A stretch of DNA of 64,000 nucleotides, taken from the NCBI GenBank assembly GCA_019359435.1, contig JAHHHI010000059.1, positions 1-64,000 of the forward strand, given 5' to 3'. A program made the position numbers and the translations under genes. The stretch is from Kaiparowitsia implicata GSE-PSE-MK54-09C (lineage in GTDB: Bacteria > Cyanobacteriota > Cyanobacteriia > Elainellales > Elainellaceae). This document shows positions 1-64,000 of the stretch, piece after piece. The notes under the pieces were generated by a model. It was not told the origin of the DNA and made no database searches. It was given only the letters and a program-made list of their open reading frames with translations. How positions within the stretch are numbered: the first letter of the stretch is position 1; every line of letters begins with the position of its first letter.

Positions 1-3000
1 GTGCCGAACCTCTGATGCCGTAAGGCGTTGAGCACTCCGGTTTTCTGTGACTGAGCTGCCCACCTGGCTGGTGCCGAACCTCTGATGCCGTAAGGCGTTG
101 AGCACAGCTTACATACAGCCTATATGAGGTTGATTTTCATGTGCCGAACCTCTGATGCCGTAAGGCGTTGAGCACTGCTCGATATAGCGAAGGTGGCCGC
201 ATTCTGAAACGTGCCGAACCTCTGATGCCGTAAGGCGTTGAGCACAGATAAGAGACGTTGAGTTTATTCGACTTGACGGCAAGTGCCGAACCTCTGATGC
301 CGTAAGGCGTTGAGCACAAAACACCGAGTACTGGGTTGCTGTGCTCAGCAGCGCGAAGTGCCGAACCTCTGATGCCGTAAGGCGTTGAGCACCCATACAG
401 CGAAGACGAGAGGTTGCCCGCTGGCGCACCCAGTGCCGAACCTCTGATGCCGTAAGGCGTTGAGCACCAACGAATTCCAGTGATAGATCAAGACGGAAAA
501 CCCCTGTGCCGAACCTCTGATGCCGTAAGGCGTTGAGCACCTGACCGTGGCGCTTCCCACTCGGGCGAACAAGCGACCCTGGTGCCGAACCTCTGATGCC
601 GTAAGGCGTTGAGCACTGATCTTGATCTGTAACGTCTTTCGGTAGACGCTCAGTGCCGAACCTCTGATGCCGTAAGGCGTTGAGCACATCGTCGGCAGAA
701 GGGCTATAAAGATGCTGCCTTAGTGCCGAACCTCTGATGCCGTAAGGCGTTGAGCACGCGTTGAACTATCTCTAAACCCGAACATAAGCTTAACTGGTGC
801 CGAACCTCTGATGCCGTAAGGCGTTGAGCACGATTCGGCTCAGGGCGGGGCGATCGCCATTTTTCTTGTGCCGAACCTCTGATGCCGTAAGGCGTTGAGC
901 ACACACAGCAATCCGCGTGCTTACAGCGTGCCATTATGGTGCCGAACCTCTGATGCCGTAAGGCGTTGAGCACCATTCTTACGTGCGATCCGCCATGCAG
1001 TCTGTCTAGTGCCGAACCTCTGATGCCGTAAGGCGTTGAGCACTTGAGCTGCTGCTCAACCCGCTTCGCCGCGTAGGTGGTGTGCCGAACCTCTGATGCC
1101 GTAAGGCGTTGAGCACAAAAATATCTCAGAGCCGTTAACGAGTCGCAACACGTGCCGAACCTCTGATGCCGTAAGGCGTTGAGCACGAAATACGACTGCG
1201 ACAACGTCTTCCGACGATACCGGTGCCGAACCTCTGATGCCGTAAGGCGTTGAGCACTGGCCATTAAGCTGGTCACTAAAGAAGCCTTGTGGCGAGTGCC
1301 GAACCTCTGATGCCGTAAGGCGTTGAGCACACGAATTAATGGCGCTTTAGATTGTAGCAGCTTTAAGTGCCGAACCTCTGATGCCGTAAGGCGTTGAGCA
1401 CGCCTGTTCTCGGCGGGTGACCTGACCTTTGCCAAGAAGTGCAAGTGCCGAACCTCTGATGCCGTAAGGCGTTGAGCACTTTCAATCCCCCAATCGCTTC
1501 ATCGCCGCGCAGCTGTGCCGAACCTCTGATGCCGTAAGGCGTTGAGCACAGGTTGGACGAAACACGCTACGCCTTGCGCTAGAGTGCCGAACCTCTGATG
1601 CCGTAAGGCGTTGAGCACCTACCGACCCAATTACGACCTGTCTCTACTGGTGCATGTGCCGAACCTCTGATGCCGTAAGGCGTTGAGCACTGCGGCGGGT
1701 GCAGAAGCTGAGCAGGCATAAGGTCGTGCCGAACCTCTGATGCCGTAAGGCGTTGAGCACCTGTACTGCGAGGCTCGTATTGCCTCACGCATCACGTGCC
1801 GAACCTCTGATGCCGTAAGGCGTTGAGCACTTGACCTGCCCACTTGCTCCGGCGTAGGTTGCGATTTGTGCCGAACCTCTGATGCCGTAAGGCGTTGAGC
1901 ACTCTGGCAGCAGCACCCTCGCTGTGGCTCCCTCAACGTGCCGAACCTCTGATGCCGTAAGGCGTTGAGCACACGCGAAATCGAATTTGCGTCTCTTCAA
2001 ATGCGTTGTGCCGAACCTCTGATGCCGTAAGGCGTTGAGCACCAACAGCACTCAACCAACGACTGCGCACAGCTAATGTGCCGAACCTCTGATGCCGTAA
2101 GGCGTTGAGCACCGTCAATACCGTAGGGTTGGCCGTTGCCGCCGCCGGTGGTGGTGCCGAACCTCTGATGCCGTAAGGCGTTGAGCACATGGCGAAGCTG
2201 GTAGTCGTGAGCGGGCCGCAGCAGTGCCGAACCTCTGATGCCGTAAGGCGTTGAGCACGTCTTCTCTTGTGACAGTTGGGACAGTTTTTCCTTGTGCCGA
2301 ACCTCTGATGCCGTAAGGCGTTGAGCACCCGCCTCAACCTCAATAGGGTATGGACACTGCTTGTGCCGAACCTCTGATGCCGTAAGGCGTTGAGCACAAC
2401 GCGTAAGACAGCGATATGCTTCCTATCTTGTCGTGCCGAACCTCTGATGCCGTAAGGCGTTGAGCACATTCTGGGGGCTGTCGCCTCAACCTGCTGGTTT
2501 ACTGTGCCGAACCTCTGATGCCGTAAGGCGTTGAGCACTCCGGTGTTAAGCCGGTATTGGGAAGTCCCTGTTAGGTGCCGAACCTCTGATGCCGTAAGGC
2601 GTTGAGCACGTGAGTTTGGGGTGAAGGAAAAGACGCTCTATCAGCAGCTCAAGTGCCGAACCTCTGATGCCGTAAGGCGTTGAGCACCCCTTCAAGGCGT
2701 ATGACCTGCGCCATGCCTACGGTGCCGAACCTCTGATGCCGTAAGGCGTTGAGCACCTATAATGAAAGTAAATTAATTAATATTTTATGATGTGCCGAAC
2801 CTCTGATGCCGTAAGGCGTTGAGCACGCTGAGCGGGGGTTGCTGATTAAGGCGGAGCGGTTGTGCCGAACCTCTGATGCCGTAAGGCGTTGAGCACGACG
2901 TGATTTAAGCGCGGGAACAATCCCGACACATGTGCCGAACCTCTGATGCCGTAAGGCGTTGAGCACGACGATGTGCGGGGCGGCAATCTCGACGCGGTGA

Positions 3001-6000
3001 TGTGCCGAACCTCTGATGCCGTAAGGCGTTGAGCACTTCCCAACGACTTCAAGCACCTCTCTAGGAGATGCGTGCCGAACCTCTGATGCCGTAAGGCGTT
3101 GAGCACCGCTATAGACTACAGCAGCTCTTTAGTTACAAGCAGTGCCGAACCTCTGATGCCGTAAGGCGTTGAGCACTGGCAGTGGGCATGGGGTCAACCT
3201 CTGATGAATCGTGTGCCGAACCTCTGATGCCGTAAGGCGTTGAGCACCTGCTCGGGCCGCTGAGGGAGATGAGCAGGTTGAGGGGGAGTGCCGAACCTCT
3301 GATGCCGTAAGGCGTTGAGCACATAGATTGCTGACACTCTCTTGCTAGGATCTGAGGGTGCCGAACCTCTGATGCCGTAAGGCGTTGAGCACTACTCGAT
3401 GAGCTTCACATTGTCGATTTGTTTCGTGGGCTTGTGCCGAACCTCTGATGCCGTAAGGCGTTGAGCACTACCAATAACAGAAAAACAAACTTTAAAAAGA
3501 AACGTGCCGAACCTCTGATGCCGTAAGGCGTTGAGCACATATACGGCTCATCCTACCGAGAACCGACCCGTAGGTGCCGAACCTCTGATGCCGTAAGGCG
3601 TTGAGCACTTAAACGCAGGCCCTGAGAGAAAGCAGAATCGATCGTGCCGAACCTCTGATGCCGTAAGGCGTTGAGCACAACACGCTCGAATCTTCAGCGA
3701 CCACTGCGGATATATGTGCCGAACCTCTGATGCCGTAAGGCGTTGAGCACAATTACTGGCACCATTACCTAAACCTATTCAAAGGTGCCGAACCTCTGAT
3801 GCCGTAAGGCGTTGAGCACTAAATGATCAGGGCGTTCAACGCTGCTCCAATCAAGTGCCGAACCTCTGATGCCGTAAGGCGTTGAGCACTGTAAGCTAGG
3901 GTTGAGCCAGTAAAAGCTGCACCTGTGCCGAACCTCTGATGCCGTAAGGCGTTGAGCACCCCATAGTCGCCATTCAGAGGCGCTCAGGTTTGCGGTGCCG
4001 AACCTCTGATGCCGTAAGGCGTTGAGCACGATAGACTACGGAACGTTGTAGAGTCGCTTACAGACGTGCCGAACCTCTGATGCCGTAAGGCGTTGAGCAC
4101 TGTCCCGCTTCAAGCTCTAAGCTAAGCATAACGGATAGTGCCGAACCTCTGATGCCGTAAGGCGTTGAGCACCTCTCAAGTCTAGGACGGCGCAACCTGT
4201 TAGGCTAGGTGCCGAACCTCTGATGCCGTAAGGCGTTGAGCACCCTACTAACGTTGATAAATATTTTGTCTTTGAGCAGTGCCGAACCTCTGATGCCGTA
4301 AGGCGTTGAGCACATATCAACGGTAAACCTATCTTCGCTAATGTCTGGTGCCGAACCTCTGATGCCGTAAGGCGTTGAGCACGGCGTGGCCTTGGTTCTT
4401 AGCTTTTCAATTCTATTCGTGCCGAACCTCTGATGCCGTAAGGCGTTGAGCACAGGCCAGAAGCAAAATCGATCTCCAAGTCTCCCGTGCCGAACCTCTG
4501 ATGCCGTAAGGCGTTGAGCACCCTCTAACTGCAAAGGCCACGGATCTTAAGACTGGTGCCGAACCTCTGATGCCGTAAGGCGTTGAGCACACGTGCAAGC
4601 TCTATTTGCTGTTGAGCCGTCCTGGTGCCGAACCTCTGATGCCGTAAGGCGTTGAGCACAGCTTCTGTGAGCATGATCCTAATTTTCTCGTGGGTGTGCC
4701 GAACCTCTGATGCCGTAAGGCGTTGAGCACGTGGGATAGCTAATGGCGTTTGTGGCTAAATTTATTACGTGCCGAACCTCTGATGCCGTAAGGCGTTGAG
4801 CACACAGTGATTAAGGTTTCACCTACCGCCCCATCCATGGTGCCGAACCTCTGATGCCGTAAGGCGTTGAGCACGACGCCTTACTTGCTATTGGATTGAT
4901 AGTAGCGCTGTGCCGAACCTCTGATGCCGTAAGGCGTTGAGCACTGATATTTAGGGGTATTATACCAATCACTTATATCGTGCCGAACCTCTGATGCCGT
5001 AAGGCGTTGAGCACGCTGTGGTGGCAGGACGGCGGCTGAATGGGACGCAGTGCCGAACCTCTGATGCCGTAAGGCGTTGAGCACATGGGCCAGATCGTGC
5101 AGCTTTTTGGTGCCCTCTGTGCCGAACCTCTGATGCCGTAAGGCGTTGAGCACCTAATTCTTCAAGTTCTATATTTGCATAATAGCTAGGTGCCGAACCT
5201 CTGATGCCGTAAGGCGTTGAGCACATATTTGCTGGCTTGATGCAAAACTTCAGGTAGCGGAGTGCCGAACCTCTGATGCCGTAAGGCGTTGAGCACTCAG
5301 TTGATTGGGGATTCCATCACCCACGTATTGGGTGCCGAACCTCTGATGCCGTAAGGCGTTGAGCACTACGAATAAATACCACGGGGGATGATGTAACAAT
5401 AGAGTGCCGAACCTCTGATGCCGTAAGGCGTTGAGCACAATATGTGATTGACCGTTAATAAACAAGAGGTTTGTGCCGAACCTCTGATGCCGTAAGGCGT
5501 TGAGCACGAGGCAACGGGCGAGGGTCGCTTTGGGGCGACCACGTGCCGAACCTCTGATGCCGTAAGGCGTTGAGCACGGGCTGGACGGGCTGAAGCATGA
5601 GATTAAGCAAGCTGTGCCGAACCTCTGATGCCGTAAGGCGTTGAGCACCTTCATGCCCCATCAGCGCACAAGTTTTGCTTTCCGTGCCGAACCTCTGATG
5701 CCGTAAGGCGTTGAGCACAAGATTGGTAATCTCAACGTAATTGATAGTAGGGGTGCCGAACCTCTGATGCCGTAAGGCGTTGAGCACGATGTAACGATCA
5801 TAGACGATCAACAGCCTGCAACGTGCCGAACCTCTGATGCCGTAAGGCGTTGAGCACAAAAAATCAAGGCGCAGTTGGTTGCCGCTGGCTACCGTGCCGA
5901 ACCTCTGATGCCGTAAGGCGTTGAGCACACGACCAACACAACCCCCGCGTAGGGGCTGGAACAGTGCCGAACCTCTGATGCCGTAAGGCGTTGAGCACAT

Positions 6001-7413
6001 ACGGGAAGCGCGCAAGGTAAACATCCGACTAATCGTGCCGAACCTCTGATGCCGTAAGGCGTTGAGCACCTTATAACTGATTGCTTATATCTAACCAGGG
6101 CGTAAGTGCCGAACCTCTGATGCCGTAAGGCGTTGAGCACTAGAGTCTGAGGAAGATCCTACTGAGGAAATTCTAGTGCCGAACCTCTGATGCCGTAAGG
6201 CGTTGAGCACGTGATTGACCAGGCGGGGAGAGAGCTGCCGGGGTGTGCCGAACCTCTGATGCCGTAAGGCGTTGAGCACCCACCCGAAAGGTGCTGCGCT
6301 GCCCCGCACTCCCCGGTGCCGAACCTCTGATGCCGTAAGGCGTTGAGCACGAGTTAAGATTAACTCTTACGGTGCTGAACAAAGTGTGCCGAACCTCTGA
6401 TGCCGTAAGGCGTTGAGCACCCCTGGAGACCTAGGATCTCGGCAGCTCAGAGAGGTGCCGAACCTCTGATGCCGTAAGGCGTTGAGCACGCCGGATTCCA
6501 GCAGCAGTTAGTTAGCGCACTGAGGTGCCGAACCTCTGATGCCGTAAGGCGTTGAGCACGGATGGGAAGGTGTATAGCCGCCTATTTCAGTCCGGTGCCG
6601 AACCTCTGATGCCGTAAGGCGTTGAGCACACATACGGTTAGATCAGAGACAAAGGATGCTTTCAATTATGGTGCCGAACCTCTGATGCCGTAAGGCGTTG
6701 AGCACGAAGGGAATCTGGGTGGAGCGATCCGCAGCTTTCGTGCCGAACCTCTGATGCCGTAAGGCGTTGAGCACCCTGTTCAGGGTTTCATCTCAAAACG
6801 AAGACGGCAGTGTGCCGAACCTCTGATGCCGTAAGGCGTTGAGCACGCATCTAAGCAGTTCGCCGATCGCATTGAGGGGGCTGCTAGTGCCGAACCTCTG
6901 ATGCCGTAAGGCGTTGAGCACGCGGTAAGGTGTGCCATTGCAGACCATGCACAAGCGTGCCGAACCTCTTATGCCGTAAGGCGTTGAGCACAGCCTGTCG
7001 GTGAACGGCAAGCTGATTGAGGTTGACGTGCCGAACCTCTTATGCCGTAAGGCGTTGAGCACTTGGGGATGACGATTTCGATCAGCTCTTCATCGCCGTG
7101 CCGAACCTCTGATGCCGTAAGGCGTTGAGCACAGGCTTTTACACCTTGAGATGTCGCAATTGCAATCGTGCCGAACCTCTGATGCCGTAAGGCGTTGAGC
7201 ACAAATCAATTCTACTAGGAATTGTAGCCGTGCTCTTGTGCCGAACCTCTGATGCCGTAAGGCGTTGAGCACGAATCGGCGCGAGTCGGCACTGCGAGCT
7301 GAGCTTGAGGTGCCGAACCTCTGATGCCGTAAGGCGTTGAGCACTCTCCAGAATCCAAGGGCATATAAGTCTCTCCAGGTGCCGAACCTCTGATGCCGTG
7401 AGGAGTTGAGCAT
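1..7413 (+). CRISPR. Very large CRISPR array, 105 repeats of 35 bp; leader-distal end
   Basis: A 35-bp repeat (begins GTGCCGAACC, ends GTTGAGCAC) recurs about every 68-78 bp. I counted 105 repeats and 104 unique-looking spacers of about 33-43 bp. Base 1 is the first base of a repeat, so the array may continue to the left. Repeats are nearly identical. Those at 6957 and 7028 share one G-to-T change at repeat position 14, and the last (7379-7413) has three substitutions (positions 22, 26 and 35). A decayed repeat normally marks the leader-distal end, which places the leader and probably the cas genes left of the window and implies plus-strand transcription. The GTTGAGCAC end loosely resembles the usual crRNA 5' handle and agrees with this. 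Spacers range from very AT-rich (around 2757-2791) to GC-rich, which suggests many sources. I cannot assign the subtype from the repeat alone. Confidence 0.98.
7379..7413 (+). repeat. Degenerate terminal CRISPR repeat
   Basis: The last 35-bp unit differs from the consensus at three positions in its 3' half, including the final base. It is followed by no further spacer-repeat unit. This is the usual sign of the oldest, leader-distal end of an array. Confidence 0.9.
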
Positions 7414-7470
7414 CGCGCGGTGCCCCAAAATCCTGTTAACCCGAACCAACGCTATTGACGTTATTTAGCC
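7414..7470. mobile_element. Truncated copy of the 122-bp double-hairpin element
   Basis: Immediately after the last CRISPR repeat comes one half-stem of the element's second hairpin (CGCGCGGTGCCCCAAAA). A TIR-like stretch (GTTAACCCGAACC) and a TTATTTAG flank like those beside the full copies follow. The other arm and the first hairpin are missing. The similarity is seen directly. That it is a decayed insertion, rather than chance, is inference. Confidence 0.6.
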
Positions 7471-7480
7471 GTTGCACGGG

Positions 7481-8800
7481 TTAGGGCACTGCAATGTTGC
7501 GGCGGGCATCGCCCAGTTCAGCAAAGTAGCTGGGGAGGCGATCGCTCGGTCGAATGTCAGGCGGCAGGGGTTCTGCCTCTCCCCAGCGGTTCACGAGGGT
7601 CTGCAGCAGTTGGTCTTGACTGCTGTGGAGTTGGGTTAGGTTGGCCCCGCCAATGTCAAAAATAGCAAACCAGACCAAGCCGCGATCGCGCGTCGGCACG
7701 ACACCCGCCAGAGAGCTAACCCGATTCAGCGTGCCTGTTTTGATAGCTGCACCAGGCACAATAGCGCGACTGCCCAACGTGCCACGCTCTCGCCCCACTA
7801 CAGGAAAGAAGTCAGCGACGTTGAGGTCATTGGTCTTAAGCTGGTGCTGCAAGGTCATCAGCATCGCGGTGACAGCGCGGGGCGAGATGCGGTTGTCTTC
7901 CCCTAGGCCCGACCCATTGATGAGAATCACTTCATTGGGAGAAATGGCGGCGGCAGCGGCGGCCGTTTGGGCCACGTTGGCCCCGCCCCCCAACTGTTCT
8001 GCTAGCCAGTCAGCAATAAAGTTATTGCTGTAGATGTTCATGGCTTTGAGAATTTGGGTCAGCGAGAGACTCTGATGGCTCAGGATGGACGTATAGGCTG
8101 GGGGCGCGTCTACTGGCCGCACCACGCCCTCAATGCGGATGCGCGGTGTACTGGGTGGATTCGTCATTCCACGATATTGACTAGCGGCTTCGCTGCTCCA
8201 GAGGTCGGCATTCATCCCCTGGCGCAGCAGCGCGCCTGCCGCGCCGGGGCTCGCCTCAAAGTTCATGGCAAAATTGCCGCTGATAATCAAATCGCCCGTC
8301 ACTTGCTGAATGCCTTGGCGCTGCAGGGCTGCACCCAGGGCGATCGCCTCTTCCCACACAAACAGCGGATCGCCGCCCCCTTCAATCACTAAATTGCCTT
8401 CGATCACACCATCGCGCAGTGTGCCCTGCATGCCCACGACTGTTTCAAAGCGGTGGTCAGCGCCCCAGGTTGTGAGGGCTGCCAGAGTTGTCGGAATTTT
8501 GGTCAGCGAGGCAGCGGGGATAGGCTCGGTGCCGCGATGCTCGGCCAGTACCTCGTTTCCAGCCTGAAGCCAAATGCCTTGGGCTGAGGTTTGCAACCCC
8601 AAGGTTGCCAAGGTTTGCAGATGTTGCTGAGTGGCGGCGATCGCCACCGGATCTTGCACCCGATTGGGTTCACCGAGCAGCGACACCCAGGTTGTGTCAT
8701 CGTTCCAGGTAGACCAGTCTACCGACCGCATCGGCACCCAAGGAGCAGATTGCGCTCCCAACAAAAGTATCCCGCCTGTGATTAACCATCCCTTCACCAC
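7481..8800 (-). CDS. dacB: D-alanyl-D-alanine carboxypeptidase/endopeptidase (PBP4, peptidase S13)
   Basis: This is a penicillin-binding protein of the S13 class, which cleaves the terminal D-Ala or cross-links of peptidoglycan in the periplasm. All three active-site motifs are visible in 439 residues: SLTK (S98, K101), SNN (258-260) and KTG (354-356). A hydrophobic N-terminal segment (about residues 5-20) fits a signal peptide or membrane anchor. It is shorter than E. coli PBP4 but normal for cyanobacterial members. It is a single gene whose 3' end faces the CRISPR array. The family call is secure; carboxypeptidase versus endopeptidase activity cannot be separated from the sequence. Confidence 0.92.
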   Translation of the reverse strand: MVKGWLITGGILLLGAQSAPWVPMRSVDWSTWNDDTTWVSLLGEPNRVQDPVAIAATQQHLQTLATLGLQTSAQGIWLQAGNEVLAEHRGTEPIPAASLTKIPTTLAALTTWGADHRFETVVGMQGTLRDGVIEGNLVIEGGGDPLFVWEEAIALGAALQRQGIQQVTGDLIISGNFAMNFEASPGAAGALLRQGMNADLWSSEAASQYRGMTNPPSTPRIRIEGVVRPVDAPPAYTSILSHQSLSLTQILKAMNIYSNNFIADWLAEQLGGGANVAQTAAAAAAISPNEVILINGSGLGEDNRISPRAVTAMLMTLQHQLKTNDLNVADFFPVVGRERGTLGSRAIVPGAAIKTGTLNRVSSLAGVVPTRDRGLVWFAIFDIGGANLTQLHSSQDQLLQTLVNRWGEAEPLPPDIRPSDRLPSYFAELGDARRNIAVP

Positions 8801-9255
8801 AGTGGCCTAACGCTCCTTAACTGCGCATTTTTTGGGCGTTGTTTGGGCTGGTCTATGCCAGATAACCGCCTTCGCTAATGGTACACAACCGCACCCAATC
8901 TCTGGCACAACGATAGACAATAGAAAAAGGTGCCACACAGCCGTGTCCGAGATGGGGATTAGATTGGCATAGTTCTGACTTGCCAGGTTTTGCTATTAGG
9001 TGATTAGAAGACTGCATCTGGGGCCGTGAGCCTTGCACTCCCCTGATCGTTAAGATGGCATCGCTGAAGTTTGGGTGAATTCCAGTTTTGCAAGTTTACC
9101 CACTCTGCAGGAAGAGCATAGCTCTACATCCCCCAGCCCTTTCTCCCATTTTGGAAGAAGGGAAGCTGGATTCAAAGTCCCTGAAGGCGCTCATCTTAGG
9201 CGCACCGGCTCACTTTTAATCATGCTGACTGGCATCTCGATTTTGTATACCGATC
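8801..9255. other. Divergent intergenic region, dacB / ccb
   Basis: No convincing gene. It should hold the promoters of dacB (minus) and the ccb-DUF456 pair (plus). Around 9128-9172 there is an imperfect C-rich/G-rich hairpin (CCCTTTCTCCC ... GAAGAAGGG) resembling the better-formed one at 40679-40705. Confidence 0.5.
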
Positions 9256-9930
9256 ATGACTACCTCTGACCCAAATCGAATCTTACGGTTGCTGCCGTTG
9301 GGCGTTGGCTCTCTGGCCGGGGTGCTGCTGCTGGTCAACCGCCTAGTAACCCAGACTCTGACTGATTCTCAGGCGCGAGCGGATGCTCTGGGCGTCATTC
9401 TCAGCGCGGTGCTGATTTTGACGGGGCTGCTATGGCAGCAGATTCAGCCGCGATCGCCCGACACTGTAGTCTTAACTGGTGAGCAAGGGTTTGATCTAGC
9501 AGAAGACTTGCCCGATGCGGTGCGGGTTGAGCTGGCCTGGGCCTCGCACCTGCTGCTCACCAACACGGTGACGCGATCGCTCCTCTTGTGGCACGACGGG
9601 CGGGTGCTGCTGCGACGGGGGGTGCTGGGGCCCTCTGCCCTAACGCAGCCCGGTGCCATTGTGCAACGGGTGCTGACGACCCAAAAGCCGATCTACTTAG
9701 TAAATCTGCAAATTTATCCAGGCAAGGTAGAGTTTGACTATCTGCCCGACAATACTCAGGGTGTGATTTGCCAGCCTGTGGGCGATCGCGGCGTGCTGAT
9801 TTTGGCAGCCAACGCACCCCGCAGCTATACCCGACAGGATGAAGCCTGGATCACCGGAATCGCCGATAAACTAGACAATAGCTTGCAGTCTACGGCGATC
9901 GCCCAACCCAATTCACTGCAATCAACCTAA
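9256..9930 (+). CDS. Cofactor assembly of complex C subunit B (CCB2/CCB4-like)
   Basis: Cyanobacterial homologue of the chloroplast CCB proteins, which attach heme c' to cytochrome b6 of the b6f complex. Two membrane segments lie near the N terminus (about residues 11-29 and 43-61), followed by a soluble domain of about 160 residues. The stretch LLPLGVGSLAG and the later ASHLLLTNTVTRSLLLW are typical of this family as I remember it. The start is ATG. It runs 4 bp ahead of the DUF456 gene, so the two are probably co-transcribed. The role comes from plant and algal work; the family assignment rests on recognition of the sequence. Confidence 0.8.
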   Translation: MTTSDPNRILRLLPLGVGSLAGVLLLVNRLVTQTLTDSQARADALGVILSAVLILTGLLWQQIQPRSPDTVVLTGEQGFDLAEDLPDAVRVELAWASHLLLTNTVTRSLLLWHDGRVLLRRGVLGPSALTQPGAIVQRVLTTQKPIYLVNLQIYPGKVEFDYLPDNTQGVICQPVGDRGVLILAANAPRSYTRQDEAWITGIADKLDNSLQSTAIAQPNSLQST

Positions 9931-9934
9931 GCCC

Positions 9935-10489
9935 ATGATTCTGCTGTATATCATCTTGGTCATTTTGATGGGGGTTGGCATCTTGGGAGCCGTGCTGCCC
10001 GGTGTGCCTGGTGTGGGGCTAATTGCGATTGCGATCGCCATCTGGGGCGCGTTTAATGGCTTTGCAGGGGTGACGATTCCCCTCGTCGTGGCGGTCGTGT
10101 CACTCTTGCTCTGCACCGCACTGGATTTTGCGGCCACCTACTGGGGCGCTAAGAAATTTGGCGCCACGCGCTGGGGGCTGATCGGCGCGTTTGTCGGTCT
10201 GCTGCTGGGGTTTGTGGGGCTGTTGCCAGCTCTGCCCGTGGGTGGGCCATTTTTGGGAGCGCTGTTTGGGCCGCTGCTGGGGGCGCTAGTGGGCGAGTTT
10301 CTCTATCGCCGTAACCTGGCGCTGGCAGCCAAGGCCGCTGTAGGGATTTTGGTCGGCAATATCTTTGGGCGGATTGTGCAATTGGTGCTGGCGATCGCCA
10401 CTACAGCCATTTTCCTGTTTGCAACCATACCTGGCCTATTTGGCCCAGCCTCTCAGCCTGCGCTAGGACTCCTTGGCGTTGGCCTGTAG
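9935..10489 (+). CDS. DUF456 family membrane protein
   Basis: Small, very hydrophobic protein of 184 residues with four or five predicted membrane helices and glycine-rich turns (GILGAVLPGVPGVG near residue 15; LPALPVGGPFLGALFGP near residue 92). This pattern marks DUF456, a widespread bacterial family with no proven function. It follows the ccb gene by 4 bp and probably shares its transcript, which would end at the inverted repeat at 10795-10839. A role in the membrane is all that can be said. Confidence 0.82.
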   Translation: MILLYIILVILMGVGILGAVLPGVPGVGLIAIAIAIWGAFNGFAGVTIPLVVAVVSLLLCTALDFAATYWGAKKFGATRWGLIGAFVGLLLGFVGLLPALPVGGPFLGALFGPLLGALVGEFLYRRNLALAAKAAVGILVGNIFGRIVQLVLAIATTAIFLFATIPGLFGPASQPALGLLGVGL

Positions 10490-10903
10490 CGTCAGATCGG
10501 AGGAAATCAGATCGGGGGAAACGGGGTTTAGCTTATCCCAACCTCTTAAGAAACTTCCTCCGGTACAGTTTGAGGGATTAAGTCAACAAGAGCTTGAAGT
10601 TTCTGACGGGTATGACACGGTGCGCAGCACTGGGGCAGCCGCTCCTAAGGCATAAAGATTAAGAGATAAGGCTGAAACCCTTGTTGGTCATGCCTTTTAC
10701 CCTGACTCTTTGGTTCACCTTCCTATCCCCCGGCATTGGAGGCTCAGGTTGAACTGTAGGGTTTCACTGAAGCAGAATTTGGGTTGCGAGGTAAAAAATG
10801 TTTGAGGCACTGCACGCCGTGCAGTGCCTCAAACATTTTGGATATTCCGGTTGTGTCGTGCATGAACTATCAGGAGATTAAGCGAGTCCTGAATTCAGGT
10901 TTA
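10490..10903. other. Convergent intergenic region with repeat relics
   Basis: No gene seen. It contains a possible hairpin-less relic of the 122-bp element (10490-10545), a stretch at 10667-10773 that is a diverged copy of 35850-35937, and the bidirectional terminator at 10795-10839. Confidence 0.6.
10795..10839. terminator. Bidirectional terminator between DUF456 and chlI
   Basis: Perfect inverted repeat with 21-bp arms and a 3-nt loop (GCC). It has an A tract on its left and TTTT on its right. It lies between the converging 3' ends of the DUF456 gene (plus) and chlI (minus), which fits termination in both directions. Confidence 0.8.
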
Positions 10904-12004
10904 CTAACGCGCAGCGCCATTCAGTTCTTCAGACGCTAGCCCAAATACACTGCCGAAGACTTTCTGCACCTTATAGCCAGAATCCATCGACTCCAGCGGG
11001 TCTTTGCGGAGGCGGTGGCGCAGGCACAGCACCGATACCCGACGAATGTCATCTACGGTGGCCTCTGTGCGGCCTTCTAGCGCGGCCAGCGCCTTGGCTG
11101 CCCGGTTGATCACAATGTCCCCCCTCAGGCCATCCACATCGGCTTCTGAGCACACCTGAGAAATTTTGATCTGGAGTTCTCTCTCGAGCGTGACCGACTT
11201 AAGCCGCTGTTGCGCGTCAATGAGTTGGCGCTGCATGGCCTCTTGCTCAGCTTGATGCTGCGCCAAAAACGCTTGGGGATCTTGGTCAAACTCGGTGCGC
11301 TGCTCTACGATTTGCACGCGCAGCTCGGGCTCTTTCACCGTGCGAATTTCGGCATGCATGCCAAAGCGATCCAACAGTTGGGGCCGCAGCTCGCCCTCTT
11401 CGGGGTTGCCAGAACCCACCAACACAAACCGCGCCGGGTGACGAATGGAGATGCCTTCTCGTTCTACCGTATTCCACCCTGAGGCGGCAGAGTCGAGCAG
11501 CACATCGACGAGGTGATCATCCAGCAGGTTGACCTCATCCACATAGAGGATGCCGCGATTGGCTTTTGCCAGTAGCCCAGGTTCAAAGGCTTTCACCCCT
11601 TCTGAGAGGGCTTTTTCAATATCAATGGTGCCGCACACGCGGTCTTCGGTCGCGCCTAGGGGCAAGTCCACCATTTGCACCTTACGCTGAGCAATGGGCA
11701 GGGTTTCGCCCCGCTGCACCCGTTTGCGGACGTCGTCGCTCATCAACTCAGGGTCAATGGGCGAACTGCTGTAGGGGTCGTCGGCTACTACGTCCATTTC
11801 GGGCAATAGGTCGGCTAGCGCGCGAATCGTGGTGGATTTTCCAGTGCCGCGATCGCCCATGATCATTACACCGCCAATCTTTGGGTCAATCACGTTGAGC
11901 AGCAGCGCCAGCTTCATTTCTTCTTGCCCCACAATGGCCGTAAAGGGAAACACAGCCCGACGCGTCATGGAGGCAGAGGAGGGTGCTGGAGCAGTAAAAG
12001 TCAC
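10904..12004 (-). CDS. chlI: Magnesium chelatase ATPase subunit I
   Basis: AAA+ subunit of Mg-chelatase, which with ChlD and ChlH inserts Mg2+ into protoporphyrin IX at the first committed step of chlorophyll synthesis. The 366 residues show Walker A GDRGTGKS (50-57), Walker B ILYVDE (152-157) and the ChlI signature LLDRFGMHAEIRT near 210-222. The length matches cyanobacterial ChlI. The first 18 residues are poorly conserved, but the ATG at 12004 gives a normal length. It diverges from dapB and ends toward the 10795 terminator. chlD and chlH are not in the window. Confidence 0.97.
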   Translation of the reverse strand: MTFTAPAPSSASMTRRAVFPFTAIVGQEEMKLALLLNVIDPKIGGVMIMGDRGTGKSTTIRALADLLPEMDVVADDPYSSSPIDPELMSDDVRKRVQRGETLPIAQRKVQMVDLPLGATEDRVCGTIDIEKALSEGVKAFEPGLLAKANRGILYVDEVNLLDDHLVDVLLDSAASGWNTVEREGISIRHPARFVLVGSGNPEEGELRPQLLDRFGMHAEIRTVKEPELRVQIVEQRTEFDQDPQAFLAQHQAEQEAMQRQLIDAQQRLKSVTLERELQIKISQVCSEADVDGLRGDIVINRAAKALAALEGRTEATVDDIRRVSVLCLRHRLRKDPLESMDSGYKVQKVFGSVFGLASEELNGAAR

Positions 12005-12147
12005 GATGATACCTAAGCAACGAAGGATGAAGGCTGTCTCTCATTGTGCCACAGGGCGGCTCCCCTGTCGGGATGCTGGCGGGTTTCACCCTGAAAAATG
12101 GCCTAAGCTAAAGAGCAATGTAGGCACAGAATTAAGCAGAGTGGATC

Positions 12148-12975
12148 ATGACAACACAGGCTCCCACCCCGGTGGTAATCAATGGCGTCACAGGCAAGAT
12201 GGGACGCGAAGCGGCCAAGGCTGTGGCGATCGCGCCCGATATGGCGCTGGTTGGTGCCGTTAGCCGCAACCCTGAACTCAATGGTGAAGACGTGGGGCTG
12301 GTGTTGGGACTGGGTGAGTTAGAAGTGCCCATCACCAACGATTTGCAGGCCACGTTGGTGATGGCAACTCAGGAGCGCCAGCCCCCCGTGATGGTGGATT
12401 TTACCCATCCCGATGTGGTGTATGAAAACGTGCGGGCGGCGATCGCCTATGGAGTTCGCCCCGTCGTCGGTACTACGGGCTTAAGCGCTGAACAACTGCA
12501 AGACCTAGCAGAATTTGCCGATAAGGCTAGCCTCGGCGCGGCCATCATTCCCAATTTCTCCATTGGTGTCGTGCTCATGCAGCAGGCGGCGATCCAGGCC
12601 TGCCAATATTTTGACTATGTCGAAATCATTGAGCTGCACCACAACCGCAAGGCCGATGCCCCCAGTGGCACCGCTATCCAAACGGCACAGCTCCTCTCAG
12701 AATTTGGCAAAGCCTACAATCCACCCCAGGTGAGTGAAACTGAGCAACTCGCGGGTGCACGAGGTTCGACCACCGCTAATGGCATTCGCATCCACAGCGT
12801 TCGCTTGCCGGGGCTGCTGGCCCATCAAGAGGTGCTGTTTGGCGCACCAGGGCAACTGTATACTTTGCGTCACGATACGAGCGATCGCGCCAGCTATATG
12901 CCCGGTGTGCTACTCACCATTCGCAAGGTGCTGCCGCTCAAAACCCTGGTCTATGGGCTCGAAAAACTGCTGTAG
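12148..12975 (+). CDS. dapB: 4-hydroxy-tetrahydrodipicolinate reductase
   Basis: NAD(P)H-dependent step of the diaminopimelate/lysine pathway, supplying DAP for peptidoglycan. Visible features are the N-terminal nucleotide-binding loop NGVTGKMG (12-19), VDFTHPDV (83-90), GTTG (108-111) and the active-site block [15 protein letters not shown] (H164, H165, K168). The length of 275 residues is standard. It is a single gene that diverges from chlI and converges on clpC. Confidence 0.97.
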
Positions 12976-13324
12976 CCCCTTGGAATGGTTACGCCACATT
13001 AAAAATAAACCAAAAAAATAGACAAAAAAATGCCTGACCCCATAAGCCCCCAAGGTCAGGCACAGCACCTGTAAGGACGCGTTCCATGTGAAAGAGCTGT
13101 CAGACTCAATTGCCCCCTTAGTCATCCAGCCCTTCCGGTTGCGTTCTCCAGAAGTACCCTTATTCTGCTAGGTTCTTCTTGCAAGATCCTGAACAATCCT
13201 ACGGAAGTTTTTAGCTGGTAAACACCAGGCAGCTCAGGATTTGCGTATATTTACTCTGCTCACCCATTACAACCGCCATTGCGCTGACTGAGGTTACATG
13301 CAATAGCGGTTCCAAGAGAGGAGG
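12976..13324. other. Convergent intergenic region, dapB / clpC
   Basis: No gene seen. It is A-rich around 13000-13030 and carries the terminator hairpin at 13030-13061. Confidence 0.5.
13030..13061 (-). terminator. Rho-independent terminator, minus strand
   Basis: Arms TGCCTGACC / GGTCAGGCA enclose a loop of about 12 nt. On the minus strand the stem is followed by a run of seven T. It lies about 270 bp past the clpC stop, so it would end a long clpC 3' UTR. Confidence 0.65.
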
Positions 13325-15796
13325 CTATCCCTGACCCACGAGCTGGGGCGTTTTCACGGCCTGGGTTGCCACTGTGACATTGCCGTCATCATCGACGTCT
13401 AGCATCGCGGTATCGCCAGGGTTGACGATGCCAGCCAGCATGGCCTCAGCCAGGTAATCTTCAACGAGGCGCATGATGGCGCGGCGCAGGGGACGTGCGC
13501 CGTAGGTTTGGCTATAGCCCTCGACCACGAGCTTTTCTTTGAGGGCTGGTGTGATGGTTAGGGCGATCGCCTGTTGAGCTAGGCGTCCACCCACTTCTGC
13601 CACCATCAGGTCTGCGATTTGAGCCACCTCTTCGCGGGTGAGTTGGCGGAAGACGATGATCTCATCCAATCGATTCAGCAGTTCAGGGCGGAAGAACTGT
13701 TTCATTTCATCGTTGACGCGATCGCGAATGCGGTTGTAGGTCGCTTCGCGTCCATCTTCAGCAAAGTCGAAGCCAAGGCCGCCCCCATTCTTCTCAATCA
13801 CCTTTGACCCGATATTAGAGGTGAAGATGATCAGCGTGTTCTTGAAGCTCACCACCCGTCCTTTGGAGTCAGTAAGGCGACCATCTTCTAACAACTGCAA
13901 CAGCAGGTTAAAGATATCGGGATGGGCCTTCTCGACCTCGTCAAACAGCACCACAGCATAGGGCTTGCGCCGCACGGCTTCTGTGAGCTGTCCGCCATCG
14001 TCATACCCCGCATAGCCGGGAGGAGCCCCAATCAGCTTTGAGACGGTATGAGCTTCCATCAGCTCTGACATATCGACGCGGATCATCGCATCCTCAGAAC
14101 CAAAGATGGCATGGGCTAGCGCTTTGGTCAGCTCGGTTTTGCCGACCCCAGTTGGGCCAGAGAAGAACAGGCTCGCGATGGGGCGCGTTGGATTTTGTAG
14201 CCCGACTCGATTGCGACGGACTGCCTTTGCCACTGATTTCACGGCTTCGTTTTGGCCGATAACCCGCTCGTGCAGGCGTTCTTCTAGGTGCATCAGAGAG
14301 ATGGATTCCGATTCCGTAAGCTTGGTTACGGGCACGCCAATCCAGGATTCGATCACTTGAGCAATGTCTTCGGGAGTGACTTGGGGACGCACTGTGCCGT
14401 CAGTCACCGGATCTGGGGAAGATTCCCTTAGCTTTGCTTCTACATCTCGTTCGCGATCGCGCAGTTCAGTGGCTTTGTTAAATTCCTGCGCATCGACCGC
14501 GGCATCTTTCTCCGCAGAGATTTTTCGGAGCTGTTGCTTTAGCTCTCGGTCTGAGGACGTGATGGCAGAGCGGAACCGCACTCGTGACCCGGCCTCATCA
14601 ATGAGATCGATGGCTTTGTCGGGCAAAAAGCGATCAGTAATGTAGCGATCGCCCCACTCTGCTGCCACCGTCAACGCTTCATCTGTAATGGTGAGGCGGT
14701 GATGTTGCTCATAGCGCTGCCGCAAACCGCGCAGAATTTCGACTGTGGTCTCGACCGAAGGCTGACCCACCATCACAGGTTGGAAGCGTCGTTCTAGCGC
14801 CGCATCGCGCTCAATGTATTGGCGGTACTCATCTAGAGTGGTGGCCCCAATGCACTGCAATTCGCCCCGTGCTAGGGCGGGCTTCATTAAGTTGGCCGCA
14901 TCCATGCCGCCTTCGAGCGACCCCGCCCCGACCAGAGTGTGAATCTCGTCGATCACTAGAATAATGTTGCCGGACTGACGCACCTCTTCCATGATTTGCT
15001 TGATGCGTTCCTCAAAGTCACCCCGGAAGCGGGTACCTGCCAGCAATGTGCCGACGCTGAGACTAATCACTTGCTTATCGAGCAGCGTCTCGGGCACATC
15101 TTGATTAACGATGCGATGCGCCAATCCTTCGGCGATCGCCGTTTTGCCAACACCCGGTTCGCCCACAAGCACGGGATTGTTCTTGCTGCGGCGACCCAAA
15201 ATCTGGATGATGCGTTCGATTTCAGAGGCCCGCCCAATCACTGGATCAAGCCGACCCTGCTGGGCCAGATCAGTCAGGTCAGTGCCAAATTCATCGAGCA
15301 TCTTAAGCTTGGAACGCTCGCGTAATGGGCGATCGCCCCGCCGACCTGCGGTGACGGGCGTCTCTTCACCAATGGCGCGAATCAAAGCCTTGCGAACCTG
15401 ATCTAGCTCGACTTCGAGATTTTCCAATACTCGCACAGCCACACTGTTGTCTTGTTGCACAAGGCTGAGCAACAAATGCTCCGGTGCAATGTAGGGCTGA
15501 TCAAGCTGGCGCGACTCTTGAAACGCCTGAGCAAACAACTGCTTAACTTTTGGGGTGAATGGAATCTCAGGCGGCACAAATCCTGCCCCACGCCCCACGA
15601 TGGTTTCGACCTCAGTTCGAGCCTTGGCCAACGTGACGTCTAGCTCTTGTAGCACCGTTGCTGCAATGCTGCCCTTCACCTGAAGCAGCCCCAGCAAGAT
15701 TTGCTCGGTACCGACAAAATTATGACCCATGCGACGCGCCTCATCTTGGGCGGCCATCACAACGGCGATCGCTTTTTCGGTGAAATACTCAAACAT
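13325..15796 (-). CDS. clpC: ATP-dependent Clp protease ATP-binding subunit ClpC
   Basis: Hsp100 unfoldase that feeds substrates to ClpP/ClpR. The 823 residues show a Clp-N domain (two repeats in about the first 145 residues), AAA1 with GEPGVGKTA, a UVR-like linker (near [12 protein letters not shown]), AAA2 with GPTGVGKTE and VVLFDEVEK, and the GLGFDF-type loop that docks on ClpP. The domain order and length are those of the essential cyanobacterial/plastid ClpC. It is monocistronic on the minus strand, preceded on that strand by AAGGA about 13 nt before the ATG. Confidence 0.97.
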
Positions 15797-16524
15797 TATG
15801 ATGATTCCTTGCGAGGTTCCCCTAACCGACCATTCGGCTACTGTGTTGAAGTCTCAGCGGTGTATCCGCCCACATTGTGACTTGGCAATTAATTCGTAAT
15901 TACTTACGGCTGTCTATGAAGTTTTATTGCTCTGATCTTAATGTACTGACTTGCTGTTGACCAAGTTAGGGAGGATAACCGTAACTTCATTGATATCTGC
16001 GGACGTTGCAGAAATCCCCCCTCATGCGGCGAGGTTCCCACACCTGCTAGCCCCTTCAAATTCCATTCGGCAACCGGAATACTAAAAGAGTACGGATTGA
16101 GCCAGCTTTAGAACAGCGCTAAGAGGGCAGAACCCAGGCCACCAAACCTTACGGTAGAGAATCACATGATGGTTATGAGTCAAGGTTGCCTCTTCTTATA
16201 CTGACCGATATTGACTGACACACCGTTGGCAATACCACCAGGTTGAGACTTCTGCTCTGACCCCACGGGCTTTGTAGTGGGGTCAGGTACTCATAAACTT
16301 CAGCCGCTTCATCAATTTACCGCTGAATAGCTTGCACGTTGCGCAACCGTAATTTCCCGGCACTGGCATAGGCAATCCCTAAGCCTATAGGCAAGTCTGC
16401 AAGTCGCTTTCAGGATTAGGGATGCTGACTGTAGCCAATAACCCTAGCAAGCTTCTCGTTGTTCTAAGTTGCTGCGTGCCCGTCTCAATCGCTATTGCCC
16501 CCATACATGTTCCCAAGGAGAGCC

Positions 16525-16785
16525 ATGTTTCACCCAACCCATTGGCTGGTATCACGCACTAAAAAAACGCCCGTTCAGCTGATCCCGAGTGCGACAGGGT
16601 TCAGCTTAATGAGCCAGCATGACGTTGAAAGCCAGAGCGAGCCTTCCTTTGAGATTCGCACCCGGTTAGGCATTTTTTGCCGCAATGTGCCTATTCTAGG
16701 ATATTCTCTGGAGCCGATGCCCCTTACGCAATCCATGTTGGATCAGGCAGTGGCATCTACCACTCATCCGGGCGATCGCTCTTAA
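16525..16785 (+). CDS. Possible small protein of unknown function
   Basis: ORF of 86 residues starting at an ATG preceded by AAGGAG with 4 nt spacing, the strongest reason to take it seriously. The product is mixed polar, has no membrane helix and has two cysteine-containing or proline-rich stretches (IFCRNVPILGY near the middle). I recognise no family. It stands alone between clpC and petG. Base composition is slightly less GC-rich than neighbouring genes. It may be a real small gene or a chance ORF. Confidence 0.35.
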   Translation: MFHPTHWLVSRTKKTPVQLIPSATGFSLMSQHDVESQSEPSFEIRTRLGIFCRNVPILGYSLEPMPLTQSMLDQAVASTTHPGDRS

Positions 16786-16973
16786 TGGCTATGTGACCTT
16801 TGAGGCGAGAAGCCCTAAGAAGAGAGCGGGCGCTCCAAACAGCCCAACTATCAATCCGGGCATAGGCTAGATCCATCCGGGCATAGGCTAGATGCTACCC
16901 AGCTAAGTACTACTAGGTAGCCACCACTCAGCCAGACATTGGCTGTTTAGATATATCAAAGGCAAAAGAGCAC

Positions 16974-17024
16974 CAAAAAAAACGCGCGTTGGCTGACCCG
17001 AAGGACAGCTTAACGCGCGTTTTT
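16974..17024 (-). terminator. petG terminator
   Basis: Outer arms AAAACGCGCGTT / AACGCGCGTTTT are perfect. Inside, GCTGTCC and GGTCAGC pair with one mismatch around a TTCG tetraloop on the minus strand. A run of eight T follows on that strand. It lies about 100 bp after the petG stop. Confidence 0.85.
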
Positions 17025-17120
17025 CATGGGCGTTGATGGGTACTACGACACGTTTTGAACGGCTCAAGCGGGCGATCGCCGCTCTGACCTCCCATAGCCA
17101 GAAGCCCAGCCCACAAGCGG

Positions 17121-17234
17121 TTACAGCCCTAGCTGGTCGCCTCGGCGGTATTGCAAATAGGCCGCTACGAATAGGCCTGCCAGCGTGATAGGAATTAATC
17201 CCAATACAATCCCCGACAAAAGTGGCTCAACCAT
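17121..17234 (-). CDS. petG: Cytochrome b6-f complex subunit V (PetG)
   Basis: A 37-residue single-helix protein needed for assembly and stability of the b6f complex. The translation starts [12 protein letters not shown], continues through one membrane helix (about residues 5-26) and ends RRGDQLGL, a full-length match to PetG as I know it. GGGAG sits about 8 nt before the ATG on the minus strand. It diverges from the cytochrome c gene at 17592 and has its own strong terminator. Confidence 0.95.
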
Positions 17235-17591
17235 AGCGTTATCTCCCGTTATCGTCTTTAAGTATAAGTAAGAGTAAGGCGTTTAAGTCCGTAAAACGCT
17301 GTAAACCTGTGAAATCGAAGTTAAGACCCATGACACTCTAGACACCCGTGGGAAATGACGTCTGAGATGGATGCTCAACTCGGCTACAGCGCTTAATGTT
17401 AGCAATTGTATAGCATCCTGAGAGCAAGACGATACCTGACTGCAAACCCCGCATCCTAGCCGAGACCTACCCAGTACGCCATTTGCAAATGTTACAGACG
17501 TTAAATAAATCTGTGATCAGGCAGGGTGGCACTCAAAGAACTTTAGTTTAAGTTATAAATTGAAAAGATTCCGTATTCAAAGTAATAAATT
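17235..17591. promoter_or_regulatory. Divergent promoter region, petG / cytM
   Basis: 357 bp, AT-rich near the cytM end, with no ORF. It must contain promoters for both electron-transport genes. No specific operator was recognised. Confidence 0.4.
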
Positions 17592-18020
17592 TTGACTGAG
17601 GACTTGCTGGAGAATCAGGTTTTGAGTACGCACTCTCCCGAGGCACCCACCGCATCCGCGAGAACTAGGGGTTTTGCGGTGCGATCGCTCGTTCTGCAAT
17701 GCTTGGGAATCGTGGCGGCGATCGCTCTCATTTTCTCTGGTATTTACTACATCCAGCATTCTGAACCCTATATCAAAAGCGTCCTATCCCTAAAGGGTGA
17801 CGCTAAGCACGGGCAAGAAATCTTTCAGATGAACTGTGCAAGCTGTCATGGGCTATACGGGGATGGCGTGGTAGGGCCAAGCCTTCATCATGTGTCGGCT
17901 CGCAAATCGCGCATTGGTCTGATCCATCAGGTAACAAGTGGTGACACTCCACCCATGCCACAGTTTCAGGCCAGCCCACAAGAAATGGCCGATTTGCTGA
18001 AGTACTTAGAAAGTATGTAG
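17592..18020 (+). CDS. cytM: Cytochrome c class I, CytM-like
   Basis: Membrane-anchored c-type cytochrome of 142 residues. One helix (about 33-53, LVLQCLGIVAAIALIFSG) is followed by a heme domain with CASCH (C82, C85, H86) and a probable axial Met122 in PPMPQF. The size, the uncleaved anchor and the motif order fit cytochrome cM, a low-abundance cyanobacterial cytochrome that affects the balance of respiration and photosynthesis. The start is uncertain: TTG at 17592 gives the longest reading frame but has no clear Shine-Dalgarno, and no ATG precedes the helix. It is divergent from petG. Confidence 0.85.
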   Translation: MTEDLLENQVLSTHSPEAPTASARTRGFAVRSLVLQCLGIVAAIALIFSGIYYIQHSEPYIKSVLSLKGDAKHGQEIFQMNCASCHGLYGDGVVGPSLHHVSARKSRIGLIHQVTSGDTPPMPQFQASPQEMADLLKYLESM

Positions 18021-18101
18021 CGCTTCTCCAGTGCCGTCAGATCGTTTCAGGTCGTGGTTTTGCAGGGTTGCCGTCTCAACGTCAGGGTCAGTTAGGCGGT
18101 C

Positions 18102-18237
18102 TAATTTAACCTGAGTTCGGGATAAGCTCAAACCCTCAATGTGTCGTGCGCGTCGCGCACGACACATTGAGGGTTTTGGGGCACCGCGCGTCGCGCGGTG
18201 CCCCAAAACCCCCTTAACCCGAACTGACGTTAATTTA
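18102..18237. mobile_element. Double-hairpin element, copy A, with 7-bp target duplication
   Basis: The element spans 18109-18230 (122 bp) and is flanked on both sides by TAATTTA. The ends ACCTGAGTTCGGG and CCCGAACTGACGT are imperfect inverted repeats. Hairpin 1 has its centre near 18152 and hairpin 2 near 18191; both stems are perfect apart from a 3-nt loop. The GGGTTT segment can pair in either hairpin. It lies between the converging ends of cytM and the response regulator, so it could also terminate transcription. Confidence 0.85.
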
Positions 18238-18274
18238 GGATTAAAAGCCTTGCCTGTAGACGTTGCTGAGCAGA

Positions 18275-18982
18275 TTACAAGACCATATCTTCAAACTTGT
18301 ACCCTGCTCCAATTACTGTTCTTACGAAGATAGGACTGGATGGATCTGGCTCAATTTTTTTGCGTAATCGAGCAATGTGCGTATCGACGACCCGCTCATC
18401 GCCAAAGAAATCGTTTCCCCAGAGTTTTTCGATCAGCTGGACTCGGTTCCAGACTCGCCCTGGATAGCTCATAAAGTTTGCCAGCAAATCAAATTCCAGC
18501 GTCGTGAGTTCTAGTAGCTCCATATGGCCTGGGGATAGGTGCCGATGGGCCACACGCCGATCGATATCTAACGTAAAGTTCTGCGTTTGATAGGTATGCG
18601 TCTGTCCGGCCTGTCGCAAGTTGCGTCGTAGCAGTGCTCGCACCCGTGCTACCAGCTCGCGAGGGCTAAACGGCTTCACCATATAATCATCTGCACCCGT
18701 AGATAGACCAATAATTCGATCTAGCTCTTCACCTTTGGCCGTCAGCATTAGAATATAGGGGTCTTTAGTGCCAGGCTGTTGCCGAATTCGAGCACATACT
18801 TCTAACCCATCTAGCTGGGGAATCATCAAGTCTAAAATTAGTAAGTCTGGCTGCTGTGACTGAAATAGGTCTAGTGCGGTCTGCCCATCGCGGCAGACCC
18901 GGCAAGAAAATCCTTCCTTTTCTAGATAAAGCTTAATAAGTTGGGCGATTTCAGCTTCATCTTCAATGATTAAAATATCCAT
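18275..18982 (-). CDS. Response regulator, OmpR/PhoB family
   Basis: Two-component DNA-binding regulator of 235 residues. The receiver domain (1-120) has the acidic pocket at the EDEAE motif, phospho-acceptor D51 in LILDLMIP, T81 and K103. The C-terminal winged helix (about 135-230) carries LTTLEFDLL and VDTHIARLRKKIE. It is the full family length. No histidine kinase is adjacent, so the partner is unknown. It resembles the nutrient and light regulators common in cyanobacteria, but I cannot say which orthologue it is. Confidence 0.93.
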   Translation of the reverse strand: MDILIIEDEAEIAQLIKLYLEKEGFSCRVCRDGQTALDLFQSQQPDLLILDLMIPQLDGLEVCARIRQQPGTKDPYILMLTAKGEELDRIIGLSTGADDYMVKPFSPRELVARVRALLRRNLRQAGQTHTYQTQNFTLDIDRRVAHRHLSPGHMELLELTTLEFDLLANFMSYPGRVWNRVQLIEKLWGNDFFGDERVVDTHIARLRKKIEPDPSSPIFVRTVIGAGYKFEDMVL

Positions 18983-19196
18983 TGATTTATAAGGGGCGTT
19001 TCAGTCATAGTGTTCTCTGAACGTATGCTATCAAAGCTAAAAAAAACGGAATATATTATGGAGTTCGCGTTTAGAAGCGCTTGACAACACATTAGATACT
19101 AGATTAATTCGCTAAACTAGCACGTCAGGTCATTTGCCATGCGCCCATGGTTAGGTAGTTGTTTAGGGCTCTAGCGGGGTCAAGAGGTCGTTCCAC
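18983..19196. promoter_or_regulatory. Divergent promoter region
   Basis: It lies between the response regulator (minus) and the 665-residue protein (plus). A TTGACA near 19081 could be a -35 element for the plus-strand gene, but the matching -10 is weak. Confidence 0.3.
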
Positions 19197-21194
19197 ATGG
19201 ATACGTTGGTGTATCAAAATCAATTGGAATTGCTAGGCCACGACCTGCAAAAGGGGTTGCATGCTGCCTTTGAGGAGGCGCGTTTGTTGGTGCGGTGTGG
19301 GCGCAGACACCAACAGCTATTGGTCTTGGTGCAGCATCCGGCCAATGTGCCGTTGCCTGAACCGGAGGTGTTTGGAACGTTGGAGGCGCTGCTCTATCGG
19401 GCTGAAGCGCTGGGCTATCTCACAGAGTTTAAGTCGGATGAGGCGGTAGTTCTGCCTGTGCGGCTGTTTTTGCGTTTTACTGGGCACAAGCAGCCCTATG
19501 CAACGCAGGCGCTTCAACTGGATGTGCAGCGGGTAACGCAGCCCTTTGATCGCGCTGCATCTTCTGCGTGGGCTGCTGCCAGTGGTGCTGCTGCGAGTGA
19601 TTCGTGGGCGTATGGAGAGTCGCCTAGCGATGGGTCAGAGGCTATTCCAGAGGATGTCGCGCTAGGGTCTGGCGCAACTGAGCCAACGCCGAGGATAGAT
19701 TCAGAAGACGAGGCGATCGCCCAATCCTATTCTCCCTATTCCTCCGCAGACGATATCCCGCCTCGTGCTATTCCGTTTACTACTCGCTTGGCAGACTTTG
19801 CCACAGAGCCTGAGATGGAACCGCAAGCGGCGACAACTGTCCGGCCCCGACGGCGGCGAGGGTTCTCATCCTCCCTGGCCTCGGCAGGTTTGGCAGCGGC
19901 AGTGCTGACGGGCGGGATTGGAGGCTATGCGCTCAGCCGTCCCTGTGTGATTGGGGAGTGTGTCCCGTTGCAGACGGCACAACAGCTTAACTTTGAAGCG
20001 GCTCAAACCATTGATTCGCCAGCGTCAGCGCAAGATGTGGTCAATGCTTACGACCAAATTATGGAGTCGATCTATTGGCTGAGCACGATTCCAGCTTGGT
20101 CAAGCCACTACGATGATGCTCAGGCATTGATTCAGGTATATGGAGATAATGCGTCTGTGCTGGAACGAGTGGTGCTGGCCCAGCGCTTTGCTTGGTCTGC
20201 GGCAGAGAAGAGCCAAGATCCGCCTCATCCCTTGGTTGCGTGGCGAGAGATTCAGCAATTGTGGCAGGAGGCGATCGCCCAACTGCGGCAGGTGCAGACT
20301 GACAACCCCGTCTATGACCTAGCGCGCACCAAGCTAGAGGAGTATGAAGCCAATCTAACGATGATCGAGCGCCGCATCCGCATTGAGATTCAGGCGCAAG
20401 ATCGGGTAAAAGAGGCCCGGCAAGTCGCCAAGGTTGCTGAAGCCCAAGACGGCATCGCCATTGCGGTCAACTCCCTCCGGGAGGCCACCGCCACCTGGCA
20501 AACTGCCGTCAGCTACCTGGCTGATGTGCCGCGCACGACCATGGCCCATGCCGAAGCCCAGCAGCTTTTGGCACTTTATGGACCGCAACTAGAGACAGTT
20601 CGCAGACGACTGATGGAAGAAGAGGTGGCGGCTGCCGCCTATGACCGCGCTCTGGCATTTGCGGCAGAGGCACAGCAGGCAGAGCAGCGCGATCAGTGGT
20701 CGCAGGCGATTGGGCAATGGCAACAAGCTTTAGGCCAGGTCGAATCTGCACCAGCTAATACGTCTCAATTTAGCCAGATGCAGCCGCTGGTGCCGGCTTA
20801 TCGCGCTGCTATAGAGCGAGCACAGTCGCAGCTTGCAAACTCAATGACGATGCAAACGGTGCAGGCAGATTTAGAGTCTATCTGCGGTGGCGCAACGCCT
20901 ATTTGCACCCACCGCCCCACGGCTCAAGGTGTAGAGGTGCGGATGACAGATGCATACCGCAATGCCTTAGAGCAGGCGACGTCACAGCAAACTGGGGCCG
21001 GTTGGGGGACGGTGGATACCACCTCCCCGACCTATTCCTCGGTGCGGATGGGGCAAATGAACCCTCTGCTGCGGGCGATCGCCGCGGTGGGTAAAACCTC
21101 TGGCTTGCCAATTGAGCTATATAACGCTGACGGTAGCCTATTTGGCGTTTATGATCCAGATGTTGAAGGCTATGTGCCCAGTCTGACGCAATAG
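19197..21194 (+). CDS. Large membrane-anchored protein of unknown function
   Basis: 665 residues. An N-terminal domain of about 115 residues is followed by an Ala/Ser/Glu-rich linker (about 120-215), an arginine cluster (217-221), one membrane helix (about 226-246) and a long helical, Gln/Ala-rich region (about 260-560) that looks like coiled coil. A C-terminal domain of about 90 residues follows. Cysteines flank the helix exit (CVIGEC, 250-255) and recur late (ICGGATPIC). The likely layout is a cytoplasmic N terminus with a periplasmic or lumenal helical part, but the topology could be reversed. I do not recognise the family; the pattern fits cyanobacterial conserved hypothetical proteins. 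Confidence 0.85.
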   Translation: MDTLVYQNQLELLGHDLQKGLHAAFEEARLLVRCGRRHQQLLVLVQHPANVPLPEPEVFGTLEALLYRAEALGYLTEFKSDEAVVLPVRLFLRFTGHKQPYATQALQLDVQRVTQPFDRAASSAWAAASGAAASDSWAYGESPSDGSEAIPEDVALGSGATEPTPRIDSEDEAIAQSYSPYSSADDIPPRAIPFTTRLADFATEPEMEPQAATTVRPRRRRGFSSSLASAGLAAAVLTGGIGGYALSRPCVIGECVPLQTAQQLNFEAAQTIDSPASAQDVVNAYDQIMESIYWLSTIPAWSSHYDDAQALIQVYGDNASVLERVVLAQRFAWSAAEKSQDPPHPLVAWREIQQLWQEAIAQLRQVQTDNPVYDLARTKLEEYEANLTMIERRIRIEIQAQDRVKEARQVAKVAEAQDGIAIAVNSLREATATWQTAVSYLADVPRTTMAHAEAQQLLALYGPQLETVRRRLMEEEVAAAAYDRALAFAAEAQQAEQRDQWSQAIGQWQQALGQVESAPANTSQFSQMQPLVPAYRAAIERAQSQLANSMTMQTVQADLESICGGATPICTHRPTAQGVEVRMTDAYRNALEQATSQQTGAGWGTVDTTSPTYSSVRMGQMNPLLRAIAAVGKTSGLPIELYNADGSLFGVYDPDVEGYVPSLTQ

Positions 21195-21330
21195 CTGCTG
21201 TCCTGCATCCTTGTGACAGCCCTATGAAGGTTTCTGATGCGGTGCAACTCTATCGCGCTGTCAACAGCAGGCCTCAGAATCCAGTCAATTAAGCGCTGTC
21301 AAACTTGTAGCTACCTAGAGCCACCCACGA

Positions 21331-22458
21331 GTGAACGTGATTCCCCCCCTGGACCTAACCCAGCAATTTTCTTTGATTCAAGCCGAGGTCAACGAAGCTG
21401 TATCTGCCGTTTTGGCCTCTGGGCAATATGTAAACGGGCCGATTAATCAGCAGTTTGAGCAAGAGTTTGCCGCGTATGTGGGCACACCAGAGTGCGTCGT
21501 CTGCAACTCAGGCACAGATGCGCTGTATCTATCTCTGCGCGCCTACGATATCGGCGAAGGGGATGAGGTGATCACCACGCCGTTTAGCTTTTTTGCGACG
21601 GCTGAGGTGATTAGCATGGTGCGGGCTACGCCGGTCTTTGTCGATATTGACCCAGATACGTTCAATCTTGATGTGGCGCAGATTGAGGCGGCCATTACGC
21701 CCAAAACGCGGGCCATTATGCCGGTGCACCTGTTTGGGCAGCCGGTGGATATGACCCGTCTGATGGCGATCGCCCAACGTCACAACCTGCGAGTGATTGA
21801 AGACTGTGCCCAGGCCACCGGGGCCACCTGGCACGGAGCCCAGGTGGGCAGCATTGGGGATGTGGGGTGCTTTAGCTTCTTTCCAACCAAAAATTTGGGA
21901 GCTTGCGGCGACGGTGGAGCGATTACGACCCATGATCCGGCGATCGCCCGCCGAATGCGCATGCTGCGCGAGCACGGCAGCCATGTGCGGTATTATCACG
22001 ACGAAGTGGGCATGAATAGCCGTCTCGATGCGGTTCAAGCCGCCATTCTACGCATTAAGCTGCGCTATCTTGATCGCTGGAATTCCCAGCGCCAAGCGGT
22101 TGCCAATCGCTATCAAGAGCTATTGCAGGCGATTCCAGGGGTGGTGGCCCCGAGGGCGATCGCCGGAGGACTATCAGTGTGGAACCAGTACACCATTCGC
22201 CTCACTCAGACCCAGACAGATGGGGGCGATCGCCGCGATCGCATTCGCCAAGCGCTGCAACAGCAGGGCGTTAGCTCAATGATTTATTACCCTATTCCGA
22301 TTCATCGGCAGGTGGTCTATGCCGGTCTGGGCTATGGGGCTGGGAGCCTGCCCTGGTCAGAGCGTGTCGCAACCGAGGTGCTCTCACTGCCGATGTTCCC
22401 TGAACTGGCCCCCGAGCAGCAAGAAGCTGTCATGTACGCCCTGAAGGACAGCCTGTGA
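21331..22458 (+). CDS. DegT/DnrJ/EryC1/StrS sugar aminotransferase
   Basis: PLP enzyme that transfers an amino group to a nucleotide-linked keto-sugar, usually for surface polysaccharides. In 375 residues it shows GTDAL (61-65), the cofactor Asp in VIEDCAQ (D158) and the Schiff-base lysine in FFPTKNLG (K187), followed by GDGGA. The start is GTG; the reading begins NVIPPLDL, a normal N terminus for the family. No other sugar-nucleotide genes lie beside it, so the product sugar is unknown. Confidence 0.93.
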   Translation: MNVIPPLDLTQQFSLIQAEVNEAVSAVLASGQYVNGPINQQFEQEFAAYVGTPECVVCNSGTDALYLSLRAYDIGEGDEVITTPFSFFATAEVISMVRATPVFVDIDPDTFNLDVAQIEAAITPKTRAIMPVHLFGQPVDMTRLMAIAQRHNLRVIEDCAQATGATWHGAQVGSIGDVGCFSFFPTKNLGACGDGGAITTHDPAIARRMRMLREHGSHVRYYHDEVGMNSRLDAVQAAILRIKLRYLDRWNSQRQAVANRYQELLQAIPGVVAPRAIAGGLSVWNQYTIRLTQTQTDGGDRRDRIRQALQQQGVSSMIYYPIPIHRQVVYAGLGYGAGSLPWSERVATEVLSLPMFPELAPEQQEAVMYALKDSL

Positions 22459-23374
22459 GAGGGCTCGTAAACCGCAGCTTATGCAGAAGAGACCGCGCGG
22501 CTGAGCAGGATGCGTCCCACCAACTAAGTGTCTAGGCGTTTTTCGGCGGGCGATCGCACCAGCAACAGATCATTAATATCAGCCCAAGCCGTTTGAGCCC
22601 AATCCTGCTTGGTTTCCATCGGTTGACCAAGGCAAATGCCATGCGCCTCTACAGATGCCGTGCGCTTCTACAGATTGACGAGTGTGAATGCGGGTTTGGT
22701 GTGAGTTGCGGTCTGCGGTTCAGAGGACAACTCATACAGTTCAGCCTTGGTTAATCCCACGTCAGTTCGGGTTAAGAGGCTTTTGGGGCATCGTGCGTCG
22801 CACGATGCCCCAAAAGCCTTAATGTGCCGTGCGCAACGCGCACGGCACATTAAGGCTTTGAGCTTATCCCGAACTCAGGTTAATCCCAGTGTTCTTTGTC
22901 GTGGATGCAAAGTTGTGGATGCAAACGCCTTATTCAACAGTGGCTGTTGCATTAGGAGAACTAATGTCTTCTCGGCTCAACGTTTGCCTGCTACAGGCTG
23001 CAAAGCTCGGCCACCGCAGCGATTTTGAGGCAATGTGTGGAGAATCACATATAATCTCTATCAATCAACTTTGCTAATTATGTAGCAAGGGCTTCAGTTT
23101 TGAGAAATCGCAGTAAAGTCGTTAGTGAGCCCTCTAAAGGCTTCTTGTAACTGGCTTCTAGCGCTTATGCCTTTCTGATTTGAATGGTTGACGCTAGATT
23201 TTAGTCAGATTCAATCAAGAAATATTGATTTTGGCTGGCGCGGCGATCGCCGCTAAGCGTTGAGCGTGGCGGTCACGAGGCCGCACCATCGCTGGATTCC
23301 AGTACGCCACAGCTGATGTCCCCCTTGGGACTGCTCGCTCCACTCAATCCACTTATGAAAAAAGAGGTCTTCTC
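22459..23374. other. Intergenic region with element copy B
   Basis: About 0.9 kb without a supported gene. It holds the double-hairpin element at 22759-22880. The remainder shows no gene or clear signal apart from the ribosome-binding site of the next gene. Confidence 0.5.
22752..22887. mobile_element. Double-hairpin element, copy B, with 7-bp target duplication
   Basis: The element spans 22759-22880 (122 bp), inverted relative to copy A, and is flanked by TAATCCC on both sides. Ends are ACGTCAGTTCGGG and CCCGAACTCAGGT. The stems read GCATCGTGC/GCACGATGC and TGCCGTGCGC/GCGCACGGCA; they differ from copy A by matched changes in both arms. Confidence 0.85.
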
Positions 23375-24202
23375 ATGGTTCATCTGACGCGATCGCAGTT
23401 GATTCGTCGAGCCTGGTGGACGGGGATAGGACTGGCGGCAGGGGTTGCCGTGGCGGCTTGCTCTGCGCCAGAGTCTTCCACCGAGGCTCCGTCCAATAGC
23501 GCTTCGTCTTCAGCCCCCATCACCGTTGCGATTGATCCAACCTTTCCACCGCTCCAGTCCACGTCTGAAAATGGGGATATTGAAGGCTTTGAGATTGATT
23601 TAATCAACGCCATCGCAGAGGCCGCCGGATTAGACCTAGAGATGATGCCGTTGCCCTTTCGCGAGATCATCCCAGCGCTCGAAGCCGGAACCGTAGACGC
23701 AAGCATCAGCGCCATGACCATTACGCCTGAGCGCGAGCGTCAGGTGTCCTTCTCTCGCCCCTATTTGCAGGCGGGGTTGGCGATCGTCGTCCCCTCCCTC
23801 GACGAAAGCATCACAGACTTTGATGATCTCAACGGCAAGCGCATCGGCATTCAGCCGGGCACCACCGGAGCCGCCGAAGCCGCCGAAGCCAATGCTGGGG
23901 AACTCGTCGCATACGACAACTCCATACTGGCGCTGCAGGGGTTGGCTAATGGCGAAGTCGATGCCGTGATTAACGATATTCCGGTGAACAAGTTTGTGAT
24001 TCGCTCTGGGCAAATTCAGGGGATTCGCAACTTAGATGAGCCGCTGACGGTAGAACTGTATGGCATTGCCACCCAGCAGAATTCGCCTACATTGCAGCAA
24101 CTCAATCAAGGGTTGACCACCATTCTGGAGGATGGCACCTACGATGAGATCTATCGCACCTGGTTTGATTCCGATCCTCCAGAGTTGCCCAGCGAGGGAT
24201 AG
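23375..24202 (+). CDS. Amino-acid-type ABC transporter substrate-binding lipoprotein (family 3)
   Basis: Periplasmic solute receptor of 275 residues. It has a lipoprotein signal ending in the lipobox VAAC (Cys about residue 29), a Ser-rich tether, then an SBP_bac_3 domain with FEIDLINAIAEAAGL, SAMTITPERERQVSFSRPY and GTTGAAEA. These are typical of polar amino acid or opine receptors. GAGG precedes the ATG. Permease and ATPase genes are not adjacent, so it works with distant partners or as an orphan sensor. The ligand cannot be predicted. Confidence 0.92.
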   Translation: MVHLTRSQLIRRAWWTGIGLAAGVAVAACSAPESSTEAPSNSASSSAPITVAIDPTFPPLQSTSENGDIEGFEIDLINAIAEAAGLDLEMMPLPFREIIPALEAGTVDASISAMTITPERERQVSFSRPYLQAGLAIVVPSLDESITDFDDLNGKRIGIQPGTTGAAEAAEANAGELVAYDNSILALQGLANGEVDAVINDIPVNKFVIRSGQIQGIRNLDEPLTVELYGIATQQNSPTLQQLNQGLTTILEDGTYDEIYRTWFDSDPPELPSEG

Positions 24203-24272
24203 GCTGACTCTATCGCGTTTACGAAGTGCCACAGTTCAGTAGGGCGATAGAGGCTGCTGACGCAGTGCTGAG

Positions 24273-25220
24273 CTAGACCCGCTGAAAGGCGATCGCCCGC
24301 CAGTCTGCTTGGGTTTCACGGGCGATCGCCCTCAGACCTTCGGCTTGCATCACGGTTGTCAGGTCGTCGTCATAGTCGCTGGTAAACCCGGCGGCAATGA
24401 GCAGCCCGCCAGGTTTTAGCGCCTGGTGATAGTCGGCGGCAAGGGCACTGTGGATGCGAGCAAACAGGTTCGCCACAATCATATCGACCCGATCGCTAGG
24501 CATGAAACCCGTGTCGGATTCTCCAGATTCTATAGTCGGGCCACCCATCCAGTGGCCGAGCGTGCTGCCCTGGCCCAAACTGCCTTCCACGACTGTGACC
24601 GTGGTGAGGTGAGGATTGAGAGCGAGGGCATCGCGCGTGGCCTGCGCTGCGACTGGGTCATTGTCTAATGCGGTAACGGTTGCGCCCAGTGCGGCCAGCG
24701 CTAGGCTCAAAATGCCAGAGCCGCAGCCGACATCCACCGCTGTCATCCCAGCTTGCCCAAACTGCTGTAGCAGTCGCAGGCTCAGCACCGTCGCGGGATG
24801 CAGCCCACTGCCAAAGGCTAGCCCAGGCGATAGCCGCAGCACGTGGCGATCGCCCGCTTGCTGCGGATCGACAGGCGCATTTCCCGACACAATCCACAGG
24901 CGATCGCCCACGGCCTGCCCTTGAAGCAGAGCCTCGGGCGGGGGTGTCTCAACCTGGCGTAGTTCGATGGCGCTGGTGAGGCGGGTGCGTTGTAGAGAGT
25001 AGAGCGATCGCTCCACCATGCGCACTTGGCTTTGTGCCTGGGCACTATAGGGCAGGTAGATCTGCACCGCATAGGGCCAGTCTGGCCCATCGCGGTCTGG
25101 GTTGCTTTGCGATTGGGGGATCACCTGCACCTGCGCTGAAACGTCGTGGGTGGCTAGCAGGGTGCGTATCCAGTCGATGGCTTCGGCTGTGGCCGTCAGG
25201 TGCAATTCTATCCAGGGCAT
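24273..25220 (-). CDS. prmA: Ribosomal protein L11 methyltransferase
   Basis: SAM-dependent methyltransferase that modifies L11. The C-terminal Rossmann domain has motif I VDVGCGSGILS, preceded by the typical PGLAFGSGLHPAT and followed by DMIVANLFA. The frame is open to 25304, but MPWIELHLTA at 25220 is the usual PrmA N terminus; the extra 28 residues upstream look non-native. The length from 25220 (315 residues) is normal. It is monocistronic, with its 3' end facing the binding-protein gene. Confidence 0.9.
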   Translation of the reverse strand: MPWIELHLTATAEAIDWIRTLLATHDVSAQVQVIPQSQSNPDRDGPDWPYAVQIYLPYSAQAQSQVRMVERSLYSLQRTRLTSAIELRQVETPPPEALLQGQAVGDRLWIVSGNAPVDPQQAGDRHVLRLSPGLAFGSGLHPATVLSLRLLQQFGQAGMTAVDVGCGSGILSLALAALGATVTALDNDPVAAQATRDALALNPHLTTVTVVEGSLGQGSTLGHWMGGPTIESGESDTGFMPSDRVDMIVANLFARIHSALAADYHQALKPGGLLIAAGFTSDYDDDLTTVMQAEGLRAIARETQADWRAIAFQRV

Positions 25221-25764
25221 TGATCGTGTCTGGGTGTTCTTGGCTAACGCTCTGCAGCTTGGAGTTGCCTGTGGCGATGGAACCTGCGTTGCAGCCTTCA
25301 TCACCGTCCGCGGATTTAGGTCGTGGGCTCAACCATTGCAGTGAGGGAATGCAGTGGGGGCAGCAGTGGGGCAGCCATTGCTGCCCCCATCGCAATGGTA
25401 TTCGTAAGCAATGATACAAACTGCCCCAGGTTGACCCATGAGGGCTGTAAGCTGATTATTGTGCCGTTTATGTCGATGAGCATTTGAGCAGGACGGTAGA
25501 GCGGGAGGATGATCCCGCCATGATCCCACCAACGCCTGTTTGAGGCACGGTTACTATCGACCCCGTCGTTATCTAACAATCAGGGCAATAGACAGAATAA
25601 CCGCTGCGGTCGTCCTAAACAACGCTGAGGATACACCGTAAGGATGAGTGATGGGGTAGACTCCACTTGCATTGTCATTAATCCTTCCGTTTAATCTCTG
25701 GGGTGCGGCAGCTTGTTGGGAAGTCTAGTCGGTGGTCTAAAACAGGCTTAAGGAATTGCTGGAT
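25221..25764. other. Divergent intergenic region with a compound hairpin
   Basis: No gene seen. At 25355-25389 the arms TGGGGGCAGCA and TGCTGCCCCCA are perfect complements, with an outer CCATTGC/GCAATGG pair at 25333 and 25392. It lies 110-180 bp upstream of prmA, so it would be in a long prmA leader if the transcript starts far enough upstream. Confidence 0.5.
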
Positions 25765-26835
25765 ATGAATGGATGGGTCATCGGCTCGCTGGTGCTGGGG
25801 TTGACGCTGTTGGTTGTTGGAGCAGAGCTGTTGGTGCGCGGGGCGTCGCGGCTGGCGGCGCTGCTCGGCATATCGCCGCTGATTATTGGGTTGACGGTGG
25901 TGGCCTATGGCACTAGCGCGCCTGAGATGGCAGTGAGCATCCTCTCCAATTTGAATGGTCAGGTGGATATTGCGATCGGCAATGTGGTGGGCAGCAATAT
26001 CTTTAATGTGCTGTGCATCTTAGGCCTATCGTCGTTGGTGGCACCGTTGGTGGTGTCGCGACAGTTAATTCGGCTAGATGTGCCGATTATGATTGGGGTG
26101 TCGTGCTTGATGCTGCTGTTTAGCATTGACGGCACCATTGGGCGCGGAGACGGGGTGGTACTGTTTGTAGGGGCGATCGCCTACACCCTATTTCTGATCC
26201 GCCAGGGACGGGAGGAAGACGTACCGGGATTGGCGGATCTCGCAGAGCATGAGGGGCGCTCTAGGGTCTGGGTCAAAAATCTGGCGCTGATTGTGTTGGG
26301 CGTTGCCATGCTGGTGCTGGGATCTCGGTTTTTGGTGGATAGTGCGACGACCATTGCCCGGGCCATTGGCGTCAGCGAGCTGGTGATTGGCCTCACCATC
26401 GTGGCAACTGGCACCTCGCTGCCAGAATTGGCGACCTCCATTGTCGCTAGCTTCAAAGGCGAACGCGACATTGCGGTAGGTAATGTGGTGGGCAGCAATA
26501 TTTTTAATATTCTGGCGGTGCTAGGAGTGGCTAGCGCAGTGTCGCCGCAGGGCCTTGCCGTGGCCGATTCGGTCACGCGGTTTGATGGGTTGGTGATGCT
26601 GGCCGTGGCGATCGCCTGTCTTCCCATTTTCTTTACAGGCAGCATTATCGCTCGCTGGGAAGGCTTGGTGTTTCTGGGCTACTACGTTGCCTATACGGTG
26701 TACCTCATCCTCGATTCCACGAATCACTCGATGTTGCCGATGTATAGCACCATCATGTTTTTCTTTGTCATGCCGCTGACAGTGGTAACGCTGGCAACCG
26801 TGACCTGGCAAGAACTGCGCACGAGCCGCCGCTAG
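25765..26835 (+). CDS. Calcium/sodium (cation) antiporter, CaCA family
   Basis: Inner-membrane cation exchanger of about 356 residues with around ten membrane helices in two inverted halves. Each half carries the alpha-repeat signature: GTSAPEMAVS with GNVVGSNIFN in the first, and GTSLPELATS with GNVVGSNIFN in the second. This is the YrbG/CaCA pattern. A TTG lies at 25756, but AAGGA at 25750-25754 is placed correctly only for the ATG at 25765, which I choose. The transported ion is inferred from the family. Confidence 0.92.
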   Translation: MNGWVIGSLVLGLTLLVVGAELLVRGASRLAALLGISPLIIGLTVVAYGTSAPEMAVSILSNLNGQVDIAIGNVVGSNIFNVLCILGLSSLVAPLVVSRQLIRLDVPIMIGVSCLMLLFSIDGTIGRGDGVVLFVGAIAYTLFLIRQGREEDVPGLADLAEHEGRSRVWVKNLALIVLGVAMLVLGSRFLVDSATTIARAIGVSELVIGLTIVATGTSLPELATSIVASFKGERDIAVGNVVGSNIFNILAVLGVASAVSPQGLAVADSVTRFDGLVMLAVAIACLPIFFTGSIIARWEGLVFLGYYVAYTVYLILDSTNHSMLPMYSTIMFFFVMPLTVVTLATVTWQELRTSRR

Positions 26836-26914
26836 AGAGGCGTAGGCCCAAGTCCTGTGGGCCAGTGCTTTGGCGCAAGTGCTTTGAGCCAGTGCTTTGG
26901 CATCACGAGTAGGG

Positions 26915-28006
26915 CTAACGGGGTTCCTCTAGGGCTTTGAGCAGGGCGTTGCCCATGGCCTGACAGCCCACTCGGGTGGTGCCTTCTGAGGCGATGTCGC
27001 CCGTGCGATAGCCCTGGTTTAGAACGGTTTGTACGGCTGCTTCGAGGCGATCGCCCGCAGCGGGTTCATTCAGGCCATAGCGCAGCATCATGGCCGCACT
27101 CAACACTTGGGCAAGGGGGTTCGCCAAATCCTGTCCGGCAATATCAGGCGCAGAGCCATGCACCGGTTCAAACACGCCCGGCCCCGAGGCTCCCAAGCTG
27201 GCAGAGGGCAGCATCCCAATACTGCCCGTCAGCATCGCTGCCGCATCTGACAAAATATCGCCAAATAGGTTGCCCGTTACGATTGTGTCGAACTGCGTCG
27301 GGGCGCGCAGCAACTGCATGGCGGCGTTGTCTACATATAAGTGAGTCAGCTCTACATCGGGATAGTCGGCTGCTAGCGCGGTCATGCGCTCGCGCCACAG
27401 TTGCGACACATCCAGCACATTGGCCTTATCGACTGAGCATAGCCGCTTGCGCCGTTTACGCGCTGCTTCAAACGCCACCCGCCCGATTCGCTCAATTTCT
27501 GCTTCGGCATAGACCATCGTGTTGATGCCACGCCGTTCGCCCGTTTTGGTTTCAAAAATGCCGCGCGGCTGCCCAAAGTAGATACCGCCAGTCAGCTCGC
27601 GCACCACCATAATGTCTACGCCTTCTACCACCTCACGCTTGAGGGTTGAGGCGTCTATTAGCTGGGGCAAAATTTGGGCGGGCCGCAAGTTGGCAAACAG
27701 GTTCAGCCCGGCTCGCAGCCCCAGCAGCCCGCGTTCGGGGCGCTGGTCGTTGGGCAGGGCATCCCACTTATAGCCGCCAATGGCCGCTAGCAGCACAGCA
27801 TCGCTGGCTTTGCAGGTGTCTAACGTCTCTGGCGGTAGGGGATTCCCGGTGGCGTCGATGGCCGCTCCGCCAATCAACGCTTCGGTAAAGTCAAACCCAA
27901 TCCCCAACTGCTGCCCCACTTCTTTGAGCACTGTTATGGTGACGGCCATAATTTCGGGGCCAATGCCGTCGCCAGGGAGGAGGGTAATGCGGTAATGCTG
28001 GGTCAT
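26915..28006 (-). CDS. leuB: 3-isopropylmalate dehydrogenase
   Basis: NAD-dependent oxidative decarboxylation in leucine biosynthesis. In 363 residues it shows [11 protein letters not shown] near the N terminus, the substrate arginines in [24 protein letters not shown], and the metal and active-site block [13 protein letters not shown] with [12 protein letters not shown]. It is of standard length. It stands alone; leuC and leuD are not in the window. Confidence 0.97.
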
Positions 28007-28358
28007 GGGTGCTGAAGGTGGGTCGATGGAGCTAGATCAGGACGCAGTTGGATCAGAGAAGGAGTGGGTTGAGCAGGGGGCGATCGCCCGGTCGGTGCAG
28101 CGGCAGCGCTACACTAGGATGGCTGAACTACCCAATCTTATCGGGTTTGTTCCCCCATTTTTTGCCGATCTCCTGCAACGGCTCAGGGTAGCACGGAATT
28201 CTTGAGCACAGAGTTCGGAGTGCTGGAGGGTTCTACCGCTCGATCGTCCTAGGTCTATCGGCCTTAGCGGTAGAGATCAGAGTAGTCCGAACCCTAAGCC
28301 CCCTACCGAGAGCAGCAGAGATACCGAGTGTGCCAGATGACGAAAAGGGGCGATCGCC
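28007..28358. promoter_or_regulatory. Divergent promoter region, leuB / rqcH
   Basis: 352 bp with no convincing gene. It contains the start signals for both flanking genes; AAAAGGGG lies about 8 nt before the TTG of rqcH. Confidence 0.4.
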
Positions 28359-30065
28359 TTGCAACCAGTTGATTTCACCACACTAATGGCGCTGTGTGCC
28401 GAGCTGCGAACGCAGTGGTTACCGTCGCGGGTTGAGCAGGTGCTTCAGCGCGATCGCCATACCATTGCCCTATGCCTGCGCACCCTCGATCAGCGGGGCT
28501 GGCTGACTCTTTCTTGGCATCCCCAAGGGGCGCGGCTGTGTATGGATGAGCCGCCGCCGCGCGACCCCAATACCTTTGCCTTTGCGCAGCAGTTGCGGCA
28601 TCAGCTCAATGGTCTAGCGCTGGTGTCACTAAGGGCGATCGCCCCGTGGGAGCGAGCGTTGGATTTGCAGTTTGCCCGGCGCCCTAGCGACCTCTGTCAA
28701 TACCATCTGTATGTGGAGGTAATGAGCAAATATAGCAACGCTATCCTCACGACTCCCGACAACCAGATCATCACCGTGGCGCACCAAGTGAGTGCCCAGC
28801 AGTCGAGTGTGCGGCCCCTGCTAACGGGGCAAGCCTATGAGTTGCCGCCCGCCTTGATGGAAACGATGCCCACGCTAGACGAGTCCTTTGAGCGCTGGCA
28901 AGAGCGGATCGCACTGGTGCCTATTCCGCTTAAGCGTGCGCTGCTGAAAAACTATCGGGGGTTGAGTTCGGCACTAGTGCTGTCGATGTGCGCAGAGGCT
29001 GGGCTAGATGCGGATCAGGACACGGGGGCGATCGCCCCCTATCAGTGGCGATCGCTCTTCCACCAGTGGCAGGTCTGGCTCACGGCCCTATCTACCGAAC
29101 AGTTTCAGCCGGGGTGGTGTGCCACGGGCTACACGGTGCTCGGCTGGGGGATGGAACAGGCTGCAGACTCTACCCAGACACTCATCAGCAACTTCTACCG
29201 CGACCAGCTCAACCGCCAAACGCTGCGCCAACTGCATCACCAACTCACGCAGCGACTCGGCAGCCTGCTGAAAAAGCTGGACGTAAAGTTAACCGATTTT
29301 CAAACACGACTGGAGCAATCAGCAGATGCCGACGCCCTCAAAGATCGAGCGGATCTGCTGATGGCACACTTGCATGAGTATCAGCCGGGGATGACCCGCA
29401 TGACCCTAGCCGACTTCACCACTGGGGAACCTATAACCCTGACGCTCGACCCCGATAAGAACGCGGTGCAAAATGCCCAGCGCTTTTATAAAAAACAGCA
29501 AAAAATGCGGCGATCGCGCGCTGCTCTAGAACCGCTGTTGCGCGATACCCAAGCCGAAATTGACTACCTAGAGCAGGTGCAGGTCGCGCTGGCACAACTG
29601 GCCGACTATACCGGCCCCGAGGATCTAGACGCCCTCGAAGAAATTCGCGAGGAGCTAGTGCAGCAGGGCTATCTGGAGGCCACTGAAGGGCGCGATCGCC
29701 CCCGATCAGCCACCCAATTTCGGCATTACACCAGCCCCAGTGGGTTTGCCATCTGGGTGGGGCGCAACAATCGCCAAAATGACGAACTCACCTTTCGCCT
29801 TGCCACAGATTACGACCTCTGGTTCCACAGCCAAGAAATCCCCGGTAGCCACGTGCTGCTCCGATTAAACCCAGGAGCCGTTCCCGAAGATGCCGACCTG
29901 CAATTTGCCGCCAACGTCGCCGCCCTCCACAGCCGTGCAGCCCAGAGCGACCAGGTGCCCGTGGTGTATACCGAACCGCGCCATGTCTACAAACCCAAGG
30001 GCGCAAAACCAGGCATGGCTATCTATAAGCAAGAGCGGGTGATTTGGGGCAGTCCCATTCGTTAG
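28359..30065 (+). CDS. rqcH: Rqc2/NEMF-family protein (RqcH, NFACT)
   Basis: Bacterial ribosome-associated quality control factor; homologues bind stalled 50S-peptidyl-tRNA complexes and recruit tRNA-Ala to add alanine tails. The 568 residues show the NFACT-N domain (1 to about 240), a helical middle with coiled coil (about 290-450) and the C-terminal NFACT-R/DUF814 domain (about 455-560; SGFAIWVGRNNRQND). The start is TTG, but the reading MQPVDFTTL is the typical family N terminus and a good ribosome-binding site precedes it. It has often been annotated as a fibronectin-binding protein. Confidence 0.92.
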   Translation: MQPVDFTTLMALCAELRTQWLPSRVEQVLQRDRHTIALCLRTLDQRGWLTLSWHPQGARLCMDEPPPRDPNTFAFAQQLRHQLNGLALVSLRAIAPWERALDLQFARRPSDLCQYHLYVEVMSKYSNAILTTPDNQIITVAHQVSAQQSSVRPLLTGQAYELPPALMETMPTLDESFERWQERIALVPIPLKRALLKNYRGLSSALVLSMCAEAGLDADQDTGAIAPYQWRSLFHQWQVWLTALSTEQFQPGWCATGYTVLGWGMEQAADSTQTLISNFYRDQLNRQTLRQLHHQLTQRLGSLLKKLDVKLTDFQTRLEQSADADALKDRADLLMAHLHEYQPGMTRMTLADFTTGEPITLTLDPDKNAVQNAQRFYKKQQKMRRSRAALEPLLRDTQAEIDYLEQVQVALAQLADYTGPEDLDALEEIREELVQQGYLEATEGRDRPRSATQFRHYTSPSGFAIWVGRNNRQNDELTFRLATDYDLWFHSQEIPGSHVLLRLNPGAVPEDADLQFAANVAALHSRAAQSDQVPVVYTEPRHVYKPKGAKPGMAIYKQERVIWGSPIR

Positions 30066-30295
30066 GCCCTCAATACGCGGTGTGGCGGCCTGAATCTGTG
30101 CCAGCGCCAAGCACGACCAATAGACGAAAAATGGCACACACACAAATGGCGCACTAGACCTCTTTTTCAAGAGTCTTAGCACGCCATTTACGGCTTATTC
30201 CACAACATGCCTTATAGATTGATTCCACCAAACGGCTGCATTGGAAAAGGGCAGACGCTATGGGCAAAACACTCTATTGAGCGTTGAGCCATGCT

Positions 30296-30424
30296 CTACG
30301 GCATGGGGTGAAACAGCAAATCGGGGAAGAACCGGTTGAATTCGATAATAAGCCCAGCGGTAAACAGCATCCAGGCGGCTGCTAACACTGGGGCGGTCGA
30401 GAGGTATTTCAGAAAATATTGCAT
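30296..30424 (-). CDS. psaJ: Photosystem I reaction centre subunit IX (PsaJ)
   Basis: 42-residue protein with one membrane helix (about 10-30). The translation begins [15 protein letters not shown] and contains [12 protein letters not shown], a full-length PsaJ. It lies 115 bp downstream of psaF on the same strand, the usual psaF-psaJ operon order. PsaJ helps hold PsaF in place at the lumenal docking side of PSI. Confidence 0.96.
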
Positions 30425-30539
30425 GGGCTAAACTTCCTACACAGACGTCAGTAGTGCAATTGAGTGAAATCGAAAGAGAAACGGCATTGCTCCCTTACCA
30501 AGCACAAGTTGCCAAGGGAACCCTCAAGGGAGAGTCACG

Positions 30540-31013
30540 CTAGCGTGGCGATACAGTGATGTCGGCATCATTGGCCGTGAGTTCACCAGAGGTCAACTCT
30601 TTCAGCGCTGCCAAGGGCCACAGGAAACCCGACAGCATGAACTTGATGGCACGGGGCACATCAATGATGATTTCAGCCATTTCTGGAGACTTATCAGAGC
30701 GCACATCGATGACGTAGGCGCGACCGACCCAGCCAATCCAGCCAGCAATATACAAAAACATGATGCTAGGAATGATGAACTCACCCAGGTGAGCCCAACT
30801 GCCATCCACAATTAAGTGGGGGAGCCCATCGGCCCCACACAGCACAGACGAGTAATTTTCGAAACGAGCTTTTGCCAAATCAGTGGTGGCTTTAGCGGCC
30901 CGAGCCTGAAAGGCCGGGTTATCGCCACAGGTCGTGAGATTGTAGGCCAATGCTGGTGCGGCTAGACCGAGCCACAACAGGGGGATTGACACTAGAGCAA
31001 ACAATTTACGCAT
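30540..31013 (-). CDS. psaF: Photosystem I reaction centre subunit III (PsaF)
   Basis: 157 residues with a cleavable signal (1-23, ending APALA), a lumenal domain starting [12 protein letters not shown], and two hydrophobic segments (around 75-100 and 125-145). Cys28 and Cys59 are the likely disulphide pair of the lumenal domain. It is the size of cyanobacterial PsaF, which in this group is not essential for plastocyanin docking. It is transcribed with psaJ; about 500 bp of non-coding DNA upstream should hold its light-regulated promoter, though I did not find a clear RpaB-type box. Confidence 0.97.
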
Positions 31014-31530
31014 TGGAATTGTTTCCCATTTATTACGAAAAGCAAAGATTTCTGATGAGATGATTAAGTTGTTTATACGAAATCATTCATACATTTAGAG
31101 CAATAATACCCCTCTGGTGAAGTGCCGTAAAGTTAAGCTTTTAGAAGCGTTTGCAGTCAGATTGAGGGGCGATCGCCCGGTTTCTTCCCACGCCCTCTAG
31201 TTTGTTGTTGCGGGAGCAGTGCATTAATTGCAGCGTTAGATGATTTCTTAAAAGGCTTTTAGGGAAAGGCTTTTAAGAGCTGAAGGGTCTGCCAATGCTA
31301 ATTCAGCCCATCGAGAGGGCACTCGTCATCTCATGGACTAGCTCTTCTGAATTGCTACAGTTTAGATTGGCGGCAAACTCGGAATAATATGTAGTTTTAT
31401 TAAGATTATGGGCTGGTCGTGCAGCCATTAGCAGCCATTTCATTTAATGATGGAGCGGTATTGGATTGCAACTTAGCAAGTTGGCGCTCCTATCAAATCT
31501 CGATACATTGTGCACTGTAGGATCTCCGCT
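31014..31530. promoter_or_regulatory. Divergent upstream region, psaF / tsaD
   Basis: About 0.5 kb, AT-rich near psaF, with no gene. It presumably holds the psaF-psaJ promoter and leader and the tsaD promoter. Confidence 0.4.
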
Positions 31531-32613
31531 ATGGCTACCGTATTGGCAATTGAAACGAGCTGTGATGAAACAGCGGCAGCGGTGGTGCGCGATCGCACCA
31601 TTCTTAGCTCTGTGGTGGCGTCGCAGATTGCAGTGCATCAGCCCTATGGCGGTGTCGTGCCCGAAGTGGCCTCGCGGCAGCATTTGGAGACGGTGAATGG
31701 GGCGATCGCCCAAGCGATGACGACCGCCCATTTGACCTGGGCCGACATCGACGGCATTGCGGCGACCTGTGCGCCGGGGTTGGTGGGGGCGCTGTTGGTG
31801 GGGCTAACCGCGGCCAAAACCTTAGCCATGCTGCATCAAAAACCGTTTCTGGGCATCCATCATCTAGAAGGGCATATCTACGCCTCGTACCTCTGCGATG
31901 CAGAGTTGCAGCCGCCCTTCCTGTGCCTGTTGGTCTCGGGCGGGCACACTAGCTTGATCTATGTAAAAGACTGCGGCCACTATGAAACGCTGGGACAAAC
32001 CCGAGATGATGCGGCGGGAGAAGCCTTCGATAAGGTGGCACGACTGTTGGAGTTGGGGTATCCCGGTGGGCCGATTATTGACCAGCTGGCGCAGCAGGGC
32101 AATCCCCGCGCGTTTCCGCTGCCGGAGGGGCAAATTTCCCTGCCAGGGGGCGGGTTCCATCCCTATGACTCTAGCTTTAGCGGTTTGAAAACGGCGGTGC
32201 TCAGACTTATGCAATCGCTCAAGCAATCTGCCGATGAGATGCCTGTGGCCGATGTGGCGGCGAGCTTTCAGGCGTCGGTGGCGCGATCGCTCACCAAACG
32301 GGCGATCGCCTGTGCTCGCGATTATGGGCTCACCACCCTCGTCGTGGGGGGCGGTGTTGCGGCAAACAGCGGCTTGAGGCAGCACCTCACCCAGGCCAGT
32401 GCTGAACAGGGCTTGCGCGTCCTGTTTCCACCCTTAACGCTGTGTACCGACAACGCCGCCATGATCGCTGCCGCCGCCGCCGAACACCTTCAGCGGGGCC
32501 ACTGCTCACCGCTTACCTTAGGGGCACAGTCGCGGATGCCGCTGAGTCAAGTCATGCAGCTCTATCAGGCCAATGCGGCAGATCCGGCGGGTACCGCCGT
32601 TCTGCATGCATAA
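31531..32613 (+). CDS. tsaD: tRNA N6-adenosine threonylcarbamoyltransferase
   Basis: Catalytic subunit that places threonylcarbamoyl on A37 of ANN-decoding tRNAs, with TsaB and TsaE. Counting from the ATG at 31531, the protein starts [14 protein letters not shown] and carries the metal-binding HxxxH (H111, H115 in HLEGHIYAS), VSGGHTSL and the ASP-type ATPase core [15 protein letters not shown] 21 bp upstream also keeps the frame open, but the chosen ATG gives the canonical N terminus. Length is about 360 residues. Confidence 0.96.
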
Positions 32614-32709
32614 AAAATGCCCTCTCATTCACAGATATGAGGATAGGTAAAGACATGAGGGAACGAAATATTTGGTTGAGAATGTGGAATTCTACGAGAA
32701 CGTGAAGTT

Positions 32710-33711
32710 CTACGCCATTTGTGGAGGCGTTGTGTGTTGCCCCACCCATTGCAAAATCTGACGGGCGACTGCCTCTGGCTGCTCTAGCATGGCCAGATGT
32801 CCACAGTTGGCGATTTCGACTACGTTTTCGCCCCGGCAGGCAAAGGAGTGGTGAAAGCTGGCGAGATGACGCACGTACTGGGGTTCCATCACCGTGTCGC
32901 GATCGCCCGCCAAAAAATAGACCGGCTGCTGCAGCCGTGACACCACCTGCGGTAGCCGATGCACTTCGTCTGCAGTGGTGGAGTCGAGCAGCGCCCGCAG
33001 TGCGGCCTCAGGTTCGGCCAGTGTCCAATCCAGCACGCGCTGCCGCCCCCAAGCACGGGGCACGGGGCGAGCGACATTCATGCAGGCCATCATCACATCC
33101 ACAAAGGGCAAATGGCACAGCCACCACGGGCGGAGCTTCACCAACTGCTGCCCCGCCATGCGAAAACGCTCGAATTCTTCTTTGAGGTAAATGCCACCCC
33201 CCGCATTTACGCAGATCACCCCCCGCACGGCCTGAGGCATTAAATCTGCCGCCCACAGGGCAATGCTGCCACCCAGGGAGTGCCCCACTAGCCAAACATT
33301 GGTCAGCCCCAAGGTTTTGATCAGCTGCGTGAGGTCGTTTGCATAGTCGGCAGGGGTATAGCCGAACGGCAGGGGACTGGTTGGGGGCGGTGGTGCCGTC
33401 GTTAGCGAGGATATGCCGCTGGGGCCTGTTGCGACGAAGTTTGCCTGGGACACAGATTGAGGCTGTAGGCGATCGCCCTCAGTACTGACGGGACGGACGG
33501 AGGGATGGGGCTGTGTTCCAGTCGACTCACCAAACCCCCGCAAATCGTAAGAGAGGCAACAATACTGAGACTGAAGCTGCTGAATGACGGGTCGCCAGTA
33601 GGCACGACTCAGCAGCCAGCCGTGAATAAACACCACGACGGGTGCCGATGAGGCAGGACTGGTGAGCTCGTAGACGTGGGGAATTCCCCAAACATTAACA
33701 GTTGTAGCCAT
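32710..33711 (-). CDS. Alpha/beta hydrolase
   Basis: 333-residue hydrolase fold. The oxyanion HG lies at 30-31, the nucleophile is S145 in GHSLGG, with a probable acid in AGDRDTVMEP (about 272) and the catalytic His in NCGHLAMLEQP (about 312). An unusual low-complexity insert rich in Pro/Ser/Thr (about 66-118) sits between the second strand and the nucleophile elbow; relatives usually lack it. Substrate is unknown. The 3' end faces tsaD. Confidence 0.9.
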   Translation of the reverse strand: MATTVNVWGIPHVYELTSPASSAPVVVFIHGWLLSRAYWRPVIQQLQSQYCCLSYDLRGFGESTGTQPHPSVRPVSTEGDRLQPQSVSQANFVATGPSGISSLTTAPPPPTSPLPFGYTPADYANDLTQLIKTLGLTNVWLVGHSLGGSIALWAADLMPQAVRGVICVNAGGGIYLKEEFERFRMAGQQLVKLRPWWLCHLPFVDVMMACMNVARPVPRAWGRQRVLDWTLAEPEAALRALLDSTTADEVHRLPQVVSRLQQPVYFLAGDRDTVMEPQYVRHLASFHHSFACRGENVVEIANCGHLAMLEQPEAVARQILQWVGQHTTPPQMA

Positions 33712-34005
33712 GATTTCATCATATCCTGAATCCCTAGTTGAAATGCCCCAACCTTGCTGTGGGGGATGCTTAGGGCGGTTGGCGATCGCCCTAAACGCGG
33801 TGCGTGTTCGCTGCAGCCGACCCCATTCATCGCGGCTGATCGCCCACGGATTAGCGGGTTACAGGATGCGGCCTGCAAGGGCTAATCTCCGGCTGGATGA
33901 GCCGCTGGTTTAAGTCACAATCCAAGCCCAATCCGCCTAGATCCGCCAGTTCGTTCCAACTTTTGCCATACTGAAGAGTGGTTCACCCCAGGTTATGAAA
34001 TCTCT

Positions 34006-34278
34006 ATGCATATTATTGACGTGGCATTGAAAGAAACGCCGTCGCTGCTGTCGGTTCAGCGGAAAGAGTCCGCAGATGCGGAGGCGCTCTACAACACTCT
34101 GATCAGTGCGCTGCAATCGGGCAGCCCCACCACGATGGAGCTGACCTGCGAAAAAGAAGTGGGTAAAAAGGTGTGCGTGTTGGTGAGTGCGATCGCTGCT
34201 GTTCAGCTATCAGAGAAAACTGGGGTCGGTGGCTCGTCGGGTCGTCCCCCTGGCTTCTTTGCGCTGACGCAAGGCTAG
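34006..34278 (+). CDS. UPF0367 family protein
   Basis: 90-residue soluble protein, conserved in cyanobacteria as UPF0367. Family features are LSVQRK near residue 16, ELTCEKEVGKK (about 45-55) and the C-terminal GRPPGFFAL. There are no catalytic motifs and the function is unknown. It ends 12 bp before the ABC ATPase gene, so the two may be co-transcribed. Confidence 0.85.
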   Translation: MHIIDVALKETPSLLSVQRKESADAEALYNTLISALQSGSPTTMELTCEKEVGKKVCVLVSAIAAVQLSEKTGVGGSSGRPPGFFALTQG

Positions 34279-34290
34279 GGTAAACACGCC

Positions 34291-34953
34291 ATGACAGAGG
34301 CGGCGATCGCCCTTACCGATGTGTCGTTTAGCTGGTCGCCTGAGGTTCCGGTGCTGCGCTCCTGCAGCCTTGAAGTGCCTCGGGGCGAATTTTGGATGCT
34401 GCTGGGCACCAACGGCAGCGGCAAATCTACCCTGCTGAAGCTGCTCAACGGCCTGCTCGTGCCCGACGCAGGCGTCATTCGCGTGGTTCAACCGATGGGG
34501 TTTGTGTTTCAGAATCCCGATCATCAGTTGGTGATGCCCACGGTGGGGGCCGATGTGGCCTTTGGGCTGGGCAGCGATCGGCTGCCTCCTGCCGAGGTAC
34601 GGCAGCGGGTCGATGAAGCGCTGGCGGCCGTTAACCTTGGGCACATGAAGCGACGCCCGATCTATGCGCTCAGCGGTGGGCAAAAGCAGCGGGTCGCCAT
34701 TGCTGGGGCGATCGCTCGCCATTGTGATGTCGTCTTGCTCGACGAGCCGACCGCGCTGCTCGATCCCGACAGCCAGCTTGACTTAGTGGCGCAGGTGCAG
34801 CAGTTGGTCAAAGCGCGGGGCATGACAGCGTTGTGGGTGACCCATCGGCTTGCAGAATTAGACTATTGCGACGGGGCGCTGTTGCTAGAAGGCGGGCGAG
34901 TGGTTGATCGGGGTCATCCCGAACGGCTCAAGCAACGGCTGATGCGACAGTAG
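34291..34953 (+). CDS. ABC transporter ATP-binding protein, ECF/CbiO type
   Basis: 220-residue ATPase with Walker A GTNGSGKST (39-47), a Q-loop in VFQNPDHQLVMPTV (72-85), signature LSGGQ (127-131), Walker B VVLLDE (147-152) and H-loop His185. The Q-loop sequence NPDHQ is characteristic of energy-coupling-factor ATPases for metals and vitamins. The EcfT and S subunits are not adjacent, so the substrate is unknown. It probably shares a transcript with UPF0367. Confidence 0.9.
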   Translation: MTEAAIALTDVSFSWSPEVPVLRSCSLEVPRGEFWMLLGTNGSGKSTLLKLLNGLLVPDAGVIRVVQPMGFVFQNPDHQLVMPTVGADVAFGLGSDRLPPAEVRQRVDEALAAVNLGHMKRRPIYALSGGQKQRVAIAGAIARHCDVVLLDEPTALLDPDSQLDLVAQVQQLVKARGMTALWVTHRLAELDYCDGALLLEGGRVVDRGHPERLKQRLMRQ

Positions 34954-35035
34954 GGACTCCCGAATTATTTACAGTTCTCAATAAAACCCGCATCATAGAG
35001 GTAGGTTGGGTTCACCTTATCTGACGACCACCGCT

Positions 35036-35590
35036 ATGGCGCGCAGCGTTTCTCAGGCACTCCTGTTGGTCGATGGCTACAACGTCATCGGCACTTGGCC
35101 TGATCTGAAGCAGCTGTGCGATCGCCACAGCATGGCCGAGGCACGGCGATCGCTCACCGAGCGCCTGATTAGTTTTAGCGCTGCCAAAGATTACGAAACC
35201 CAGGTTGTGTTTGACGCGCACTATCAAGACATCCCGGGCAATTGCGAAGCAGTCACCTCCTACTTCTCGATCTATTACACCGATTATCGCCAAAGCGCCG
35301 ATACCTACATCGAGGCGTTTTGCGCTCACTATCGCCAGGATGCTCGCCGACACCGCCAGCCGTTGATTGTGGCCACATCCGACCGGACGCATCAGCATAC
35401 GGTGCAGGGATATGGCGCGAACTGGATCTCGTCTCACCGCTTGCGAACTGAGGTGGAACTGGCATCGCAGCAGGTGCGGCGGCGGCAATCGTCAAAACGG
35501 CGATCGCCTGGACGGTTCTTGGGGCGATCGCTCGACCCGGTTGCCCAGCAGCGGCTGGCCGATCTGCAACGCGGGCTTGAGCAGCAATAG
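35036..35590 (+). CDS. NYN domain RNase (YacP/Rae1-like)
   Basis: PIN/NYN-fold protein of 184 residues from the ATG at 35036 (a TTG at 35006 gives ten more). LLVDGYNVIGTW holds the first acidic residue of the active site, and VVFDAHY and VATSDRTHQ hold others. The C-terminal 40 residues are very basic (RRRQSSKRRSPGRF) and fit RNA binding. Bacillus Rae1 of this family cleaves mRNA in the ribosomal A site; whether this protein does so is inference. Confidence 0.85.
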   Translation: MARSVSQALLLVDGYNVIGTWPDLKQLCDRHSMAEARRSLTERLISFSAAKDYETQVVFDAHYQDIPGNCEAVTSYFSIYYTDYRQSADTYIEAFCAHYRQDARRHRQPLIVATSDRTHQHTVQGYGANWISSHRLRTEVELASQQVRRRQSSKRRSPGRFLGRSLDPVAQQRLADLQRGLEQQ

Positions 35591-35992
35591 CCGCCCCGTC
35601 CATAGGATGAATTATCTCAATGGGTTACGTTAGGGCGTGTCATCAATTCCAGCCAAACGCCTGATGCTAGGAGCGTTGCCACGCCCGACCCAAAAAAAAT
35701 TAGGCTAGGGGCTGTGACTGTTGATTTCTGGGATATCAAAGGCTAATTGATGACAGCCCCTAGCAAAAGCAATGTGAGTTCAATGGTGGTGCTTCAGTCC
35801 TACAGCACTGAGTGAACCATCGCTAAACTGTAGAAACAACGTCCATGGGTAAGGCTGAAACCCTGGATAGTCAGGCCTCTTATCTCTTTGCATCTGCTTG
35901 TCCTCCGGCATTGAAGACTGATGTTAAGGTAAGGTTTTTTGACGTGAGCCTTGCCAAATGGGATCATTTCTAGCTAGTATGAGATTCGGCAA
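35591..35992. other. Intergenic region with MITE-like element and a diverged repeat
   Basis: No gene seen. It contains element family 2 (35633-35760) and a stretch (35850-35937) related to 10667-10773, then the tRNA-Asn promoter region. Confidence 0.6.
35633..35760. mobile_element. MITE-like element, family 2, copy 1
   Basis: 128 bp bounded by GGGCGTGTCATCAATT at the left and the complement of GGGGCTGTCATCAATT at the right, with TA on each side. A second copy in the opposite orientation lies at 60230-60354. The two copies are about 90% identical by eye. No ORF fits inside, so it would be non-autonomous. TIR form and TA flanks suggest an IS630- or IS5-like parent, which is inference. Confidence 0.8.
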
Positions 35993-36064
35993 TCCTCCGT
36001 AGCTCAGTGGTAGAGCGGTCGGCTGTTAACCGATTGGTCGCTGGTTCGAATCCAGCCGGGGGAG
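35993..36064 (+). tRNA. tRNA-Asn (GTT)
   Basis: 72-nt cloverleaf. Acceptor TCCTCCG pairs with CGGGGGA (one G-U), the discriminator base is G, the D arm is GCTC...GAGC, the anticodon is GTT in CTGTTAA, and the T arm is GCTGG TTCGAAT CCAGC. CCA is not encoded, as is common in cyanobacteria. Asparagine anticodon by direct reading. Confidence 0.97.
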
Positions 36065-36114
36065 TCTAAATCGGGATTTGTTCAAATTTCAAGCTGGTCT
36101 CAAGCTGAAGCGGT

Positions 36115-37320
36115 TTGCTTTGGGATATACCGTTGGAACTAGACGCTGAAACTCGGGAATGGCGATCGTACTGGACGCTTGATCCAACCGTCACGTTTCT
36201 CAACCATGGCTCCTTTGGCGCAGCGCCGATTCCCGTATTGCAGCAGCAGCAGGCGTTCCGTCAGCAGCTTGAAGCAGACCCCGTTCAGTTTTTTATAGAC
36301 GCGCTGGAACCCCTGCTGGATAGTGCTCGGGCAACGTTGGCGGCGTTTGTTGGCGCGAATCCCGAGCAGTTGGCCTTTGTGCCCAACGCCACCACGGGCG
36401 TTAATACGGTGCTGCGATCGCTCCCCGTTCAGCCAGGGGATGAGATTTTAGTCACCAATCATGAATACAATGCCTGCCGCAATGCTGTGGATGCCGTGGC
36501 CCAGTACACCGGAGCGACTGTTGTGGTTGCCACCGTGCCCTTTCCCCTAAGTGTGGACGAGGCGACCGCCACCGAACATATTGTTGCAGCGGTGATGGCG
36601 CAGGTGACACCGCGAACGCAACTGGTGCTGATTGACCACATCACCAGCCAAACGGCGCTGATAATGCCGATCGGCACCTTAATTCAGCAGTTGCAGCAGC
36701 GAGGCATTGACACATTGGTGGATGGGGCGCATGCGCCGGGGATGGTACCTCTTGCATTGGAAGAGCTCGGCGCAGCCTATTACACCGGAAACTGTCACAA
36801 GTGGCTCTGTGCCCCGAAGGGCTGTGCTTTCTTATGGGCGAGAGCTGATCGGCGCGATCGCCTGCGGCCTCTGGTGATCAGCCATGGGGCCAATGCTCCA
36901 CGTTCTGAGCGATCGCGCTTTCACCTCGAGTTTGACTGGACGGGCACCCATGACCCGACGCCCTACCTCTGCTTGCCTACGGCACTGCAATGGATGGCGT
37001 CACTGTTGTCGGGTGGCTGGGCCGAACTGATGGCGCACAATCATCAGCGGGCGATCGCCGTGCGCCAGTCCCTCTGTCATCAGTTTCAGATCGCGCCCCC
37101 CTGCCCCGATGCTCTAGTGGGCGCGATGGCGGTGGTGCCGCTGCCCGATCGGGTGCCGCCCGATTTGCAGCAGCAACTCTATCGGCAGCATCGCATCCAG
37201 GTTCCCGTGATTCCCTGGGAGCAGATGTCTTGGCTATTGCGGCTGTCGGCGCAGATCTACAACACCGATGCAGATTATGATCAGCTAGCTGCGGCGTTGC
37301 AGCCGTGGATGCCGGGATAG
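36115..37320 (+). CDS. Class V aminotransferase, isopenicillin N epimerase-like
   Basis: PLP enzyme of about 401 residues. FLNHGSFGAAP (28-38), the cofactor Asp/His pair in VDGAHAPG (D203, H206) and the Schiff-base lysine K229 in GNCHKWLCAPKG are visible. This pattern marks the NifS-like group annotated as isopenicillin N epimerase, whose real substrates are mostly unknown. The start is TTG at 36115; an internal start a few residues later is possible. It is followed after 16 bp by the membrane enzyme at 37337, probably in one transcript. Confidence 0.88.
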   Translation: MLWDIPLELDAETREWRSYWTLDPTVTFLNHGSFGAAPIPVLQQQQAFRQQLEADPVQFFIDALEPLLDSARATLAAFVGANPEQLAFVPNATTGVNTVLRSLPVQPGDEILVTNHEYNACRNAVDAVAQYTGATVVVATVPFPLSVDEATATEHIVAAVMAQVTPRTQLVLIDHITSQTALIMPIGTLIQQLQQRGIDTLVDGAHAPGMVPLALEELGAAYYTGNCHKWLCAPKGCAFLWARADRRDRLRPLVISHGANAPRSERSRFHLEFDWTGTHDPTPYLCLPTALQWMASLLSGGWAELMAHNHQRAIAVRQSLCHQFQIAPPCPDALVGAMAVVPLPDRVPPDLQQQLYRQHRIQVPVIPWEQMSWLLRLSAQIYNTDADYDQLAAALQPWMPG

Positions 37321-37336
37321 ATGAGTTGCCACCGCA

Positions 37337-39088
37337 ATGTTGCACAAGACTCAAATTCAGCAACGAGACTGGCTGGGGCTGGGGCTGTGGGTGGGCCTAG
37401 GGGTAGTGCTGCGGTTTGCCAATTTAGAGGCTAAGCCCCTGTGGACTGATGAGTTTTCGACCTTGGTGTTTAGCCTGGGCAATAGCTTTCGCGCCATTCC
37501 GCTGGATCAGGTCTTGCCGCTTGAGGCGTTGCTGCGACCCTTGCAGGCTGATCCGACTGCGACTCTGGGGGATGTGGGTCAGCGCCTCACGCAAGAGAGC
37601 AACCACCCGCCGCTATATTTTATGCTGATGCACGGCTGGCTGCGGTTGTGGCCTACCTCAGACGTGACTGGGGCGCTAGAGGCGCGATCGCTCGCAGCCG
37701 TGTTTGGGAGTCTTACCATTCCGGCATTTTGGGGATTGGGCTGGGTGGCGTGGCGATCGCCTACTGCTGCCCATCTCGCAGCGGCGCTGGCGGCGGTGTC
37801 GCCCTTTGGCGTCTACTTAGCCCAAGAGGCGCGCCACTATACCCTGCCGACTCTCTGGGGCCTTGCCTCGCTGGCCTGCCTGCTGCTGACGGTGCGCTCA
37901 CTGCAGGCTGCGGTGCCGCTGCCCTGGTGGCTTTGCCTAGGGTGGGTTGGGGTGAATGGACTAGGATTGGCGACCCATTTTTTTGTGGGGATCACGCTGT
38001 TAGCGGAGGCGATCGCCCTCTTTGGCTGGATGCTGTATCGGTATGGCCGGGGCGATCGCTGGAAGCCGTTAGTCTGGAGTCGTCTGGGGCTAACGGCGGT
38101 GGGCACCTTGGCCACTGCTGCGGTGTGGCTACCGCTATGGCAGGGCATGGGCGACAGCGAACTGACCCAGTGGGTGTATCGGGGCGATCGCGCGGGTGTG
38201 GCATGGCTTGATCCGCTGGGGCAGATCATCGGCAGCACCCTCACCATGCTGTATCTGCTGCCCATTCAGGCGGCGTCAGACCGGGTGCAACTGGCGTCGA
38301 TCATTGGCTTGGTGGCGCTGCTGCTGTGGACGGGCCTTTGGCTGTGGCGGGGCTGCTGGCAACTGAGCCGAGAGGCAGAAACTCGGCTAACGGTTGCCCT
38401 TCTGGCGGGAGTGTGGCTGGGGGCGATCGCCCTATTCCTCTTAATTTCCTACGGCTTTCAACGGGATATTACGAGCGCCTTTCGCTATAGCTTTGTCTAC
38501 TATCCAGCTGTGCTGCTGCTGGTGGCAGGGGTGCTGGCGCAGGCTTGGCAGAATGCATCGACTCGAGGGGGACTCTGGCCCCTCTGGTTCCTGCTGCTGG
38601 GGCGCGGCAAGGGAGCTATAGTGCTGGTGCTGCTGCTGGGACTCGTGGGCAGCCTGTGCGTGCTCACCAATGTGGCCTATCAAAAAACTCATCGCCCCGA
38701 TCTGGTGGTGCAGGCCATGCAGCAGCAATACTCGACGCCTACGCTGGTGGCGATCGCCCATCGCTCTCACGGGCAAACAGGGCGGATGATGGGGCTGGCT
38801 GTGGAATGGCAGCGACAGGTAGACTCTGCCGCGATCCAACCTGAACTCGCGCCGCCGCTGGTGCTGCTCGCGCAAGATAACCCCGCTAGAAAACGGGCGA
38901 TCGCCACCCTAGAGACTTCGCTAGCGACCCTGCCGCCAGTGCTGGATCTATGGCTGGTAAACTTTGAACAAACCGATGGCGATCGCTTGGCGACCGTGCT
39001 GCGCCGCGCCGCGTGCACTGAGGCCGCTCCCCGTCTGCGGGCAGACGGCTATCGCGCTCAGCGCTATCGCTGCGGCGAGTCACGCTGA
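37337..39088 (+). CDS. Membrane glycosyltransferase, GT39/PMT-like
   Basis: 583-residue integral membrane protein with about ten or more helices. The first loop has the acidic motif LWTDEFSTL (about 35-43), in the position of the catalytic Asp of GT-C enzymes, and later SNHPPLYFMLMHGWLRLW and LAQEARHYTLPTLW, typical of dolichyl/undecaprenyl-phosphate sugar transferases. A soluble domain forms the last 130 residues. Donor and acceptor are unknown. Linked to the class V aminotransferase by a 16-bp gap. Confidence 0.85.
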   Translation: MLHKTQIQQRDWLGLGLWVGLGVVLRFANLEAKPLWTDEFSTLVFSLGNSFRAIPLDQVLPLEALLRPLQADPTATLGDVGQRLTQESNHPPLYFMLMHGWLRLWPTSDVTGALEARSLAAVFGSLTIPAFWGLGWVAWRSPTAAHLAAALAAVSPFGVYLAQEARHYTLPTLWGLASLACLLLTVRSLQAAVPLPWWLCLGWVGVNGLGLATHFFVGITLLAEAIALFGWMLYRYGRGDRWKPLVWSRLGLTAVGTLATAAVWLPLWQGMGDSELTQWVYRGDRAGVAWLDPLGQIIGSTLTMLYLLPIQAASDRVQLASIIGLVALLLWTGLWLWRGCWQLSREAETRLTVALLAGVWLGAIALFLLISYGFQRDITSAFRYSFVYYPAVLLLVAGVLAQAWQNASTRGGLWPLWFLLLGRGKGAIVLVLLLGLVGSLCVLTNVAYQKTHRPDLVVQAMQQQYSTPTLVAIAHRSHGQTGRMMGLAVEWQRQVDSAAIQPELAPPLVLLAQDNPARKRAIATLETSLATLPPVLDLWLVNFEQTDGDRLATVLRRAACTEAAPRLRADGYRAQRYRCGESR

Positions 39089-39143
39089 GCACGGGGAGAG
39101 TCGTTGATGTGGAGTCATTAATGTAGAGTCATCGATACTGCGG

Positions 39144-39461
39144 TCAAATCAAATTCTCTAGATGCTGAATGAGCTCGGGCGATCGCAGGACGCCTTCCAT
39201 CCGATCTACGGGCTTGCCATCTTTAAACAGCACCAGCGTTGGCAAGGCATAGACATGGTGATGCGACGCCAGTTCGGGATAGCGCTCGGTGTCGATCTTC
39301 ACAATTCTCAGCCGAGATTTGAGCTGCTGATTCACCTCTTCTAAGACCCCGGCCATCATCTGGCATGGGCCGCACCACGCCGCATAAAAATCCACCAGAA
39401 CCGGTACGTCAGACTCTGCAATCAATGCCTCAAAGGTCGAAAATTTTTGTTTGACAGCCAT
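39144..39461 (-). CDS. Thioredoxin
   Basis: 105-residue thioredoxin fold with WCGPC (29-33) preceded by VLVDFYAAWCGPC and the cis-proline P74 in ALPTLVLF. It reduces disulphides in target proteins. The MM after the active site (CQMMAGVL) differs from the KMI of E. coli-type TrxA and suggests one of the cyanobacterial side types, but I cannot name it. It diverges from fabG across a region filled with 13-bp repeats. Confidence 0.93.
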   Translation of the reverse strand: MAVKQKFSTFEALIAESDVPVLVDFYAAWCGPCQMMAGVLEEVNQQLKSRLRIVKIDTERYPELASHHHVYALPTLVLFKDGKPVDRMEGVLRSPELIQHLENLI

Positions 39462-40580
<1,119 letters not shown>

Positions 40581-40870
40581 GAGTCTTCCATGGAAAAAAA
40601 CATCCATCTGGCCCTCACCCCCTCAGTCCCCCTCTCCCAAACATAGGCGAGGGGGAAGGCAGACAAGGCATTCCGGCTCCCCTTCTCCCGTTCTGGGAGA
40701 AGGGGTATGAGGGCATACGTTGAACGCTTTATTAATTGGACTACTCTAACGCAACCTCAGTACATCAAAAGTTGTGGGAAACCGCGCGTTGTACGCTCGT
40801 TGCCCTAGAGATGAATCCTGGCTCTCTTCCTCACCGAGCCAAACTGTTTCTGAACCCAGCCTGACGTGAA
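40581..40870. other. Convergent intergenic region with C/G-rich hairpins
   Basis: Between the 3' ends of fabG and the Crp-type regulator. Contains the hairpin at 40679-40705 and a weaker one at 40627-40655 (CCCCCTCTCCC ... GGCGAGGGGG). Such CCCTCTCCC elements recur in many cyanobacterial genomes as I recall. Confidence 0.5.
40679..40705. terminator. Hairpin, possible bidirectional terminator
   Basis: Perfect 11-bp stem CCCCTTCTCCC / GGGAGAAGGGG with a 5-nt loop, between converging genes. There is no T tract, so termination is only a guess; it may instead be a dispersed repeat. Confidence 0.4.
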
Positions 40871-41503
40871 TCAAGCTGCCGAAATAGAGGGCAGAATGAA
40901 GTGGCGATTGCTGTCTATGGTTAGCCAGCCCTCTTCCCGCAGTTGACTAATCAAGCGCGTCACGGTCACACGCGTGGTGCCAATGGCGTTGGCCAACTGC
41001 TGATGGGTGAGGCGCACGCTAATGCGCGTTTCATTTCCCATCGGCTGTCCAACTTCTCGCTTTAGCAGCAGCAGCAGGTGCCGCAGTCGGTCTTCAACTC
41101 GGCGATAGCCCACCATCGCCAGCACGGCCTCGGTTTGGCGCAGCCGCCGCACAGTGTGTTGCAGCACACCCTGAGCCAGCATGGGCGATTGCTCTACTTC
41201 GCTCCAAGTTAGGCGCATTAGGTCTACATCTGTTAGGGCGATCGCATGATACGGGCGAATTAGCGTCATCGGCAGCCCAAAGGGCATCGAAGAGCAGGCT
41301 AGCCCCAGCAGCGCCTCGTCCCCGGTGTCATAGAAGGTTCCTAGCTGCACCACGCCACGGCATACAATCCACAGCTCATTGGGATGAAGCGCAATATCTT
41401 GCCCACTGCGAAATGGTTGCAGCGTTCTGCCCTGATACAGCTGTTCCAGCAAATGGCGCATATCTGGCAGCGTTGCAACTTCAAAGGAAGGTGGTCTTAG
41501 CAT
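40871..41503 (-). CDS. Crp/Fnr family transcriptional regulator
   Basis: 210 residues: a cNMP-binding-like beta barrel (about 20-105), a dimer helix (about 110-150) and a Crp-type helix-turn-helix (about 166-187, RLTHQQLANAIGTTRVTVTRL). The recognition helix is close to that of NtcA, but the N-terminal half and length do not match NtcA. There is no cysteine cluster for an Fe-S sensor. The effector is unknown. A 5-4-5 palindrome 24 bp before its ATG suggests autoregulation. Confidence 0.9.
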   Translation of the reverse strand: MLRPPSFEVATLPDMRHLLEQLYQGRTLQPFRSGQDIALHPNELWIVCRGVVQLGTFYDTGDEALLGLACSSMPFGLPMTLIRPYHAIALTDVDLMRLTWSEVEQSPMLAQGVLQHTVRRLRQTEAVLAMVGYRRVEDRLRHLLLLLKREVGQPMGNETRISVRLTHQQLANAIGTTRVTVTRLISQLREEGWLTIDSNRHFILPSISAA

Positions 41504-42265
41504 ATCAACCTTACTTCGTCTAGTATTGTTGCCTACAACAGTAGGGGTCAGATCTAAAGGACAGGTAATTAAGAGATTCAGCTCAGGTTAAGATCTGCTT
41601 AACCATTTTGAGGGCGATCGCCGATATGACACTCGATATCCTCCCCACCCACGTCAACAAGCGCTAATATAGGGAGTAGCTTTCGTAAATTTGACTACCG
41701 ACTGCCATGCTGGATATGTTTATATGATCGTAGTCATCTAGACCCTTAGGCAGTTGTGGAAAATGGGGGAAAGTGGCTTATGCCCCGCTGCGACCTAAGC
41801 ATGGCTGTTGCCTCTCTAAGAGATGGCTGAGGGCGATCGCCCATTATAGTCAACTTTAGCTAGCTTCCACCATGCAGTCGATTCAAGCGAATGTTGCCAG
41901 TTGGGTGTCGCCCGCGACACATCTGCAACGCAATGCATGGAGTTCTCATTCAAAACACCGTATTCAGGATATTTTGGACATTGCCTCAAGACAACAGGCC
42001 AAACACAGGGTTGACTCGTTATCCCAGATATCGCAGCAAAAGCGCTGGGTTTTTGAGGGCAAGCCGATGAAGATGGCTCTGATGGGCGATCGCCTAAGTG
42101 TTGAATTTGTAAAGTTTGCTCTGATGCCCGACGCATCATCAGAGCGTTGGTGTGGCTCACCGTATCGTCCTATGACGAGTTGGTGGGCTATAGGTGTTGG
42201 CATGCCATTTGCGAGGCAAGCCGCCCATGTTCGTGATCGGTTGATTCATTTAGGAGAAGCGATTC
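41504..42265. other. Divergent intergenic region, Crp-type regulator / DUF6679
   Basis: About 0.76 kb. The palindrome at 41527-41540 is the only regulatory-looking site found. Overlapping ORFs on both strands around 41.9-42.3 kb have no supporting signals and one runs into the DUF6679 gene out of frame. Confidence 0.45.
41527..41540. promoter_or_regulatory. Possible Crp/Fnr-type operator
   Basis: TGTTG-CCTA-CAACA: perfect 5-bp arms with a 4-bp centre, the spacing used by Fnr and related regulators. It is 24 bp upstream of a Crp/Fnr-family gene. No site of this kind was experimentally shown for this protein. Confidence 0.45.
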
Positions 42266-42574
42266 ATGCTACATCGCAAGATCTATCAACTCTGCTGCGA
42301 CGGTCGAGACGTTTGGATCTTCTTGCGGGATCAGCAGCGATGGATTGAGCGAGCGCGCATCCTCGAAATTGAAGGGGACTTAGTGACCGTGCGCTACGAG
42401 TCAGAAGAAGAAGAAGAGATCTGCTCTTGGGAAGAAATGATTCGACTGGAAAGCATCGGTTCGGTAATGCAAAAACTCGCAACGGTGCCAAGAGGCGATT
42501 CAGAGCTAATGGTATCGGACGATTGCCCTGAAGCCGAGCGCATTCGCGATCGCTACCCAGAAACAAACGACTAG
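42266..42574 (+). CDS. DUF6679 family protein
   Basis: Small acidic cyanobacterial protein of 102 residues, unknown function. The family pattern MLHRKIYQLCCDGR, WIFLRDQQRW and EEICSWEEM is clear, followed by a variable tail with DDCPEAERIRDRY. GGAG lies 9 nt before the ATG. The tryptophan- and acid-rich core suggests a small beta-rich domain. It is monocistronic and faces gnd. Confidence 0.85.
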   Translation: MLHRKIYQLCCDGRDVWIFLRDQQRWIERARILEIEGDLVTVRYESEEEEEICSWEEMIRLESIGSVMQKLATVPRGDSELMVSDDCPEAERIRDRYPETND

Positions 42575-42606
42575 TCAACGTTTGCCACTGGGTTAGCGTG
42601 TTTGGA

Positions 42607-42640
42607 GGGGGTTGAGTAGCTCAGCTACTCAACCCCCTCT
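42607..42640. terminator. Hairpin after DUF6679 gene
   Basis: Stem GGGGGTTGAGTAGCT / AGCTACTCAACCCCC, 15 bp with a 2-4 nt loop, about 35 bp after the stop. Followed by TCTGC rather than a T tract, so the termination call is moderate. Confidence 0.55.
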
Positions 42641-42701
42641 GCGTAAAGGCTTAGATAGAGAGTTATAGCGTCCTTCTCTGTGCTCGTACTCATCATATTT
42701 A

Positions 42702-42825
42702 ACCTGAGTTCGGGATAAGCTCAAACCCTCAATTTGCCGTGCGCATCGCGCACGGCAAATTGAGGGTTTTGGAGGCACCGCGCGTCGCGCGGTGCCTCCA
42801 AAACCCCCTTAACCCGAACTGACGT
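42702..42825. mobile_element. Double-hairpin element, copy C
   Basis: 124 bp, same orientation as copy A. Flanks are ATATTTA and TATTTTA, which look like a 7-bp target duplication altered by one T. Its stems carry TTGCCGTGCGC/GCGCACGGCAA and GAGGCACCGCGCG/CGCGCGGTGCCTC, again with both arms changed together relative to the other copies. Confidence 0.8.
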
Positions 42826-42962
42826 TATTTTAGGATCACTCCCATATGTTTTGGGAAACCCTCGCGACAAGGGGAATTTTCCAAGAAATAAATCGTCTTG
42901 GCCAATTTCAAGACACAGCCTAAATCGCATTAGCGCTTTGGTCACTAATTTTGAGCCCGCAG

Positions 42963-43009
42963 ACCGATAAAAAGGGCGTCGTGCATTGCGCAACGCCCTT
43001 TTCATCGGT
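42963..43009 (-). terminator. gnd terminator
   Basis: Arms AAAAGGGCGT / ACGCCCTTTT, extended by ACCGAT/ATCGGT outside a 1-nt mismatch. On the minus strand it lies about 45 bp past the gnd stop and ends in TTTTT. Confidence 0.8.
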
Positions 43010-43054
43010 TCATATAGAAGCCTCGTACAGATCTGTCTTAGACCTGCACACTGA

Positions 43055-44503
43055 TTAACTACCCGTTCCCGCCAGCGTCCTCTCATCAGCCGCCATCCAA
43101 TCAGCATGAGAAAACTCACCCCGAGGCTTGTCTACTCGCTCAAAGGTGTGCGCACCAAAGTAGTCACGCTGCGCCTGGGTAAGGTTTTGTGGCAGCACCG
43201 AACGGCGGTAGCTGTCAAAGTAGTCGAGAGAGGCGCTAAAGGCCGGCACCGGAATACCAAACTGAGCTGCCATCATGACCACATCTCGCCAAGCAGCCTG
43301 CCGATCGAGAATCGTTTGCTTAAACTCAGGAGCCAGCAAAAGGTTAGGCAAGTCAGGGTTTTCATCATAGGCATGCTTGATTTTGTTCAAGAATCCAGCC
43401 CGAATGATGCAGCCTCCCTTCCAGATACGAGCGGTTTCGCCCAGATCCAAGTTATAGCCAAACTCTTTTGAGGCTTTGCCTAACAGCGCCATACCCTGGG
43501 CGTAAGAACAAATCTTCGAGCAGTACAGCGCATCTCGGACTTTGTTGACTAACTCGTTTGCATCGCCTTCAAACTTGACCGACGGGCCAAGGAGCTCTTT
43601 CGAAGCGGCAACCCGCTCTTCTTTGATTGAAGAAATGATGCGCGCGTTGACCGCCGCAATAATGGTAGGAATGCTAACGCCTAGTTCGAGCGCGGTTTCT
43701 ACCGTCCAGCGTCCGGTGCCCTTTTGCCCTGCTGCGTCTAGGATCAGATCAACGAGGGGTTGCCCCGTCTCACTGTCAATCTTTTTGAAGATATCAGCAG
43801 TAATCTCAATCAAAAATGAGTTCAGTTCGTCCGTCGTGTTCCATTCGGTAAAGACCTCATGTAATTTGGCAGCGCTGAGCTCACCGATGCTTTTCAGAAT
43901 GTCGTAGGCTTCTGCAATCAATTGCATATCGCCATATTCAATGCCGTTATGCACCATTTTGACGTAGTGACCCGAGCCGCCAGGGCCAATGTATGTGACA
44001 CAGGGGCCGTCGTCTACCTGAGCCGCAATTTTTGTAACAATGGACTCAATTTCGCGATAGGCGGCTTCGGTTCCGCCTGGCATGAGGCTAGGGCCATTCA
44101 ACGCACCTTCTTCGCCACCGCTGACGCCCATGCCAATAAAGCGCAGCCCTACGGCTTCGATGTCTTTCACGCGGCGCTCGGTGTCGGTGTAGAGCGAGTT
44201 GCCGCCGTCGATGATCATGTCCCCTTCGTTTAGCAGCGGCTTGAGCTGCTCAATCACTGCATCCACGGGGCCACCCGCTTTCACCATGATCAAGATTTTG
44301 CGGGGGCGATCGAGAGACTCTACGAACTCTTGAAGAGTATAGGTAGCCTTGAAGTTTTTGCCTTGGGCTCGCGTAGCCATGAATTTTTCGGTCACTGAAG
44401 CGGTTCGGTTATAGACCGAAATGGGGAACCCATTGCGCTCGACATTGAGCGCCAGGTTTTCACCCATGACGGCTAGACCGATTAGACCAAAGCTCTGTCC
44501 CAT
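43055..44503 (-). CDS. gnd: 6-phosphogluconate dehydrogenase, decarboxylating
   Basis: Oxidative pentose phosphate enzyme that converts 6-phosphogluconate to ribulose 5-phosphate with NADPH. 482 residues: NADP loop GLAVMGENLALN (9-20), GVSGGEEGALNGPSLMPGG and the catalytic lysine region GSGHYVKMVHNGIEYGDMQ, then a large helical domain and the tail AHTFERVDKPRGEFSHADW. Length and motifs are standard. It is monocistronic with its own terminator. Confidence 0.98.
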   Translation of the reverse strand: MGQSFGLIGLAVMGENLALNVERNGFPISVYNRTASVTEKFMATRAQGKNFKATYTLQEFVESLDRPRKILIMVKAGGPVDAVIEQLKPLLNEGDMIIDGGNSLYTDTERRVKDIEAVGLRFIGMGVSGGEEGALNGPSLMPGGTEAAYREIESIVTKIAAQVDDGPCVTYIGPGGSGHYVKMVHNGIEYGDMQLIAEAYDILKSIGELSAAKLHEVFTEWNTTDELNSFLIEITADIFKKIDSETGQPLVDLILDAAGQKGTGRWTVETALELGVSIPTIIAAVNARIISSIKEERVAASKELLGPSVKFEGDANELVNKVRDALYCSKICSYAQGMALLGKASKEFGYNLDLGETARIWKGGCIIRAGFLNKIKHAYDENPDLPNLLLAPEFKQTILDRQAAWRDVVMMAAQFGIPVPAFSASLDYFDSYRRSVLPQNLTQAQRDYFGAHTFERVDKPRGEFSHADWMAADERTLAGTGS

Positions 44504-44784
44504 AATTTAAGACCTGCCTGTTGTGATGTACTTCTGGATGTTGCTGGGGTTGTTGTTACTAATCAGGTTAGACAACTTTTTTGGAAAGCGCAGATGCCCA
44601 AAGGTTTTCTTTATGACTGACCTAGGATTTGATGCACTTAATCTACTAAAACTTGTCAAGAAAAGGTTGAACTCTCTGCGGAAACCCCCGCTGTGTCAGG
44701 TTTTTTTGAAATAAACCTGTTTGATATCTATCCTGTAATTGCAGTTGCCTGCTGTTTGTGCCATGGAACACAGTATTAGCCAAC

Positions 44785-44920
44785 TGTCATAACGTCAGTT
44801 CGGGATAAGAGGGTTTTGGGGCATCGCGCGTCGCGCGATGCCCCAAAACCCTTAATGTGCCGTGCGCGTCGCGCACGGCACATTAAGGGTTTGAGCTTAT
44901 CCCGAACTCAGGTTGTCATA
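44785..44920. mobile_element. Double-hairpin element, copy D, with 7-bp target duplication
   Basis: The element spans 44792-44913 (122 bp), flanked by TGTCATA on both sides. Ends are ACGTCAGTTCGGG and CCCGAACTCAGGT, orientation as copy B. Stems: GGCATCGCG/CGCGATGCC and TGCCGTGCGC/GCGCACGGCA. The AAACCCT in the middle is complementary to AGGGTTT at both outer arms. Confidence 0.87.
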
Positions 44921-45087
44921 GGGTGGAAAGGCCGAAATGATGGAGTAAGACGATTTCTCCTGCGGAGCGATGCTTAGTGGATGAGCTGTGATTGTGGTTG
45001 GGTATGGCTGATAGACATGACTGAATCAATCCCTAGAGAATCGTACTTGAAAGCCACTCGTTTTGCGGTAACTCGTGAGCAGCATTA

Positions 45088-45282
45088 ATGGACTGTATCA
45101 GGGTTGCTAAAGGGATGAAAGCTTTGAATGGAGATGGCACCGGAGTCCAAGTGGATGATCTGGGTTATCAGTATGCAGAATGGTTCGAAATAAGCGAATC
45201 GTTGCGCATTGAGATGCTTCAGTACGTGCAGGTTTGCTGTGGGTTCTCGCCAGTTAGTGTCGCTGTTGCTCTAAAGCGCTAG
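45088..45282 (+). CDS. Weak small ORF
   Basis: 64 codons from ATG with no clear ribosome-binding site. The product is mildly acidic and contains no recognisable motif. It stands between element copy D and a large palindrome. I list it only because the region is otherwise empty; it may be noise. Confidence 0.15.
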   Translation: MDCIRVAKGMKALNGDGTGVQVDDLGYQYAEWFEISESLRIEMLQYVQVCCGFSPVSVAVALKR

Positions 45283-45346
45283 CTTGCGGCGAGGGCGATC
45301 GCCCCAACAGGACTTATGCACTTCGTGCGGCGGCCTGGAAATTTTG

Positions 45347-45383
45347 GACGAGTTCTGGGAGGCTCAGCCTCCCAGAACTCGTC
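45347..45383. terminator. Perfect 18-bp-arm palindrome
   Basis: Arms of 18 bp (GACGAGTTCTGGGAGGCT and its complement) around a single C. No T tract. It could be a terminator, a site for a DNA-binding protein or a small dispersed repeat. Confidence 0.4.
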
Positions 45384-45625
45384 TAACTGCGTAAGTCAGG
45401 ACCCAATTTTGGTGCCCTGAATGCTTCGGTTTTTGGCACGGGGCGGGGATGAGCGGATGAGAAGGGGATGGACGTTGGCGAGACGAAGAGAGGCGGCATG
45501 GTGTAGCGTAGTGTTGTGAAACCTAAACCCCTTACAAAGCAACGGCTGCATGTTGCTGTTCGGGTTGAGAGATTTGGGTTTGAAGATTAGGTGGCGATAG
45601 GGAAGACTGCCCTTCAGCATAGGTG

Positions 45626-46357
45626 ATGACGACTGTTTCAATTATTATCCCAGCGTTAAATGAAGCCCAGTGCATTGCCCGCACTCTGCGCTGTTTACAG
45701 CAGCTTCAGCCTCCGGCTTGGGAAATTGTGGTGGTGGATGGTGGCAGCCAGGATGACACGATCGCACTAGCGGAGGCGGCTGGGGTCAGGGTTATTACTG
45801 CAACGCAGATAAGCCGCGCAGTGCAAATGAACCAGGGAGCTTCGATAGCGACTGGAGAGGTGATCTGGTTCCTCCATGCCGATACTCTAGTCCCGGATGA
45901 TGGGGTTGCGATTATTTCTCAAGTGCTGGCCGATCCAAGGGTGGTGGGGGGCGGGTTTGTGTCGTTGATGGCGGGAGACGTGACTACTCGCTGGGGGATT
46001 TCGCTGCATAACTATCTCAAGACGTACTATGCACCCTTGCTATTTCGACCGCTGCTGTTTGGTCGGGGGCTGCGGCTGCTGTTTGGGGATCAGGCGATAT
46101 TTTGCTGGCGATCGCCCTTTGAGCAATGCGGCGGGTTCAATGCAGCACTGCCCATTATGGAAGATGGGGATTTGTGCTTGCGGCTGGTGCGCCATGGTCG
46201 GTTGCGGCTGGTGAATCGGGTGGTGCAGTCGAGCGATCGCCGTGTCGCCAAGTGGGGCGCACTCAAGGCCACTGCAATTTATTTGTATGTTGGCATTTTG
46301 TGGGGCGTGGGCGTGTCAACGACCTACCTTAAGCGGTTTTATGCAGACATTCGCTAA
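45626..46357 (+). CDS. TIGR04283-type family 2 glycosyltransferase (arsenosugar-associated)
   Basis: GT-A glycosyltransferase of about 243 residues: VSIIIPALNEA at the start, VVVDGGSQDDT, and the DXD equivalent HADT (LHADTLVPDD). MNQGA and GDQAIF are typical of TIGR04283, a family associated with arsenosugar biosynthesis. A GTG 3 bp upstream is also possible. It ends with a 4-bp overlap with the 3' end of the DUF547 gene on the other strand. No arsenic methyltransferase or radical SAM ArsS gene is present in the window. Confidence 0.85.
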   Translation: MTTVSIIIPALNEAQCIARTLRCLQQLQPPAWEIVVVDGGSQDDTIALAEAAGVRVITATQISRAVQMNQGASIATGEVIWFLHADTLVPDDGVAIISQVLADPRVVGGGFVSLMAGDVTTRWGISLHNYLKTYYAPLLFRPLLFGRGLRLLFGDQAIFCWRSPFEQCGGFNAALPIMEDGDLCLRLVRHGRLRLVNRVVQSSDRRVAKWGALKATAIYLYVGILWGVGVSTTYLKRFYADIR

Positions 46358-47121
46358 GGCTCGCATAGGGTTCCCATCTCATCGTTGAGCGCCCAGTCGT
46401 AGGCTAGATAGCGAATCTGCACATCAGGCTGTAGGGGCTCAGGCCGATAGCTCTGAATATAGTGAGCGATTCCCTCAGAGCCAGCAGAGCCGCTCGCTGA
46501 AGCCACCGTCAAAAAATCCTGTTGGTACCAGCGAAAAATTTTGCTGCAGTGCAGCGTGCGCGTCTCGGCCTCATACCGCACTTTGGCAGGATTGGTGATA
46601 AACCGCCGCGCATCTTCGTCAAGCTGCTGGGAGAGCCGTTCTGGCCAATAGGCTTCAGCCCGCAAGAGGGGACAGCCCACCGCTGCGCACACCAGGGCAA
46701 AGTGAATGCGTGGCTCGCGGTAGTGCGGACGCACAATGCGATGCTCAATGTCGTTCAGGCTGTAGGGGAGCGATACATTGCTATACGGGCTAGACTGGGC
46801 CGCAGGCTCGCCGTGTGGATGAACAGCCCGCTGAAAAAACCGCAGAAACGCTAGCCAGTTGGGGATTCCCAGCATGGTTGGGCGGATGGAGCTAATGGGG
46901 TAAACCGCTAGCACCTGCTCAATCACATAGGCGTTGTAAAGGTTAAGCCAGTAAGCTAGTTGCTCCGTGTCGGAGTAGCCCCCCAACCCAATGGGCGACA
47001 GTTGCGCCAGCCAGGACTGGAGGTCGGTGCGGGCCTCTGTCTGCCAGCTTCTATAGTTGACGCGCCCTTGGGGGTTAACATAGCGCCGGAGCATCTGATC
47101 CCAAGGGGTGAAGTCGAGCAT
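46354..47121 (-). CDS. DUF547 domain protein
   Basis: About 255 residues, soluble. DUF547 features: YWLNLYNAYVIEQVL near the N-terminal third, LPYSLNDIEHRIVRP, the cysteine-containing IHFALVCAAVGCPLLR and a C-terminal RYLAYDWALND. The function is not known. I choose the ATG at 47121 (MLDFTPWD); a TTG at 47148 would extend into the rhodanese gene. Neighbours on both sides (TIGR04283 enzyme, rhodanese) are often found with DUF547, as I recall. Confidence 0.85.
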   Translation of the reverse strand: MLDFTPWDQMLRRYVNPQGRVNYRSWQTEARTDLQSWLAQLSPIGLGGYSDTEQLAYWLNLYNAYVIEQVLAVYPISSIRPTMLGIPNWLAFLRFFQRAVHPHGEPAAQSSPYSNVSLPYSLNDIEHRIVRPHYREPRIHFALVCAAVGCPLLRAEAYWPERLSQQLDEDARRFITNPAKVRYEAETRTLHCSKIFRWYQQDFLTVASASGSAGSEGIAHYIQSYRPEPLQPDVQIRYLAYDWALNDEMGTLCEP

Positions 47122-47161
47122 GGTGAAGGATACGGTGCGATCGCTCAAGTGGATCGGGGTG

Positions 47162-47740
47162 ATGGGGCTGATTCGCCTGCGGTTTTGGCGGGTGCGCCCG
47201 CTCTCTATTCACACGCTACAGGGGTGGCTGCAGCAAGACAACTCTCCCCTGCTGCTCGACGCGAGAAAGGCTGAAGAATTTGATGTGAGCCACCTGCCCG
47301 GCGCGCAGTGGGTTTCGCCTGCTGCGATCGCAGCCCTTCATTCTGGAATGCCTGGATCAGGGCGATCGCCCCTGTCTCTCCCAGGTTCAGAACCAGGTTC
47401 GGGATCGCGTTCAGGCATGGACACCTTGCTCCCCCTCGATCAGCCCATTGTGGTCTATTGCTCCGTGGGCTATCGCTCAGCGCGGCTGGCACAGCAGCTT
47501 CAGGCGGTGGGGTATCGCTCTGTGTGGAACCTAGAGGGCTCCCTATTCGCCTGGGTAAATGCAGGGTATTCAGTACACCAGGGCGATCGCCCTGTGCCAC
47601 AGGTGCACCCCTATAATGCGTCATGGAGCGCGCTGCTGCATCCGTCAGTGGTGCAAGCCGATCTCAGCAACCTTTCGCAACCTGCGGCAAATCTGACAGA
47701 GGATCTGGCTACAGATGCCGCTGACGAAACACCTGACTAG
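47162..47740 (+). CDS. Rhodanese-like sulphurtransferase
   Basis: Single rhodanese domain with LLDARKAEEFDVSHLPGA and the active-site loop YCSVGYRS, catalytic Cys about 100 residues from the start. A Ser/Gly-rich insert separates the two halves. Start choices are ATG 47120 (which would overlap the start codon of the divergent DUF547 gene) or ATG 47162 (preceded by GGGGTG); I prefer the latter. The 3' end overlaps the HDAC-like gene by 32 bp on the opposite strand. Confidence 0.85.
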   Translation: MGLIRLRFWRVRPLSIHTLQGWLQQDNSPLLLDARKAEEFDVSHLPGAQWVSPAAIAALHSGMPGSGRSPLSLPGSEPGSGSRSGMDTLLPLDQPIVVYCSVGYRSARLAQQLQAVGYRSVWNLEGSLFAWVNAGYSVHQGDRPVPQVHPYNASWSALLHPSVVQADLSNLSQPAANLTEDLATDAADETPD

Positions 47741-48626
47741 CGGAGCGATGCAGGATGGAATGGCGGTAGACCAGAGCATCAAAGTCATCCGCATAGCCCC
47801 CGCCGATCACGCAGGCGACGGGAAACCCCAGCCCAGCGCAGGTTTCGAGCACCTGCATGTCGCGGCGCAGCAGCCCTATGTCGGTGAGCGCCAATTTCCC
47901 TAGGCGATCGCCCCCATGCACATCCACGCCCGCATCATAAAGCACCAGATCAGGCTTGATCTGGGTGAGCAAATCGGGCAGGTAATGGGCCAGCGTTCGC
48001 AGATAGTCGCCGTCTTCCATGCCTTCAGGCAAGGCCACATCCAGATCGCTCTGCTGCTTTTGGTTCGGAAAATTCACGTCGCAGTGCATCGAGAACGTGA
48101 CCACGCTGGGATCACCTCGAAAAATAAATGCAGTGCCGTCGCCTTGATGCACGTCGAGATCGACCACGAGCACTCGCTGCGCCAGCCCTAGCTTTTGCAC
48201 GGCCCGAGCGGCGATCGCCAGATCATTGAAAATGCAAAACCCTGACCCATAGCTCGGGAAGGCATGGTGGGTGCCGCCAGCAGTGTTGCAGGCTAGCCCA
48301 TGCTGCAGCGCCAACTGCGCCGTTAAGATAGTGCCACTCACCGCAATGCAGGTGCGGTTGACCAAGGCCGGACTCCAGGGCAACCCAATGCGGCGCATGG
48401 CTTTGGGGTCGAGCGTGCCGTCGCAGTAATGGCGCACATACTCGGGCGTATGCACCCATTCAATCCAGTTTCGAGGCAGCGGATCGGGTTCATAAAACTG
48501 GGCTAGCTGGGCGACGCCATCGTGCAGCAAGCGCTCATACAGCGCCCGAAATTTCTGCATGGGAAAGCGGTGCCCTAGGGGCAGCGGCGCTTCATAATCG
48601 GCATGGTAAACCAGCGGCAAATCCAT
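47709..48626 (-). CDS. Histone deacetylase family hydrolase
   Basis: 305 residues of the arginase/deacetylase fold. The zinc and charge-relay motifs are intact: GGTHHAF (H120, H121), DLDVHQGDGT (D156, D158, H160) and YDAGVDVHGGD further on, with a GGGY near the end. Bacterial relatives deacetylate small amides or acetyl-lysine proteins; the substrate here is unknown. It converges on the rhodanese gene with a 32-bp overlap. Confidence 0.93.
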   Translation of the reverse strand: MDLPLVYHADYEAPLPLGHRFPMQKFRALYERLLHDGVAQLAQFYEPDPLPRNWIEWVHTPEYVRHYCDGTLDPKAMRRIGLPWSPALVNRTCIAVSGTILTAQLALQHGLACNTAGGTHHAFPSYGSGFCIFNDLAIAARAVQKLGLAQRVLVVDLDVHQGDGTAFIFRGDPSVVTFSMHCDVNFPNQKQQSDLDVALPEGMEDGDYLRTLAHYLPDLLTQIKPDLVLYDAGVDVHGGDRLGKLALTDIGLLRRDMQVLETCAGLGFPVACVIGGGYADDFDALVYRHSILHRSASQVFRQRHL

Positions 48627-48816
48627 AGGAACTCAAGTCAATTCAGACAGGACGCAGACGTTTGACCCAAGACTGAAACGGGATCGCTGCCCCAACCTTA
48701 GAAGCTTTTGGGCTGTTGTGGAACGCCTATGAATGCGATGCGCGTGCCTACTACTAGGCGCATGGTGTGACATGCGGGCCAGTGCGCAGAGTCGAGCGCG
48801 CAGGAACGTGCAAGGT

Positions 48817-49800
48817 TTAGGGATTGCTGGATGCTGCCGTGGGCGGCAATGCTCCGACATCGATCGAGGGCAGTGCCGGGAAGAACTCTAGCCGATAGCG
48901 GTAGAGGGCTACTGGGCGATCGCCCGCCCGAAAAAAGTCGGGATCGGTAGGAGACAGATACACAGCCGTGACCTGATCCCCGAAGATCAGGGGCGCATCG
49001 CGCAATGATCCTAGCCCGAGTTGAGCGGGGTGGGCGTTGTTGAGCTGGTAAGCCGTGGTCGTTTCTACTGTGTTGAAATACATTTGCGGCGCACCCCGAA
49101 ATTCCTGTTGAGCCACCTCTGTGGTGACAAACTCATGAGCTGAGGGCGACTCGACTGCTCGCGAGGTTATCGTAGACACAAGCTGGCGATCGCCCCGCAG
49201 CAGCGTGATTTGCCGATTGGGGTTTTGCGGATCTACCTTGACGGCGCGGATCAGGCGGGAGCCCTCAGAGGCGTCATCTGAAAAGTAAGCTTTTGCCAAA
49301 TTCAAGCCGTTGAAGGCCCGATCCGCCACAATTTTGGGGCTACGTTTGGGCGATCGCCCAGGCGACTGCAGTTGTAACGGAAACCTCAGCGGAAAGCCGA
49401 GCCGATTTGGACTCTCTGGCAAAAAGCGCGCTTGAAACGGAATCGCCTTGTTGAGAAATTGCTGATTGCCTGAAAACCCTGGCGTTACAATATCTGGCGC
49501 TAGCGGTGCCACCAAATCAACGAGCGTCGTGGCGACATCCCAAGTTCCCTCAAACCAAACGGGATAGTGCAGATCGCCCTGCGCCGGATGGACAGGTGGT
49601 TTAGTGTCCCAGTTGGGATACTGAGAAATGCGTGCGGCTAGGGGAGCCGCAATCGCGACTCCATTCCCCACGCTCAAGCCTAAACTCAGAACCAAGCTCA
49701 GGCCTAGCACCCACACGGCCAGCCCTAGCCATCGGCAAACACCCGGCCATTCCAAACTCTGTTGCCTCCAGTTCTGCCGCTCAAAATCCTGTATCATCAT
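48817..49800 (-). CDS. DUF6816-type exported protein
   Basis: About 327 residues with a hydrophobic signal or anchor (about 20-50, WLGLAVWVLGLSLVLSLGLSVGN ends near IAAPLA, written here in part). The mature part begins SQYPNWDTKPPVHPAQGDLHYP, with WFEGTW following, and has a conserved beta-rich look. I believe this is the DUF6816 family of cyanobacteria and plastid lumen, function unknown. The frame is open further to 49863 but ATG 49800 gives a sensible signal peptide. Confidence 0.75.
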   Translation of the reverse strand: MMIQDFERQNWRQQSLEWPGVCRWLGLAVWVLGLSLVLSLGLSVGNGVAIAAPLAARISQYPNWDTKPPVHPAQGDLHYPVWFEGTWDVATTLVDLVAPLAPDIVTPGFSGNQQFLNKAIPFQARFLPESPNRLGFPLRFPLQLQSPGRSPKRSPKIVADRAFNGLNLAKAYFSDDASEGSRLIRAVKVDPQNPNRQITLLRGDRQLVSTITSRAVESPSAHEFVTTEVAQQEFRGAPQMYFNTVETTTAYQLNNAHPAQLGLGSLRDAPLIFGDQVTAVYLSPTDPDFFRAGDRPVALYRYRLEFFPALPSIDVGALPPTAASSNP

Positions 49801-50781
49801 CCGTTTGATTTGTGCTGCCCTCAGGCTCTCTTCACCCGAAACCCTATGGTGCGGTGTAGGCAAGGATTTGCCGAGTTTTACATCAATTGCGTCGCTGCTG
49901 CTGCTTCAGCCTAGCCTAAACCCACCGTGAACAGGTGGGTAACTCCATAACTCATGACTTGATGATCCCCATGACTGCCATGGAATAGAGCGCGCTCCAC
50001 TATTTCCTCAACGTGACGTTAACGTCACGTTGAGAAAATCCCTAAAACCGTGCGGTGTTAAAAAAATCAAAGTATTACCAATCCTGATAGATTTCTAATG
50101 AGTTTGTAAGGAATAGTAGAAGTATTCTTTTTCGGCCTTGGGCTCAGCGATAAGTATGTAAATCTGATTAAAAGCAACTTATAAAGAGAGCCACCCATCG
50201 GGCGCTTCCCCGGTTTCTGCAAGACCGTTTTATTCTGGCTAACTCCTAATCTTTGGGTTGTCTCTTTGCTTCTAGTCGACCTTGCCTCTAGTCAAAGCAG
50301 CGTAAGACGGCGGCACCAGGTATGGTTGATAGCGATTCCGCGAAAAGGCTTTTTATCAGGCAATTCCAAGACTTTTCTAAGAGTTTTGTGCCATTCTCAT
50401 GGTGATGCTGGCTCATAGTAGTTCTGGCTCGGGATTGTGGGATCGCGATTTTGAACCAGGTAGGCTAAGCTCGGAATCTGGGGATTGGTTTTATGCTCAG
50501 ATTGCGACCTAGAACCGCTACGGCATTGAGCTAGAGTCCGCTACATGAAGCCTGTTTGTGGAAAACTGTCACAGATGCAAAAATCCTCTTGTGGGGGATT
50601 ACTACGGTTGATTAAATGTGCTTTGCTCTTTGGCGATTCCCATGCGCTAGCTGAGGCTTAGGTAAATGGCTCAGACGCTGACTTGAGGAGCGATCGCCCT
50701 CTACCTTCTATCTATTCCAGCTATTCCAGTGCTCGACTGACTGCTTTACTGCTTCCTCCATCCATTTTTTATCGCGAGTCT
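49801..50781. other. Divergent intergenic region with a perfect palindrome
   Basis: About 1 kb. Besides a small hairpin at 49920-49938 (CCCACC/GGTGGG) and the palindrome at 50007-50034 I find no gene. The frame of the protease is open upstream of 50782 from a TTG at 50683, but that part does not look like a signal peptide. Confidence 0.5.
50007..50034. promoter_or_regulatory. Perfect 28-bp palindrome
   Basis: CTCAACGTGACGTT followed directly by its complement, no loop. It is too tight for a good terminator without a spacer and could be an operator or cruciform site. It lies 200 bp upstream of DUF6816 and about 750 bp upstream of the protease. Confidence 0.4.
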
Positions 50782-52146
50782 ATGCTCATGCCTCAGCTTC
50801 TCCGCCGTGTTCGATTGGTTAATGCACTGTTATTTTGCGGAACGGTCGCTGCTAGCGCCGGTTTATCCCTGCTGACTCCTGCGCTGAGTCCGGCGGTGCA
50901 GGCTTCGCTTCAAGATAGCCCCAAGGCGGTGCTTGATGAAGCCTGGCAAATTGTGTATCGCGATTATGTGGATGGCAACTTTAACAATGTGGATTGGGTT
51001 GCGATTCGGCAAGAGTTGCTAAGCCGTAACTACAGCACCCGCGACCAAGCCTACACAACGTTGCGTCAGGCGCTGCAACGGCTGCAAGATCCCTACACTC
51101 GGTTTATGAATCCACAGCAGTTCCAAGCGTTGACGAACCAAACGTCTGGAGAGCTGTCAGGGGTGGGGATTCGGATGAAGGCTGATGAAGAAAGCGGTGA
51201 GATCTCGATTGTGGAGCCGATCCAAAACTCGCCTGCGGCGGCGGCGGGCATTCAGGCGGGCGATCGCATTCTGTCTATTGATGGTGAATCTACCAGCGGT
51301 ATGTCTCTAGAAGACGCGTCTCAACGCATTCGCGGGGAAGAAGGCTCGTCGATTGTGCTAGAAATTCAGCGCGAGGAGTCCGCCCCCTTTGATGTCACCC
51401 TGACGCGCAGCCGCATTCAGCTGTCCAATGTTCACCATACTCTAAAGCAGGAGAATGGGGCGCGGGTTGGCTATGTTCGACTCTCCGAGTTCTCTGCCAA
51501 TTCTGCTGAGCAGATGCAAGGCGCGATCAACTCTCTGCTAGAACAGAATGCAGAAGGGTTTGTGCTGGATTTGCGGGGTAATCCGGGTGGGTTGCTCGAT
51601 GCCAGCATTGCGATCGCCCGGATGTGGTTGCCCTCTGGCACCATCGTTCGCACGGAAGATCGCACAGGCGGCAGCTACGAATACCGCGCTAATAATACTG
51701 CCCTAACGACCCTGCCCCTGGTTGTGCTGGTCGATGGTAATTCCGCTAGCTCAAGCGAAATCTTGACAGGCGCACTAAAGGACAATAATCGCGCCACAGT
51801 AGTAGGCAGCACCACCTTTGGCAAAGCGCTCGTACAGTCGGTGCATCGCCTGTCAGATGGCTCAGGGCTGGCAGTCACGGTCTCTCACTATTACACCCCA
51901 AATGGTACGGATATTAGCCAGTTGGGGATCACGCCTGACATTCAGGTCAGCTTGAATGAGTCGCAGCAGCGACAGTTGACGACAAACCCCCAAGAACGGG
52001 CTACTGCAACGGATGTGCAGTATGTGCGGGCACTATCGGCGCTGCAATCCACTATTTCGGCCCAGCCACGCCAGCCGCGCCAAGCCGCAGAACCCAACCA
52101 GCCGCGGCAAGATACCCGTTTGAGTCTGCCTCTGCAAATGAACTAA
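50782..52146 (+). CDS. C-terminal processing serine protease (Ctp family, S41)
   Basis: Periplasmic or lumenal protease of 454 residues from ATG 50782. The signal (about 12-40) is followed by an S41 N-terminal helical domain, a PDZ domain (about 120-205, SGVGIRMKADEES to GDRILSIDG) and the catalytic domain. The Ser/Lys dyad lies in DGNSASSSEI (Ser about 323) and TTFGKALVQ (Lys about 348). Cyanobacteria carry CtpA (D1 maturation), CtpB and CtpC; this one cannot be told apart by eye. The Gln/Pro-rich C-terminal tail is unusual but not rare. Confidence 0.93.
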   Translation: MLMPQLLRRVRLVNALLFCGTVAASAGLSLLTPALSPAVQASLQDSPKAVLDEAWQIVYRDYVDGNFNNVDWVAIRQELLSRNYSTRDQAYTTLRQALQRLQDPYTRFMNPQQFQALTNQTSGELSGVGIRMKADEESGEISIVEPIQNSPAAAAGIQAGDRILSIDGESTSGMSLEDASQRIRGEEGSSIVLEIQREESAPFDVTLTRSRIQLSNVHHTLKQENGARVGYVRLSEFSANSAEQMQGAINSLLEQNAEGFVLDLRGNPGGLLDASIAIARMWLPSGTIVRTEDRTGGSYEYRANNTALTTLPLVVLVDGNSASSSEILTGALKDNNRATVVGSTTFGKALVQSVHRLSDGSGLAVTVSHYYTPNGTDISQLGITPDIQVSLNESQQRQLTTNPQERATATDVQYVRALSALQSTISAQPRQPRQAAEPNQPRQDTRLSLPLQMN

Positions 52147-52174
52147 TGCCAACGTCAGGGTCACGGCCTATCCC

Positions 52175-54037
52175 TTAAATGCCGTGGCTCTTGCCAATCA
52201 CCCAGTGTCGTCGAAAGTAACGAGAAAGGCTAGATTCCTCTAGCGACAGGCAAATAGGGCGTCCGTGGGGGCACGTATAGGGGTGGCGGGTAGCTTGCCA
52301 CTGATGCAGCAGGGCTTGCATTTCGCTGAGGGCTAGGGGTGTGCCATTTCTCAGAGCTGTGCGGCAGGCAGTTGCCACCAAAGCACTGTCCAAATCATCT
52401 CCCAAGCTCAGCTCGCGCAGAGCGTCGGCGCAGTCATCGCGCTGACGCAAGGCTGCGGGAACTGTCCGCACGGCCCAGAGCTGATCCCCAAACTCATCGA
52501 CGGTCATTCCCAAGCGCTGCAATTGCTCTACCTGCGCGCCAGAAAGCTGCGTCAACATGATGGGAGAATCAATGGGGACAAGTTGCCAGCGATCGCACAA
52601 TTGTTCATACAGCACCCGCTCATGGGCAATGTGCTGTTCTATTAGCCAGAGTCCGGTAGGGTGCTCGGCCACAATATACATGTGGTGCAGTTGGGCGATC
52701 GCCCGCAGCGACAGCATGGGATTGGGTGACGGGTCGGGGGAGTCTGTGGAGTGCTTGAAGGGGCGATCGCCCCTGTCCTGAGCCTCATCCTCATCTACGG
52801 ACGTGCTCGAGGAGCCCTCCCTCCAACTCTGCACACGCCGCTGAGCGTTGTAGCCCCCTTCCTTTTCTGACGCCTGAAGCAATTGGTTGACGCGCGACCC
52901 GTAGCCCAGATCAGGCTGGCTGGCTGTGTGCAGCTGTAACGCGTGGTGGATAGCGCTCACTACCCGGCCCCGCCAGCCGTCCATGTCTTGCAGGTAGACT
53001 TCTGCTTTAGCCGGATGACGGTTCCAGTCAATGTCGCGGGGGGACAGGTGCAAATGCACGAAACAAATGGGATGGCGATCGCGCGGTAGTGTGCGGTGAA
53101 AGGCCGAGAACACCGCCTGCTCTACCTCGGGGCAGCGCACCACTCGCCCATTGACGGCAACCTTGATCCAGTCAGGACGGCGGCGATGGCAGCGATGGGG
53201 CAACCCCAACAGAATTTCCAGCCCCTGAGCTATCTGAGATGGGGTTGTGGCGGTTGGCGCTGCAATGGCTGGCATTCCGCTCTCAGCCAAGGATGGGGCG
53301 ATGGACGTTGAAGCAGCAGTAGTTGCACTGGGCCAACATACGGTTTGCAGATCGCCAGCTTCTATCGTTCGCAATATCTGAGGCAAGATGGCCTGTGCCT
53401 GAGGGCTGCCCCACAGGCAAAACCAGTCGCGGCGAGCGGTGGCGGAGCCGTTGACCTCGCCACGATACACTTGCCACGTCACCTGGGGATGGCACAGGGC
53501 TAAATGCTGAACCACTAACTGCACCAGCCGCAACTGCTGACCGGCGGGCGGCAGGCTCTGACGGCGCGAAGGCAGGGAGTGAAATAGGTTCGACACCGTA
53601 ACGATGGTTCCCGGAGCGATCGCCGTTACCCTCGTTTGCACAGGGTGCCCCTGAGGGCTATAGCGGACATGCATCCCATCCGCTACAGTTCCTGGACGGC
53701 TGCTGATCTCTAGCTCAGAGAGCTGTGCTAGGCTGTGCAGCGCCTCACCCCGAAATCCCAAACTGGCAATGTTCCAGAGATCAGCACTACCCCAAATCTT
53801 GTTGGTGCTGTGGGGCAGCGCCGCGCGTTGCAGATTTTCTAGGGTGATGCCGGCTCCGTTATCAGCAACCTGGATGCGCCACTGTTCTAGCCACAGCGTG
53901 ATCGTGATACGCGTGGCTCCCGCGTCTATCGCATTTTCTGCGAGTTCGCGCACCACGGCAGCCAGAGAGTCAATGACCTCTCCTGCCGCCATCAGATGCA
54001 CCACGTCATCCGGTAAGGTTTGAATCTGAGACCCCAT
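52175..54037 (-). CDS. mutL: DNA mismatch repair protein MutL
   Basis: 620 residues. GHKL ATPase half: AAGEVI, RELAENAIDAGA, DNGAG and LGFRGEAL. A variable Ser/Asp-rich linker (about 400-450) precedes the C-terminal dimer/endonuclease half with IEQHIAHERVLYE, TACRTALRNG, CPHGRP and YFRR. These are the metal-binding motifs of nicking MutL, though the first motif begins with Glu where the consensus has Asp. mutS is not nearby. It converges on the Ctp protease with 28 bp between stops. Confidence 0.96.
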   Translation of the reverse strand: MGSQIQTLPDDVVHLMAAGEVIDSLAAVVRELAENAIDAGATRITITLWLEQWRIQVADNGAGITLENLQRAALPHSTNKIWGSADLWNIASLGFRGEALHSLAQLSELEISSRPGTVADGMHVRYSPQGHPVQTRVTAIAPGTIVTVSNLFHSLPSRRQSLPPAGQQLRLVQLVVQHLALCHPQVTWQVYRGEVNGSATARRDWFCLWGSPQAQAILPQILRTIEAGDLQTVCWPSATTAASTSIAPSLAESGMPAIAAPTATTPSQIAQGLEILLGLPHRCHRRRPDWIKVAVNGRVVRCPEVEQAVFSAFHRTLPRDRHPICFVHLHLSPRDIDWNRHPAKAEVYLQDMDGWRGRVVSAIHHALQLHTASQPDLGYGSRVNQLLQASEKEGGYNAQRRVQSWREGSSSTSVDEDEAQDRGDRPFKHSTDSPDPSPNPMLSLRAIAQLHHMYIVAEHPTGLWLIEQHIAHERVLYEQLCDRWQLVPIDSPIMLTQLSGAQVEQLQRLGMTVDEFGDQLWAVRTVPAALRQRDDCADALRELSLGDDLDSALVATACRTALRNGTPLALSEMQALLHQWQATRHPYTCPHGRPICLSLEESSLSRYFRRHWVIGKSHGI

Positions 54038-54133
54038 GCCACCAGTGTAGGCGTTGGTTACGAACCTTGTCTGAAGAACCTTGGCGCGCTGTCAGCTTGT
54101 TTTTTGGCCTGTTTTCGCAACCCCTGTGTCCGT

Positions 54134-55474
54134 TTATAAGCCTTCCAGTCGCCGATACCACTCTTGATCGGTTTTATCTTTTTGGGCTAGTTCTTGTTCT
54201 GTGAGATCGCGCTCAGATGTATACGCCAAGTCATCTTCTTTCACCACAGTTTCGGCTGCAAACTGACGGGCAAAGGCCAGCTTTTTCTGCAAGGCTGGGT
54301 TGGCCTCATTGAGTCGCACGGCTTGGTCTTGGCGTGCCGTGTTGCGGGCCTCAAGCTTTTGATTTTGGCGTTGAACCCACAGATAGCGCACTAAGGGAAT
54401 GGCTACAAATCCTAGCGCATAGGCTATCAGCACGCCATAAAGCCCCCCAGCGACGCCCACCAACCCCCCGAGAGCGGCGGCCCAACCATCGCGCAGGAGA
54501 AACCCTAGCCAAATTGCGCCGACCAGGTTAACGCCGCCCAGCCCGGCTGCTAGGGTGAGTTGGTTAGAGCTGGCGTTGCTGAATTTCCATAGGGTCTCTT
54601 TGAGATAAGCCGCGACAGGCGCTGTTTTTGCCTGCTTCGCAGTGACCTGCAATTCTGGGAAGCGGTAGATGAGCTGACCGTCATCGCTGACTTCGGGGCT
54701 GCCGTTGAAGCGTAGCAGCACAGGCAGCATGTAGTCTTCGTCGTCACTTGGGTTGGGCGGCACATCTAGATAAGGGGCAACTTGCTCAGCGGCGATCGCC
54801 CCACCCTGATTGCGAATAACCGTGGCGATCGCCTGCCAGCGCCGCTCCTCCAAATCTGCATTGGGATCCCCATCTCCGAACAAAAAGGAAAAGACCGCTT
54901 CTAAAAAGCCCATCTCGTCCTCTTTTGATACGGCACCCTTGGTGTTGCGCCCCATCGGACGGGATGTACCGCCATAGGCATAGCGCCGCCGCCGACCGTA
55001 GCCCGGAGAAAAGATGTAGAACCAGTTAGGGCTAAACCACAACAGCCCGCCACTGCCGCCGCGACCCCCTCCCAAATTGATCCCGCCGCCGCGGTCATCG
55101 CTCCGTCCGGCGCTGCTCATGGCAATTAGAATGGCAATGATCGCTAGCATGATCAGCACAATCGAGGCAATCAGCATGACCCCAAACGAAATGCGGATGA
55201 CGTAGAACAGCACATTCCACACCCGTTGCCACGCTTGTTGCAGCCGCAGCCGCAGCGACTTGCTTTGAAGAATGGTGCGAAACTGTCGGGGAAACACATA
55301 GGCCACTTCACCCATGTCTGACACTTGCAGATGCCCACCAGCCTCAGTTGCTAGCGCCAGTAAGCCCTGCTGAGCTACTTTGACATCAATCCCCGCCTGG
55401 GTGGCTACATCTCCGGGGGTCACCCGATAGTCCAGCCGTTCAACGGCACTCATCACTTTGGGATTGAGTATCAT
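54134..55474 (-). CDS. Conserved cyanobacterial/plastid-type membrane protein
   Basis: 446 residues. A short N-terminal winged-helix-like region (RLDYRVTPGDVATQAGIDVKV, partial quote) is followed by one helix (about 92-120), a Gly/Arg-rich loop (about 125-175), a second helix-turn domain (about 205-285) and two more helices (about 305-365). A charged coiled-coil tail completes the protein. It resembles the plant protein encoded by At5g03900; I am only moderately sure. Function unknown. Minus strand, upstream of mutL by about 100 bp, so possibly in one transcript. Confidence 0.75.
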   Translation of the reverse strand: MILNPKVMSAVERLDYRVTPGDVATQAGIDVKVAQQGLLALATEAGGHLQVSDMGEVAYVFPRQFRTILQSKSLRLRLQQAWQRVWNVLFYVIRISFGVMLIASIVLIMLAIIAILIAMSSAGRSDDRGGGINLGGGRGGSGGLLWFSPNWFYIFSPGYGRRRRYAYGGTSRPMGRNTKGAVSKEDEMGFLEAVFSFLFGDGDPNADLEERRWQAIATVIRNQGGAIAAEQVAPYLDVPPNPSDDEDYMLPVLLRFNGSPEVSDDGQLIYRFPELQVTAKQAKTAPVAAYLKETLWKFSNASSNQLTLAAGLGGVNLVGAIWLGFLLRDGWAAALGGLVGVAGGLYGVLIAYALGFVAIPLVRYLWVQRQNQKLEARNTARQDQAVRLNEANPALQKKLAFARQFAAETVVKEDDLAYTSERDLTEQELAQKDKTDQEWYRRLEGL

Positions 55475-55868
55475 ACCTCTTGCCTCAAAAAATAGTGCGA
55501 CCTACCTTCAATCTAGGCAGGTTTTCGGGCAATCGACAACGTCATTCTCGGGGGAATGTCCGAACCAAGGGCGATATGCTGGGCTGGTGAGTCTCTGCGG
55601 GCGATCGCCCCTTCCCATTTTCTCAGCAATCTTCTCAACCTTCGCAACGCGCAACAGTCTGCTCAACTATGCTATGGGCTAGCTGCGCCAAGAGGCTGTA
55701 GGACTCGGCAGTAGTACTCTACAATTAATGCAGATGCAGGGTAGTCGTAGGCGATCGCTAGTTGCTATTTGGCTTCATCCTCTTTTGTAGGCAGTCTGCT
55801 GGTTCAGGCTGATGTCAGTTCCTATCTATCTCGCTTAATTCCACATTATTGAGTAGTTGGTCAGGTCT
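55475..55868. promoter_or_regulatory. Divergent promoter region before ycf3
   Basis: About 0.39 kb with no gene. Holds promoters for the membrane protein (minus) and ycf3 (plus). Confidence 0.4.
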
Positions 55869-56390
55869 ATGCCCAGATCACAGCGCAACGACAACTTTAT
55901 CGACAAGACCTTTACGGTGATGGCAGACATGATCTTAAAGATGATGCCTACCAACAAAACTGCGAAAGAAGCCTTTGCCTACTACCGGGATGGCATGTCG
56001 GCTCAGGCCGATGGCGAATATGCTGAGGCCATGGCGAACTATGAAGAAGCGCTCAAGCTAGAAGAAAATCCTTACGACCGCAGCTTTGTGCTCTATAACA
56101 TGGGTCTAATCTTCGCCAGCAATGGAGATCATGACAAAGCGCTGGAGCAGTACCACGAAGCCATCGAGCACAATCCTCGGCTACCCCAAGCGCTCAACAA
56201 CATTGCAGTGATCTATCACTATCTGGGAGAGCGCGCCCAGGTAGAAGGCGACACGGCCACTGCCGACAGCTATTATGATCAGGCCGCAGAATACTGGCAG
56301 CGTGCGATTCGCCAAGCGCCTAACAACTACATCGAAGCGCAAAACTGGCTCAAAACCACAGGTCGCTCCAAAGCCGATATCTTTTTCTAG
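55869..56390 (+). CDS. ycf3: Photosystem I assembly protein Ycf3
   Basis: TPR chaperone of 173 residues that helps assemble PsaA/PsaB. From the ATG at 55869 it reads [15 protein letters not shown], with three TPR motifs (about 35-68, 72-105 and 120-153; [23 protein letters not shown] is the second, written in part). Length and N terminus match Ycf3. A TTG 12 bp upstream is less likely. It is followed by gatC after about 190 bp. Confidence 0.97.
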
Positions 56391-56576
56391 GGGTTGCTCA
56401 GGCTTTAGACTCTAAATTTCTGATCCCCTATACTTGGCTGGGCCAAGGCGCAACTGTTAGCCTTGCTGCATTGCATTAAAGGCAACGTTGAGAGCCCATC
56501 CCATCTTCTTGCTGGCATGCTGCGCGTCGATAGCTGCCCACACTCACACCGTTCAACTCCTAATCCCCATCCTGCA

Positions 56577-56867
56577 ATGTCAATCGATCGCGAACAGGTT
56601 CAAAAGGTTGCCCATTTGGCGCGGCTGCAGCTCACCCCAGATGAAGAAACCCAGTTCACCACGCAGCTCAACGACATTTTGGACTACTTTGAGCAGTTGA
56701 GCGAGCTGGATACGAGCCAAGTTGAGCCGACGACACGTGCCATTGATACCGTCAATGTGACACGGGTTGATCAACTTCAATCCACGGCTGTGCGGGAGCA
56801 AATTCTAGACTGTGCGCCCGACCGAGACGGTGAGTTTTTCCGTGTGCCTCAGATTTTGAATGATTAA
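56577..56867 (+). CDS. gatC: Glutamyl-tRNA(Gln)/aspartyl-tRNA(Asn) amidotransferase subunit C
   Basis: 96 residues; small stabilising subunit of the GatCAB complex. The reading MSIDREQVQKVAHLARLQL, then LDYFEQLSELDT and a C-terminal FFRVPQIL, is typical. The frame is open upstream to 56463 but the ATG at 56577 starts the conserved part. gatA and gatB are not in the window. Confidence 0.95.
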   Translation: MSIDREQVQKVAHLARLQLTPDEETQFTTQLNDILDYFEQLSELDTSQVEPTTRAIDTVNVTRVDQLQSTAVREQILDCAPDRDGEFFRVPQILND

Positions 56868-56948
56868 GACTTGGGCCAGAGCCTCTTTGAGTTTGGTGGG
56901 ACTAGGCAGTGGGTGTGATGCCGGTGCTTGGGCTCGTGCGATCGCGGC

Positions 56949-58139
56949 ATGACAAATGTGGTGTTGCTGGTTTTGTGTCAGGCGATCGCCGCTACCAGTA
57001 TGACGCTGCTGTTTACTGTGGCGGCGTTGGTAGGGCGTGATTTGCTCACTGACCCCACCTGGGCAACGTTGCCCTTAGCGCTGCTTCAGGTGGCGGTTAT
57101 GGGGGCTACGATTCCGGCTTCGTTGCTGATGCAGCGGTGGGGGCGATCGCCCGGATTTGCCGTCGGAACGCTGATTGGCATCGTGGGGGCAGGGTTAGGG
57201 GCGATCGCCATCCTGAGCCATAGCTTTCTGCTGTTCTGTCTAGCGACCAGCCTGCTGGGGGTATTCAACGGCTTTGCTGGGTTTTATCGGTTTGCAGCGG
57301 CAGATGCGGCGCAGGTGTCGTTTCGAGCGCAGGCAATTTCTTGGGTGGTGGCGGGCGGCGTGATTGCCGCTGTAGTCGGGCCAAACCTAGCAAAATGGTC
57401 GGTGAACTGGTTGCCCAATGCCACCTATGCGGGAGCGTTTGGGGCGATCGCCCTGTTGTTAATGTTGACCTTTCCGCTTTTAGCCCGAGTTCACATCCCA
57501 CCGCTCTCTGCGGCGCAAACCCAAGCGCTGGGCGACCGTCGCCCGCTAAAGCAGATTGCCCGACAGCCAGTGTTTCGAGTGGCTGTGCTGGGCAGCATGG
57601 TGGGCTACAGCGTGATGGCGCTGTTAATGACGGCCACACCGCTTGCTATGACGGCGATCGCCCATCCCTTTGAATCAGCAGCTTCGGTGATTCAGTGGCA
57701 CGTGCTGGGCATGTTTGCCCCGTCCTTTTTCACCGGGTCGCTGATTGCCCGAGCTGGTGTTTTGCGAATTATCCTCTGCGGGGTGGCGCTGAACCTGCTG
57801 TGCGTGGGCATTAATTTGGCAGGCACCGAGCTGGTGCACTTTCATCTCGCGCTAATTCTGCTGGGCATCGGCTGGAATTTTATGTTCGTAGGCTCTACCA
57901 CGCTGCTCACCGAGACCTATACGCCTGCCGAACAGTCAAAAACCCAGGCGGTTCACGACTTTTTAATGTTTGGGTTTGTGGCGATCGCCACGTCGCTGTC
58001 GGGGCAACTGCTCAACCGCATGGGTTGGGTCGCGGTCAATATGGCAGGAGTGCCGCCGCTGTTGCTGGTTCTTGTCAGTGTGTTGTGGCTAATGCGATCG
58101 CGCCCTTCTGCCGTGCTGAATGATCCCCGTGTGGGATGA
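56949..58139 (+). CDS. Major facilitator superfamily transporter
   Basis: 396 residues with about twelve membrane helices. The cytoplasmic loop between helices 2 and 3 (MQRWGRSPGFAVGT) fits the MFS RxGRR-type motif, and the second half repeats it less well. The relatives are uncharacterised efflux-type carriers; substrate unknown. ATG at 56949 is used because the frame's upstream extension has no signal. It starts about 80 bp after gatC. Confidence 0.88.
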   Translation: MTNVVLLVLCQAIAATSMTLLFTVAALVGRDLLTDPTWATLPLALLQVAVMGATIPASLLMQRWGRSPGFAVGTLIGIVGAGLGAIAILSHSFLLFCLATSLLGVFNGFAGFYRFAAADAAQVSFRAQAISWVVAGGVIAAVVGPNLAKWSVNWLPNATYAGAFGAIALLLMLTFPLLARVHIPPLSAAQTQALGDRRPLKQIARQPVFRVAVLGSMVGYSVMALLMTATPLAMTAIAHPFESAASVIQWHVLGMFAPSFFTGSLIARAGVLRIILCGVALNLLCVGINLAGTELVHFHLALILLGIGWNFMFVGSTTLLTETYTPAEQSKTQAVHDFLMFGFVAIATSLSGQLLNRMGWVAVNMAGVPPLLLVLVSVLWLMRSRPSAVLNDPRVG

Positions 58140-58382
58140 AGCAGGCTCGTCCGCTTTTACCCTTCAGCATTCATAGATCGGTTATGGAATATGCTATTGC
58201 GAGGTCTGTATGCAAGACCTATGGAGTTTTGAGGTGGTGCTCCCAGGACTGCCCTCGCGCGCCATCACCGCATACCCATTTAGAATGACCCGAGGTTCTA
58301 TATCACTCCTATGGAGCTGACGCGAGTTCGAGGTGCCCCATACTCTGCTGGCGGAACTACGGTGAGCTGGGATTCCAGATTG

Positions 58383-59921
58383 CTAGGATTCAGCAGGAGT
58401 ATAGATCGCAGCCGCAGCCATGGCCTCTATTGATAGGGTAGTCTGGCCCGTCTCATCAACGACAACCTGATCTGCGGCATCGGTGCAGGCTTGGGGATCA
58501 GTGTAGGCACTGGGTTGCAAGATATTGCAGTAGGTGCCAGGGCGTAGCCCTGTTTGAAAGGTGTGGTGCAATGGGCGATCGCTCCGATTGATCACCACAA
58601 ATCCAACGTTTCCACGGCCAAAGGCAATTTGGTTTGCGCCATCGCTCCACCAGTGAGTGAGCGGTTGCCCGTGGGTGGCCCGGCGAAATTTCACCATGCG
58701 GGCGATCGCAGGCCAGCGATGCTCGCACTGCCATTTGGCAAAACATTGAGATTGTCCATCGACAAACACCGGCTGGGTCGCACCATGGCTATCTGTGGGC
58801 GGCCCTTGGTCGGTGTCATCAAAGGCATAGCTCGACATGACCTGAGGATAGCCATAGGGGTGTGCCAACATAAACACGTTTGCCAGTTCGTAGAGCGTAC
58901 CGTTTTTGTATGTGAGGTAGTTGCCGCCACCCCCATGCCCGCGCTGCTTGTCGTGATTATCAATGAATATGACAGACTGATGCGTGGGCACGAGGCCCCA
59001 GTCTTCTCCGAGCGTGTTGAGCTGCGCTAGGGTGCGATCGCCCTCATTAAGAAAGACTTCGCTGACGAGTCGCCCATACTCAAACTCGTGCACCGCTCCA
59101 TTGCCGTAATACTCGTCTTTTTTGATGACTTCAGTGCCGGGATCAATGACTTCTTGGTAAATGTAAAGTTCACGGTCGGTACGCTGATGCAGTTGATCTA
59201 GAATGTCTCCCAGCTCATAGGCGGCAATATGCTTGGCCGCGTCAATGCGAAAGCCATCGATGCCCAAGTCCGCTAGATCGGCCAGATAATCCACAATGGT
59301 GGCTTGCACGGTAGCCGACCCCGTTTTGAGATCGGCGAGGCCGACCAATTCACAGGTTGTCACCTCAGCTCGATCTTGATAGGTTTCAATGGGGCGTCGG
59401 CAGGGGTGAAAGTCGCTGGGTTTGTAGAGATTGGGGTGGTTGTATTTGCGGTAGGCCGTGCCGCCGCTGCCAATGCCGCTGTCGATCGCCGCCATATGGT
59501 TAATGACGGCATCGGCATAGACCTTGACGCCTGCGGCATGGCAGCGCTCGACCATGTCGCGAAGCTGGGTGCGATCGCCGCTGCGGCTCATCAGTTTGTA
59601 GCTGACGGGCTGATAGCGCTGCCACCAGGGATATCCTTGATTGGACAACACCACATGTTCGTTGGGGGGAGAAATCTGCACCCCGTCATAGCCATTGGAG
59701 CCAAGAAATGCCTCGCACTCTTCGCCGATATCGTCCCACGTCCACTCAAACAAGTGAACAAAGGCTGACGGGGGAGCGGTGTCTATCGTTGCAATGGAGG
59801 GGGTCGCTGTATAAGCCTGCGAGGCTTCGGGCAGTCGAGATGATAGTCGCAGAGCGGCGATCGCCAAAAAAGCCAGAATCAACCCAGCCCACACCCAGTT
59901 TCGTTTTAGCTTATAAAACAC
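58383..59921 (-). CDS. Alpha-amylase, GH13, N-terminally anchored
   Basis: 512 residues. A hydrophobic segment (9-27) anchors or exports it. The GH13 barrel follows with VHLFEWTWDDI, region I DAVINHM (137-143), region II GFRIDAAKH with nucleophile D227, region III with acid E257 in IYQEVID and region IV FIDNHD with D324, then KQRGHGGG. The RGHGG loop is that of the animal/actinobacterial-type amylases. A small beta domain forms the C terminus. The start is GTG with GAGGGG upstream. Probable role: use of external or periplasmic glucans. Confidence 0.93.
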   Translation of the reverse strand: MFYKLKRNWVWAGLILAFLAIAALRLSSRLPEASQAYTATPSIATIDTAPPSAFVHLFEWTWDDIGEECEAFLGSNGYDGVQISPPNEHVVLSNQGYPWWQRYQPVSYKLMSRSGDRTQLRDMVERCHAAGVKVYADAVINHMAAIDSGIGSGGTAYRKYNHPNLYKPSDFHPCRRPIETYQDRAEVTTCELVGLADLKTGSATVQATIVDYLADLADLGIDGFRIDAAKHIAAYELGDILDQLHQRTDRELYIYQEVIDPGTEVIKKDEYYGNGAVHEFEYGRLVSEVFLNEGDRTLAQLNTLGEDWGLVPTHQSVIFIDNHDKQRGHGGGGNYLTYKNGTLYELANVFMLAHPYGYPQVMSSYAFDDTDQGPPTDSHGATQPVFVDGQSQCFAKWQCEHRWPAIARMVKFRRATHGQPLTHWWSDGANQIAFGRGNVGFVVINRSDRPLHHTFQTGLRPGTYCNILQPSAYTDPQACTDAADQVVVDETGQTTLSIEAMAAAAIYTPAES

Positions 59922-60434
59922 AGCGCCACCCCTCGGAGTTAATGATCAATAGGGCGATCGCCCAAGGCTAGGGTCGTTGTGACATCTGCCTTTGGGGCGG
60001 ATGTCACGCGATGAGCAGACCCACAGATCCTACAAACCACACTGATATGCTCAGTCGGGCGATCGCCCCATTGAATTTAAATTTGTTTCGATATATTTAT
60101 AATCTTCCCTTTGCAGTAAACCCTCAAACGGGGCGGGCCTATCTTGGCTGATGATTTTTCTGAGGAGTTTCAGTAATCGCTGTGCTCCATATCGCATTTG
60201 ATCGTGCAGTTTTAGCGTCATTAGAGCTAGGGGCTGTCATCAATTAGCCTCTGATATCCCAGAAATCAACCGTCACAGCCCCTAGCCTGGTTTTTGGGTC
60301 GGGCGTGGCAACGCTCATAGCATCAGGCGTTTGGTTAGAATTGATGACACGCCCTAGGGGCATGGGTAAAACCGCCGCTAGGATTTTACTGCGAACCGCA
60401 GCAATACTATCGCTGCGGTTCGAGCGCGATGTAA
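59922..60434. other. Intergenic region with hairpin and MITE-like element copy 2
   Basis: About 0.5 kb. Contains a stem at 59979-60007 (GTGACATCTGCC / GGCGGATGTCAC, with one U-G pair on the plus strand) and family 2 element copy 2. No gene. Confidence 0.5.
60230..60354. mobile_element. MITE-like element, family 2, copy 2
   Basis: 125 bp, inverted relative to the copy at 35633-35760 and about 90% identical by eye, with small indels in the middle A-rich part. Ends GGGGCTGTCATCAATT and its partner are flanked by TA. No ORF. Confidence 0.8.
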
Positions 60435-61361
60435 TTACGTGCCATGCACTGTTTGATATTCCTCATATCGCCGCCCCATCAACCCAGAAATTAGCCCTGC
60501 CCCACGCGACACCTGCAGCAGAGCCTCTACAAATAGCGAGCGATTTAATACACTGAACGGCAGCAGCAGCAGCCCTAACAGAATGCGACCACACCCGGTC
60601 AAAAACCGTCGTGGCATGACCTGCATGGGAGGAGACACCTCCATTTCACACAGGCTGTAGGTGCTATAGGCGCGATAGTGGCGCTGCACCATCCAGCTTA
60701 GCGTTAGGCGGCTAGCGGGAATCCACTCATTCACCACGGCTTCATCGGCCCAGACAAACCGATATCCGGCCTGGTGCAGGCGCATAAACAAGTGCGTATC
60801 TTCGCCACCTGTGGTCGCAAAGCGGTCATCAAAGGGTGGATCAAACTGGGTGAAGATGTCGGCTCGAATCAGGACGTTATTGGTGGCAGCGATGGTAAGC
60901 GGGTGCCCTGTGGGGTGCCGCGTGATGCCAAAGACTTTGCTGGTCGCGATCCACTCAGGCACTTGATCGGTCATGTAGTGCGGGAGGGATGGTCCCCATA
61001 CGACATCAGCGGTGTAGGTGTCTTGTACGGTCAGCAATACATCTAGCCACTCGGGTACGGGTACTTCGTCATCATCAATGAAGGCGACAAAATCGGCGGT
61101 TTTGGGAACGGTGGCGATCGCCCGATTCCGCCCGTAGGAAATGCCGCGCCGCTGCTCTACGACATAGGTCAGCGACCAGCGAAAATTAGGGCGCATCTCA
61201 TCGCAGATCGCCCGCGTCGCATCAGCCCCTTCGTTATCAACAATAATGACCGAGATATCTGGGCAAGCCCTCTGCTCAAAGGTCAGGGCATTCAACCCCT
61301 CTAACAGCCGCTGCAACCCGTCTGGGCGCTTATAGGTCAAGGCACATACTGCAATATGCAT
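60435..61361 (-). CDS. Family 2 glycosyltransferase
   Basis: 308 residues, GT-A fold. MHIAVCALTYKRPDGL starts the protein; VIIVDNEGAD and the metal-binding FIDDDEVP follow, then GGEDTHLFMRL in the acceptor region. One or two C-terminal hydrophobic segments (about 245-270) suggest membrane association. It is followed by another family 2 enzyme 350 bp upstream on the same strand. Probably surface polysaccharide; sugar unknown. Confidence 0.9.
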   Translation of the reverse strand: MHIAVCALTYKRPDGLQRLLEGLNALTFEQRACPDISVIIVDNEGADATRAICDEMRPNFRWSLTYVVEQRRGISYGRNRAIATVPKTADFVAFIDDDEVPVPEWLDVLLTVQDTYTADVVWGPSLPHYMTDQVPEWIATSKVFGITRHPTGHPLTIAATNNVLIRADIFTQFDPPFDDRFATTGGEDTHLFMRLHQAGYRFVWADEAVVNEWIPASRLTLSWMVQRHYRAYSTYSLCEMEVSPPMQVMPRRFLTGCGRILLGLLLLPFSVLNRSLFVEALLQVSRGAGLISGLMGRRYEEYQTVHGT

Positions 61362-61713
61362 TAAAACTTTCCCCCAGATCCGAACTGTATGCTGTAGTCA
61401 CGTAACTTAGGCTTTGCGATGTTAGGGATCTAGCGGGGCTCCCCTAATAACGCTGCTATTGAGTAGCCTGCTCTACTTAAAACTCAGACTAAAGGGGGCT
61501 ATAGAGCAGGCTCTGCAATACCAGGCTCTGTAATACAGAGTAGAACGCTCAGCGTTTGACGTTTGTTGGGCTACTCACTGGCTGCAAGTTCGCCATTCCA
61601 TCTGCTCCATTCCATCTGATTGTTAAGTATCATTTGACAGCCCTGAGTATCTAAATATACTAGAGTGATGAGCTGCTCTGTAGGTGCGCTATGCCCGTAG
61701 TCGCCAGAGCCTA
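61362..61713. other. Intergenic region between glycosyltransferase genes
   Basis: 352 bp, no gene. Contains imperfect repeats around 61470-61540 (CAGGCTCTG twice). Likely holds the promoter of the gene at 60435-61361. Confidence 0.4.
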
Positions 61714-62784
61714 TCAGGTCGTGAGAGCGCGAACTCGTTTAACAATGCTGTCAATCCACGCGGGGCGAGAGGATGACGCCATTAACCAGGCGATCGCTGG
61801 CTCAGTCAGCGGCTTGGGCATTAGCCCCACCCAAAAGAACCACACTGTCAACACCAGCTTGCGGGACGAGGCATACCCTGAGTATCGCCAGACTGCTAGG
61901 CTGCCCCGGTAGGCTAGCCTTAGGCCCGAATCGGTGGGGCTAGGGTGCAAAGATGGCTCTAGCCGCAGCGATGCGATGCGAGACATCAGGTGCAGATAGT
62001 CGCGATCGCCCAAGTCTTGTGCAGGCTGATGCCCCTGCTTCTCAGCTTGGAGTGCCAGATAGCGATACTTTTGGAACTCATGCTCAATCGACTTCCGAAA
62101 CCGTTCTACAGGAATGGAATCGCTCGCAAATGCCCACATATTGTTGCCATGCTTGCGATAGGCCCCTAATGGTGTTTCTACGACTGCCAGCTCGCCATAG
62201 AAGGGCACTACTGTTACCAAATACCCATCAGCCGACATAGGGAAGTCTTGAGCGGGAATCGGCAACACCTGCTTTAGGGCGTGGCGGCTAAAGGCCAACC
62301 CGCTGGTCACGGTTGTGCCATAGCGACCGCGCTCCAATAGCTGCGGCAGCACGTTCCCGCTATCGAGCGGGCGCTCCCGCACGGGATGCAGCTCTAGAAA
62401 CTGGCCGACCTCATCGACCAACTCTAGGCGGTATTGCACTAGGGCGATCGCCGGATTCCACGCGGCAACCACCTGCTCGGCTGTTTCAGGAAACAGATAG
62501 TCATCGGCGTCTAGAAAAATCAACAGATCGCCCTGACTCATCTCGTATCCGGCGTTCATTGCAGAGGCTTGCCCACCGTTTTGCTTTAGGAGAGGAGTGA
62601 TCTGTGACCCATAGTGGGTAATCACATCTTTAGATTGGTCGGTAGAGCCGTCATCGACCACAATCACTTCGGTTTTAGGATAAGTCTGCGCCAGAGCGCT
62701 GTCGATTGACTGTTTCAGAAACCGCTCATAATTGTAATTGTTGATGATGACGCTCACCATGGGCTGGTTCACTGCTGGCTCCAT
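61714..62784 (-). CDS. Family 2 glycosyltransferase
   Basis: 356 residues, GT-A fold: VSVIINNYNYERFL, VVDDGSTD and the DXD motif LDADDYLFPE. The region GYLVTVVPFYGELAVV and the helical tail (about 260-350) are as in enzymes that decorate extracellular polysaccharides. No clear membrane helix except a short hydrophobic stretch near the end. The frame starts MEPAVNQPMVSV. Confidence 0.9.
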   Translation of the reverse strand: MEPAVNQPMVSVIINNYNYERFLKQSIDSALAQTYPKTEVIVVDDGSTDQSKDVITHYGSQITPLLKQNGGQASAMNAGYEMSQGDLLIFLDADDYLFPETAEQVVAAWNPAIALVQYRLELVDEVGQFLELHPVRERPLDSGNVLPQLLERGRYGTTVTSGLAFSRHALKQVLPIPAQDFPMSADGYLVTVVPFYGELAVVETPLGAYRKHGNNMWAFASDSIPVERFRKSIEHEFQKYRYLALQAEKQGHQPAQDLGDRDYLHLMSRIASLRLEPSLHPSPTDSGLRLAYRGSLAVWRYSGYASSRKLVLTVWFFWVGLMPKPLTEPAIAWLMASSSRPAWIDSIVKRVRALTT

Positions 62785-64000
62785 CCCGACTCCTCCAAGT
62801 GACGATTGCCGTAACCCTGAATCTAAATGCCTGACTAAATCCTGGCCAAATCTTGATTGGTAACTCTATCGACTGGTAAATGCGTAAGGGCGATCGCCTC
62901 CTTCTGTCGCTGATAGACTTGCTGCCGATGGCGGTAGCAGAGCGCACAGGCTATAGGAGAGGGGTCGCAGAGTGCGGCTGTCCTCAGCCGTGAGGTTCAG
63001 CGTGCCTATCCATTAACCTTGCGGCAAACCCCCAACTCAGAGTCCCAGATCTCGGTTGGATGTAATTTTGGAGTCTCATCGCTGAACCATAATGCGGCTC
63101 CGCATAAGACCTAACCCAGAGCAGATCTGACTCAAAAGAGAGTGATGGACAGTTAGTGCTTTCCCCTCCAGTGTCTTAGTAATTTCCTGGATTGGACGTG
63201 AAGATATGCTGAAGTGTGCCCTGGGTTCCGTGATATTTCGGTATATCCCCTGACGCCCTTTAGGAAGATTGCTGTAGTGATAGAGTCTGGGATCTGAGCT
63301 GTGGGGCTATTCCGCAAGCCTAAGGCTGTTGAACCCAGGCTGTGCTCGGTGCTCGAACTTCCAAATGCTCGACGGTGTAAAACTATCCTGGCTCAGAAAT
63401 TTCGAGTTTGAGATCGAGCATCTTGGACTATAGAGTGTGAACCGATTATGAAGGACGGAGAAGGACTGAATTAACTGATTGTGAAACGTGATCTTGCAAT
63501 GGGGCGATCGCACCAATTGCACTGTTCTAGATCAGCTCTAGATCAGCGGCTCGCTCAAGGAGCTTTATCATTTGATTATTGCTTTGCAGGGAATTCGTTG
63601 CGTGATGTTCACGAGGTGTCGCCTGTAGCTGTGCCACACTCAAAACGGTAGTAAAGGATCTTGGCTGCAAGCTTGCCATGCTGCTGACTGGATTCACGTC
63701 ACGAATTCTCGCTGACGCTCTGGCTGATGGAGTGAATAAGAATGAGAAAGAATGGGGTAATCCGATCCGCTGATGGAAGCGCCCTAGGGCAGTGATAGGG
63801 CATCTAGGCTGATAGATCTTGAGCGGATAGATCTCGAATAGATCTTGAGCGGATAGATATGGGTATTGGGGTTGGGTTTAGGTCGTGGGTTAAGTCTAGA
63901 CCGGGGGCATCCTCACATTGCGTGCAAGCATACGGTCTATTAAGGGTTGAGCAAGATGCTAACGGGTGGCAGCAACGGCGATATGGACTATACCGAAGGT
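62785..64000. other. Gene-free right end of window
   Basis: 1.2 kb with only short chance ORFs. Around 63813-63858 a 20-bp sequence (ATAGATCTTGAGCGGATAGA) occurs twice. I see no tRNA, terminator or conserved protein here. Part of a promoter for a gene right of the window is possible. Confidence 0.5.

What the first reader, a model, noticed from the sequence alone, without database searches (positions are those of the whole stretch)
1..7413. Over one hundred spacers and no cas gene in 56 kb downstream
105 repeats is far above typical array size, so acquisition was active for a long time or spacer loss is rare. The leader is off the left edge. The repeat, with GTGC/GCAC ends, is not one I can assign to a subtype. 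Cas genes must lie beyond the left edge or elsewhere.
Basis: partly seen in the sequence, partly recalled or inferred. Interest (0 to 1): 0.55.

Follow-up and report, generated by a model that had tools for sequence, protein, structure and literature searches.

The report
Large ordinary cyanobacterial CRISPR array
This is a long but ordinary CRISPR immune memory of a cyanobacterium: its missing cas genes sit just left of the window on the neighbouring contig and form an intact type I-B (MYXAN-variant) system using the same repeat.

Summary
Observation confirmed: 105 repeats and 104 different spacers fill window 1-7413; no cas gene was found in the rest of the window. The window starts at base 1 of contig C59. 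Contig C58 ends in one full copy of the same repeat, the only other copy in the genome. Just left of it, same strand, lies an intact operon: WYL regulator, cas6, cas3, cas8, cas7, cas5, cas4-cas1 fusion, cas2, leader: type I-B, MYXAN variant. Many cyanobacteria share operon, repeat family and leader. 104 spacers is large, but 587 is published. Two spacers match the same genome, one on a phage-like contig behind an ATG PAM. Side result: 8 of 9 relatives tested with an insert between cas3 and cas8 carry a degenerate two-repeat unit whose seed matches, after ATG, a site by a small uncharacterised gene. This genome lacks that module and keeps one lone degenerate repeat between cas5 and cas4-cas1 without a detectable target. 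The array is a new member of a known kind, of low interest.

The parts
1..7413 (+). CRISPR array, 105 repeats of 35 nt and 104 spacers; leader-proximal (newest) end at 1, cut by the contig end; leader and cas operon on contig C58
6957..6991 (+). variant repeat (one G-to-T change), shared with the copy at 7028
7028..7062 (+). variant repeat, same change as the copy at 6957
7379..7413 (+). degenerate terminal repeat (3 changes), marks the leader-distal end
7063..7097 (+). spacer 100; 34 of 35 match to phage-like contig C49 (L106:5012-5046 +), protospacer preceded by ATG
2113..2153 (+). spacer 30; 40 of 41 match to C70 (L105, - strand), mismatch at spacer nt 2, protospacer preceded by AGG
2688..2721 (+). 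spacer 38; 29 of 34 match to one genome of the class (L200); the spacer can be read as PFKAYDLRHAY, which resembles the tyrosine-recombinase box (motif recalled; my own reading of the letters, no call)

Best explanation
The feature is the memory array of a complete type I-B (MYXAN-variant) CRISPR-Cas system of a cyanobacterium. Shown: the array, its single continuation on C58, the intact adjacent operon cas6-cas3-cas8-cas7-cas5-cas4/1-cas2, a conserved 251-nt leader between cas2 and the first repeat, and the same arrangement in relatives. Inferred from established knowledge of type I systems: Cas4-Cas1/Cas2 add spacers at the leader (left) end, Cas6 cuts the transcript into crRNAs, a Cas8-Cas7-Cas5 complex carries them, and Cas3 degrades DNA that has an ATG PAM. 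The contig break falls inside the array; whether spacers are missing there is unknown.
For: Repeat found 106 times in the genome: 105 on C59 and one at the very end of C58. Operon on C58, same strand: NCBIfam type I-MYXAN Cas6 164.2 bits (cut-off 98.85), Cas8 N-terminal domain 130.9 (80.85), Cas1 570.1 (358.05), Cas7 Cst2/DevR 127.6 (72.75), Cas3 core 147.8 (102.45), Cas2 54.4 (24.5); PADLOC best hits Cas3b, Cas7b, Cas1b, Cas2b, Cas5b. The same effector genes in the same order and the same repeat family in the 11 fetched subgroup relatives; two of them (L063, L065) show no cas4/1-cas2 in the stretch fetched and one (L057) has them on the other side of the array. Named cyanobacteria have it too. 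The L015 leader aligns with 29 others, with a CTTGnAA-like motif about 55 nt before the first repeat in most. The spacer 100 protospacer has 5' ATG, the PAM published for Leptospira I-B (PMC9372919, passages). Degenerate terminal repeat at the right end.
Against: C58 and C59 are not physically joined in the assembly; adjacency rests on the shared unique repeat and consecutive contig numbers. Cas5 (104.1 of 111.5 bits) and the Cas8 C-terminal domain (45.4 of 47.4) fall just below NCBIfam cut-offs. Only one clear protospacer supports the PAM; the other (spacer 30) is preceded by AGG. No hit below E 0.2 in 50,697 phage records; 21 plasmid records matched, the strong ones by my reading other CRISPR arrays of this repeat family and the rest weak.
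Confidence: 0.95

Rival explanations
1. The array is an orphan or misassembly that inflates the repeat number, with its cas genes elsewhere or lost.
For: The contig breaks exactly at repeat borders on both sides, so array assembly was difficult.
Against: All 104 spacers are different, so the copies are not duplicated units; the C58 repeat copy is identical and directly follows leader and cas2; the other arrays seen beside cas loci in the genome have different repeats.
Confidence: 0.04
2. The system is a CRISPR-associated transposon (CAST) of type I-B rather than a defence system.
For: Related MYXAN Cas8 loci without cas3 and cas4/1 hits exist (L068, L073, L074); I-B CASTs are reported (PMC12669027, passages).
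Against: C58 has open Cas3 with HD and helicase domains, Cas4-Cas1 and Cas2 and a 105-repeat array. I did not search for Tn7 genes.
Confidence: 0.01

Closest known systems
Type I-B (MYXAN variant) CRISPR-Cas of cyanobacteria, e.g. loci of Leptolyngbyaceae cyanobacterium RM1_1_2 (L112/L064), Petrachloros mirabilis ULC683 (L113), Leptolyngbya sp. FACHB-36 (L138)
   Same: Gene order, cas4-cas1 fusion, leader and repeat ...TGATGCCGTAAGGCGTTGAGCAC
   Different: 105 repeats here; within the stretches fetched the others hold up to 62 (L131), often cut by the stretch end
Leptospira interrogans type I-B (PMC9372919, passages only)
   Same: Repeat 3' half CTTTGATGCCGTTAGGCGTTGAGCAC and PAM ATG
   Different: Repeat 5' half differs; spirochaete host
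CreA/CreR/CrePA crRNA-like regulators (PMC8501985 passages; PMC12737573 passages and section 3.3)
   Same: Degenerate repeats inside the cas operon; in relatives a 10-nt seed plus PAM match near a candidate regulated gene
   Different: In this genome only one degenerate repeat and no seed target in the regions tested

Membership tests
Type I-B / I-MYXAN CRISPR-Cas | MYXAN-type Cas8 (Cmx1/Csx13) | tested here: met
   TIGR03485 130.9 bits over cut-off 80.85; the C-terminal model TIGR03486 45.4 is just below 47.4
Type I-B / I-MYXAN CRISPR-Cas | MYXAN-type Cas6 and Cas1 | tested here: met
   TIGR02807 164.2 (98.85), TIGR03983 570.1 (358.05)
Type I-B / I-MYXAN CRISPR-Cas | MYXAN-type Cas5 (Cmx5/DevS) over curated cut-off | tested here: inconclusive
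   TIGR02586 104.1 of 111.5; PADLOC Cas5b E 1.2e-50
Type I-B / I-MYXAN CRISPR-Cas | Cas3 helicase-nuclease, Cas7, Cas2 and Cas4 domain present in open frames | tested here: met
Type I-B / I-MYXAN CRISPR-Cas | Cognate array next to the operon with the same repeat | tested here: met
   one identical repeat at L015:17170-17204 after cas2 and leader; the rest on C59, join inferred
Type I-B / I-MYXAN CRISPR-Cas | PAM ATG (as published for Leptospira I-B) | tested here: inconclusive
   1 of 2 protospacers in the own genome has ATG
CAST (I-B CRISPR transposon) | Loss of Cas3 and adaptation genes | tested here: not met
   both present on C58
CAST (I-B CRISPR transposon) | Tn7-like transposase genes beside the cas locus | not tested
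   no search for Tns proteins was made
CreA/CreR-type crRNA-like regulator (lone degenerate repeat on C58, L015:14749-14769) | Degenerate repeat inside the cas locus | tested here: met
   score 15.0, reached by 0 of 200 and 0 of 100 shuffles
CreA/CreR-type crRNA-like regulator (lone degenerate repeat on C58, L015:14749-14769) | 10-nt seed match with PAM in a promoter | tested here: not met
   no match of 9 or more of 10 with ATG in the gap or in the 500 nt upstream of the WYL gene at any offset; one in the array leader that reflects leader likeness. A 9 of 10 match inside the WYL gene at offset +1 may be chance: I estimate about 0.08 such matches expected in 17 kb with five offsets (own arithmetic, no call).

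The most novel reading that the evidence does not exclude
The cas operon that feeds this array belongs to a lineage in which degenerate repeats inside the operon act as crRNA-like guides for Cascade-mediated repression of small uncharacterised proteins and of cas genes. The lone degenerate repeat between cas5 and cas4-cas1 in this genome would be a working member, or a Cas6 cutting site that separates expression of the adaptation genes. In relatives the guide-target pairing is well supported by sequence; in this genome it is not.
Probability: 0.2. Interest if true: 0.6.

Novelty: new member of a known kind. Interest (0 to 1): 0.22.

Why it matters
The array is a long infection record of a cyanobacterium whose spacers mostly match nothing held here, so it could help assign unknown cyanophages once more virus sequence exists. 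The side result, CRISPR-regulated units with a checkable seed and PAM in cyanobacterial type I-B operons, would extend Cascade-guided gene repression to a new host group with two small protein families that had no Pfam match over cut-off.

Tried and rejected
Spacer targets: phages (21 records, best E 0.2, read as chance) and plasmids (the strong hits, in Synechocystis sp. PCC 6714, Nostoc sp. MS1, other cyanobacteria and Leptospira plasmids, I read as repeat-family arrays; the rest are weak). IMG/VR was scanned six times: exact patterns of spacers 1, 2, 3, 30 and 100, that is 5 of 104 spacers, of which only spacer 100 matched, and only the own contig C49 again (IMGVR_UViG_3300038555_000003), and one protein scan with a C49 gene, which returned the same contig. 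All 104 spacers joined, against 36 genomes of the order and 388 of the class, gave outside the own genome three weak matches: G408 (spacer 26, E 0.0036), G215 (E 7e-4) and G304 (spacer 38, 29 of 34, 5' flank without ATG).

CreR/CreA reading of the lone degenerate repeat in this genome: not supported by the all-offset seed scan. A second reading, a relic leader plus repeat, is suggested by a CTTGnAAA-like motif 30-50 nt upstream, but that motif differs from the leader motif.

ParE-like ORF between cas7 and cas5 of this genome as a live toxin or CrePA: rejected as likely decayed. Its first part is sequence that also occurs at window 9074-9226, the ParE domain begins at profile position 32 of 89, and the antitoxin-sized ORF seen upstream in L062 and L064 has no room in the gap of about 50 nt.

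One test of the seed modules failed: L114 has the unit but no seed match. G083 carries a weak relative of small family 1 (E 5.7e-5) with no cas gene of this type and no CRISPR-like repeats within the 16 kb fetched. A3 hits in G234 and G195 are marginal.

Full report
What is there. Window 1-7413 holds 105 copies of a 35-nt repeat and 104 different spacers of 33-43 nt. Copies are exact except two with one shared change near the right end and a terminal copy with three changes. The right end is therefore the old, leader-distal end. No cas gene was found in the rest of the window.

Where the cas genes are. The window is the start of contig C59 of a 6.72-Mb, 109-contig genome. The repeat occurs once more, as the last 35 bases of contig C58. 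Upstream of that copy, on the same strand, C58 (locus L015) carries a WYL-domain regulator (7332-8306), cas6 (8310-8966), cas3 (8917-11187), cas8 (11194-12714), cas7 (12748-13608), a ParE-like ORF (13658-13987), cas5 (14000-14680), a cas4-cas1 fusion (14948-16615), cas2 (16625-16918) and a 251-nt leader. NCBIfam names Cas6, Cas8, Cas1 and, below cut-off, Cas5 as type I-MYXAN; PADLOC names most as type I-B. That C58 and C59 adjoin is inferred from the shared unique repeat and consecutive contig numbers; missing spacers at the break cannot be excluded.

How common it is. The MYXAN Cas8 model matched 26 of 386 genomes drawn from the phylum. Eleven of these, with this genome, form a close subgroup with the same effector genes and repeat family; in L063 and L065 no cas4/1-cas2 was seen in the stretch fetched, and in L057 they lie on the other side of the array. 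A Cas7 profile search kept the best 80 of 179 loci, the closest from Leptolyngbyaceae and other cyanobacteria. The Leptospira interrogans type I-B repeat shares the 3' half, and its published PAM is ATG (PMC9372919, passages).

Size. A review says a typical bacterial array has fewer than 50 spacers and that Haliangium ochraceum has one of 587 (PMC8047081, passages). This genome has another array of 88 repeats, with a different repeat, on C26. Relatives hold up to 62 repeats within the stretches fetched (L131). So the array is large but not extraordinary, and it is not the only large one in this genome.

Targets. Searching the own genome with all 104 spacers found two matches outside the array. 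Spacer 100 matches 34 of 35 bases on contig C49, which carries ORFs that I read as tail and capsid-like and which is listed in IMG/VR; the protospacer follows ATG. Spacer 30 matches 40 of 41 bases on C70, with the mismatch at seed position 2 and AGG in place of ATG, as expected for an escaped target. Nothing convincing was found in named phages or plasmids.

Side result, in relatives. I scanned 144 inter-cas and upstream gaps in 39 loci (12 subgroup loci and 32 of the 80 loci, minus 5 duplicates) for degenerate repeats. 31 hits were on the operon strand and 1 on the other; 22 hits, all on the operon strand, were reached by 0 of 100 shuffles. Two clusters stand out: the gap between cas5 and cas4-cas1, as in this genome, and an insert of about 370-600 nt between cas3 and cas8. 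I examined nine loci with the second kind. The seed rule (nt 1-5 and 7-11) was taken from the literature (PMC8501985, passages) and the ATG PAM, both before the test. The sequence behind the first degenerate repeat matched a site in the same gap with 9 or 10 of 10 seed bases in 8 of 9 loci; other offsets in the same gaps reached that score 0 or 1 times in about 500 each. L114 had no match. The matched sites lie ahead of a small ORF in seven of the eight by my reading; in L064 the site overlaps the start of the longest reading of the ORF. These ORFs fall into two families (A2, five members; A3, three members) without Pfam matches over cut-off. In a more distant relative (L071) a similar unit matches two sites with 9 of 10, one ahead of a relative of family 1 and one just ahead of cas6. 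This looks like the crRNA-like regulators called CreA, CreR or CrePA (PMC12737573, section 3.3 and passages). My paper searches for these listed no report in cyanobacteria, but the original CreR and CrePA papers did not appear in those listings, so I cannot say it is unpublished.

This genome lacks the cas3-cas8 insert (cas3 and cas8 are 6 bases apart) and both small families. Its lone degenerate repeat (L015:14749-14769) keeps the GCC/GGC stem but has no seed target by the same test. I therefore count it as a relic, a processing site, or a guide with a target I cannot see.

Verdict. It is a large, ordinary type I-B (MYXAN) array of a cyanobacterium.

Noticed in passing
Cas3-Cas8 gaps of L060, L061, L064, L115, L118, L127, L128, L130 (oriented loci): Degenerate two-repeat unit whose 10-nt seed matches, after an ATG PAM, a site about 80-150 nt downstream in the same gap, by the start of a small uncharacterised ORF; 8 of 9 loci tested (L114 fails). 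Candidate CreA/CrePA/CreR-type CRISPR-regulated modules in cyanobacterial type I-B.
   Followed up: partly
L071:5560-6230: In a more distant I-B relative a similar unit (psi-spacer TTTCGATTGTT) matches two ATG-flanked sites, one ahead of a small HTH-like ORF and one just ahead of cas6, suggesting joint control of the small gene and the cas operon.
   Followed up: partly
L015:14749-14769 (contig C58, left of the window) and the same place in L064, L109, L110, L111, L114, L116, L117, L136, L138: Degenerate repeat about 56-138 nt after cas5, with a conserved stem and, in most, an upstream motif like TTGAACCTTGAnAACTGAATAC; no consistent seed target found; role unknown.
   Followed up: partly
L015:13658-13987 (contig C58): ParE-like toxin ORF between cas7 and cas5, N-terminally replaced by repeat-derived sequence and without antitoxin here; ParE hits in the same place in 9 of 39 loci, with an antitoxin-sized ORF upstream in L062 and L064.
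   Followed up: partly
L058:12573-13212 and L061:9959-10715 (oriented loci): Other small toxin-antitoxin-like pairs (nucleotidyltransferase/HepT-like by my reading, no call) inserted in cas operon gaps (ORFs).
   Followed up: no
window 39609-39824: Tandem repeat of a 13-nt unit (GATTGCTTGAGTG), 12 overlapping copies reported.
   Followed up: no
contigs C22 (two), C26, C44 of the same genome: Four further Cas1 genes near arrays with different repeats, one array with 88 copies and one Cas1 in a 745-aa open frame.
   Followed up: no
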